Source: Chloroflexota bacterium
GTDB taxonomy: Bacteria; Chloroflexota; Dehalococcoidia; Lucifugimonadales; Lucifugimonadaceae
Direction of reading: 5' to 3'
NCBI GenBank assembly: GCA_002721675.1
Contig: PBLC01000006.1
Coordinates: forward strand, 5,840-40,625
DNA: 34,786 nt
A model generated the notes under the pieces. That model was not told where the DNA came from. It saw only the letters and a program-made list of their open reading frames with translations, and ran no database searches. Of the stretch, positions 1-34,786 are shown piece after piece (the stretch's first letter is position 1; every line of letters begins with the position of its first letter). Made by a program: the position numbers and the translations under genes.

Positions 1-335
1 ATAAAATCATCGTTTAATCTCATTTTCTCTTCTTGCGCTTCGTCGAGAACCTTTTTTAATCTTGGTTCAATATATATCATTTTAGTGGATGACTGCCTCT
101 CACCTAGTGTAGGTAATTTTGATAGGGAAGATTCTAAATTTTGCTTAATTTCTGCTAGGTCAGCACCAAGAAAATCAAATATTTTAGTAGCCATTCCATC
201 TTTAATAAATAACATTCCTAGGGCTAAATGTTCGGCATCTAGTTGAGCATTCCTCATATCTGATGCCCAAGCATGAGCTCTCTCAAGTGCTTCTGATGCT
301 TCGCTGGTATAATCTTCTCTTCTAGGTAAAACCAC
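1..335 (-). CDS. clpB: ClpB-type chaperone ATPase, N-terminal part only
   Basis: This is the first 111 codons of a Clp family AAA+ chaperone; the rest lies outside the left edge. The visible part is the double Clp-N repeat domain. The first repeat carries a LDAEHLALGML stretch (family pattern EHLLLALL) followed by ILxxLG-like spacing (IFDFLGADLAEIKQNLE). The second begins IYIEPRLKKVLDEAQEE. The region between the repeats (SKLPTLGERQSS) looks more like ClpB than ClpC. ClpB extracts proteins from aggregates with DnaK; ClpC would act with ClpP. The start is a GTG at 333-335, chosen because a GGAAGG ribosome-binding site lies five bases upstream and the Clp-N homology begins within a few codons. 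An excellent promoter is present upstream. ClpB versus ClpC cannot be settled without the middle and C-terminal domains. Confidence 0.82.
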   Translation of the reverse strand, partial: MVLPRREDYTSEASEALERAHAWASDMRNAQLDAEHLALGMLFIKDGMATKIFDFLGADLAEIKQNLESSLSKLPTLGERQSSTKMIYIEPRLKKVLDEAQEEKMRLNDDF

Positions 336-398
336 TATTTCCTTCCGATATATAATTTTTTATATATATCATATTCTATTTCTTATTACATAATGCAT

Positions 399-425
399 AT
401 TATAACTTGATATGAATCATGTCAA
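399..425 (-). promoter_or_regulatory. Sigma-70-type promoter for the clpB-like gene
   Basis: On the minus strand a perfect TTGACA (420-425) and a perfect TATAAT (399-404) are separated by 15 bases. Both hexamers match the housekeeping consensus, though the spacer is two bases shorter than ideal. The implied transcript start is near 391, giving a leader of about 55 bases before the GTG at 335. No CIRCE or HAIR heat-shock operator was recognised. A TGAT/ATCA imperfect inverted repeat falls inside the spacer. Prediction from sequence only. Confidence 0.55.
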
Positions 426-500
426 CAATACTTTTTTTTATTTCTACTTATAAATATACTTAGTTTTTTAGTTCATTGGAATGTAAAATCTAATCTATAA

Positions 501-1529
501 ATGGAAAAATTTACTAAAAAACCAGATTTTTTAACAAAATATGAAGTAATTATTAGTGATTACCTAAAATCTTCTGTGCTTTCATATAATGGAAATATTT
601 CCAAATACATTAATAATTACTTTGGCTGGGACGAAAAGGAAAAGCATTCATATCAAGGAAAAGCATTTAGGCCTGCTATGTGCATTACTTTATGTGATTC
701 ATTATCTGGAGATATTGATGCTGCATTACCTTGCTCTATATCAGTTGAATTAGTCCATAATTTTTCATTAATTCATGATGATATAGAAGATAACGACAAA
801 CTAAGGAGGCATAGGCCCACATTGTGGACTATTTGGGGAATACCTAAAGCACTCATAACTGGAAACTCAATACTAGTCCTTGGGAATCAAAAATTAGAAA
901 AACTACTTGATTATGGAATCAGCAAACAAAAATTATTTCTTTCACAAAAATTACTAACTGAAAGCTACCTAAAAATGATGGAAGGGCAATTTTTAGATAT
1001 ATCTTTTGAAAAAAAATCTAAAATTTCAAAAGGTGAATATCTAAAAATGATTGGTCTAAAAACTGGAGCATTAATTGAGTGCTCAGTTATGTTAGGTGCA
1101 ATTTCTTCTAATAAAAATCTCACGAAATCTGACTTAAATCTGATTTCAGATTTTGGCAAAGATATAGGATTATTGTTTCAGATAAGAGACGATATTTTAG
1201 GTGTATGGGGCACTGACAAAACAGGAAAACCGGTTGGTGGGGACATACGAAAAAAGAAGAAAAGTCTCCCCATAATACTAACTATAGATAGTGACTCTGC
1301 CTACGAAAAAGATATAAATGAGATAATGAACAAAACCAAAATAGAAGACAATGATATTGATAAGTTCATCCACATAATGGAAAAGATTGGGATTAAGAAA
1401 AAATGTGATGATATTGCTAAAGAATATTTAATAAAAATTCAAGATACAATATCAAACATACCTACTTCTAATAAATATAAGAAAGCATTTAATGAAATTA
1501 CAAATTTTTTAATGCACAGAGAAGTCTAA
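501..1529 (+). CDS. Polyprenyl diphosphate synthase (GGPP/FPP synthase type)
   Basis: A trans-isoprenyl diphosphate synthase that condenses IPP with allylic diphosphates in the cytoplasm. The first aspartate-rich motif is DDIED at residues 93-97, followed by LRRHRPTLW. The second region is QIRDDILGVWG at about 227-237, followed by TGKPVGGDIRKKKKSLP. This second motif (DDILG with the GKPVGGD...KKKSLP tail) resembles the IdsA-like GGPP/FPP synthases common in Actinobacteria and Chloroflexi. At 342 residues it is full length. It is the first gene of a four-gene run in which the next ATG follows the stop codon directly, and the downstream genes consume FPP or GGPP. No strong ribosome-binding site precedes the ATG. 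Chain length (C15, C20 or longer) cannot be read reliably from the sequence. Confidence 0.9.
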   Translation: MEKFTKKPDFLTKYEVIISDYLKSSVLSYNGNISKYINNYFGWDEKEKHSYQGKAFRPAMCITLCDSLSGDIDAALPCSISVELVHNFSLIHDDIEDNDKLRRHRPTLWTIWGIPKALITGNSILVLGNQKLEKLLDYGISKQKLFLSQKLLTESYLKMMEGQFLDISFEKKSKISKGEYLKMIGLKTGALIECSVMLGAISSNKNLTKSDLNLISDFGKDIGLLFQIRDDILGVWGTDKTGKPVGGDIRKKKKSLPIILTIDSDSAYEKDINEIMNKTKIEDNDIDKFIHIMEKIGIKKKCDDIAKEYLIKIQDTISNIPTSNKYKKAFNEITNFLMHREV

Positions 1530-2177
1530 ATGATATTAGTTTGCACCAAAGAAGATCTTAGAATAGAAGATTCCTTAGAGTTATCAGGATTAAAATTAAC
1601 AGATAGTCCAGGAGAAATGGAAATTTATGTTGCTAACTCAAGGATATTAAGAGATGAAATATTACTATTCAAATGTAATGAATCAAAAGTAAGGTGCAGA
1701 GTTGGCATCAAATGGTCATTAGATAATTTTAAAGAAATAAGTTCTTCAGTATTTATTGGTCTTATTGATCCAATAAATTCTTCCATATTAAAAAATCATA
1801 TATTGATAGCAACCAAATTATCTAATATTGATCAGCCAGAACTGGAATGGAGCAAAGAAATAATTACTAATTCAATTAAAATTAATTCTAAGCAACAAAA
1901 AATCATTCGCTACGCAATACATAAATCTAATTTAGATTTTTTATATGGAGAAATAGTTAGTTTGAATAGAAATAATTATTCTAACCACATAATAGATGAG
2001 TTAAAATCATTAAGTGATTTTGATGGAATAAATAATCTATGCTTTACGGTGAATGAAATTCTAATTTCTAAAAATATAAATACTTATAATATTTTAATTG
2101 GAAACCCAAAAGAATATTCAAATTCTAAAAAGATTGAATTCAAGAATCTTTTTAAAAATTTAAACTTAGATAATTAA
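1530..2177 (+). CDS. Unrecognised 215-residue protein in the isoprenoid operon
   Basis: I do not recognise a family. The protein is 215 residues, has no signal peptide or membrane segment, and is rich in Ile, Asn, Ser and Lys. Its ATG directly follows the stop of the prenyl synthase, and its own stop is directly followed by the ATG of the squalene/phytoene synthase, so translation is probably coupled. The N-terminal third (KLTDSPGEMEIYVANSRILR) looks beta-rich and the middle (KQQKIIRYAIHKSNLDFLY) looks helical. There is no obvious metal-binding or nucleotide-binding motif. Its position between two consecutive pathway enzymes suggests a role in the same pathway, but that is inference from context alone. 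Confidence 0.75.
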   Translation: MILVCTKEDLRIEDSLELSGLKLTDSPGEMEIYVANSRILRDEILLFKCNESKVRCRVGIKWSLDNFKEISSSVFIGLIDPINSSILKNHILIATKLSNIDQPELEWSKEIITNSIKINSKQQKIIRYAIHKSNLDFLYGEIVSLNRNNYSNHIIDELKSLSDFDGINNLCFTVNEILISKNINTYNILIGNPKEYSNSKKIEFKNLFKNLNLDN

Positions 2178-3053
2178 ATGAATATTCAAGACATAATAAA
2201 TAAGAAAAAAATTCAGCAAACATATGAGAATTTTCCTCTTTGGTCATCTTTTTATTTAACAAATTTAATGCCTCATTTGTCAGCAATATATTATTTCTGT
2301 AGAACAGTTGATGATATTGGGGATATGAAAAAAGATATTGCAATAAAAAAATTAGGGATTTTGAAAGATAATTTGGATAAGTGTTTTAATAAAGCTTGCG
2401 CCACTGACGATAAACTATTTCCATTAATGAATACAATAAACAAATTCGATTTACAAAAAAAATCTTTTGAAAATCTTATTAAGGCGAATGATTTTGACAT
2501 AAAACATGATAGATATGAATCATATGAAGACCTAGTCAATTATTGCAAACTTTCAGCAAACCCTGTGGGAGAGATTGTTTTGAAGATTTTTGGACATAAT
2601 TCTGATAAGCATATTAATTTATCTAATGAGATTTGCACGGGGCTACAAATTGCTAATTTTTTGCAAGATATAAAAAGAGATTCGGAATTAGGAAGAATAT
2701 ATGTTCCATTAGAAGATCTGAAAAAATTTAATGTAAAAGAAAGCGATATCATTAACCAAACTCCAACAAGTCATTTCAATAAATTAATTGAATTTCAATC
2801 AAAGAGATGCTGGAATATGTTCAATAATGGAGTGGAATTAATAAATCTTTTGAATGGATATCAAAAAATACCAATAAGTTTATTTATAAGTAGCGGAAGA
2901 GAAGTATTAAAAAAAATACATAAAATAAATTACAATACTCTAAAATTAAGACCAGTTATTACGAAATCTGAAAAATCTATATTGACTTTTAAAACAATAA
3001 GTAGATATATATTTGGTCTTAATTTGGCAAATAGAAGAAGTTATCTTGATTAA
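2178..3053 (+). CDS. hpnC: Squalene/phytoene synthase family protein, HpnC-like
   Basis: Head-to-head prenyl transferase that would join two FPP (or GGPP) molecules. The N-terminus YENFPLWS (residues 16-23) matches the ENFP signature of HpnC. The first aspartate-rich motif is CRTVDDIGD (41-49), and the second is NFLQDIKRDSELGRIYVP (160-177). At 291 residues it has the normal family length. In the HpnCDE route HpnC and HpnD make hydroxysqualene from FPP, and HpnE reduces it to squalene. Here an HpnE-like enzyme follows, but only one synthase is present, so this enzyme may do both synthase steps, may make a phytoene-type product, or HpnD may be elsewhere. The gene symbol is a best match, not proven. 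Confidence 0.82.
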   Translation: MNIQDIINKKKIQQTYENFPLWSSFYLTNLMPHLSAIYYFCRTVDDIGDMKKDIAIKKLGILKDNLDKCFNKACATDDKLFPLMNTINKFDLQKKSFENLIKANDFDIKHDRYESYEDLVNYCKLSANPVGEIVLKIFGHNSDKHINLSNEICTGLQIANFLQDIKRDSELGRIYVPLEDLKKFNVKESDIINQTPTSHFNKLIEFQSKRCWNMFNNGVELINLLNGYQKIPISLFISSGREVLKKIHKINYNTLKLRPVITKSEKSILTFKTISRYIFGLNLANRRSYLD

Positions 3054-4380
3054 TAAATCTAAATCAAAAAAATATGATGTGGTAATAATAGGCGGAGGTA
3101 TATCAGGAATAACTTCAATGGTAACTCTAGCAAATAAAGGACTCAAAACTCTACTTTTAGAAAAGTCAGCATTTTTAGGAGGAAGGGCATTCTCTTTTAA
3201 AGATCAATCTACTGGCGAACTAATAGATAATGGTCAGCATGTTATAGTTGGGGCATGCAATGAATTTATTAAATTAATAAAAGATATAGATTCTGAAAAT
3301 AAAATAATTAAAGTAAATAATTTTCAAGTTCCTGTAATTTATGATGGAAAAAAATCTTATTTAGGCTCTAAGTATTTTAAATCAATTATAGGTTTATTTA
3401 TTTCATTGGTGAACTACAAGCATTTAAGTTTTATTGATAAATATCATCTTATAATTGCACTTTTGAAAATAAAATTTACAGATATCGATAATATAAATAT
3501 TAAAGAAGAAAACTTTGGGGTCTGGCTAAATAATAATAACCAAAGTTCCAAATCAATAAAATGTTTTTGGGAATTAATTATAAAACCTGCACTTAATGAT
3601 AATTTAGAGGTTATTGAAACAAAAGAAGCATTATCAGTTATTAAAAGAAGTTTTTTTGGAGAAGGCGATCTTTATCTTGGAATTCCCTCAACAAATCTAT
3701 CTTCTTTGTGGTCATCAACAGAAAATGTTTTACAGAATAACTCATCAAAGATTCTAAAAAAAACAAACGCGGAAAGATTAATTTCATCAAAAGGAAAATT
3801 AAGTTCTGTTAAGTTGTCTAATGGAGAAATTATTGAAGCAAATAATTTTATAATATCTACATCCCAAAGTGCTGCAATTAAACTATTAAATGATTCAAAT
3901 ATAAATACAATAAATAACACTGAAGAAGGTTTGCTTGAATCATCTCCAATCGTTGGTATACATTTTTGGTTCAAAAAGCCAGTTATAAGTGAAAGATATA
4001 TTGCATCAGCAGGGAGTAATATTCAATGGATATTTAATGTATCCAGAAATCATAATAAGGAAGATAATCATATAGTCATATCCCAAAGTGCTGCATGGGA
4101 TTGGATAAATAAAGATAAAACATACATAAAAGATTTATTTTTGAAAGAATTAATATTATTATTCCCTCAATTAAAAATTAATGATTTAGAAAAATATTGT
4201 ATAGTTAAGCAGCCAAATGCTACTTTTAGATGTATAAATGATTCATCAAAAAAAAGAAATTTAGAAACATCATTGAGTAATTTATTTTTTGCTGGAGATT
4301 GGACAAATACTTCGTGGCCATCCACTATGGAAAGCGCCGTAATTAGTGGAAGAAAAGCAGCTGAATTAATTATTGATTAA
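3046..4380 (+). CDS. hpnE: HpnE-like FAD-dependent hydroxysqualene/carotenoid oxidoreductase
   Basis: An amine-oxidase-fold FAD enzyme. The dinucleotide-binding motif VVIIGGGISGITS is near the N-terminus, followed by LLLEKSAFLGGRAFSF and TGELIDNGQHVIVG. The IDNGQHV block is characteristic of HpnE and its close relatives. The C-terminal FAD-contact region reads LFFAGDWTNTSWPSTMESAV. I chose the TTG at 3046 because AGAAG precedes it at a good distance; an in-frame TTG at 3013 would add 11 residues inside the upstream gene. Either way the gene overlaps the 3' end of the HpnC-like gene, implying coupled translation. It ends tail-to-tail with the downstream protease gene, overlapping by 11 bases. 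It could act on hydroxysqualene or as a carotenoid desaturase. Confidence 0.85.
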   Translation: MINKSKSKKYDVVIIGGGISGITSMVTLANKGLKTLLLEKSAFLGGRAFSFKDQSTGELIDNGQHVIVGACNEFIKLIKDIDSENKIIKVNNFQVPVIYDGKKSYLGSKYFKSIIGLFISLVNYKHLSFIDKYHLIIALLKIKFTDIDNINIKEENFGVWLNNNNQSSKSIKCFWELIIKPALNDNLEVIETKEALSVIKRSFFGEGDLYLGIPSTNLSSLWSSTENVLQNNSSKILKKTNAERLISSKGKLSSVKLSNGEIIEANNFIISTSQSAAIKLLNDSNINTINNTEEGLLESSPIVGIHFWFKKPVISERYIASAGSNIQWIFNVSRNHNKEDNHIVISQSAAWDWINKDKTYIKDLFLKELILLFPQLKINDLEKYCIVKQPNATFRCINDSSKKRNLETSLSNLFFAGDWTNTSWPSTMESAVISGRKAAELIID

Positions 4381-4771
4381 ATGCCACGACGTGATTCAAA
4401 TTAAATGGCCCTAATGCCCTACTATCTATTGAATTAGCCCTATTATCCCCCATTAAGAAAATTTCATTCTTTCCTAAACTAATCTTTAAAGGTGAATATT
4501 TAGTCTTAATGAATTCAAATTTTTCCTCTAACTCTACATCATTAATATAAATTTTTTCTTTATTAAGCATTAAATTTTCATTAGGTAAACCAATTATTCT
4601 CTTTATATAACTTTGACCATTTGAGTTTATTTTTACAATATCAAATCTAGAAGGTGAATAATAAAAAAATACCTTCTTTAGCAAAATTTCATCACCGTCG
4701 ATTATATTGGGATTCATGCTATCTTCTAGTACTAAATTTTTTTGAAATCTAATTCTTTGAAAAACATTCAT
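4370..4771 (-). CDS. sodX: Nickel superoxide dismutase maturation protease (S26 signal-peptidase type)
   Basis: A 133-residue S26 family serine protease. The catalytic serine is in EDSMNPNIIDGDE (Ser18) and the general-base lysine in YIKRIIGLP (Lys57); the family box GDNRANSIDSRALGPF lies near the C-terminus. Unlike ordinary signal peptidase I it has no membrane anchor, so it should be cytoplasmic. That fits SodX, which removes the leader of nickel superoxide dismutase, and the sodN gene lies divergently 71 bases away. A ribosome-binding site (AAGGA) precedes the ATG. Its job is inferred from family and neighbourhood. Confidence 0.87.
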   Translation of the reverse strand: MNVFQRIRFQKNLVLEDSMNPNIIDGDEILLKKVFFYYSPSRFDIVKINSNGQSYIKRIIGLPNENLMLNKEKIYINDVELEEKFEFIKTKYSPLKISLGKNEIFLMGDNRANSIDSRALGPFNLNHVVAFNQ

Positions 4772-4779
4772 AAATTTCC

Positions 4780-4807
4780 TTTACATTTAATAAAAAAATC
4801 AGATAAT
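4780..4807 (+). promoter_or_regulatory. Probable promoter for sodN
   Basis: TTTACA (4780-4785) and GATAAT (4802-4807) are separated by 16 bases, each matching five of six consensus positions. The implied start near 4814 leaves a leader of about 30 bases containing AGGAG before the sodN ATG. The 71-base gap also has to hold the sodX promoter on the other strand, which I could not pick out. No Nur (Ni-responsive Fur family) operator could be identified with confidence. Confidence 0.4.
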
Positions 4808-4842
4808 TAAATTATAAATTAATCTCTTTAGGAGTAACTATT

Positions 4843-5274
4843 ATGATAAATTCAAAAAGAATTAAAAACTACTTTATGAAATCTGACACAGTTTTAGCAC
4901 ATTGTGATATTCCATGCGGAATTTATGATCCAAATGATGCAATCCAAGCTGCTCAAACTGTTATCAGGATGACAGAACTACTTGAGGGGCTAGACTTCTC
5001 GGCAGGTCCTTCTCCTTCTCTTGGAAACTCTATGGCTAGATTTGTGAATGCAAAAGAAGTACATGCAAAGAAAGCAAAGGACGAAATATTGATTATATGG
5101 ACAGACTACTTTAAGCCCGAGCACTTAGAAAAATATCCTGATCTTCATGAAAAAGTTTGGAATGCTTGTAAACTTGGATCTTTTGTCAAAGTAAACGTTG
5201 ACTTGGATAAGGCAAAAGAATTTAAAGCCGCTCTAGAAGAAATTGGCGAAATCTTTTGGGAAACTAAAAAATAA
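4843..5274 (+). CDS. sodN: Nickel-containing superoxide dismutase precursor
   Basis: Converts superoxide to oxygen and hydrogen peroxide with a nickel centre. The nickel hook HCDIPCGIYDP is at residues 20-30. After removal of the 19-residue leader (ending VLA) the mature protein would begin with His1, Cys2 and Cys6, the nickel ligands, with Tyr9 and the proline and glycine of the hook conserved. The remaining 124 residues are the usual four-helix-bundle length. AGGAG lies about ten bases before the ATG. The maturation protease is next door and divergent. The leader is not a classical secretion signal, in keeping with cytoplasmic maturation. The stop codon abuts the stop of the convergent cupin gene, with no spacer. 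Confidence 0.96.
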   Translation: MINSKRIKNYFMKSDTVLAHCDIPCGIYDPNDAIQAAQTVIRMTELLEGLDFSAGPSPSLGNSMARFVNAKEVHAKKAKDEILIIWTDYFKPEHLEKYPDLHEKVWNACKLGSFVKVNVDLDKAKEFKAALEEIGEIFWETKK

Positions 5275-5604
5275 TTAAAGTTTTTTATAATCTTCTCTTG
5301 GAGGAGAAAATATATCCAAAGCAAGTGAATTGGAATCATTCCCATGCGCACTATGAGGAACATTAGGAGGTATTAAGTAATGATCCCCTTCTTTTAATAG
5401 TCTTTCTTCGCCATCAACTATTAATTTGAATGAACCAGATAAAACTCTTCCTGCTTGCTCATTTGGATGGGTATGAGTCGGAACTTCAGCATGAGGTGAT
5501 ATATCAACTAGCATCATCATTATTTTTTCTCCCCACATTATTCTAACCTTTACGCCAGGATGAATTTCTTTAGACTCTATATCATTTTGATCAAAAAAAG
5601 GCAT
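5275..5604 (-). CDS. Small cupin-domain protein
   Basis: A single-domain cupin of 109 residues. Motif 1 is PTHTHPNEQAGRVLSG, carrying the His, His and Glu-type metal ligands, and motif 2 is HYLIPPNVPHSAHG with the later histidine. Cupins of this size can be sensors, isomerases or dioxygenases, so the substrate cannot be named. The ATG overlaps the stop of the upstream ThDP enzyme (TAATG), making it the last gene of the long minus-strand operon; it may act on the same metabolite. Confidence 0.82.
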   Translation of the reverse strand: MPFFDQNDIESKEIHPGVKVRIMWGEKIMMMLVDISPHAEVPTHTHPNEQAGRVLSGSFKLIVDGEERLLKEGDHYLIPPNVPHSAHGNDSNSLALDIFSPPREDYKKL

Positions 5605-7286
5605 TATCCGTGAGTTCCTAACTTTCTAGTAACTGCTGCATCTGCAACAGGACTAGCTATTTTTTTTACAATAGTGTTTATCAATGAAATTTTACTCGTT
5701 TGTAATGATTTTTTAATCTCTTTCTTTAGGTCCATTGGCTTATCTACTATTACCCCATTAGCACCAAAACCTTTAGCGATAAGTTCATAATTTGTCTGAT
5801 CTAACTTTGTCCACACATCTCTGTTATATAAACCTTTTTGTATCCAATAATCGATCCCCCACAAACTATTATTTCCAACAATAACTGTAACAGGCAAGTT
5901 ATGCCTAACTGATGTATCTATCTCTGGAACATGAAAGCCTAAAGAACCATCTCCAACAACTAAAACTACTTTCTTGTCAGGCATTGCCGCTTTAGCACCT
6001 ATAGCATACGGAAGTCCAACCCCTATCATTCCAAAACTACTTACGTACATTGACCTTAGATAATTTTCTACTGGTACAGTAGCTCTAGAATAATGACAAT
6101 AATCACCTCCATCAAAAATCACAAATGTATCATCGTCAATACTATCTCTAATTGCTTTGCTTATTTCCATAGGATGCATTGGAATAGAGTTGTCAGCTAA
6201 ATCATCCATTTCATTAAGATAATCCTGTTTTGTTTTTTTTAAAGATTTTATCCAATTATCACTTTGCCATTTAAATTCCCCAATCTTATCTGCAATGCTT
6301 TTAACAAAAGGTCCTACATCACTATTTATTGCCAAATCAATTGTTCTTGGACGATTAATTTGTGAAATTTCAGGATCAACACTTATTATTACACCTTCTT
6401 TAGCAAATGGCGGAGAGCCTCCAAATCCTAATTGATAATCAAGTTTAACTCCAAGCAATAAAACAACATCACACTCATTCACTCTTTGAGCAGCTTTGTT
6501 AAGAGGAATATATCCAATTCCTAATGAATTTGGGTGTGAGTCTCCAACTAAACCCCTTGCTGTATCTACGCCCATGAAAGGAATATTAGTCTTAAGTAAA
6601 AACTTATCCAAATCTTTTGGTGATACTGTCGCGCCAGCTCCAAGTCCAGCAATAATCATTGGTTTCTTTGCATTATTTAATAAATCTAAACATTTACTAA
6701 CTTGAACAGGACTAGGGTAGGTAAGCCAATTGTCTTGATCATCCAAAGAACTTTTTTCAAATCTTTCAAATACTTCTTCATCTACCACAGATTCTTGAAT
6801 ATCATGAGGTATTGTCAGATGAACTGGCCCCCTGCGACCTTCCATTGCAGTTCTAAAGGCTAAAGATATATATTCAGGAATTCTTTCTGCTGAAGGTATT
6901 TCCCATGAACCTTTAGTTACTGGATTGGCAATTCCAATTTGGTCAAATTCCTGCATAGCCCCTCTGCCTATATTTGTTGAATCTGCTGAACCTGCAATAT
7001 TGATTACAGGAGCTTCAGAATGCATGGCATTTGCAAGGCCAGCTAGTGCATTTGCATGACCTGGAGTAGTAGACATAACAACCCCTGGCTTTCTTAAAAT
7101 TCTTGAATATGCGTTAGCCATATGAACTGATGCTGCTTCATGTCTACCATCAATCATTCTAAAATCTTGATCAATGAGTTTATCTAAAAGGTGAAGTATA
7201 TGATCTCCAGCAATACCAAAAATAGTATCGACGCCGTACATTTTTAGACATTTAATTATTAAATCGCTTCCAGTAATTTTAGTCAC
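5604..7286 (-). CDS. ThDP-dependent lyase/decarboxylase, acetolactate synthase-like
   Basis: A 560-residue ThDP enzyme with the standard three-domain order. The pyrimidine domain has the activating glutamate in DGRHEAASVHMA (Glu50), the middle nucleotide-like domain spans roughly 195-330, and the PP domain carries GDGSLGFH at 445-452 with the Mg-binding NN at 472-473. The family covers acetolactate synthase, oxalyl-CoA decarboxylase, 2-hydroxyacyl-CoA lyase and benzaldehyde lyase. No small regulatory ALS subunit is nearby, so a catabolic lyase or decarboxylase is more likely than branched-chain amino acid synthesis. The start is a GTG that shares one base with the stop of the upstream permease (TAGTG). 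The operon context suggests cleavage or decarboxylation of a 2-keto or 2-hydroxy acid; the substrate is unknown. Confidence 0.85.
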   Translation of the reverse strand: MTKITGSDLIIKCLKMYGVDTIFGIAGDHILHLLDKLIDQDFRMIDGRHEAASVHMANAYSRILRKPGVVMSTTPGHANALAGLANAMHSEAPVINIAGSADSTNIGRGAMQEFDQIGIANPVTKGSWEIPSAERIPEYISLAFRTAMEGRRGPVHLTIPHDIQESVVDEEVFERFEKSSLDDQDNWLTYPSPVQVSKCLDLLNNAKKPMIIAGLGAGATVSPKDLDKFLLKTNIPFMGVDTARGLVGDSHPNSLGIGYIPLNKAAQRVNECDVVLLLGVKLDYQLGFGGSPPFAKEGVIISVDPEISQINRPRTIDLAINSDVGPFVKSIADKIGEFKWQSDNWIKSLKKTKQDYLNEMDDLADNSIPMHPMEISKAIRDSIDDDTFVIFDGGDYCHYSRATVPVENYLRSMYVSSFGMIGVGLPYAIGAKAAMPDKKVVLVVGDGSLGFHVPEIDTSVRHNLPVTVIVGNNSLWGIDYWIQKGLYNRDVWTKLDQTNYELIAKGFGANGVIVDKPMDLKKEIKKSLQTSKISLINTIVKKIASPVADAAVTRKLGTHG

Positions 7287-7999
7287 TATATAAATTCCCT
7301 GTAAATCATAAGTATGCCCATTATAAATAATATTACATAAAGAGTCTTTAATATGAATTGATTAGAATATTTTGCTACATGCTTAGAACCAATATATGAG
7401 CCTAAAAACCCTGCAATTGCAAGCGGAATAAATAATTTGATATCAAAATGGCTATTGCCTGTAACTCCAGAGGTAATAAGGTGACCCAAAAATGCGAAAA
7501 TTGTAAAAATTAAATTTATAAAAGAATTCGTTGCAGATGCCGACTTAGCATCAGTTTTTAAATAATTTATCATTACAGGATATCTTAATGCACCCAAAAC
7601 CATCCCTACCGAACCTCCTAGTGCCCCAATCCCCATATTTAAACTGGAGGCTATTATATTCTTAATATTAGAGGTTTCATTTGAAGCAGTTTTTCTAGAA
7701 GGGAAATGTACTACCTGAAAAATTAATATCCCGGACACAATTATCAAAATTGTAACTATCAATAATAATAATTCTTGAGAGAAATATTCACTTAACAATC
7801 CTCCAAATAATGGGCCTATAATTGCACCAGAAATAAGAAAAAGGATACCTAATTTGAAATCAATTCTGTTATTTTTAAAGTTATTCCATACTGTCGGCAG
7901 CATCATAGCAAAACTTATAGCTAAATTTGTCCCAAAAACAACCAATGCTTCAATGCCAAAGAAAAGCATAAAAAATATTCTTATTGGTCCTAATGGCAT
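7286..7999 (-). CDS. TauE/SafE family permease
   Basis: A multi-pass membrane protein of the TauE/SafE family, whose members move sulfite, sulfonates or organic anions. Both halves show the repeat-like pattern (PLGPIRIFFML...GTNLAISFAMMLP, and SVGMVLGALRYPVMINYL...ATNSFINLIF). From the ATG at 7999 there are 237 residues, slightly short. The reading frame stays open for 27 more codons upstream (8000-8080) and encodes a hydrophobic stretch including SFLILTICLLISGYFAGLVG, which matches the missing first membrane segment. That extension has no ATG, GTG or TTG, so translation may begin at a rare codon (ATA, ATT or CTG) or the segment may be lost. It probably exports or imports an intermediate of the operon's pathway. 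Confidence 0.8.
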   Translation of the reverse strand: MPLGPIRIFFMLFFGIEALVVFGTNLAISFAMMLPTVWNNFKNNRIDFKLGILFLISGAIIGPLFGGLLSEYFSQELLLLIVTILIIVSGILIFQVVHFPSRKTASNETSNIKNIIASSLNMGIGALGGSVGMVLGALRYPVMINYLKTDAKSASATNSFINLIFTIFAFLGHLITSGVTGNSHFDIKLFIPLAIAGFLGSYIGSKHVAKYSNQFILKTLYVILFIMGILMIYREFI

Positions 8000-8076
8000 T
8001 CCTACTAAGCCAGCAAAATAACCTGAAATTAAAAGGCAAATTGTGAGAATTAGAAAACTTATTATGCTTAGTTCGC

Positions 8077-8961
8077 TCAGCCTTCAAGCCTTTCTATCAT
8101 TCTATCAAGTTCATATATTTGGTCTTGGTCTGGCCTAAGAGATGGTTCTCTCGCATATACTTCGGTAAATATTCCTTTTTTCTTTAAAATATATTTTGGT
8201 AACCAGTTCCAAATTCCTAGTCCCTGGCCTAATGTTCTAATTAATGGAATATAATTATGAAAATATTCTTCTGCCTCAGATTCTTTTCCTTCAATCCATA
8301 AATTGAAAACCTTAACGAACATTTCAGGAATTGCACATACAGGCATTGTTCCTTGAGATCCTCTTCTCATCTCTTCTATCATAAATAGCCCTCCAGCTCC
8401 CCCAAAAGGAATTGGCAATTTACCGTTAGCAATTTTCTTAAGTTTGTTGAATCTAGGCAATGTAGGAGGTACTTCAACCTTAAGGTAAGCTAGATTTTCA
8501 TTAGCCTGAGATAACTCAAAAGCTAATTCTGGAGATATAGGGGTCTCAAAAACATCCTGCATAAAAATAGGAATTTCTATTGATTCGGCTACATTAATAA
8601 AATATTTTTTTATTTCGCTTGAATCAATGCCTCCAAATGCAGGAGGGGCAATCATAACAGCATCTGCACCAAAATCTTGGGCTTTTTTTGAATACTCTAC
8701 ACACATTTTTGTTGATTCTGCTGAAGTATTCATACAAACTTTTATCCTATTGTTAGAATAATTAACTACTTTTTTAAGTAAATCATCTCTCTCTGAGTCA
8801 GTTAATTTATAGATCTCGCTAGCAAGTGCGATTGCTATTCCACTAACTCCAGAATCAATAGCATATTCAATCTCGGATTGAACATCATTAAATATAATAT
8901 TGTCATTAGAATCAAAAGGGGTGGATAGTATTGGGAAAACCCCACTCATAAAGTCAGACAT
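8077..8961 (-). CDS. DapA/NAL-family aldolase or dehydratase with altered active site
   Basis: A 294-residue TIM-barrel protein of the dihydrodipicolinate synthase/N-acetylneuraminate lyase family. The Schiff-base lysine is in LAYLKVEVPPT (Lys161), and FGGAGGLFMIEEM matches the later glycine-rich loop. Two usual active-site features differ: the GTTGE-type loop is ALASE (46-50), and the usual LYNVP tyrosine position reads MQDVF (134-138), so the proton-shuttle tyrosine is absent. True lysine biosynthesis is therefore unlikely; a lyase or dehydratase acting on a 2-keto acid is more plausible. A strong AGGAGG ribosome-binding site lies just before the ATG. It follows the decarboxylase beta subunit by seven bases. 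Confidence 0.85.
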   Translation of the reverse strand: MSDFMSGVFPILSTPFDSNDNIIFNDVQSEIEYAIDSGVSGIAIALASEIYKLTDSERDDLLKKVVNYSNNRIKVCMNTSAESTKMCVEYSKKAQDFGADAVMIAPPAFGGIDSSEIKKYFINVAESIEIPIFMQDVFETPISPELAFELSQANENLAYLKVEVPPTLPRFNKLKKIANGKLPIPFGGAGGLFMIEEMRRGSQGTMPVCAIPEMFVKVFNLWIEGKESEAEEYFHNYIPLIRTLGQGLGIWNWLPKYILKKKGIFTEVYAREPSLRPDQDQIYELDRMIERLEG

Positions 8962-8968
8962 AAACCTC

Positions 8969-10168
8969 CTATATTAATGATTCCACTAGTGTTATAAGCA
9001 CTCCAGCAACAGTTGCTGTGCCTATCACTCCAGCTATATTAGGACCCATAGCATGCATTAAAAGCATGTTGCCGGGTTTCTCTTTTTGAGCAATTTCTTG
9101 AACAACTCTTGCTGCCATAGGAACTGCAGAAACTCCAGCAGCACCAATCATAGGATTTATTTTTTCCTTGCTTAGCAGATTCATTAATTTAGCAAGTAAT
9201 AATCCTGATATTGTCGCAGTAATAAATGCAAATAAACCAAGAAAGAATATTGCTAGAGTTGCGGGTCTAAGAAAAACTTCTCCTGGCATGGTAGATCCGA
9301 CAGCCAACCCAAGGATGATAACAACAATATTCATAAGTTCATTTTGAGCAGTATTGCTTAACCTCTCAACAACACCACACTCTCTCATTAAATTACCAAA
9401 CATTAATATTCCAACTAATGGTGCTGCTTTTGGAACAAGAACGCCAATAACGATAGTACATATTATCGGAAATAAAATTTTAGCCCTTTTAGTGACAACA
9501 TTCTTAGGGGCTGGCATTTCAATTTGTCTTTCTTTTTTTGTTGTAAGCAACTTAATAATTGGAGGTTGAATTAACGGAACTAATGCCATGTAGGAATATG
9601 CTGCAACTGCTGTAGCACCAACAATATCAATCATTTCTACTCCGTATTGCTGACTTAATGATTTCATATTTGAAGCAATAAAAATTGTCGTGGGCCCATC
9701 AGCTCCACCAATTATTCCAACTGAAGTTGCTTCTAATAATCCAAAATTTAAGGAAGAAAAACCTAAAGTTCCGATCAACAATGTTCCGATCAGCGCAAAA
9801 AATACTCCAGCTTGAGCTGCTGCTCCCAATAACAATGTTTTAGGATTAGAAATCACTGGTGAAAAATCTGTTAATGCCCCTAGTCCCAGAAAAACTAATA
9901 ATGGAAGGAGGTCTGTATGCAATCCTTTTTCTTGAAAAAAGAGCAAAAAACCCATTGGGTCACCTTCTTTTCCAGCAGGCTTAATAACCTCTCCAAGAGG
10001 CAGATTAGCTAATAAAATTCCGAATGAAATGGGAACTAATAAAAGCGGTTCCTTCTTTTTAGCAATACCAAAATATAATAGAAACCCTGCAACAAACCAC
10101 ATCACGACCCCTCTGGGATCTTGAAAGATACTTAATAAGCCCTCAAATATTAATTTAACGTCATCCAA
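8969..10168 (-). CDS. oadB: Sodium-pumping decarboxylase, beta subunit
   Basis: A 399-residue membrane protein of the OadB/GcdB/MmdB family, which decarboxylates carboxybiotin and uses the energy to export sodium. The hallmark GGADGPTTIFIA is at 154-165, containing the conserved sodium-coupling aspartate (Asp157). The second conserved loop near the C-terminus reads MGPNIAGVIGTAT. The rest is a series of hydrophobic helices. The biotin carrier ends four bases upstream. The same beta subunit serves oxaloacetate, methylmalonyl-CoA, malonate and glutaconyl-CoA decarboxylases, so the substrate depends on a carboxyltransferase; no classical one is present in the window. Confidence 0.93.
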   Translation of the reverse strand: MDDVKLIFEGLLSIFQDPRGVVMWFVAGFLLYFGIAKKKEPLLLVPISFGILLANLPLGEVIKPAGKEGDPMGFLLFFQEKGLHTDLLPLLVFLGLGALTDFSPVISNPKTLLLGAAAQAGVFFALIGTLLIGTLGFSSLNFGLLEATSVGIIGGADGPTTIFIASNMKSLSQQYGVEMIDIVGATAVAAYSYMALVPLIQPPIIKLLTTKKERQIEMPAPKNVVTKRAKILFPIICTIVIGVLVPKAAPLVGILMFGNLMRECGVVERLSNTAQNELMNIVVIILGLAVGSTMPGEVFLRPATLAIFFLGLFAFITATISGLLLAKLMNLLSKEKINPMIGAAGVSAVPMAARVVQEIAQKEKPGNMLLMHAMGPNIAGVIGTATVAGVLITLVESLI

Positions 10169-10172
10169 TTTA

Positions 10173-10610
10173 TCACCTTATTACTAACATTACTGAGCCA
10201 ACTTCTATTGTTTCACCTTCGCTAACGTTTAAACTCTCTATTACTCCATCAGCAGAAGATACTATTGTTTGCTCCATTTTCATTGACTCCATAATAATAA
10301 CTGGCTCACCCATTTTTATTTCTTGCCCTTCACTAACTAGAACTTTAATTATCTTTCCTGGCATTAATGCTAATAGGTCTCCAGGATTTTCTTGTACAGA
10401 TTTTTCTGCTTTTTTAGGTTCTGCTTTTTTAGGTTCTGCTTTTTTAGGTTCTGCTTTTTTAGGTTCTGCTTTTTTAGGTTCTGATGACCCATTCGAAATC
10501 TTAATATCAAAATCTTTATTGTTAACTTTTACTTCCGCATTATCAGAATTTACTAGATTCACTTCTACTTCAAATTTTTTCCCATCTATCTCGAAATTAT
10601 ATTTTTTCAT
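10173..10610 (-). CDS. Biotin carboxyl carrier protein of the decarboxylase
   Basis: A 145-residue biotin carrier. An N-terminal segment of about 40 residues (YNFEIDGKKFEVEV) precedes a Lys/Glu/Pro/Ala linker at 42-72 made of five EPKKA units. The lipoyl/biotinyl domain follows, with the biotinylation site ESMKMEQ (Lys111) 35 residues from the C-terminus, the expected spacing. In sodium-pumping decarboxylases this domain shuttles carboxyl groups from the carboxyltransferase to the beta subunit, and the flexible linker is typical. The gene lies between the gamma and beta subunit genes; its ATG directly follows the gamma stop. Confidence 0.93.
   Translation of the reverse strand: MKKYNFEIDGKKFEVEVNLVNSDNAEVKVNNKDFDIKISNGSSEPKKAEPKKAEPKKAEPKKAEPKKAEKSVQENPGDLLALMPGKIIKVLVSEGQEIKMGEPVIIMESMKMEQTIVSSADGVIESLNVSEGETIEVGSVMLVIR
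10406..10480. repeat. Five exact tandem copies of a 15-base unit in the biotin carrier linker
   Basis: The unit ctgcttttttaggtt (plus strand) occurs five times in succession without a mismatch, encoding five EPKKA units on the minus strand. Perfect nucleotide identity suggests recent expansion by slippage or unequal recombination. Copy number changes would alter linker length by five residues without breaking the frame. Confidence 0.93.
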
Positions 10611-10934
10611 TTAGCTACCTCTACCTTTAAATAATCTTTGTTGGCCTAAGGCTTTCCAGTTAGAATTCTCAAATTTAACTTCAGGTTCTTTTAAAGAGAT
10701 ATTTTCATCTTTATTATCCTCCAATGCTAGGCTCACCCCAACTAAAGCAGCGGTAAGTTCTAATTTTGAAAAGTTCTCATTAGTAGAAATCTTAGTTAAT
10801 TCATTTGAAGTATTATTAAAACTTTTTTTACTTTCTATTAAATTTAATAAAGTTATAGCGATCAGAAGTATTATTAAAACCAAAAAAACAATAGCCAGCC
10901 CAACTAATGAAACATATAAGCCATCAGATATCAT
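10611..10934 (-). CDS. oadG: Sodium-pumping decarboxylase, gamma-like subunit
   Basis: A 107-residue protein with a single N-terminal membrane helix (VSLVGLAIVFLVLIILLIAI) beginning SDGLYVSLVGLAIVF, the pattern of OadG family proteins, followed by a polar low-complexity tail. OadG-type subunits assemble the decarboxylase at the membrane and bind the biotin and carboxyltransferase parts. The assignment rests on size, topology and its place directly before the biotin carrier and beta subunit; sequence conservation in this family is low. Confidence 0.75.
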   Translation of the reverse strand: MISDGLYVSLVGLAIVFLVLIILLIAITLLNLIESKKSFNNTSNELTKISTNENFSKLELTAALVGVSLALEDNKDENISLKEPEVKFENSNWKALGQQRLFKGRGS

Positions 10935-10983
10935 TTACCTTCTCCTCTGTTATTTCCAAGTAGTATTATATTAGCAATAACAC

Positions 10984-12045
10984 CTAAAACTCTAATTTAA
11001 TTGGTTTACCATTAATTGTTATATTTTTTTTATTTTTTATACCTAATTTAATAGCAAATTCTTTCTCATCATGAATTAATGTAAATTCTCTCTGATATAA
11101 ATTTTCAGATAAATTGTCTTCAAAAAAATCAATCTCCATTTCTTTAACCTTATTATGAGCTTCTTCAATAGAGATCAAATTAAACATTACATCATCCCCT
11201 GGCCTTAGTTGACTAAAATAATTTAAACTTGCAGTGGTCAAACTTATAATTCTAGGATAGCCTCCTATCCTCTGAGAATCTTCCATTAATACATATAATT
11301 TACCATCGCTAGGAACTTGTATAACACCTTTAGATGTTCCATCAGAAATAATATCACGAAAGTTTTTAGAAAATTCAATTTTTTTTCCCTCTAAAACTAC
11401 TCCAGTTCTACCCATTCTATTAGATATTTTAAACTTAGAATCAAATAATTCTTTTTTACTCTTATTTGAAAGATTATTGAATTCTGGACCTTTAATTACA
11501 TCTAACTTTTTTTTATTTGCTAAAACTTGAGAAAATTTATAATAATCTGGATAAACATCTAATTTGTAATTTTTCAGATCCTCTGGTCCTGAATCACAAT
11601 ACAAATAGTCATTAATTGCTAATTTTTTTCCACCAATATTAAATGTTGAATGAGTCGAAGAAGATTTCATTATTTCTTTTAGGGCAAACCCATTTTTTAT
11701 AGCAAGATAAGATCTTAATCCATTTTTTGATACATGAAATGTCAAAATATCCCCCCTATCTACTTGAATTGTTTCCCACATTTTTACGGGAATAGAATTA
11801 ATTTTAGGATTCATATCAGAGCCCGTAATTGCAATTGAACATTCTTTATAAAACTCTAGTTCAAGATTACCGTGAATTATCTCAATGCTAGGCACATCAT
11901 CATTACCCAATACAAGATTGCCTAATCTGTAAGACAACATATCTCCAGCACCAGAATTTGGAACTCCTTGATTTTCATAACCATATCTCCCAGAATCTTG
12001 AATACTGGAGAATGGGGGGTTATTTATCACTTTTAGTATTTTCAT
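10984..12045 (-). CDS. pxpC: PxpC/KipA-type carboxyltransferase-like subunit
   Basis: A 353-residue protein of the KipA/AHS2 family. The N-terminal signature is SSIQDSGRYGYENQGVPNSG with GAGD following, and later blocks include CSIAITGSDMNPKIN and SNRMGRTGVVLEG. In Escherichia coli-type 5-oxoprolinase, PxpC works with PxpA and PxpB to hydrolyse 5-oxoproline using ATP. The same fold forms the carboxyltransferase part of urea carboxylase. The start overlaps the PxpB stop by four bases (ATGA-type), typical of the pair. Immediately downstream are the decarboxylase gamma, biotin and beta subunits, which raises the possibility that this subunit works on carboxybiotin rather than 5-oxoproline. Confidence 0.9.
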   Translation of the reverse strand: MKILKVINNPPFSSIQDSGRYGYENQGVPNSGAGDMLSYRLGNLVLGNDDVPSIEIIHGNLELEFYKECSIAITGSDMNPKINSIPVKMWETIQVDRGDILTFHVSKNGLRSYLAIKNGFALKEIMKSSSTHSTFNIGGKKLAINDYLYCDSGPEDLKNYKLDVYPDYYKFSQVLANKKKLDVIKGPEFNNLSNKSKKELFDSKFKISNRMGRTGVVLEGKKIEFSKNFRDIISDGTSKGVIQVPSDGKLYVLMEDSQRIGGYPRIISLTTASLNYFSQLRPGDDVMFNLISIEEAHNKVKEMEIDFFEDNLSENLYQREFTLIHDEKEFAIKLGIKNKKNITINGKPIKLEF

Positions 12046-12686
12046 AGTGGAATAAATTTTATTATCATACCTGGGCTAATTAAACTTGGGCTATCCTTTG
12101 TCTCATCAAAAAGTTTTAAGTTGGTATTTCCTATTATCCTCCAACCTCCAGAAGATTTTAGTGGATAGATCCCTGTTTGCTTGTCTGCTATAGCTACTGA
12201 TCCAGCAGGTACTTCAACTCTTGGGGTTGAAAGTCTAGGGCATTCTAATCGTTTATCAAGACCGCCTAAGTATGGAAAGCCAGGAGAAAATCCAACCATG
12301 AAAACATAATAAGATTTCGAAGAATGAATATTAATAATTTGTTCCTGACTTAAAGATAAAATCTTTGCTAAATCCCTTAAATCCTGTCCGTTTTTGCCTC
12401 CATATTTAACTGGAATTTCTAAAATTTGCGACTCAATTTTTTCATAACTTTTTATTGTTTTGTTCAATTTTTCGACTTGCCTTATTATTTCAATTCTTTC
12501 TATCAATAATGGGTTATATGTAACAATTAAAGAGGTATATGTTGGATAGATTGATAATAAATCTAGATCATCATTGGTTAAGGATTTTGATAATAAATTT
12601 ATATGCTGATTTGCTTTTTCATCTATAAAATTCGAAAAATTAAAAGCTAAACTGGAATCACTAATATCTTGGATTCTAAACTCCAT
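12042..12686 (-). CDS. pxpB: PxpB/KipI-type carboxyltransferase-like subunit
   Basis: A 214-residue KipI/AHS1 family protein. The hallmark MVGFSPGFPYL is at 130-140, followed by CPRLSTPRVEVPAGSVAIA and the GIYPLKSSGGWRIIG block. It pairs with the KipA-type protein encoded next. In 5-oxoprolinase the pair forms one subunit complex; in urea carboxylase the homologous domains are fused and transfer carboxyl from biotin to urea. At 214 residues it is slightly shorter than typical homologues but complete. The five-base gap after the PxpA-like stop supports co-expression. Confidence 0.9.
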   Translation of the reverse strand: MEFRIQDISDSSLAFNFSNFIDEKANQHINLLSKSLTNDDLDLLSIYPTYTSLIVTYNPLLIERIEIIRQVEKLNKTIKSYEKIESQILEIPVKYGGKNGQDLRDLAKILSLSQEQIINIHSSKSYYVFMVGFSPGFPYLGGLDKRLECPRLSTPRVEVPAGSVAIADKQTGIYPLKSSGGWRIIGNTNLKLFDETKDSPSLISPGMIIKFIPL

Positions 12687-12691
12687 AAGTT

Positions 12692-13456
12692 CTAATCGAT
12701 AAAATCAGTCATTTTTGTTACTTCGCATCCCATTCTAATTAATTCTTCCTTTATTGCCTTTGCCAATTCAACAGATTCTTCGTTGTCTCCATGAAGACAT
12801 ATCGTATCAATTTGAAGATTAATTTCTTTTCCTTTAATTGTTTTAACTTTTCCCTTTAAAGCCATGCTTATAACTCTTTCTAGTATCTCGTCATGATTTT
12901 TTAAGACAGAGCCAGGAATATTCCTACTCACCAATTGACCGTCATCCGTATAAGCTCTATCTGCAAAACCTTCTCTAGAAAATTTAACCTTTTTTGATTT
13001 TACAAAATCTTCCCAAACGGAATTTGCTAAAACTACATGAATAATTTCTGGGTCAAAATTTAAAATTGAATCAAATATTGGTTCTACAATTTTAATATCT
13101 TTTGCTGCTGCATTATAAAGTGCTCCATGAGGCTTGACGTGACTTATTTTGTCTTTCACAAATGCGGATAAAGCCCCTATTTGGTACGTCATAATATTAT
13201 TTATAGAGGCTTTACTCATCTCCATAAACCTTCTGCCAAATCCTTGAAGGTCTGGAAAACTTGGATGTGCTCCAATTGAATTATTATTTTGCAAAGCTAA
13301 ATCTACGGTTTTACTTATTGAGTCAGGGTCTCCAGAATGAAAACCAGTAGCTATATTAACTGAGGTCACATGAGGTGAAATAAACTCATCTTTCCCGGAC
13401 TTCATAAGGCCATAGGATTCGCCAATATCTGCATTTAAATCTATTACACCATTCAT
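12692..13456 (-). CDS. pxpA: PxpA (LamB/YcsF family) 5-oxoprolinase-type subunit
   Basis: A 254-residue LamB/YcsF protein with the family blocks IDLNADIGESYG at the N-terminus, SVNIATGFHSGDP, IGAHPSFPDLQGFGRR and ICLHGDNEESVELA near the C-terminus. In the known complex PxpA acts with PxpB and PxpC to open 5-oxoproline (pyroglutamate) to glutamate. The usual NIACGFHAGDP block has a threonine in place of the cysteine here. It is the first of the three pxp genes in the direction of transcription and starts two bases after the Gfo/Idh gene ends. Confidence 0.92.
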   Translation of the reverse strand: MNGVIDLNADIGESYGLMKSGKDEFISPHVTSVNIATGFHSGDPDSISKTVDLALQNNNSIGAHPSFPDLQGFGRRFMEMSKASINNIMTYQIGALSAFVKDKISHVKPHGALYNAAAKDIKIVEPIFDSILNFDPEIIHVVLANSVWEDFVKSKKVKFSREGFADRAYTDDGQLVSRNIPGSVLKNHDEILERVISMALKGKVKTIKGKEINLQIDTICLHGDNEESVELAKAIKEELIRMGCEVTKMTDFID

Positions 13457-13458
13457 TT

Positions 13459-14526
13459 CTAGTTAAGTGGTAAATTAATCTTGTTTCCTGACTCCCAACT
13501 CATTCTAAGTGCATCGGTAAATTGCATATATTTCAAGCCATCAGAAAAATTAGTATGAGTTATTTTTTCTTTTCCCTTTATTGCATTAATAAATTCTTCC
13601 TCTACTCTCCACCCCCCTACATCACTTTTTCTCGGGACCAGTTCTTTCCATCTATTTTGATTAGGTTTGATACTTTCCAATCTTAATTTTGAACTATTGA
13701 ATGCTTGTTTAGTTTTAACCTCATTATCATCAAATATGTGTAGTGTGCCTTCTGTGCCATATATATATATATCTACAATAGGAGCACCACCTAGTATTGT
13801 GCTATGAGTCATATGAAAACTACCCCCACATGACATATTACCTATGGCTTCTAAATGGTCTGGAATTGAGATTTCTCTCATTTCTCCGGTATTTTCATCA
13901 AGCCTCTTTTTTATCACTATATTGGAATGAGCAGACACATTAGATGCAGTCCCTAGCCATCTTATGGCTGATTCATAAAAAATTCCCATATGCATAATAT
14001 TGTTACCTGAGAGATCTCTATTTTCTCTCCAATGCATTACTTTATTGTAATTTGGAAATTCTTTAGTAGTACATCTGACATCAAATAAAATCAGATCCCC
14101 CATTTCACTATTAATCCATTTTTTGATTGTATTATCATATGGCAAAGTATGAGGGGCTGGCACAATTTGAGTTATCAAATTTGGATAGTTCTTGGATGCC
14201 TCAAACATCTGTTCAGCCTCAAAAGAATTCATTGCCATTCTTGCTTCACAAAGAACATGCTTATTCATTTCTAATGCTCTTATTGTCAATATGGAATGCA
14301 TATATGGCCAAGTTCCTATGCACACTGCATCAATCCTATCTTCGTCTAAAAGTTCCTCCCAAGAATTATAAATGTTCTCTATGCCAAATTCCTTTGCTGC
14401 AATCTCTCCTGACTTATAGGACCTATTTGCCACTCCAAAAGCACTAACCCCTTTTTGTTCTAATAATTTTGGTATGTGAGCATTTTTGGTGTTTGCCCCT
14501 GCCCCAATAAATCCAACATTAATCAT
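13459..14526 (-). CDS. Gfo/Idh/MocA-fold protein lacking the usual catalytic residues
   Basis: A 355-residue protein with an N-terminal Rossmann domain (VGFIGAGANTKNAHIP) and the C-terminal Gfo/Idh/MocA beta-sheet domain. The family's EKP motif, which carries a catalytic lysine, is replaced by EAR (94-96), and the GxHxxD motif is replaced by GIFYES (in MHMGIFYESAIRWLG). NAD(P) binding looks possible but normal dehydrogenase chemistry does not. GAGGAGT precedes the ATG. It lies between the E1 pair and pxpA. It may be a lyase, a hydrolase-like variant (some family members have lost redox function) or a binding protein. Confidence 0.85.
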   Translation of the reverse strand: MINVGFIGAGANTKNAHIPKLLEQKGVSAFGVANRSYKSGEIAAKEFGIENIYNSWEELLDEDRIDAVCIGTWPYMHSILTIRALEMNKHVLCEARMAMNSFEAEQMFEASKNYPNLITQIVPAPHTLPYDNTIKKWINSEMGDLILFDVRCTTKEFPNYNKVMHWRENRDLSGNNIMHMGIFYESAIRWLGTASNVSAHSNIVIKKRLDENTGEMREISIPDHLEAIGNMSCGGSFHMTHSTILGGAPIVDIYIYGTEGTLHIFDDNEVKTKQAFNSSKLRLESIKPNQNRWKELVPRKSDVGGWRVEEEFINAIKGKEKITHTNFSDGLKYMQFTDALRMSWESGNKINLPLN

Positions 14527-14535
14527 ATATACTCC

Positions 14536-15651
14536 TCAATATTCAACGATTTCTTGAATGGCTTTAATAACTCTTTCTTCACTTGGCATAAACGAAAATT
14601 CTAAATCTCGGTTATAGGGAACTGGAGTATGTGGAGAATTAACTTTTTTTATAGGAGCATCCAAAAAATCGAAACCTTTATCAGCAATAATAGAAGAAAT
14701 CTCTGAAGCCATACTGCACATAGGAGTGTCTTCATCTACTATAACTACTTTATTTGTTTTCGAAACTGATTCTAAAATTATATCCTCATCTAAAGGAGAT
14801 AGGCTCAACATATCAATGACCTCACAACTTACACCTGAATCTTCTAGTTTTTCTGCAACTTTTCTACAAATTTCAGAAGTATATGCCATTCCAATCAATG
14901 TTACGTCAGTTCCTCTCCTAAGGTATCTGCCTTTTCCTAGTTCAAATACAACCTCTGCATCAGGAACAAATCCACTCAAATTTATTAGTTTTTTATCATT
15001 AACAAGAAATACAGGGTCATCATCCCTTATAGAAGCAGATAATAGCCCTTTAACCGAAAGCGGATCCGAAGGAACAACGACTTTCAAGCCTGGAATATGA
15101 ACTAACATAGAATAAAAAGATTCTGAATGTTGAGCCGCATGACCAGTACCTGCACCAGACCTTGCAAACATTGTTAAAGGCACTTTAGTTTGGCCCCCAA
15201 ACATATATCTACTTTTTGCCGCGTTAGAAAGTAACTGATCGTATGCCACAGTAACAAAATCAAAATACATTAAATCAACTACAGGTCTAGTGCCAGTCAA
15301 AGCGGCTCCAATTGCGGCTCCTAAAACTCCTGCCTCAGATATAGGCGTATCTTTAATTCTTTCAGAACCAAAATCTTGTATTAATCCTTTAGTTGCTGCA
15401 AAAGGACCTCCCCATGCATCTAGAGGCTTAAATCCTTTTTTCTCTTCGTAAGAAACTTCTCCATCTTTTTCAAATCTTCCTGCGCCACCAGCAATATCTT
15501 CTCCCATAACAAACACTGAAGGGTCTCTTTCAAGTTCTGCTCTCAAAGTTAAATTAAAGGCATCTCTATATCTCATTTCAGAGCCCGGCACATTATCCGT
15601 GTTCGGTAATCCTGCTAAACCTCTAAATGTCTGTGAATAATCAAAAGTCAT
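14536..15651 (-). CDS. ThDP-dependent E1 component, beta subunit (pyruvate/acetoin dehydrogenase type)
   Basis: A 371-residue transketolase-like beta subunit. Recognisable blocks are MRYRDAFNLTLRAELERDP, VFVMGEDIAGGAG, TPISEAGVLGAAIGAALTG and the C-terminal transketolase domain (VIDMLSLSPLDEDIILESV). It is about 45 residues longer than usual, partly from an N-terminal extension of about 25 residues before the conserved MRYRDA block. It forms the alpha2beta2 E1 that decarboxylates a 2-oxo acid or cleaves acetoin. The alpha gene ends two bases upstream. No E2 (lipoyl) or E3 gene occurs in the window, so the acyl acceptor must be encoded elsewhere or the pair works independently. Confidence 0.9.
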   Translation of the reverse strand: MTFDYSQTFRGLAGLPNTDNVPGSEMRYRDAFNLTLRAELERDPSVFVMGEDIAGGAGRFEKDGEVSYEEKKGFKPLDAWGGPFAATKGLIQDFGSERIKDTPISEAGVLGAAIGAALTGTRPVVDLMYFDFVTVAYDQLLSNAAKSRYMFGGQTKVPLTMFARSGAGTGHAAQHSESFYSMLVHIPGLKVVVPSDPLSVKGLLSASIRDDDPVFLVNDKKLINLSGFVPDAEVVFELGKGRYLRRGTDVTLIGMAYTSEICRKVAEKLEDSGVSCEVIDMLSLSPLDEDIILESVSKTNKVVIVDEDTPMCSMASEISSIIADKGFDFLDAPIKKVNSPHTPVPYNRDLEFSFMPSEERVIKAIQEIVEY

Positions 15652-15653
15652 AT

Positions 15654-16628
15654 TTAATCCTTGTATTTAACATATACATCGCTATAAAGTTCACTTATGT
15701 CTGGCATTGGTGATTTTTCTGCAAATTCAACTGCCTCTAACATCTCTTTATCGATCAAGTCTTTTATTTTCTTTATACTTTCTAAGGTCATGGATTTATT
15801 TGAAATAACTTTTTCTTCAAATATTTTCAAACAATCCCTATCTTTCCACTTTTCATCTTCCTCAGGGGTTCTATATTTTTTAGGATCATCAGCGTGAAAA
15901 TGACCATGATATCTAAATGTTTTAAGTTCAATTAAAGTTGGCCCCTCTCCTTTCCGTGCTCTATTAATAGCTTCATCAGCTACTTCATAAACATCAAAAA
16001 CATCCATTCCGTCAGCAGTAATTCCCGGCATGGAATAGGCTGCTGCTCTATCAGAAATATCCTCGATTGAAACGGCATATTCAACTGGAGTAGCTTCTGC
16101 ATAATGATTATTTTCACAAACAAAAATTACAGGTAATTTCCATATTGATGCTAGATTCATGCTCTCATGTAAAACGCCTTGGCCTGTTGCCCCATCACCA
16201 AAAAAGGCTACACCTACTGAATCATCTTCTGTGCCGTTATATTTAGAACTCAAAGCCGCTCCAACTGCAAGAGGAATGCTTGCACCAACAATTGCATTTG
16301 CACCTAACATGCCTTTAGAAAAATCTGCTATATGCATAGATCCCCCTTTTCCTTTGCATTGGCCAGTTGATTTCCCAAATATTTCAGCCATCATTTTTTT
16401 TGTGTCTAAACCTTTTGCAATGCAGTGACCATGCCCTCTATGAGTAGATCCGATCCAATCTTTATCTGTTAAGTGAGCACAAATACCAACTGGCCCAGCC
16501 TCTTGGCCGTCAGAACTATGAGTAACACCCATGGACTTCCCTTTAAAAGTTTGCTCTAGCATTGTTTCTTCAAACCTTCTAATTCTATACATTGACTCAA
16601 AAAGCTCTTCTAACTTTTTCTTTTCCAT
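15654..16628 (-). CDS. ThDP-dependent E1 component, alpha subunit (pyruvate/acetoin dehydrogenase type)
   Basis: A 324-residue E1 alpha subunit. The ThDP/Mg motif runs from GDGATG (144-149) to ENNHYA (172-177), with the conserved STHRGHGHCIAKG, CKGKGGSMHIAD and YHGHFHADDPKKYR blocks. The lack of a long N-terminal extension and the overall pattern fit the acetoin/pyruvate dehydrogenase group (AcoA/PdhA-like) rather than branched-chain E1, but substrate cannot be fixed from sequence. It is followed two bases later by its beta subunit and preceded by a tiny Tat-signal gene. Confidence 0.92.
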   Translation of the reverse strand: MEKKKLEELFESMYRIRRFEETMLEQTFKGKSMGVTHSSDGQEAGPVGICAHLTDKDWIGSTHRGHGHCIAKGLDTKKMMAEIFGKSTGQCKGKGGSMHIADFSKGMLGANAIVGASIPLAVGAALSSKYNGTEDDSVGVAFFGDGATGQGVLHESMNLASIWKLPVIFVCENNHYAEATPVEYAVSIEDISDRAAAYSMPGITADGMDVFDVYEVADEAINRARKGEGPTLIELKTFRYHGHFHADDPKKYRTPEEDEKWKDRDCLKIFEEKVISNKSMTLESIKKIKDLIDKEMLEAVEFAEKSPMPDISELYSDVYVKYKD

Positions 16629-16644
16629 CTACGCCCTCTCAAAT

Positions 16645-16812
16645 CTATAGTTTATTCTGAGGATCTCTAGGATTAAATACTGAGTCTGAGTCTATTTTAG
16701 AGGGAAATAAATATTTCCCGGGTTTAAGCATTGAAGATATGGCAGTAAAAATCCCTATAAAAATTCCTGATCTTTTTAAAAAATCTCTTCTACTCTGAAA
16801 ATTTTCTTTCAT
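16645..16812 (-). CDS. 55-residue Tat-signal protein, function unknown
   Basis: A short open frame on the minus strand beginning ATG at 16812. It encodes a clear twin-arginine signal (SRRDFLKRSG at residues 7-16) and a hydrophobic stretch (IFIGIFTAISSM), followed by about 27 polar residues ending in DPQNKL. AAGG lies about nine bases upstream and a plausible promoter lies further upstream. The next gene, the E1 alpha subunit, begins 16 bases after its stop. It could be a tiny exported or anchored peptide, or the remnant N-terminus of a larger Tat-exported protein (for example an Fe-S protein or solute-binding protein) that has lost its body. I do not recognise a family. Confidence 0.6.
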   Translation of the reverse strand: MKENFQSRRDFLKRSGIFIGIFTAISSMLKPGKYLFPSKIDSDSVFNPRDPQNKL

Positions 16813-16865
16813 AATTTATTACCTTATTTCTAGATACTCTCTAAATTATCCTGTTGACAAACTTT

Positions 16866-16893
16866 AGTATAAATAAACATCCATAAGAAGCAA
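16866..16893 (-). promoter_or_regulatory. Possible promoter for the long minus-strand catabolic operon
   Basis: On the minus strand TTGCTT (16888-16893) is 16 bases upstream of TATACT (16866-16871). The -10 matches five of six consensus positions but the -35 only three. It would give a leader of about 45 bases before the small Tat-signal gene. It is the best candidate I see in the 240-base divergent gap. Confidence 0.35.
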
Positions 16894-16997
16894 ACATTAT
16901 TTCCAATAAAGTTTACTATTTTAGTCATGAATAAAGAGTTTTGGATTATATTTTTAAAAAGGATGAATTTAATCTAAAATCAAGTTGACGGTGAAAC

Positions 16998-17011
16998 CTA
17001 ACATGTGTTAG
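16998..17011. promoter_or_regulatory. Palindromic element in the leader of the complex III operon
   Basis: CTAACA and TGTTAG form a perfect six-base inverted repeat separated by two bases, located 42 bases before the first start codon. A TTGACG lies just upstream (16985-16990). The element has the size and symmetry of a dimeric regulator site. The rest of the 16813-17052 gap is AT-rich and shows no gene. Confidence 0.35.
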
Positions 17012-17052
17012 TTTTTCTCTAGAAAATTTTATTCATTAAGTGAAGGAAAAAA

Positions 17053-17346
17053 TTGGATCCAGGAATTTTGACTACTGATGATTGGGTTGTAAGGTTAAAT
17101 GCTCTTAGAATGATGTGGGCATGTCTAATATTAGCATTCATCGCTGCCCCATCTCTAGTAATTGCTCATGCGGTCATTCCTTCTGCAGTTGATTCTGGCA
17201 CTATAAGTGAGAAATACAACAAGTTCAGGTTGCCATTGTACGTTGTTGGTACTTTGGCATTTATTGCAGATGTTGCATTATTTCTTTATGCAATTTCATT
17301 AGCAACAGGAATAATTTCTGACATTTATCCAAGTTTTTGGCAATAG
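17053..17346 (+). CDS. Small two-helix membrane protein at the head of the complex III operon
   Basis: A 97-residue protein with two hydrophobic helices (MMWACLILAFIAAPSLVIAH and LYVVGTLAFIADVALFLYAI) separated by a polar loop with SGTISEKYNKF. The start is a TTG with GAAGG seven bases upstream. I do not recognise the family. It precedes the pentahaem ActA by six bases and is probably an accessory or extra membrane subunit of alternative complex III, comparable in position to small subunits such as ActG in other lineages, though I cannot show homology. Confidence 0.75.
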   Translation: MDPGILTTDDWVVRLNALRMMWACLILAFIAAPSLVIAHAVIPSAVDSGTISEKYNKFRLPLYVVGTLAFIADVALFLYAISLATGIISDIYPSFWQ

Positions 17347-17352
17347 GTAATT

Positions 17353-18165
17353 TTGAAAAAACTATTAGACATATTATACGCTCCACTATATTTGGCTGCA
17401 TGGATTGTCGAAATAATAAGAGAAAAAGATAAGACAACTCCTACTTGGTTAAAACTATTAGCTCCTGTATTGGCTATTGGAGGGCTAGGAATATTTGCAG
17501 TTTTAAGTTTTATACAAGCATTTGTGATGACAGCTTGGTTAGGGAATCCAATGCCTGTACTGGGGTTTGATCAGAGCCCAGAACAACCTATCAGTTTTCC
17601 TCACACAATACATGCTGGTGTTGGTCCACTAATTGATTCTAATACTGGAAATCCCTATGTAAGTATATCCGGAGAATCAAGAATAAATGATGATGGAACA
17701 ACTATGGAAGGATTGGGAATGGATTGCACATACTGCCATAAACAAGTATCGGAAGAGGCTTGGGCAGGAGTTCCTCCTGTTGAACTTTGCGTTTCATGCC
17801 ATAGAGTTATAGGAGAGCAGTCAAATACTCAATTACAAACTTTAAGAAATTATGGACTATATGAGGAAACTAAGTCACCAATAAACTGGGAGCGAGTTCA
17901 CAGAATGCCTGATCATGTAAGATTTGTTCATGCTCCTCATATATGGTATCTAACAGAGAACCCAGAAGCTATACAAAATAAACCTGTTGGATTTGAAACA
18001 TTATCTGACGGAACAGTTGCAATATCTCAAGTCTGTTCAACTTGCCATGGAAATGTGGCTGGAATGGAGCAGGTTTGGCAAGATCAGCCTTTAAAGATGG
18101 GGCAATGTGTAGCATGCCATAGAGCAAATGAAGCTTCAGTAGGATGTGAAACTTGCCACCACTAG
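17353..18165 (+). CDS. actA: Alternative complex III, pentahaem cytochrome c subunit (ActA)
   Basis: A 270-residue multihaem cytochrome c. It has an N-terminal membrane helix (LLAPVLAIGGLGIFAVLSF) and five CxxCH haem sites at residues 125-129, 146-150, 228-232, 252-256 and 265-269, matching the pentahaem count of ActA. ActA passes electrons from the quinol-oxidising core to soluble cytochrome carriers on the outer face of the membrane. The start is a TTG with a weak TAGGT upstream. It overlaps the next gene by 13 bases. Confidence 0.93.
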   Translation: MKKLLDILYAPLYLAAWIVEIIREKDKTTPTWLKLLAPVLAIGGLGIFAVLSFIQAFVMTAWLGNPMPVLGFDQSPEQPISFPHTIHAGVGPLIDSNTGNPYVSISGESRINDDGTTMEGLGMDCTYCHKQVSEEAWAGVPPVELCVSCHRVIGEQSNTQLQTLRNYGLYEETKSPINWERVHRMPDHVRFVHAPHIWYLTENPEAIQNKPVGFETLSDGTVAISQVCSTCHGNVAGMEQVWQDQPLKMGQCVACHRANEASVGCETCHH

Positions 18166-20570
18166 ATAACGCAAAAAATAACAATATCTCTAGGAGAAAG
18201 TTCTTAGGGCTTTTAGGTGGATCAGCGCTTGGGGCTGTTATTTTTGAAGCATGTGGTGTGCCTGAACAAGAATATATAATCCAAAGCCCAGTTGATATGC
18301 CAGAGGATTACGTTAAGGGTGAAGATAATTGGTATGCAACAACCAGTGATACATCTGAACATGGCGAGAGCATAATTGTAAGAATTATGCAGGGAAGGGC
18401 CAAAAAGATAGAAGGTAATCCTGACTTTCCGAATACATTGGGCAAACACAAGGCTGTCACAGAAACCGAAATTCAAACTCTATACCATCCTGATAGAATA
18501 TCTGGGCCTCTTTATAGAAAAACAAGTTCTGGTAACCATAGACCAATATCATGGAATGAGGCAGAATCAATTCTAAATAATTCCCTATCATTGAATGGAA
18601 ACAAATCCATAATTACTAAATCAATTAGAGGAATGAACAAAGGTATAATTGATGAATTTTCTAAAGAAAAAGGATTAAAACATCTAACACTGTCATCTCT
18701 GCACGATTATTCTATGTATGAATCAGCTAAAGAGGTGTTTGGTACAAATAGTTTACCTTACTTTGATATAAAAAATTCAGATTTAATTGTATCTTTTGGG
18801 CTAGATTTTCTGGGAACATGGGGTCCAGTTGAATATGAAAATCAGTTTGGAAAATTTAGAAGCAAAGAACATCGAGGGTACATGGTACAAATAGAGCCCA
18901 GAATGTCATTGACTGCTGCTGGAGCAGATAGTTGGCTTTGCAGTAATCCTGGAAGAGAAGGTTTGATAGCCCTAATGGTTGCTGACCAAATCATAAAAAG
19001 TGGAAAAGGAGACTTAGGCAATATAAATAAATTCAAAGAATTGGCAGGAATATCAGATATTAATGATCTGAATAATTCTTCCGCCAATCTTGATCCTAAA
19101 TCTGTTGGAGCTGCCACAGGAATTGATTACCATAAATTAGAAAAGTTTGTAGAAAAATTAATTTCTCACCTAGAAAGTAATGATAAAGGTAAAATAATAT
19201 TTTTGGCAGGAGGAGCAACTTCTGGATACCCTAATTCTAAGAGCATTAATTCCTTAGTTTTCGGATTAAATTATTTAACTGGGTCTGTGAATAGCAAAGG
19301 TGGAATCGTGCTAAATCCCGACAATGTTTTTGATAGCATCGAAGTTAATGGGGTTAAATTGAACCTTCCTGTGTCTTCATCTTGGAGTTCTATGAATTAT
19401 TGGGATGAAGAAATTCAAAATTGGAAATCAGGTAAGCAAGATTTAATTATTGTTAGAGGGGTCGATTTAATAAATGAGATACCAGGTAAGTCAGAAATAA
19501 CAGAAGCATTTAATAACTCTAAAATATCTATAGGGTTTGGATCTATACTCAATGATACCCTTGAAAGGTGTGATTTGATTTTGCCGGATAATACAAGTAT
19601 GCAATCATGGGGGTCAGATATTCCGGAACCTAGAACTGGGTACCAGTTGTTTGCTTTTGGTCAACCAGTAGTCTCAAGCCCATACACAAAAGATGGCTCA
19701 AACAAGTTATATGATTCAAAAAGTTTTTTTAATGTACTCCTTTCTCAAATGGAAAATGGTCTTTCTGGTGTAAAATATATGGACATATGCAAAGAACTGG
19801 CAAATAAGATTTATGAAAGTGATTCCTATAATAATTCTTCCATTGTGGCTTCTAATGCTGATGATTTTTTCAAGGGAATTATGGCTAGAGGAGGCTGGTG
19901 GAATGTAAACAAGAAATCTTCTGGCCCTAAAAATCCTAAAATTAATATCACTAATGTAGTTTCTGATGTTAAAAGGAATGATAATGATTTTTATTTAATA
20001 CCATTTAAGTCTCATGTTTTTGGCGACGGAAATTCATTAGCAAATCCTTGGGCACAGGGAGCGCCCGACCCGTTAACATCTATTACATGGGATAGTTGGG
20101 TAGAAATTAATACTAAGACTGCTCAAGGTTTAAAAATCAAGCCAGGTGACATTTTAAAAGTTACATCGAATTCAGGTTATATTGAGTTGCCAGCATATTT
20201 ACATCCTGCAGTTCCTAGTAACTCTATTTCTATACCTATAGGATTAGGAAAACAAAATTTTACAAGATATGCTAGCGGAAGAGGTTCAAATATCGTCGAA
20301 TTAATTGATACCTCAAAACTTAATGAAGATGGCAATATCTCTTGGAACTCAACTACAGTTTCAATTGAAAAAACCAAAAATAAGAAGAAGGTTTCTAAGT
20401 TTGAAGGCACAGTGCCTGCAATTGCAGTTGAACCTGGGGTCCCAATACTTACTGTAGGTCCAGAAGAATCTGCAGAAGAAGGATTCCATAGGGCTCATGA
20501 AGAACACCTTGATCATACTTTTGGTGATCATTGGGAAGACAAAAAACATAATGAAGAAAAAGGTCATTAG
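18153..20570 (+). CDS. actB: Alternative complex III, molybdopterin-oxidoreductase-like subunit (ActB, N-terminal part)
   Basis: An 805-residue protein of the molybdopterin oxidoreductase superfamily, matching the large N-terminal part of ActB. It carries a Tat signal (SRRKFLGLLGG, residues 13-23) with a cysteine soon after. The central region has ILAGG-like and GLNYLTGSVNSKGGIVLNPDN blocks, and a C-terminal molydopterin-dinucleotide-like domain follows (TAQGLKIKPGDILKVTSNSG). ActB homologues have generally lost the molybdenum cofactor. The Fe-S half, fused in many ActB proteins, is a separate gene here. The C-terminus is rich in His, Asp and Glu. The TTG start lies inside the actA end, with AGGATG upstream. 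Confidence 0.9.
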   Translation: MPPLDNAKNNNISRRKFLGLLGGSALGAVIFEACGVPEQEYIIQSPVDMPEDYVKGEDNWYATTSDTSEHGESIIVRIMQGRAKKIEGNPDFPNTLGKHKAVTETEIQTLYHPDRISGPLYRKTSSGNHRPISWNEAESILNNSLSLNGNKSIITKSIRGMNKGIIDEFSKEKGLKHLTLSSLHDYSMYESAKEVFGTNSLPYFDIKNSDLIVSFGLDFLGTWGPVEYENQFGKFRSKEHRGYMVQIEPRMSLTAAGADSWLCSNPGREGLIALMVADQIIKSGKGDLGNINKFKELAGISDINDLNNSSANLDPKSVGAATGIDYHKLEKFVEKLISHLESNDKGKIIFLAGGATSGYPNSKSINSLVFGLNYLTGSVNSKGGIVLNPDNVFDSIEVNGVKLNLPVSSSWSSMNYWDEEIQNWKSGKQDLIIVRGVDLINEIPGKSEITEAFNNSKISIGFGSILNDTLERCDLILPDNTSMQSWGSDIPEPRTGYQLFAFGQPVVSSPYTKDGSNKLYDSKSFFNVLLSQMENGLSGVKYMDICKELANKIYESDSYNNSSIVASNADDFFKGIMARGGWWNVNKKSSGPKNPKINITNVVSDVKRNDNDFYLIPFKSHVFGDGNSLANPWAQGAPDPLTSITWDSWVEINTKTAQGLKIKPGDILKVTSNSGYIELPAYLHPAVPSNSISIPIGLGKQNFTRYASGRGSNIVELIDTSKLNEDGNISWNSTTVSIEKTKNKKKVSKFEGTVPAIAVEPGVPILTVGPEESAEEGFHRAHEEHLDHTFGDHWEDKKHNEEKGH

Positions 20571-20582
20571 AAAGAGGAAAAA

Positions 20583-21323
20583 ATGGTAGCTGAAAAACAA
20601 AGTAAATTTAAGTGGGGAATGGCTATAGACATTGATAAGTGCACTGGCTGTCAAGCATGTGTTTTAGCATGTCAAGCTGAAAATAACATTCCTATTAATA
20701 CAGAAGATAACTTCAAAGATGCAAGGGGAATTGAATGGATCCGTGTTGAAAGGTATTGGGAAGGTGAATTTCCAGATGTAAAAGCAAAATTTATACCAAT
20801 TCTATGTATGCATTGTGATAATGCTCCTTGTGAACCAGTATGTCCAGTTTATGCTAGTTATCATACTGTGGAAGGTCTTAATGTACAGGTTTATAATAGA
20901 TGTGTGGGTACAAGATATTGTGCAAATGGTTGTCCTTATTTGGTCAGATTTTTCAATTACTGGGAACCAGAATGGCCAGAATCACTTCAAAATCAACTCA
21001 ACCCTGATGTAACAGTCAGGAGCAGAGGGATAATGGAAAAATGCACCATGTGCATACAAAGGATTAGGAGAGGCACAAGAAAAGCCAAAAGAGATAACAA
21101 TGAAGTTATGGATGGTGATATTAGTCCAGCATGTGTTCAGGCTTGTCCTACAGAAGCTATGGTTTTTGGTAATCAAAAAGATCCAAATAGTAAAATTAAT
21201 AAGATGAAAAATGATAAAAGATCATATACCTTACTTGATCATTTAAAAACTAATAGCAACGTATGGTATTTAGCAAAAATTGATGAAGATATGGATTCTC
21301 ATCATGAGGGAGGAAGTCACTAG
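20583..21323 (+). CDS. Alternative complex III, Fe-S subunit (ActB, C-terminal part)
   Basis: A 246-residue ferredoxin-like protein with four cysteine clusters: CTGCQACVLACQAE, CMHCDNAPCEPVCP, CVGTRYCANGCPY and CTMCIQR paired with CVQACPTEA. This is the HybA/DmsB/NrfC pattern binding four Fe-S clusters, one often of 3Fe-4S type in ActB. It relays electrons between the NrfD-like membrane subunits and the cytochromes. A GAGGAA ribosome-binding site precedes its ATG. The C-terminus ends in a His-rich tail. No Tat signal is present, so it is probably exported with the preceding Tat-bearing subunit. Confidence 0.92.
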   Translation: MVAEKQSKFKWGMAIDIDKCTGCQACVLACQAENNIPINTEDNFKDARGIEWIRVERYWEGEFPDVKAKFIPILCMHCDNAPCEPVCPVYASYHTVEGLNVQVYNRCVGTRYCANGCPYLVRFFNYWEPEWPESLQNQLNPDVTVRSRGIMEKCTMCIQRIRRGTRKAKRDNNEVMDGDISPACVQACPTEAMVFGNQKDPNSKINKMKNDKRSYTLLDHLKTNSNVWYLAKIDEDMDSHHEGGSH

Positions 21324-22720
21324 TGATTGAAGTTCCAAAAACTCATAATCCTGAAAAGTTCAATTCAGCCACTTCCTCACTTGTTCCAACTACGAATGAG
21401 ACATTGGGAGGTAAATTTAAATTAGTGATTGGCATTTTCGGAATTTTATCTGCTATTGGAATAGTTTCACTTATTTTAAAAATAACTACAGTAGGATTTG
21501 ATACTAAATCTGGCTGGGGTTATTATGCTGCCATAGTTTCGCTTTTATTAGGGGTTTTTGGAACAGCACCAATGGTTGCAATAGCTCCTACAATTGCTAA
21601 AGCTGACTGGCACAGGCCTGTATCAAGAATTGCCACAATGTTTACTCTTGCAGGAATATCTACATCTATTTTAGCAATACCATTAATATTTGCTTTACCC
21701 CCTTTAGTAGTTGGCGGAATAAGAAGAAGATCAATTTGGTTTGATGCAAATATATACACACCTCACGTTTTCTTTGGAATAGCTGTTATAGGCTTATTCC
21801 TGATTGGCTTAGCCCTACTCTGGGTTACTTCAATTCCCGATTTATCTATGATGAGGGATCACAGTTCAGGCTGGAAGCAAAGATTGGGCAAATCTTTGTC
21901 TAGAGGATTTATCGGAACTGAAAGACAATGGATAAGTTTAAGGGCAAGGATTGGAATGATGGGAACATTTTATTTCATGTTCTTAATTTTTGTTCATATA
22001 ATTTACAGTATATGTTTCAGCCTTGAATTGGTAGCAGGCTGGAAAGATGCTATATATCCAATGTATCACGCTGCAACCGGAATTCAGTCAGGAGTTGCTA
22101 CGGTCATAATAGGTTTATTCTTATTCAGGAAATACTGGAATCTAGAAGATCATATTGGGATTGATCAATTTTGGGCTCTATCCAAGTTGATGTTTGCAAC
22201 GACTATTTTCTGGTTCTACTTCTTCATATGTGCATTCATGATATTTTGGTATGGAAAATCTGCAATTAATGAAATGACTATAGCAATTCTGGTAAATGGT
22301 CCTTATATGCCAGTCTTTATCGGAACTCTGCTACTAAGTTTTATAGTTCCATGGTGGATAATAATTTGGAATCCAGTTAGATATAGCCCATGGATGCTAT
22401 CTATAGTCGCAACTATTGTATTAATTGGAAGTGTGCTAGACAGAATTCGGCTTTATGTTATTTCCTGGCAGGTTTATAGCGATGAAATGATTCATAAAAG
22501 ATACATACCTCTTGACGAAATACCTGAAAACATGATTGCTCCTAGCCTATTTGATATAGGCATATTTATAGGGTTTATATCTCTTGGAATACTTGCGATT
22601 TTATTAGCTAGCAGATTTATTCCAGTAGTCTCAATTTGGGAGAGGCATCAGTCAATATTACTAACCAGGCATATTAAGTTCCATAGAACCGAAGTATATG
22701 CAGTAGGAAAACCGGATTAA
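21323..22720 (+). CDS. Alternative complex III, NrfD-like membrane subunit (first copy)
   Basis: A 465-residue integral membrane protein of the NrfD/PsrC family, with about ten hydrophobic helices. Recognisable blocks are AKADWHRPVSRIATMF, RRRSIWFDANIYTPHVFFG and SIPDLSMMRDHSSGWKQRLG. It starts with a GTG sharing one base with the previous stop (TAGTG). NrfD-like subunits ActC and ActF form the quinol-binding and possibly ion-translocating membrane core. Which of the two neighbouring copies is ActC and which ActF is not certain; this one lacks the HAGIMISAILR block seen in its neighbour, so ActF-like is my guess. Confidence 0.85.
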   Translation: MIEVPKTHNPEKFNSATSSLVPTTNETLGGKFKLVIGIFGILSAIGIVSLILKITTVGFDTKSGWGYYAAIVSLLLGVFGTAPMVAIAPTIAKADWHRPVSRIATMFTLAGISTSILAIPLIFALPPLVVGGIRRRSIWFDANIYTPHVFFGIAVIGLFLIGLALLWVTSIPDLSMMRDHSSGWKQRLGKSLSRGFIGTERQWISLRARIGMMGTFYFMFLIFVHIIYSICFSLELVAGWKDAIYPMYHAATGIQSGVATVIIGLFLFRKYWNLEDHIGIDQFWALSKLMFATTIFWFYFFICAFMIFWYGKSAINEMTIAILVNGPYMPVFIGTLLLSFIVPWWIIIWNPVRYSPWMLSIVATIVLIGSVLDRIRLYVISWQVYSDEMIHKRYIPLDEIPENMIAPSLFDIGIFIGFISLGILAILLASRFIPVVSIWERHQSILLTRHIKFHRTEVYAVGKPD

Positions 22721-22723
22721 AAA

Positions 22724-24097
22724 ATGCAACAGAGAAGACAACTAGATGAAAAACAAATAAATAGAGAGTTGCTGAATGGAAATCTTCAAACTCCTAAATG
22801 GTATTATCCGGTAATGGGGGTTTTGGGGATAGGTGTGCTAATTGGCTTTGCTACTATTCTTTATATGTTTAATAGAGGACTTGGGGTTACAGGTCTTGCT
22901 AGGCCAGTATACTGGGGACTTTTTATAACTACTTTCGTTTTTTGGGTAGGAATAAGTCATGCTGGTATTATGATATCTGCAATTTTGAGACTTACTCAGG
23001 CAGAATGGAGAAGACCTGTTACAAGAGCAGCTGAATTATTAACTGTGTTCTCTCTGTTGACAGCATTATTCTTTCCTTTAATGCACGCTGGAAGGCCCTG
23101 GAGAATAGCATACTGGCTAATACCTTATGATTGGGCTAGGGGGATCTGGCCGAATGTAAGGTCGCCACTTTTTTGGGATCCTATTGCCATAGGAACTTAT
23201 TTGACAGGAAGTACATTATTTTTATTTGTCGCTTTAATACCAGACTTAGCCATATTAAGAGATAGGACTACTGGAATTAAAAAAACTATATACTCAATGC
23301 TTGCTCTTGGTTGGAGAGGAAACCCAAGACAATGGCAATTGCAAGTTGTAGCAGGAATATTATTATCAGCTTTAATGTTGCCTATTTTCGTTTCGGTACA
23401 CTCAATTGTAAGTTGGGACTTTGCTGTCACGCCTGCAGTTGAAGGTTGGCACTCAACTATTTTTGCCCCTTATTTTGTTATAGGAGCTGTTCATTCAGGA
23501 GTTTCTGCTGTTGTTACTATGATGTGCTTGATGAGATGGCTTTGGAAGTGGAATAATTATATAAGACCTGAACATTTCGATGCTTTGGCTAGGCTTTTAA
23601 TAATTGTTGCAACTGCGTGGCTAGCTTTCACATTTCTAGAATTAATATTTTCACTTTACGGAAGAGATGCGCCTGAAATTGCATTAAGAGAACTTCAAAT
23701 ATTTACGTGGCCATGGAATTTAATATTCATAACATTCTTATTAACTGGGTATGTTATCCCTGTTGGTTGTTGGTTATTTAAGAGTTGCAGGAACAATATC
23801 GCTATAATGTTTTGGACATCAATATTAGTTAATGTTGGAATGTGGCTTGAGAGATTTTTAATCATAGTTCCAGGATTAGCCAGAAAGCAAGTATTCGTAT
23901 ACACATGGGAGGGATATTGGCCAAGTCCTGTTGAGTGGGTAATCTTGGTTTGGTCCTTTGCATGGGTTTCTTTTTTAATGCTTTTATTTGCTAGATTTTT
24001 TCCATTAGTACCATTATTTGAGGCTAAGGAAAGTCAGGTATTTACTACTGAAATGAAAGTGGGGAGAGCTACTGTCCCTATGGTAATTAGAGAATGA
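22724..24097 (+). CDS. actC: Alternative complex III, NrfD-like membrane subunit (second copy, ActC-like)
   Basis: A 457-residue NrfD-family membrane protein with about ten helices. The block SHAGIMISAILRLTQAEWRR, followed by PVTRAAELLT, is typical of the quinol-site region of ActC. Later blocks are FPLMHAGRPWRIAYWLIP, IPDLAILRD and LGWRGNPRQWQ. The LIVVWS-like C-terminal helix ends in LVPLFEAKE. It begins three bases after the first NrfD copy with no clear ribosome-binding site, suggesting coupled translation. ActC-type subunits oxidise menaquinol or ubiquinol in the membrane. Confidence 0.88.
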   Translation: MQQRRQLDEKQINRELLNGNLQTPKWYYPVMGVLGIGVLIGFATILYMFNRGLGVTGLARPVYWGLFITTFVFWVGISHAGIMISAILRLTQAEWRRPVTRAAELLTVFSLLTALFFPLMHAGRPWRIAYWLIPYDWARGIWPNVRSPLFWDPIAIGTYLTGSTLFLFVALIPDLAILRDRTTGIKKTIYSMLALGWRGNPRQWQLQVVAGILLSALMLPIFVSVHSIVSWDFAVTPAVEGWHSTIFAPYFVIGAVHSGVSAVVTMMCLMRWLWKWNNYIRPEHFDALARLLIIVATAWLAFTFLELIFSLYGRDAPEIALRELQIFTWPWNLIFITFLLTGYVIPVGCWLFKSCRNNIAIMFWTSILVNVGMWLERFLIIVPGLARKQVFVYTWEGYWPSPVEWVILVWSFAWVSFLMLLFARFFPLVPLFEAKESQVFTTEMKVGRATVPMVIRE

Positions 24098-24110
24098 AGG
24101 AGAAATTACT

Positions 24111-24623
24111 ATGTCAAAAATAAGTATTTTAGGTTTATATGATAACCCAGACGCTGCAGCAGATGCTTTAGATGCACTGAGTGAGGCTGGATTTGACTCA
24201 AATAACTTTGATGTCTTAACAGGCACACCCTACCCAGAAGGTGCTTTTGGAGAACATATTCCTCAACACAGATTGTTCAGGTTTCCATTATTTGGCGCTA
24301 TAGTTGGTCTTACACTAAGCGTGTTTCTCACTTCAACAACCCAAATAGTATATCCGCTAGTTACTGGGGGAAAACCAATATTATCCATTTTTGCAATGTT
24401 AGTGATTATGTACGAAATGACAATGTTATCAGCAGTAATTACAACTGTTATAGGTATTTTATTTGAATCAAGATTGCCAAATATTTCTATGAATGTATAT
24501 GACACTAGAATAACTGAAGGTTTAATAGGAGTTTCTCTGGTCTGTACAAGCGACAAGAAAGAAACTGCAGAAAGAGCTCTTAATGGAGCCGGAGCTATGG
24601 AGATAAAATCATCCGGAAAATAA
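24111..24623 (+). CDS. actD: Alternative complex III, ActD-like subunit
   Basis: A 170-residue protein with an N-terminal DUF3341-type domain (ISILGLYDNPDAAADALDAL and FDVLTGTPYPEGAFG) and two membrane helices around residues 62-115 (FPLFGAIVGLTLSVFL and LSIFAMLVIMYEMTMLSAVI). This is the usual ActD layout. AAGGAG lies a good distance before the ATG. Its position between the NrfD pair and the monohaem cytochrome matches known act operons. The C-terminus (LVCTSDKKETAERALNGAGA) resembles the family's closing alpha/beta fold. Confidence 0.9.
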   Translation: MSKISILGLYDNPDAAADALDALSEAGFDSNNFDVLTGTPYPEGAFGEHIPQHRLFRFPLFGAIVGLTLSVFLTSTTQIVYPLVTGGKPILSIFAMLVIMYEMTMLSAVITTVIGILFESRLPNISMNVYDTRITEGLIGVSLVCTSDKKETAERALNGAGAMEIKSSGK

Positions 24624-24624
24624 A

Positions 24625-25272
24625 TTGAAAAAAATAACAAAAAAATTTAATAAGATACATTTATCCTTTTTGATAATATTTTCTTTGTCTTTATTGGCCC
24701 CTACATGTCAAAGTGGAATTACTCAAAGAGGGACATATCCAATAGAAATTTTCTCCGAAATGCATTATTCACAAGCTTATAGAAACCAAGAAGTCCCCAG
24801 ACTAGATCCTGTGGCAGCAGCAGAACCATTCGTTACTCCAGATGAGAGATCAAATGATTCTTTATCAGTTTTAGATATGAATTCAAATTTTGTATATAAC
24901 CCTCAAATTGGAGCAGAGATATACAGAGTAAATTGCTCTTTCTGTCATGGAATAAATGGGATGGGGGATGGCACAGTCGCGCAACATATATCTTCTGAAG
25001 ACAGTTTCTATGCAACAACCCCAACTGATGAGGTTCCAGGATCAGGAATGGGTCCATACAAAACTGTTCCAGCACTTCATAATCTTGCAGAAAGGCTCCA
25101 AGGCAAAGACAAAGCGATTAACAGGCTAGAATATATGCTAAAGATGGAATCAGGATCTATTGCTCTTGGACCTATGCCTAGTTTTTTATGGGTATTTACA
25201 GAAGAGCAAAGAAACCAAGTAATTAGTTATATAGTTGATGAAGAAAATGGGCTTCCTGCTGGCTCAAATTAG
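24625..25272 (+). CDS. actE: Alternative complex III, monohaem cytochrome c subunit (ActE)
   Basis: A 215-residue exported cytochrome c with an N-terminal hydrophobic signal (FLIIFSLSLLAPTC) and a single CSFCH haem site at 104-108 in the NCSFCHGINGMGDGTV context. ActE proteins are often lipid-anchored; the LAPTC sequence is only a poor lipobox. The start is a TTG one base after the ActD stop. The N-terminal PRLDPVAAAEPF region and the C-terminal MPSFLWVFTEEQRNQVISYI fit the class I cytochrome fold. It is the last act gene of the run. Confidence 0.9.
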   Translation: MKKITKKFNKIHLSFLIIFSLSLLAPTCQSGITQRGTYPIEIFSEMHYSQAYRNQEVPRLDPVAAAEPFVTPDERSNDSLSVLDMNSNFVYNPQIGAEIYRVNCSFCHGINGMGDGTVAQHISSEDSFYATTPTDEVPGSGMGPYKTVPALHNLAERLQGKDKAINRLEYMLKMESGSIALGPMPSFLWVFTEEQRNQVISYIVDEENGLPAGSN

Positions 25273-25296
25273 TAATAATTAATATACCATTATTAA

Positions 25297-25701
25297 ATGA
25301 GCAAAAAAAAATTGGATATATTAAAAATATTTATATTACTTAATTCTTTTTTAATTATTTTCGTATCCTGCATTTCTAATAATATAGATAACAACAATAG
25401 AGAATATGGTCTTTACTCACAGATAATGTGCCCTGTATGCGATGGTCAAACAATTGCAGAATCACAAGCTTCAATATCAAATGACATGAAAAAAATGGTT
25501 AATACTCAAATTTTAGAAGGCAAAACAGATAAAGAAATATTAAATTATTTTAAAGAAAGGTATGGACAAGAAATAATTTCAAATCCTTCGTACAGTGGAT
25601 TCAATATAACTGTATGGATAGCCCCAATATTAATAATATTAGGATCTTTATTGCTATTAATATATTACTTGAGAAAAAATATGAATAAGGCTGAATTATG
25701 A
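25297..25701 (+). CDS. ccmH: Cytochrome c maturation protein CcmH (CycL/NrfF type)
   Basis: A 134-residue apocytochrome thioreductase. The redox motif CPVCDGQTIAES begins at residue 45 and follows an N-terminal signal segment (ILLNSFLIIFVSC). A C-terminal membrane helix (VWIAPILIILGSLLLLIYYL) ends the protein. CcmH keeps the CxxCH thiols of apocytochromes reduced for haem ligation on the outside of the membrane. The usual LRCPVC is MCPVC here. The ATG lies 24 bases after actE and has no clear ribosome-binding site. Its stop overlaps the ccmF start by four bases. Confidence 0.92.
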   Translation: MSKKKLDILKIFILLNSFLIIFVSCISNNIDNNNREYGLYSQIMCPVCDGQTIAESQASISNDMKKMVNTQILEGKTDKEILNYFKERYGQEIISNPSYSGFNITVWIAPILIILGSLLLLIYYLRKNMNKAEL

Positions 25702-27647
25702 CTATTTCTAATTTGGGCTTTACTTTACTAATCCTAACTATGAATTTATGCCTATATTCACTTATTGGTTCTTTAATTGGAGTTAGAATTTCAAGCAAAA
25801 CTCTGCTCAAAAGTGCAAAAAATGCAAATTATTGCACTTTTATAACATTAGCTTTCTCTGTTTCATGCCTTGTTTATGCTTTTGTGGCAGGAGACTTTTC
25901 AATTAAATATGTGTTTAATCACAGTAGTTTATCAATGGATCCTATTTATACTTGGGTGGCCCTATATGCTGGTAATGAAGGTTCATTATTGTATATTGCT
26001 TTAATTATTTCTATTTCTTCTTTTATAACCTTATTTTTTATGCCATCAGAATTAAATGAAGCAGAGCCTTATATAATTTCTATTCTTTCTGGGTTTTTAT
26101 TATTTTTTGTCACTGTAATGATTTTCTTAGCTAATCCATTTGATACCTTTCAAAATATACCTAAAGACGGGAGAGGTATAAATCCTTTATTAGCGCATCC
26201 AGGAATGTTTTCTCATCCTCCCTTGTTAATGGCGGGACTAGCAACAATTATAATTCCTTTTTCTCTAGTAGTAGGAATGGTTTTTACTGGAAAATTTAGA
26301 AATGACGGCTTAGATTACATAAGGACTACTTCTCTTATCATATGGTCAATACTAGGAATTGGATTATTACTAGGCTCATGGTGGGCTTATACTATTCTTG
26401 GTTGGGGAGGATACTGGGTATGGGATCCAATAGAAAATGTTGGCTTAATGCCTTGGTTAATAATGACAGCTTTTATTCATTCAATAATTGTACAGAGAAG
26501 AAGAGGGATGTTTAGAGTATGGAATGTAATTCTTATTTTTTTAGCATTTGTATTGGCTCAGTTTGGGATGTTTATTAACCGTGGAGGGCCAGTAGTATCT
26601 GTCCATTCTTTTGCAGCATCTACTTTAGGATATATATTTCTTGGCTTCATGCTTTTTAGTGCTATATTTTGTTTATTAGTATTTATTTTGTATAGCCATA
26701 AAATCAAAAGTGACAATAATGTTCAATCATTTTTATCGAGAGAATCAGCATTTCTAATAAATAACTTTTTTTTGGTTGCAATTACCTTTGTTACTTTATG
26801 GGGATTAATTTTCCCGTTAATTTCAGAATTATTTGCAGGTGAAACAGTTACAGTTGGAGCCCCATATTATAATTCTGTAAATGGTCCCGTAATATTAGCC
26901 TTGTTGTTCGTAATGGGGATAGGGCCAAATCTTTCCTGGAGGAATACCTCAAAAGAAAATCTAATCTCAAATTTAGTTGCCCCATTAGCATTATTATCGA
27001 TTTCATTTATATTACTTATATCATTCTCATCTAAACCTATCATTTCATCTTTATCTATTTCAGTAATAGTTCTTGTGATTTCTACAATTATTATAGAGTG
27101 GTCTAAAGGGTCTTACAGAATTACAAAAGCGGGTACTCCGTGGTTTATTTCTTTCATAAAACTAATCGCTAACAATAGAAAAAAGTATGGAGGATATATA
27201 GTTCACATATCAATTCTGCTGGTGGCCATGGGTGTAATAGGAATAAATTTTTATCAAATTAAGGTAGATAAAGTTTTGTCGGTTGGAGAAGAAGTTAAAG
27301 TAGGAAGATATATAGTTGAACTAATAGAAATAGATGAAAATGAATATAATGATAGAAGAGAAAAAATAGCTACATTTTTAGTAAAAAATAATAAAAATGA
27401 AGAGATAAAAATAATGAATGGTAATAATACATTTTACCCTTCATTCAATATGGCATCTATACGCGCTGCTATACACAGTAACCCAATAGAAGATTTGTAT
27501 ATCATACCATCAGATTTTCTCAGTAATACTGACATGAAACTTATTATTAGTATAAATCCATTAGTATGGTGGATGTGGTTAGGTGGTCCAATATTTATTA
27601 TAGGAACATTAATTTCATTATGGCCATATAGAACTAAGAAAGGTTAA
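25698..27647 (+). CDS. ccmF: Cytochrome c maturation haem lyase CcmF
   Basis: A 649-residue polytopic membrane protein with the haem-handling WWD motif (GGYWVWDPIENVGLMPWL) and preceding LLGSWWAYTILGWGG. The conserved LAHPGMFSHPPLL and FGMFINRGGPVVSVHSFA blocks are also present. CcmF with CcmH attaches haem to apocytochromes. The overall length and number of helices match the family. The ATG overlaps the ccmH stop (ATGA). It serves the five-haem ActA and monohaem ActE encoded just upstream. Confidence 0.96.
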   Translation: MTISNLGFTLLILTMNLCLYSLIGSLIGVRISSKTLLKSAKNANYCTFITLAFSVSCLVYAFVAGDFSIKYVFNHSSLSMDPIYTWVALYAGNEGSLLYIALIISISSFITLFFMPSELNEAEPYIISILSGFLLFFVTVMIFLANPFDTFQNIPKDGRGINPLLAHPGMFSHPPLLMAGLATIIIPFSLVVGMVFTGKFRNDGLDYIRTTSLIIWSILGIGLLLGSWWAYTILGWGGYWVWDPIENVGLMPWLIMTAFIHSIIVQRRRGMFRVWNVILIFLAFVLAQFGMFINRGGPVVSVHSFAASTLGYIFLGFMLFSAIFCLLVFILYSHKIKSDNNVQSFLSRESAFLINNFFLVAITFVTLWGLIFPLISELFAGETVTVGAPYYNSVNGPVILALLFVMGIGPNLSWRNTSKENLISNLVAPLALLSISFILLISFSSKPIISSLSISVIVLVISTIIIEWSKGSYRITKAGTPWFISFIKLIANNRKKYGGYIVHISILLVAMGVIGINFYQIKVDKVLSVGEEVKVGRYIVELIEIDENEYNDRREKIATFLVKNNKNEEIKIMNGNNTFYPSFNMASIRAAIHSNPIEDLYIIPSDFLSNTDMKLIISINPLVWWMWLGGPIFIIGTLISLWPYRTKKG

Positions 27648-27648
27648 T

Positions 27649-27960
27649 ATGCTGTACCTAATTCTGATTTTAATATTACTAATTTGTATAATATATGTTG
27701 TTTATCCTTTTTTATCTATATCAAAAGATCAAGATCCATTGTTAGATGAAATTAATATAAAAATTAGAAAAAATAGTTTAATGTCAGAACTAGATAGCGA
27801 ATTAGAAAGTGGCATACTTTCAACTGATTTACACAACCAATTAAAAGATGATGTAGAAAAAATGATTCAGTTAGAATTACAAAATTTAGATAAAGAAAAT
27901 AGCAAAATAGACCCGATAGAAAAAATGATTCAAATAAGGAAAGATGAAAAAAGCAAATAG
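27649..27960 (+). CDS. Short CcmI-like membrane-anchored protein
   Basis: A 103-residue protein with one N-terminal membrane helix (YLILILILLICIIYVVYPFL) and a charged helical tail. The pattern of LMSELDSELESGILSTDLHNQLK resembles the N-terminal region of CcmI, which feeds apocytochromes to CcmF/CcmH, but the TPR domain of full CcmI is missing. The assignment is from topology and position right after ccmF. Its stop overlaps the start of the next gene. Confidence 0.6.
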   Translation: MLYLILILILLICIIYVVYPFLSISKDQDPLLDEINIKIRKNSLMSELDSELESGILSTDLHNQLKDDVEKMIQLELQNLDKENSKIDPIEKMIQIRKDEKSK

Positions 27961-29116
27961 TTTAATAATTTTATTGCTATCTCTTACTATATTTATAAAT
28001 AACTCTTCGACTTATATTATTGCAGATCACTTAGATATATATGATGGTGAAATAAATTTGAGAGGCACAATAATTAATGGAACTGATCCTGATATTATTT
28101 ATGAATATGAGATAATATTGATGTCTACTCAAAATTCATCAACCGAATTAATAGAAATTGACTCAAAAATAACTTCTTCAGATTTTGAATTTTCTAAAAT
28201 TAATATAGATGAATCATTTACATATTTTTTAATGATTACTCATCAAGAAATTCCAACAATTGTTTTTTTAGAAGAAATAGATGATCAATATAAAGTTGAT
28301 ATTGTTGTCTATGATAGGGTTTTGACCCCTAAAGATATCTCTATAATTGATTATTCAATTATGATTCCGCATTTATCACCTGAATCAGATGTGGTGTCTA
28401 TATTAGGTCTTATATCTTTTGAAAATATCGGAAATAAAACTTTTTATGCAGATTTATCAGATCCTAATCTATCAGGATTAAATTTATTAAGATTTAGTCT
28501 TCCAGAAAATTTTGAAAATTTATCTGTAGATAGCGATCTTCCTCCCGGAAATGTAATGCAAATACCTACTGGCTTCGCTCTTTCAAATCCAGTTCCGCCT
28601 GGTCAACATCAGATACTGTATTCATATTCTATGCCAAGAAATACAAGTTCCATAAATTACACTATTAGACTCCCATTTGGGGCTAAAAAATTTAAACTCT
28701 TAGCTCCAGAAAAAACTGATATAAATAAGAACGAAATTTTAACAAATGAATTAACTGAAGTAGATGAAAAAATATATGAAGTATTGAGCGGCAATAATTT
28801 AAAAAATGGGGATGTAATCAACATACAAATAAATAAAATAGCGACGCCTAGTTTTTACGATAAATTTTTATCATTTGTTAATAAAAATAGTTTATCAGTT
28901 GTTATAGGCACCTCTTCAGCGACAATATTATTAATACTTATATTTCTATCCATATACAGAAATGCAGAAGTGAATAATAAGGACAAAGGTGAAGAAGATG
29001 AATTAATAGAAAAGATATTAAAACTAGACAAAAGATTTAAAAACAAACAGATTGAAGAAGAAGAGTACATAATCCTAAGAAATAGTTACAAAAAAAGAAT
29101 TAAAGGGAAGATTTGA
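27944..29116 (+). CDS. Unrecognised exported protein with C-terminal anchor, inside the ccm cluster
   Basis: A 390-residue protein with an N-terminal signal (SLIILLLSLTIFINNSS), a long extracytoplasmic part and one C-terminal membrane helix (LSVVIGTSSATILLILIFLS). After the helix there is a short cytoplasmic tail of charged helix (LDKRFKNKQIEEEEYIILRN), reminiscent of SHOCT-like or CcmI-like helical tails. The outer part looks like two beta-sandwich domains (GEINLRGTIINGTDPDIIY is compatible with a carboxypeptidase-regulatory-like fold). No haem or metal motif is visible. Its place between the CcmI-like stub and the CcmG-like thioredoxin suggests a role in cytochrome c assembly or docking. 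Confidence 0.7.
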   Translation: MKKANSLIILLLSLTIFINNSSTYIIADHLDIYDGEINLRGTIINGTDPDIIYEYEIILMSTQNSSTELIEIDSKITSSDFEFSKINIDESFTYFLMITHQEIPTIVFLEEIDDQYKVDIVVYDRVLTPKDISIIDYSIMIPHLSPESDVVSILGLISFENIGNKTFYADLSDPNLSGLNLLRFSLPENFENLSVDSDLPPGNVMQIPTGFALSNPVPPGQHQILYSYSMPRNTSSINYTIRLPFGAKKFKLLAPEKTDINKNEILTNELTEVDEKIYEVLSGNNLKNGDVINIQINKIATPSFYDKFLSFVNKNSLSVVIGTSSATILLILIFLSIYRNAEVNNKDKGEEDELIEKILKLDKRFKNKQIEEEEYIILRNSYKKRIKGKI

Positions 29117-29667
29117 AAAAAATATTATCAATCGTTTCAGCAATAACTATTTTAGCATTTTTCATCCTGTTAATTATATCTACAATTAACACAGGTGGGA
29201 AACAAGGAAGACCAGGATTAAATGAAGTCTCTGGAGAGGTGGCAGTTAATTATAATAACTATGTCCCTATAAGAGGGAAAGATATTTATGGAAAAGAGTT
29301 GCCAGAATCAAGCAATGATAACGATATAATCATGATTGATTTTTGGGCATCTTGGTGTCCTCCATGTATTCAAGAAGCAAGCGTGCTTTCAAGTTCATAT
29401 GAGTATTGGCAAAGCAAAAATATAAGATACATTGGGATAGCACTTTGGGACAATGAAACCTCTGTAAAGAAATTTGTTGAAAAGTATGATTTTAAATACG
29501 ATATAACACTAGATAAAGATGGAAAATATGCCATCAACTATGGTGTAAAGGCTTTACCTGAAAAATTTTTTATAAATAAAGATGGAGAAATTGTAAAGAA
29601 ATATATAGGCCCGATAAACAGAGAATCACTGGATAATATTATTGCGGAAATATTAGAGAAAGAATAA
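29113..29667 (+). CDS. Thiol-disulfide oxidoreductase, CcmG/ResA type
   Basis: A 184-residue thioredoxin-fold protein with an N-terminal membrane anchor (IVSAITILAFFILLIIST) and the redox motif FWASWCPPC (Cys82 and Cys85). The cis-proline loop KALPEKFFI and the following IGP-type C-terminus are as expected. Such proteins reduce apocytochrome thiols via CcmH. The TTG start overlaps the previous gene's stop and follows GGGAAG. CcmA, B, C, D and E are not in the window. Confidence 0.9.
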   Translation: MKKILSIVSAITILAFFILLIISTINTGGKQGRPGLNEVSGEVAVNYNNYVPIRGKDIYGKELPESSNDNDIIMIDFWASWCPPCIQEASVLSSSYEYWQSKNIRYIGIALWDNETSVKKFVEKYDFKYDITLDKDGKYAINYGVKALPEKFFINKDGEIVKKYIGPINRESLDNIIAEILEKE

Positions 29668-29670
29668 TAA

Positions 29671-30051
29671 ATGTACCTAGACGAATTTAATAATAAAGAC
29701 CAATTATGCGAATTTGAAATTGAATTAAGCAAAAAATATATTTTAGACTATTATAATTCTTGTGGAATTAATTTACATGAATTTGAATATATTTTCCCTA
29801 CCGAGCTAGCTACATTATCTTTAAAATACTTCTTAGAAAAATTTCCTATACCAAATGGATCTATACACACATCACAAGAAATTGAAATAAATAGTCCTAT
29901 AGAAATAGGGAGCAAATTAATTTGCAGAGTATTTCTTGACTCTTTTAAAGAAATAAGAGGGAGAGGAATTATTATAGTAAAAACTGATTATATTAGATCA
30001 GAAAAAATTCTCGGAAGTGCTAATGCAACATTGTTGGTGCCATCATTATGA
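29671..30051 (+). CDS. Hot-dog-fold dehydratase subunit (FAS1-like/HadA type)
   Basis: A 126-residue hot-dog protein without the catalytic HGM/DxNPIH block of its neighbour. The N-terminal segment (KKYILDYYNSCG...FPTELATLSLKYF) and the SIHTSQEIEINSPIEIGSKL block match the FAS1-like dehydratase or MaoC N-terminal family. In HadAB-type dehydratases the non-catalytic A subunit binds the acyl chain while the B subunit carries the active site. It begins three bases after the thioredoxin stop and overlaps the next gene by four bases, so the two are almost certainly co-translated. Confidence 0.78.
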   Translation: MYLDEFNNKDQLCEFEIELSKKYILDYYNSCGINLHEFEYIFPTELATLSLKYFLEKFPIPNGSIHTSQEIEINSPIEIGSKLICRVFLDSFKEIRGRGIIIVKTDYIRSEKILGSANATLLVPSL

Positions 30052-30443
30052 ATGAAGGAATAAAATTAAGATCAATAAAAAAAATTATTACCAAAGAAAT
30101 GGTATCTAATTACGCTAATGTTTCTGGAGACCATAATCCAATTCATATAAATGAAAACTACGCAATAACTACAGATTTTGGAGGGACGATTGTACATGGA
30201 ATGTTTTTGATATCCTCGATATCAGAAATGCTAATAAAAAATATAGGAAAAAATTGGGCTAAATCAGGTAAATTAAAAATAAAATTTAGAAATCCTTTAC
30301 GAGTAGGGGAAGGAATTATTACCGAAGGTAAAATAAGTCAAATTGCAGAAGATAAATATGGAACTTTAATTACTTGTGAAGTAATGTGTAGTGATAAGAA
30401 TAAAAAAGTACTTATTTCAGGTATTGCAAAATGGAGGGAATAA
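30048..30443 (+). CDS. MaoC-like (R)-specific dehydratase, HadB-type catalytic subunit
   Basis: A 131-residue MaoC-fold hydratase/dehydratase. The active-site block SGDHNPIHINENYA (Asp and His) and the following IVHGMFLISSISEML are diagnostic. It would dehydrate (R)-3-hydroxyacyl-ACP or acyl-CoA. Placed with its partner before plsX, fabG and fabL, it probably takes the role of FabZ in fatty acid synthesis. No FabZ or FabA is in the window. Confidence 0.88.
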   Translation: MNEGIKLRSIKKIITKEMVSNYANVSGDHNPIHINENYAITTDFGGTIVHGMFLISSISEMLIKNIGKNWAKSGKLKIKFRNPLRVGEGIITEGKISQIAEDKYGTLITCEVMCSDKNKKVLISGIAKWRE

Positions 30444-31429
30444 TGAAGATAGCTGTAGATGGTATGGGAGGAGATTCTCCTGAAAATAATATAGACGGCG
30501 CAATAAATGCTTTGGCAGATTCTCAAATTGAAATACTTCTTGTAGGCGAACCGAAAGAATTAGGAAGGTTATTATCAGAGAAAAATTATGACCAAGAGAG
30601 ATTATCAATAATACCTTCTGAAGGTGCTATTCTAGATACTGAGCAACCGGCAATGGCCGTAAAAAGGAAACCAAATGCATCTATAAATATATGTTCAGGC
30701 TTGGTAAGAAAGGGTATTGCAAAAGGATTTATTAGTGCTGGAAATTCAGGTGCAACATTTGCCTCTTCAGCAGGTGTACTAGGCATGTTTGACGGCTTAA
30801 CCAAACCATGTGTAGGGGGTCCAATTTTTGGTTTCTCTCCAGAAACGTTAATACTAGATTTGGGTTTAAATGTTGATCCTACCCCAAACCAACTTATAGA
30901 TTTTGCGGCTTTAGGAGTTAGTCAGGTAAAAACTTTATACGGCATTAACAATCCAAATGTAGGATTATTAAGCAACGGATCTGAGTCGAATAAAGGCAAT
31001 AAATTAGTAAAAGAATCATTTAAATTATTTGAAAAATCTAGTATAAATTTTTATGGAAACGTAGAAGGTCATGACATCGCCACCGGAAAGGTAAATGTAA
31101 TAGTTTGTGACGGATTTACTGGAAATATAATTTTAAAAGCTGTAGAAGGTATGGGTTATGCGATTAACAAATTCTTAGAAAAAAATATTACTGAAAATAA
31201 ATACAAAGATATAATTAATAAAGTTTCAGAAAATACAAATATAATGAGAGAGTTCGGCGGGGGTCCAGTTCTGGGCGTAAAAGGAATTGCTATTGTTGCG
31301 CATGGAGCTTCAAGTTCAACGGCAATTTCTAATGGCATAAAAACTATTTCCTGGCTTTCAAAAAAAGATTATATTAATCAATTAAAGAAAGAGCTAGAAG
31401 AAATAAGAGGTAGCATTAATAATGACTGA
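30443..31429 (+). CDS. plsX: Phosphate acyltransferase PlsX
   Basis: Converts acyl-ACP and phosphate to acyl-phosphate for phospholipid synthesis. The N-terminus KIAVDGMGGDSPE is the family signature; later KGFISAGNSGATFASS and VCDGFTGNIILKAVEG are characteristic. The start at 30443 was chosen over an in-frame ATG at 30431: a strong GGAGGG sits right before 30443 and the resulting TAATG overlaps the previous stop. The protein is 328 residues, the normal length. It overlaps fabG by eight bases. Confidence 0.95.
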   Translation: MKIAVDGMGGDSPENNIDGAINALADSQIEILLVGEPKELGRLLSEKNYDQERLSIIPSEGAILDTEQPAMAVKRKPNASINICSGLVRKGIAKGFISAGNSGATFASSAGVLGMFDGLTKPCVGGPIFGFSPETLILDLGLNVDPTPNQLIDFAALGVSQVKTLYGINNPNVGLLSNGSESNKGNKLVKESFKLFEKSSINFYGNVEGHDIATGKVNVIVCDGFTGNIILKAVEGMGYAINKFLEKNITENKYKDIINKVSENTNIMREFGGGPVLGVKGIAIVAHGASSSTAISNGIKTISWLSKKDYINQLKKELEEIRGSINND

Positions 31430-32165
31430 ACAAAAAAGACATGCACTAATTACTGGAGCTTCTAGAGGAATTGGTGCTGCTATAGCATTAGAATTAGCAA
31501 AAGTTGGTCACTCCATAAGTGTCAACTATAATTCGCACCCTAATGATGCTGACAAAGTTGTAAAAGATTTAATTAATCTTGGTGTTGAAGCTAAAGCAGT
31601 TCAAGGAGATGTATCTGATAAAAAATCTGTTAAAGATATGATAAAGAGTGCAACTGATTCATTAGGCTCTATAGATATATTAGTTAACAATGCCGGTATT
31701 ATTTCTGACAATTTATTAATGCGAATGAAAGATGAAGAATTTGACAAAGTAGTTGATACAAACCTTAAAGGTACTTATTATTGCTCTAAAGAATGCATTC
31801 CATCCATGGTAAAGCAAAGATGGGGAAGAATAATAAATATAACCTCAGTCGTGGGAATAAGGGGTAATATAGGCCAAACTAATTACTCTGCCTCAAAAGC
31901 GGCGATACATGCGTTTACTTATTCTTTAGCCAAAGAGTTAGCTACTAGGGGTGTAACAGTTAATGCAATAGCACCTGGATATATTACAACTGCTACTGTG
32001 GATGTGTTATCTGAAAAACTTAAGGATCATATTATGACATGGATTCCCATGAAAAGATTTGGAACTCCAGACGAAATATCGGGAATGGCTGCTTTTATGG
32101 CTTCAGAGAAAGCAAGGTATATGACTGGAGAAGTTGTGAAAATTGATGGCGGTATGGCAATCTAA
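31422..32165 (+). CDS. fabG: 3-oxoacyl-ACP reductase FabG
   Basis: A 247-residue short-chain dehydrogenase. The NADPH motif is TGASRGIGAAIA; the NNAG block is VNNAGIISDNLLMRMKDEEF; and the Ser-Tyr-Lys triad is ITSVVGIRG with YSASK. The ISDNLLMRM stretch is a good FabG marker. It reduces 3-oxoacyl-ACP in fatty acid elongation. It starts within plsX and is followed six bases later by fabL. Confidence 0.92.
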   Translation: MTEQKRHALITGASRGIGAAIALELAKVGHSISVNYNSHPNDADKVVKDLINLGVEAKAVQGDVSDKKSVKDMIKSATDSLGSIDILVNNAGIISDNLLMRMKDEEFDKVVDTNLKGTYYCSKECIPSMVKQRWGRIINITSVVGIRGNIGQTNYSASKAAIHAFTYSLAKELATRGVTVNAIAPGYITTATVDVLSEKLKDHIMTWIPMKRFGTPDEISGMAAFMASEKARYMTGEVVKIDGGMAI

Positions 32166-32171
32166 TTTATT

Positions 32172-32924
32172 ATGAAAAGATTTAAAGATAAATTATCTCT
32201 TATTACTGGAGGATCAAAAGGCATTGGAAAGGCTATATCATTAGGTTTAGCAAAAGAATCTAGTGATATTTTATTTACATATTTTAGAGATAAAAAAAGT
32301 GCAATAAAAACTAAAGAGGAAATCGTTAGTCTAGGGGTAAACTGCGATATTATAAAAATTAACCTTTCTGATATAAGTAGCGTTGAAGATATGACCAATT
32401 ACATAAAGGATAAATATAAGAAAATAGATTTTTTAATTAATAATGCTGCTACAGGAATAAACAAACCTTCAATGGACCTAACTGAAAAGCATTGGGATTT
32501 TGTAATTAATACGAATTCTAAATCTCCATGGATTATTATTAAAAAATTAAGTGAAATAATGCCAAGTGGAAGTTCAATAATAAATATATCAAGTCTAGGC
32601 TCAATTAAAGTCCTTTCGAATTATTTTTCTGTAGGGATTTCAAAATCAGCACTTGAAAATATTACAAGATATCTATCTATAGAATTATCTAACAAAGGGA
32701 TAAAAGTTAATTCTATATCTCCAGGAATAATAAAGACAGGCGCACTAGACTCTTTCCCGGAAGGTTCTGACGTTAGAAATTCTGAAATCTATCAAACCCC
32801 AGCAGGAAAGCCGTTAGAAGCAAAAAATGTAAGTGATTTGGTAAATTTCTTATGCTCAGAAGAATCTGACATGATTAGAGGGCAGAATATTATTATAGAT
32901 GGAGGCCAGTCTTTAATTGTCTAA
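32172..32924 (+). CDS. fabL: Enoyl-ACP reductase III (FabL)
   Basis: A 250-residue SDR. Unlike FabG it has no YxxxK; instead it has Y-x6-K (Tyr151 and Lys158 in SNYFSVGISK), the FabL signature. The flanking SLGSIKVL and SALENITRYLSIELSNKGIK, and the C-terminal DMIRGQNIIIDGGQSLIV, closely resemble Bacillus subtilis FabL, which uses NADPH and is relatively insensitive to triclosan. It catalyses the last step of each fatty acid elongation cycle. Its 3' end overlaps the convergent YgfZ-like gene by four bases. Confidence 0.9.
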   Translation: MKRFKDKLSLITGGSKGIGKAISLGLAKESSDILFTYFRDKKSAIKTKEEIVSLGVNCDIIKINLSDISSVEDMTNYIKDKYKKIDFLINNAATGINKPSMDLTEKHWDFVINTNSKSPWIIIKKLSEIMPSGSSIINISSLGSIKVLSNYFSVGISKSALENITRYLSIELSNKGIKVNSISPGIIKTGALDSFPEGSDVRNSEIYQTPAGKPLEAKNVSDLVNFLCSEESDMIRGQNIIIDGGQSLIV

Positions 32925-33745
32925 TTCAATATACTTTTCTTAACCACAGCAAGGCAATATGCATCATCTAGACTAGTTACATCACAACCCTTTGATGAAA
33001 TCATGATTGAATCCTTTTCGTTATCAAGCATCAATAACTTTCGCTGAATTTTATCATAAGTATCAAGTCTAGCTATTACTTCTTGCCCTATATAACAGCC
33101 TTTATCAAAATCAATTAAATGAGACATCCCAATTTCTAAAGGATTATAGGAATTAATAATTTCCTTGCCGCAAATAGGTATCATATTTCTTATTCTAAAT
33201 GAATTAAATTCATTTTCTTCCATTTCATAAATATTTTGTGAATTTAGAAATGACTTAATAGATTGAATAGACCTAGAATCATTATTCAAAATTAAATTGA
33301 TAATCTTATGACCATTAAAAAAAGATGATCTTGCTAAAATTAATTCAACATCTTCTATTTTTTTATTTACTATTACATTTTCCTTTATTTCACCAAATAT
33401 ATTCAAATTAATATCTTCATTTTTGCTAAATATTGAAATAACTTTCTTCTTTAAAGGTTTACTAATAGATATATCTTCTTCAAAAGTATATTTATCTATC
33501 CAATTTAAAAGATCATCATGATTGAAAGAATTAGAAACCATATAACTAGATTGCGAAATATTCCATATTGATACCACATCAATAAATCTACCATTTTCAT
33601 TTGTGAATATGGAATCAGTAACTAAATTTGATTGATCTGATATGTTGTTAGTAGAAAGCCGATTAAATAGATCTATAAAATCATTACCTTTTATTTCAGT
33701 AATAACTAAATCATCCTGAAAAATAAAGTGCATACTGTCATTCAT
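32921..33745 (-). CDS. ygfZ: YgfZ/GcvT-like folate-binding Fe-S maintenance protein
   Basis: A 274-residue protein of the YgfZ family. The signature KGCYIGQEVIARLDTYDKIQ, followed by RKLLML, is in the C-terminal third. The N-terminal part matches the GcvT-like fold more loosely. YgfZ-type proteins support assembly or repair of certain Fe-S enzymes with tetrahydrofolate. The ErpA-like Fe-S carrier gene directly precedes it with no gap, which supports this role. It ends opposite fabL. Confidence 0.85.
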   Translation of the reverse strand: MNDSMHFIFQDDLVITEIKGNDFIDLFNRLSTNNISDQSNLVTDSIFTNENGRFIDVVSIWNISQSSYMVSNSFNHDDLLNWIDKYTFEEDISISKPLKKKVISIFSKNEDINLNIFGEIKENVIVNKKIEDVELILARSSFFNGHKIINLILNNDSRSIQSIKSFLNSQNIYEMEENEFNSFRIRNMIPICGKEIINSYNPLEIGMSHLIDFDKGCYIGQEVIARLDTYDKIQRKLLMLDNEKDSIMISSKGCDVTSLDDAYCLAVVKKSILN

Positions 33746-34093
33746 TTAAACAGAAAATGAAGTGCCACACCCACATGACTTTTTTGCATTTGGATTTGAA
33801 AAAACAAACCCTTTTCCATTGAGTCCGTCAGAGAAATCTAAAGTTGTGCCTGCTAAAAAAATAAAAGACTTTTTTGGTATTCTAACTTCCACCCCGTGCT
33901 GATTAATTGTCTTTTCATCATCATCAATAGGACTATCAATAATTTCAAGATCATAAGTTAGTCCAGAGCATCCTCCTCCTTTAACCGCAACTTTTAAAGC
34001 AAAGGATTCTAGCCCATCCCTTTCGGCAAAAGATTTTACTTTTTCTGCTGCCCTAGATGTTATTTCAATTGTATTTACAGGTACATCGTTCAT
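33746..34093 (-). CDS. erpA: A-type Fe-S cluster carrier (ErpA/IscA/HesB family)
   Basis: A 115-residue A-type carrier with the three ligand cysteines: one in VKGGGCSGLTYDLE and two in the C-terminal SCGCGTSF. ISFIFLAGTTLDF-like middle residues (KKSFIFLAGTTLDFSDG) also fit. It delivers Fe-S clusters to apoproteins, which may include the many clusters of ActB and the E1-associated pathway. It stands just before the YgfZ-like gene with its start at 34093. ErpA versus IscA cannot be separated from sequence alone. Confidence 0.93.
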   Translation of the reverse strand: MNDVPVNTIEITSRAAEKVKSFAERDGLESFALKVAVKGGGCSGLTYDLEIIDSPIDDDEKTINQHGVEVRIPKKSFIFLAGTTLDFSDGLNGKGFVFSNPNAKKSCGCGTSFSV

Positions 34094-34168
34094 AGTTGTA
34101 TTATAATTTTATTATACATTACTTTATATCTCTAATATTAGTTAAACTATACTTATAAAAGGAAAAAA

Positions 34169-34744
34169 ATGGCTAAAATTTATACAAAAAATGGGGATAA
34201 GGGAAATACAAGTTTATTTATGGGTGGAACTATATCAAAAAGTGATATTAGAGTTGATGCTTATGGAACAGTAGATGAGGTTGTCTCAACGTTAGGCTTT
34301 GCAAAAACTCAATGCAAAGAATCAAAAGTCTTAGAAATTCTTGATAAACTTCAACATTCTCTTTTCAAAATAGGAGCCGAATTATCTGTTAATAAGGTTA
34401 AATCACGAAAAAAACCTGAAGACATAATAAATACAATTGATGAAGGAAATATAACTGAGGTAGAAAACAATATTGATTCAATTCTAAAAAAAATAGACAT
34501 TGGAAATGAATTTATAATGCCTGGAACTTCTTCGGGGTCTGCATCATTAGATATTGCTAGAACAGTAATAAGAAGGCTCGAAAGATCAATTGTAAAACTT
34601 AATGAAGAAATAGGAATAGAAAATAAAAATATTATTATTTATGTTAATAGGATGAGTGACTTATTATTTGTGCTAGCTAGACTTGAAGACAGAAAAAAAA
34701 ATACAAAGAAAATAAGAGGTATTAGGAAGAAAAAAAATGATTAA
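34169..34744 (+). CDS. Cob(I)alamin adenosyltransferase, PduO type
   Basis: A 191-residue PduO-family ATP:cob(I)alamin adenosyltransferase. The N-terminal IYTKNGDKGNTSLFMGG binds ATP, followed by RVDAYGTVDEV; ARTVIRRLERSI and YVNRMSDLLFVLARLE are the C-terminal markers. It makes adenosylcobalamin. AAGGA precedes the ATG. The C-terminus ends in a very Lys/Arg-rich tail. Its last bases overlap the start of the next reading frame. Confidence 0.94.
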   Translation: MAKIYTKNGDKGNTSLFMGGTISKSDIRVDAYGTVDEVVSTLGFAKTQCKESKVLEILDKLQHSLFKIGAELSVNKVKSRKKPEDIINTIDEGNITEVENNIDSILKKIDIGNEFIMPGTSSGSASLDIARTVIRRLERSIVKLNEEIGIENKNIIIYVNRMSDLLFVLARLEDRKKNTKKIRGIRKKKND

Positions 34745-34786
34745 TAATCCTAAAATTGGAATTATAAATCATAATTTTGCTAACCT
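34737..34786 (+). CDS. Start of an unidentified gene cut off by the right edge
   Basis: An ATG at 34737 opens a frame of 16 codons to the end of the window (MINNPKIGIINHNFAN). It overlaps the adenosyltransferase stop by eight bases, a common arrangement in this region, which is the main reason to accept it. GGAAGA lies about 8 bases upstream. Too little is visible to name a product. Confidence 0.4.
   Translation, partial: MINNPKIGIINHNFAN

Follow-up and report, generated by a model that had tools for sequence, protein, structure and literature searches.

A conserved row of 5-oxoprolinase-type and sodium-pump genes in marine Chloroflexota: a possible sodium-driven biotin hub

Whether OadB can act as a source of carboxybiotin in genomes without biotin carboxylase is a general question open to sequence test, and it is raised by a gene row in the 34,786-nucleotide stretch of DNA analysed here (the window). 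A preliminary description had proposed that the KipI/KipA-type proteins of this row (PxpB and PxpC) take the carboxyl group of a substrate carboxylated on N or C and load it onto biotin, after which OadB decarboxylates the carrier and exports sodium. The explanation favoured here, tentatively, is a biotin hub with a single carrier, in which the sodium pump replaces biotin carboxylase and which incorporates a carboxyltransferase of the 5-oxoprolinase type.

Organisation of the gene row

The row pxpA-pxpB-pxpC-oadG-BCCP-oadB is real, with all genes on the minus strand and near-contiguous, adjacent genes overlapping by at most 4 nt and lying at most 49 nt apart. Its protein families were checked with Pfam and NCBIfam profiles; these and the minus-strand coordinates confirm the earlier observation that pxpB, pxpC, the oadG-like gene, the biotin carrier gene and oadB are consecutive and co-directional. 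The features are:

12692–13456, minus strand: PxpA (LamB/YcsF), 254 aa, putative lactam-opening subunit (PF03746, 287 bits; NF003814, 303.6 bits, cut-off 226)
12042–12686, minus strand: PxpB (KipI), 214 aa, carboxyltransferase subdomains C and D (TIGR00370, 206 bits, cut-off 145.6; PF02682, 221 bits)
10984–12045, minus strand: PxpC (KipA), 353 aa, comprising carboxyltransferase subdomains A and B and extended at its C-terminus (PF02626, 226 bits)
10987–11106, minus strand: PxpC C-terminal module, residues 314–353 approximately, putative association or docking module (homologous to the BCCP amino-terminus)
10611–10934, minus strand: OadG-like subunit, 107 aa, single amino-terminal membrane helix (PF04277, 31.8 bits, cut-off 27)
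10173–10610, minus strand: biotin carrier (BCCP), 145 aa, amino-terminal module, Lys/Pro/Ala linker and biotin domain (PF00364, 58.8 bits; motif MESMKMEQT)
10278–10280, minus strand: codon of the predicted biotinylated lysine, BCCP Lys111 (invariant in 19 aligned carriers)
8969–10168, minus strand: OadB, 399 aa, carboxybiotin decarboxylase/sodium pump beta subunit (PF03977, 469 bits)
8077–8961, minus strand: DapA-family aldolase/lyase-like protein, 294 aa, conserved downstream neighbour (PF00701, 95 bits)
7286–7999, minus strand: TauE/SafE-family transporter, 237 aa, frequent downstream neighbour (PF01925, 104 bits)

PxpA (12692–13456), which was missing from the earlier gene list, is linked in nearly all family loci of sufficient length to show it. 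The DapA-family gene adjoins OadB in most genera and is usually missing in genus g10.

Conservation across the family

Seventy-six genomes of the family of the source genome (marine Chloroflexota, Lucifugimonadaceae) were surveyed; the source assembly is 77% complete, and its gene absences are to be read with this. The pxpC and oadB genes are neighbours on the same strand, 1.0–1.4 kb apart, in 63 of the 64 family genomes that have both genes on one contig, so the arrangement is not due to chance; the KipI-KipA-OadG-BCCP-OadB adjacency without OadA, for which a survey had been proposed, is stable in most of the family. The genes flanking the row vary far more than the row itself. In the single-contig family genome G008, 142 kb separate the pxp genes from the oad genes, yet the PxpC tail is still present.

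OadB is nearly universal in the family, and an OadG-like open reading frame lies upstream of the carrier gene in nearly all OadB loci, being absent where OadB is absent. In genera g9 and g12, OadB and OadG are lost and BCCP still lies beside PxpC; these genera nest within OadB-bearing genera in a PCC-beta tree, so the loss of OadB looks secondary. The two near-complete genomes among those without OadB and OadG retain PxpABC-BCCP and contain a free biotin carboxylase. The same cluster was not seen in other phyla among the 80 closest OadB loci in the matches listed, nor in the 40 loci examined from the rest of the phylum. A plasmid DNA search with the whole cluster gave partial matches, none covering 80% of it, and no open-access paper combining 5-oxoprolinase, oxaloacetate decarboxylase and biotin was found.

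Structure of PxpB and PxpC

The AlphaFold model of PxpC has the carboxyltransferase A/B fold and matches the carboxyltransferase of urea amidolyase (5i8i) with a Z-score of 37.0 and an r.m.s.d. of 2.2 over 308 residues, while its core (residues 1–313) matches E. coli YbgK with a Z-score of 38.3; the alignment rows of the fold search (VIA-align) stop at residue 313 and cover the core, not the tail (residues 314–353). Judged by the model, PxpBC is homologous to the carboxyltransferase of urea carboxylase, in agreement with the homology given earlier for KipI/KipA. Against the NCBIfam 5-oxoprolinase equivalog NF045499, PxpC scores 185 bits, far under the cut-off of 500.

The catalytic Lys1605 of urea carboxylase (K. 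lactis numbering) corresponds to Arg151 in PxpB, and arginine is found in all 19 aligned family PxpBs. E. coli PxpB, which is biotin-independent, has arginine at this position too, as do most PxpBs linked to biotin carboxylase. The residue check suggested in the preliminary description is therefore non-discriminating as a test of biotin use. Biotin-linked and standalone PxpCs do not form separate clades either, the two kinds being intermixed in the PxpC tree, where the family PxpCs group together (support 94/94).

The PxpC tail matches the BCCP amino-terminus (hhalign score 32.5, probability 94.5%, E-value 8e-8), the best of 60 column shuffles scoring 11.8. It is also homologous to the carboxy-terminus of the OadA-like proteins of some relatives, and the module is absent from all PxpCs compared from outside the family. 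These sequence comparisons suggest a putative docking-like module, common to PxpC and the carrier, that was gained by the PxpC of this family.

The sodium pump and its carrier

The residues equivalent to Glu40, Asp203, Tyr227, Arg304, Asn311, Ser382 and Asn412 of Salmonella OadB are all conserved, and by its sequence OadB is intact, with sodium-site and carboxybiotin residues present. The OadG-like protein falls just under the TIGR01195 cut-off (31.3 against 36.05). BCCP contains the biotin motif, including ESMKMEQ, with Lys111 as the predicted biotinylated residue. It is the only short biotin-carrier open reading frame in the source assembly and the only one with a biotin domain in 19 of 20 genomes checked (frames of E2 length or longer set aside); the exception, a genome of genus g6, contains two fused BC-BCCP-CT genes in addition. 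The biotin ligase BirA was found in the source genome, and in 22 of 23 genomes checked.

Carboxyltransferases and biotin carboxylase elsewhere

Neither an OadA-type subunit (PF02436) nor a biotin carboxylase (PF02785) was found in the source assembly (77% complete), which extends to the whole assembly what had been noted for the window. PF02785 is absent from 64 of the 76 family genomes. Among 400 genomes of the phylum, those without biotin carboxylase have OadB more often (24 of 33) than those with it (48 of 367; Fisher p = 4e-13, a value that ignores shared ancestry). The two PF00682 genes of the source assembly are, by length and sequence, a 2-isopropylmalate synthase and a citramalate synthase. 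The cluster contains no pump alpha subunit of the OadA, MmdA or GcdA type, and the assembly no OadA; an MmdA-type protein is encoded elsewhere, by a PF01039 gene (MmdA/PCC-beta type, G000:C11:30713-32164; TIGR01117, 767 bits). PF01039 is present in 76 of 76 family genomes, in essentially all as the MmdA/PCC-beta type, which rules out that the genomes have no carboxyltransferase elsewhere, and most also contain a fused AccD-AccA, with AccDA near FabD. The genome search suggested earlier, for OadA/PycB and biotin carboxylase, thus gave neither in the source assembly, but did turn up the PF01039 carboxyltransferase and, in 17 of 76 family genomes, an OadA-like protein of 505 aa that lacks a biotin domain.

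Because the MmdA/PCC-beta type is found in essentially all genomes and fused AccD-AccA in most, the pump need not depend on PxpBC. The proposal that PxpBC is its carboxyltransferase is supported by the stable linkage and the docking-like PxpC module, and is challenged by these other enzymes. In the main alternative to the hub, the pump carboxyltransferase would be the MmdA/PCC-beta-type protein, acting as a methylmalonyl-CoA decarboxylase or a reversed propionyl-CoA carboxylase, with PxpABC as an ordinary ATP-dependent 5-oxoprolinase sharing the operon by chance. The family gene is sister to MmdA genes that adjoin OadB in other members of the phylum; this and its near-universal presence mean that it could be the real partner, which counts against the hub. 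So do E. coli-type PxpABC systems without linked biotin genes, together with the E. coli-type active-site motif of PxpB here, and PxpABC is known to act by itself as an ATP-dependent 5-oxoprolinase (PMC13274462). This alternative is nevertheless somewhat unlikely: it leaves unexplained that BCCP stays beside PxpC after loss of OadB and OadG, that PxpC has gained a carrier-like module, and that pxpC, not mmdA, has kept the linkage to oadB.

The OadA-like proteins without their own biotin domain, found in g10, g4 and some g1, g5 and g8 genomes, have the same C-terminal module. Together with the presence of one carrier and several carboxyltransferases, they are consistent with a transcarboxylase shuttle, resembling in principle the Propionibacterium transcarboxylase, in which the carrier would take carboxyl groups from methylmalonyl-CoA (via MmdA) or oxaloacetate (via OadA) to PxpBC and AccDA, and OadB would only balance the pool. 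Most of the family has no OadA, which also rejects an OadA elsewhere as sole pump partner there, and OadB is nearly universal rather than optional; such a shuttle is very improbable.

The decarboxylation proposed in the preliminary description follows the textbook direction of OadB, and the conserved OadB residues and the lack of biotin carboxylase in the source assembly agree with it. However, AccC absence is weakened as a sign of decarboxylation, since the family genomes encode carboxyltransferases that usually work in carboxylation (such as AccDA) and no other visible source of carboxybiotin; a reversed pump therefore fits at least as well. No carboxylated substrate is known for PxpBC, and PxpA, linked in nearly all loci, would have no obvious role. 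We consider pumping by decarboxylation improbable.

Sodium-driven carboxylation

In the favoured hub, inward sodium flow through OadB would drive carboxylation of the carrier biotin, the reverse of the textbook reaction. The shared module would hold PxpBC to the carrier or OadG, PxpBC would transfer its carboxyl group to a lactam, for which 5-oxoproline is the likeliest candidate, and opening of the activated ring by PxpA would then yield glutamate and release the CO2. Besides PxpBC, this carrier would also supply the carboxyltransferases of the MmdA/PCC-beta and AccDA types, and OadA in the genomes that have it. PxpBC probably works with the cluster carrier; if it does, the pump is rather likely to run mainly in the carboxylating direction, and given both, there is a good chance that 5-oxoproline or a closely related lactam serves as substrate. 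Use of carboxybiotin by PxpBC has genomic precedent, since clusters that combine PxpABC with biotin carboxylase are frequently seen elsewhere. Reversal of an OadB-type pump has a precedent (Dimroth and Hilpert 1984, as cited in PMC7274780), is backed by in vivo evidence in Halomonas elongata (PMC7545133) and has been proposed for marine Nitrospina (PMC3578206). Hydrolysis of 5-oxoproline needs energy (Keq about 0.035; PMC13274462).

The lack of the usual ATP-driven biotin-loading enzyme, with the only biotin carrier and a sodium pump kept in one operon with 5-oxoprolinase genes, suggests that in this family a sodium gradient, not ATP, may power biotin-dependent reactions. It is conceivable, though doubtful, that the whole family has swapped ATP-dependent biotin carboxylase for a reversed OadB on one shared carrier, so that the gradient would bear the cost of opening 5-oxoproline, of carboxylating propionyl-CoA and of making malonyl-CoA for fatty acids. 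If the hub model is right, it would be, as far as the literature searched shows, the first sodium-pump system around a KipI/KipA-type carboxyltransferase and the first ion-gradient-driven 5-oxoprolinase. It would explain acetyl-CoA- and propionyl-CoA-type carboxyltransferases without biotin carboxylase in a marine Chloroflexota family, and would mean that carboxylation draws on the sodium gradient, a cheap energy source in seawater, instead of costing ATP.

Comparison with known systems

Like the oxaloacetate (OAD), methylmalonyl-CoA and glutaconyl-CoA decarboxylases, the system has an OadB with all sodium and decarboxylation residues, an OadG-like subunit and a carrier with a flexible linker; unlike in these sodium-pumping enzymes, the linked carboxyltransferase is PxpBC, of the urea carboxylase type, rather than OadA, MmdA or GcdA, and PxpA is added. 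As in the PxpABC 5-oxoprolinases of E. coli (YbgJK-PxpA) and B. subtilis, PxpA, PxpB and PxpC are encoded in one operon, with a PxpC core close to YbgK (Z-score 38) and a similar PxpB motif, but here biotin carrier, OadG and OadB are linked, PxpC has an extra C-terminal module and its NF045499 score is low (185 against 500 bits). The biotin-carboxylase-linked PxpABC clusters of Rhizobium, Bradyrhizobium, Sulfitobacter and Lactiplantibacillus plasmids also have PxpABC beside a biotin carrier; there AccC supplies the carboxybiotin and no PxpC module was seen, whereas here OadB and OadG take the place of AccC. The carboxyltransferase halves are homologous to those of urea carboxylase but are separate subunits, with no biotin carboxylase domain and with arginine for the catalytic Lys1605. 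Sodium-driven carboxylation by an OadB-type pump would be shared with the Halomonas elongata OAD, which is anaplerotic and uses OadA and pyruvate, while here PxpBC and other carboxyltransferases would take that part.

Organisation of the gene cluster

On the minus strand, the genes for PxpA, PxpB, PxpC, OadG, the biotin carrier (BCCP) and OadB, the last ending at position 8969, follow one another closely: neighbours either overlap or are separated by no more than 49 nucleotides. The family assignments of the six proteins are secure. The preliminary description had placed pxpB, pxpC, oadG, BCCP and oadB in one row, an adjacency that stands, but it drew the unit too short by leaving out PxpA:

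12692-13456, minus strand, PxpA, first gene of the six-gene unit

Compared with Salmonella OAD, OadB has kept Glu40, Asp203, Tyr227, Arg304, Asn311, Ser382 and Asn412, the reference set of residues that matter in the Salmonella protein being that of PMC7274780. The carrier contains the biotinylation motif MESMKMEQT, and a biotin ligase gene is present in the genome. Downstream of OadB (5275-8961, minus strand) are genes for a DapA-family protein, a TauE transporter, an acetolactate synthase-like TPP enzyme and a cupin, a set conserved in the genus and in part across the family.

Conservation in the family and phylum

The host lineage is a Chloroflexota family from marine or brackish settings, and 76 of its genomes were surveyed. 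OadB is found in 68 (single-copy, except for three in which it is divided between contigs) and PxpC in 71, one copy each, while OadA is present in 17 and a biotin carboxylase domain in 12. PxpC and OadB are on one contig in 64 genomes; in 63 of these they share a strand and PxpC lies upstream of OadB at a distance of 1.0-1.4 kb, so the KipI-KipA-OadG-BCCP-OadB neighbourhood is conserved. The core from PxpA to OadB is far more constant than its flanking genes. In the exception, genome G008, PxpABC and OadG-BCCP-OadB are 142 kb apart on a single contig (loci L105 and L052). Elsewhere in the phylum, OadB adjoins MmdA/PCC-beta genes or other partners; PxpBC is beside it in none of the 40 loci examined, and among the matches listed from genome_contigs, only two of the 80 closest loci have Pxp genes near OadB, both from the same family. 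The six-gene module is real, conserved and unusual, combining two known kinds.

In L052 (1-6305), OadG-BCCP-OadB is followed by TauE and by genes whose sequences suggest a protein of the PEP mutase/isocitrate lyase type, a citrate synthase and a PrpD-type protein. Locus L138 (G241:C17:41800-58900) contains an intact OadB and, within about 1 kb, additional pieces of OadB that are probably decayed copies; one of these pieces is interrupted by stop codons.

Carboxyltransferases and their carrier

The assembly (981 kb, 25 contigs) is 77% complete, and neither OadA nor biotin carboxylase was found in it, so that their absence, first noted for the window, extends to the whole of this 77% complete assembly. 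Two PF00682 proteins were ruled out as OadA-type, their sequences being those of LeuA and CimA. All family genomes, that of the window among them, encode a PF01039 carboxyltransferase. The copy in the window genome is MmdA/PCC-beta-like (TIGR01117, 767 bits, under the cut-off of 998.8), and in the MmdA/PCC-beta tree the family is sister to the MmdA genes that are OadB-linked in other Chloroflexota. Most family genomes contain a second PF01039 protein, a fused AccD-AccA in both genera inspected, located about 3-5 kb from FabD in two genomes in which no biotin carboxylase was found:

L158 6152-7918, plus strand, fused AccD-AccA
L162 6861-8519, minus strand, fused AccD-AccA

Given these proteins, the earlier idea that there is no alpha-type subunit outside the cluster fails. 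Because the MmdA-like protein is found in essentially all family genomes, and is sister to OadB-linked forms, a conventional methylmalonyl-CoA decarboxylase, with MmdA as partner of the pump, is a serious alternative. OadA/5S-like proteins of about 505 amino acids, without a biotin domain, are patchy in the family:

L088 7595-9115, minus strand, OadA/5S-like protein (also in L089, L090, L091, L092, L093, L094, L095 and L097)

In 20 genomes checked, biotin/lipoyl domains occur in E2-length frames (about 320-510 amino acids), in a few weak long-frame matches and in one short carrier, which adjoins PxpC, or OadB in G008; the exception is a genome of genus g6 with two added fused BC-BCCP-CT proteins. 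With one short carrier per genome and several carboxyltransferases, we infer that these share the carrier; most genomes encode no biotin carboxylase that could load it. G059 and G075, the two near-complete genomes that lack OadB, still have BCCP beside PxpC, with no OadG reading frame at that locus, and each encodes a free biotin carboxylase. Their genera are nested among OadB-bearing ones in the PCC-beta tree, so loss of OadB looks secondary. Among 400 phylum genomes, OadB is present in 24 of 33 without biotin carboxylase (8 of the 24 assigned by absence from a list of positives) and in 48 of the 367 others (Fisher p 4e-13, uncorrected for shared ancestry); the pump may therefore stand in for biotin carboxylase outside this family too.

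Direction of the pump

The preliminary description proposed a forward decarboxylase, in which PxpBC loads biotin and OadB decarboxylates it with sodium export. Its tie between PxpBC and the carrier is supported by the conserved cluster and by the PxpC module described below, but the direction is probably the opposite. A forward decarboxylase, the less likely reading, lacks a known substrate and leaves PxpA without an obvious role. In many bacteria the PxpABC genes are clustered with those for AccB and AccC, a genomic precedent for loading PxpBC from carboxybiotin. Reversal of the OadB pump is established in vitro (Dimroth and Hilpert 1984, as cited in PMC7274780), is backed by in vivo evidence from Halomonas elongata (PMC7545133) and has been proposed for marine Nitrospina (PMC3578206), and the opening of 5-oxoproline costs energy (Keq about 0.035; PMC13274462). 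Together, these points favour a model in which sodium influx through OadB would load biotin on the carrier, PxpBC would pass the carboxyl group to a lactam (5-oxoproline or a near relative of it), and the carboxylated ring would then be opened by PxpA.

Relation of PxpBC to known carboxyltransferases

The core of PxpC matches E. coli YbgK and the carboxyltransferase of urea amidolyase. The base of urea carboxylase, Lys1605 (PMC5770610), is replaced by arginine in the window PxpB, in E. coli PxpB and in five of eight biotin-carboxylase-linked PxpBs compared, and this residue therefore tells nothing about biotin use; lysine is confined, in this comparison, to a subgroup from Sulfitobacter, Agrobacterium and Thioclava.

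Every family PxpC examined is extended at its C-terminus by about 40-60 residues, a tail absent from all non-family PxpCs compared. The profile of this tail aligns with that of the carrier's N-terminal module (score 32.5, probability 94.5%, E 8e-8; best of 60 column shuffles 11.8, best window not overlapping the tail 14.2). The same module is also found at the C-terminus of OadA-like proteins from some relatives, where it scores 33.6 with the carrier and 22.1 with PxpC. In AlphaFold models the strand order of tail and carrier module is equal, at moderate confidence (pLDDT about 55-80). The PxpC of G008 retains the carrier-like tail despite the 142-kb split. The equivalent segments of OAD and of glutaconyl-CoA decarboxylase are believed to keep those complexes assembled (PMC7274780, PMC7145394). 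Of all the evidence, the tail speaks most strongly for a physical association of PxpBC with the carrier, and it gives PxpC the layout of an OadA: a carboxyltransferase followed by an association module.
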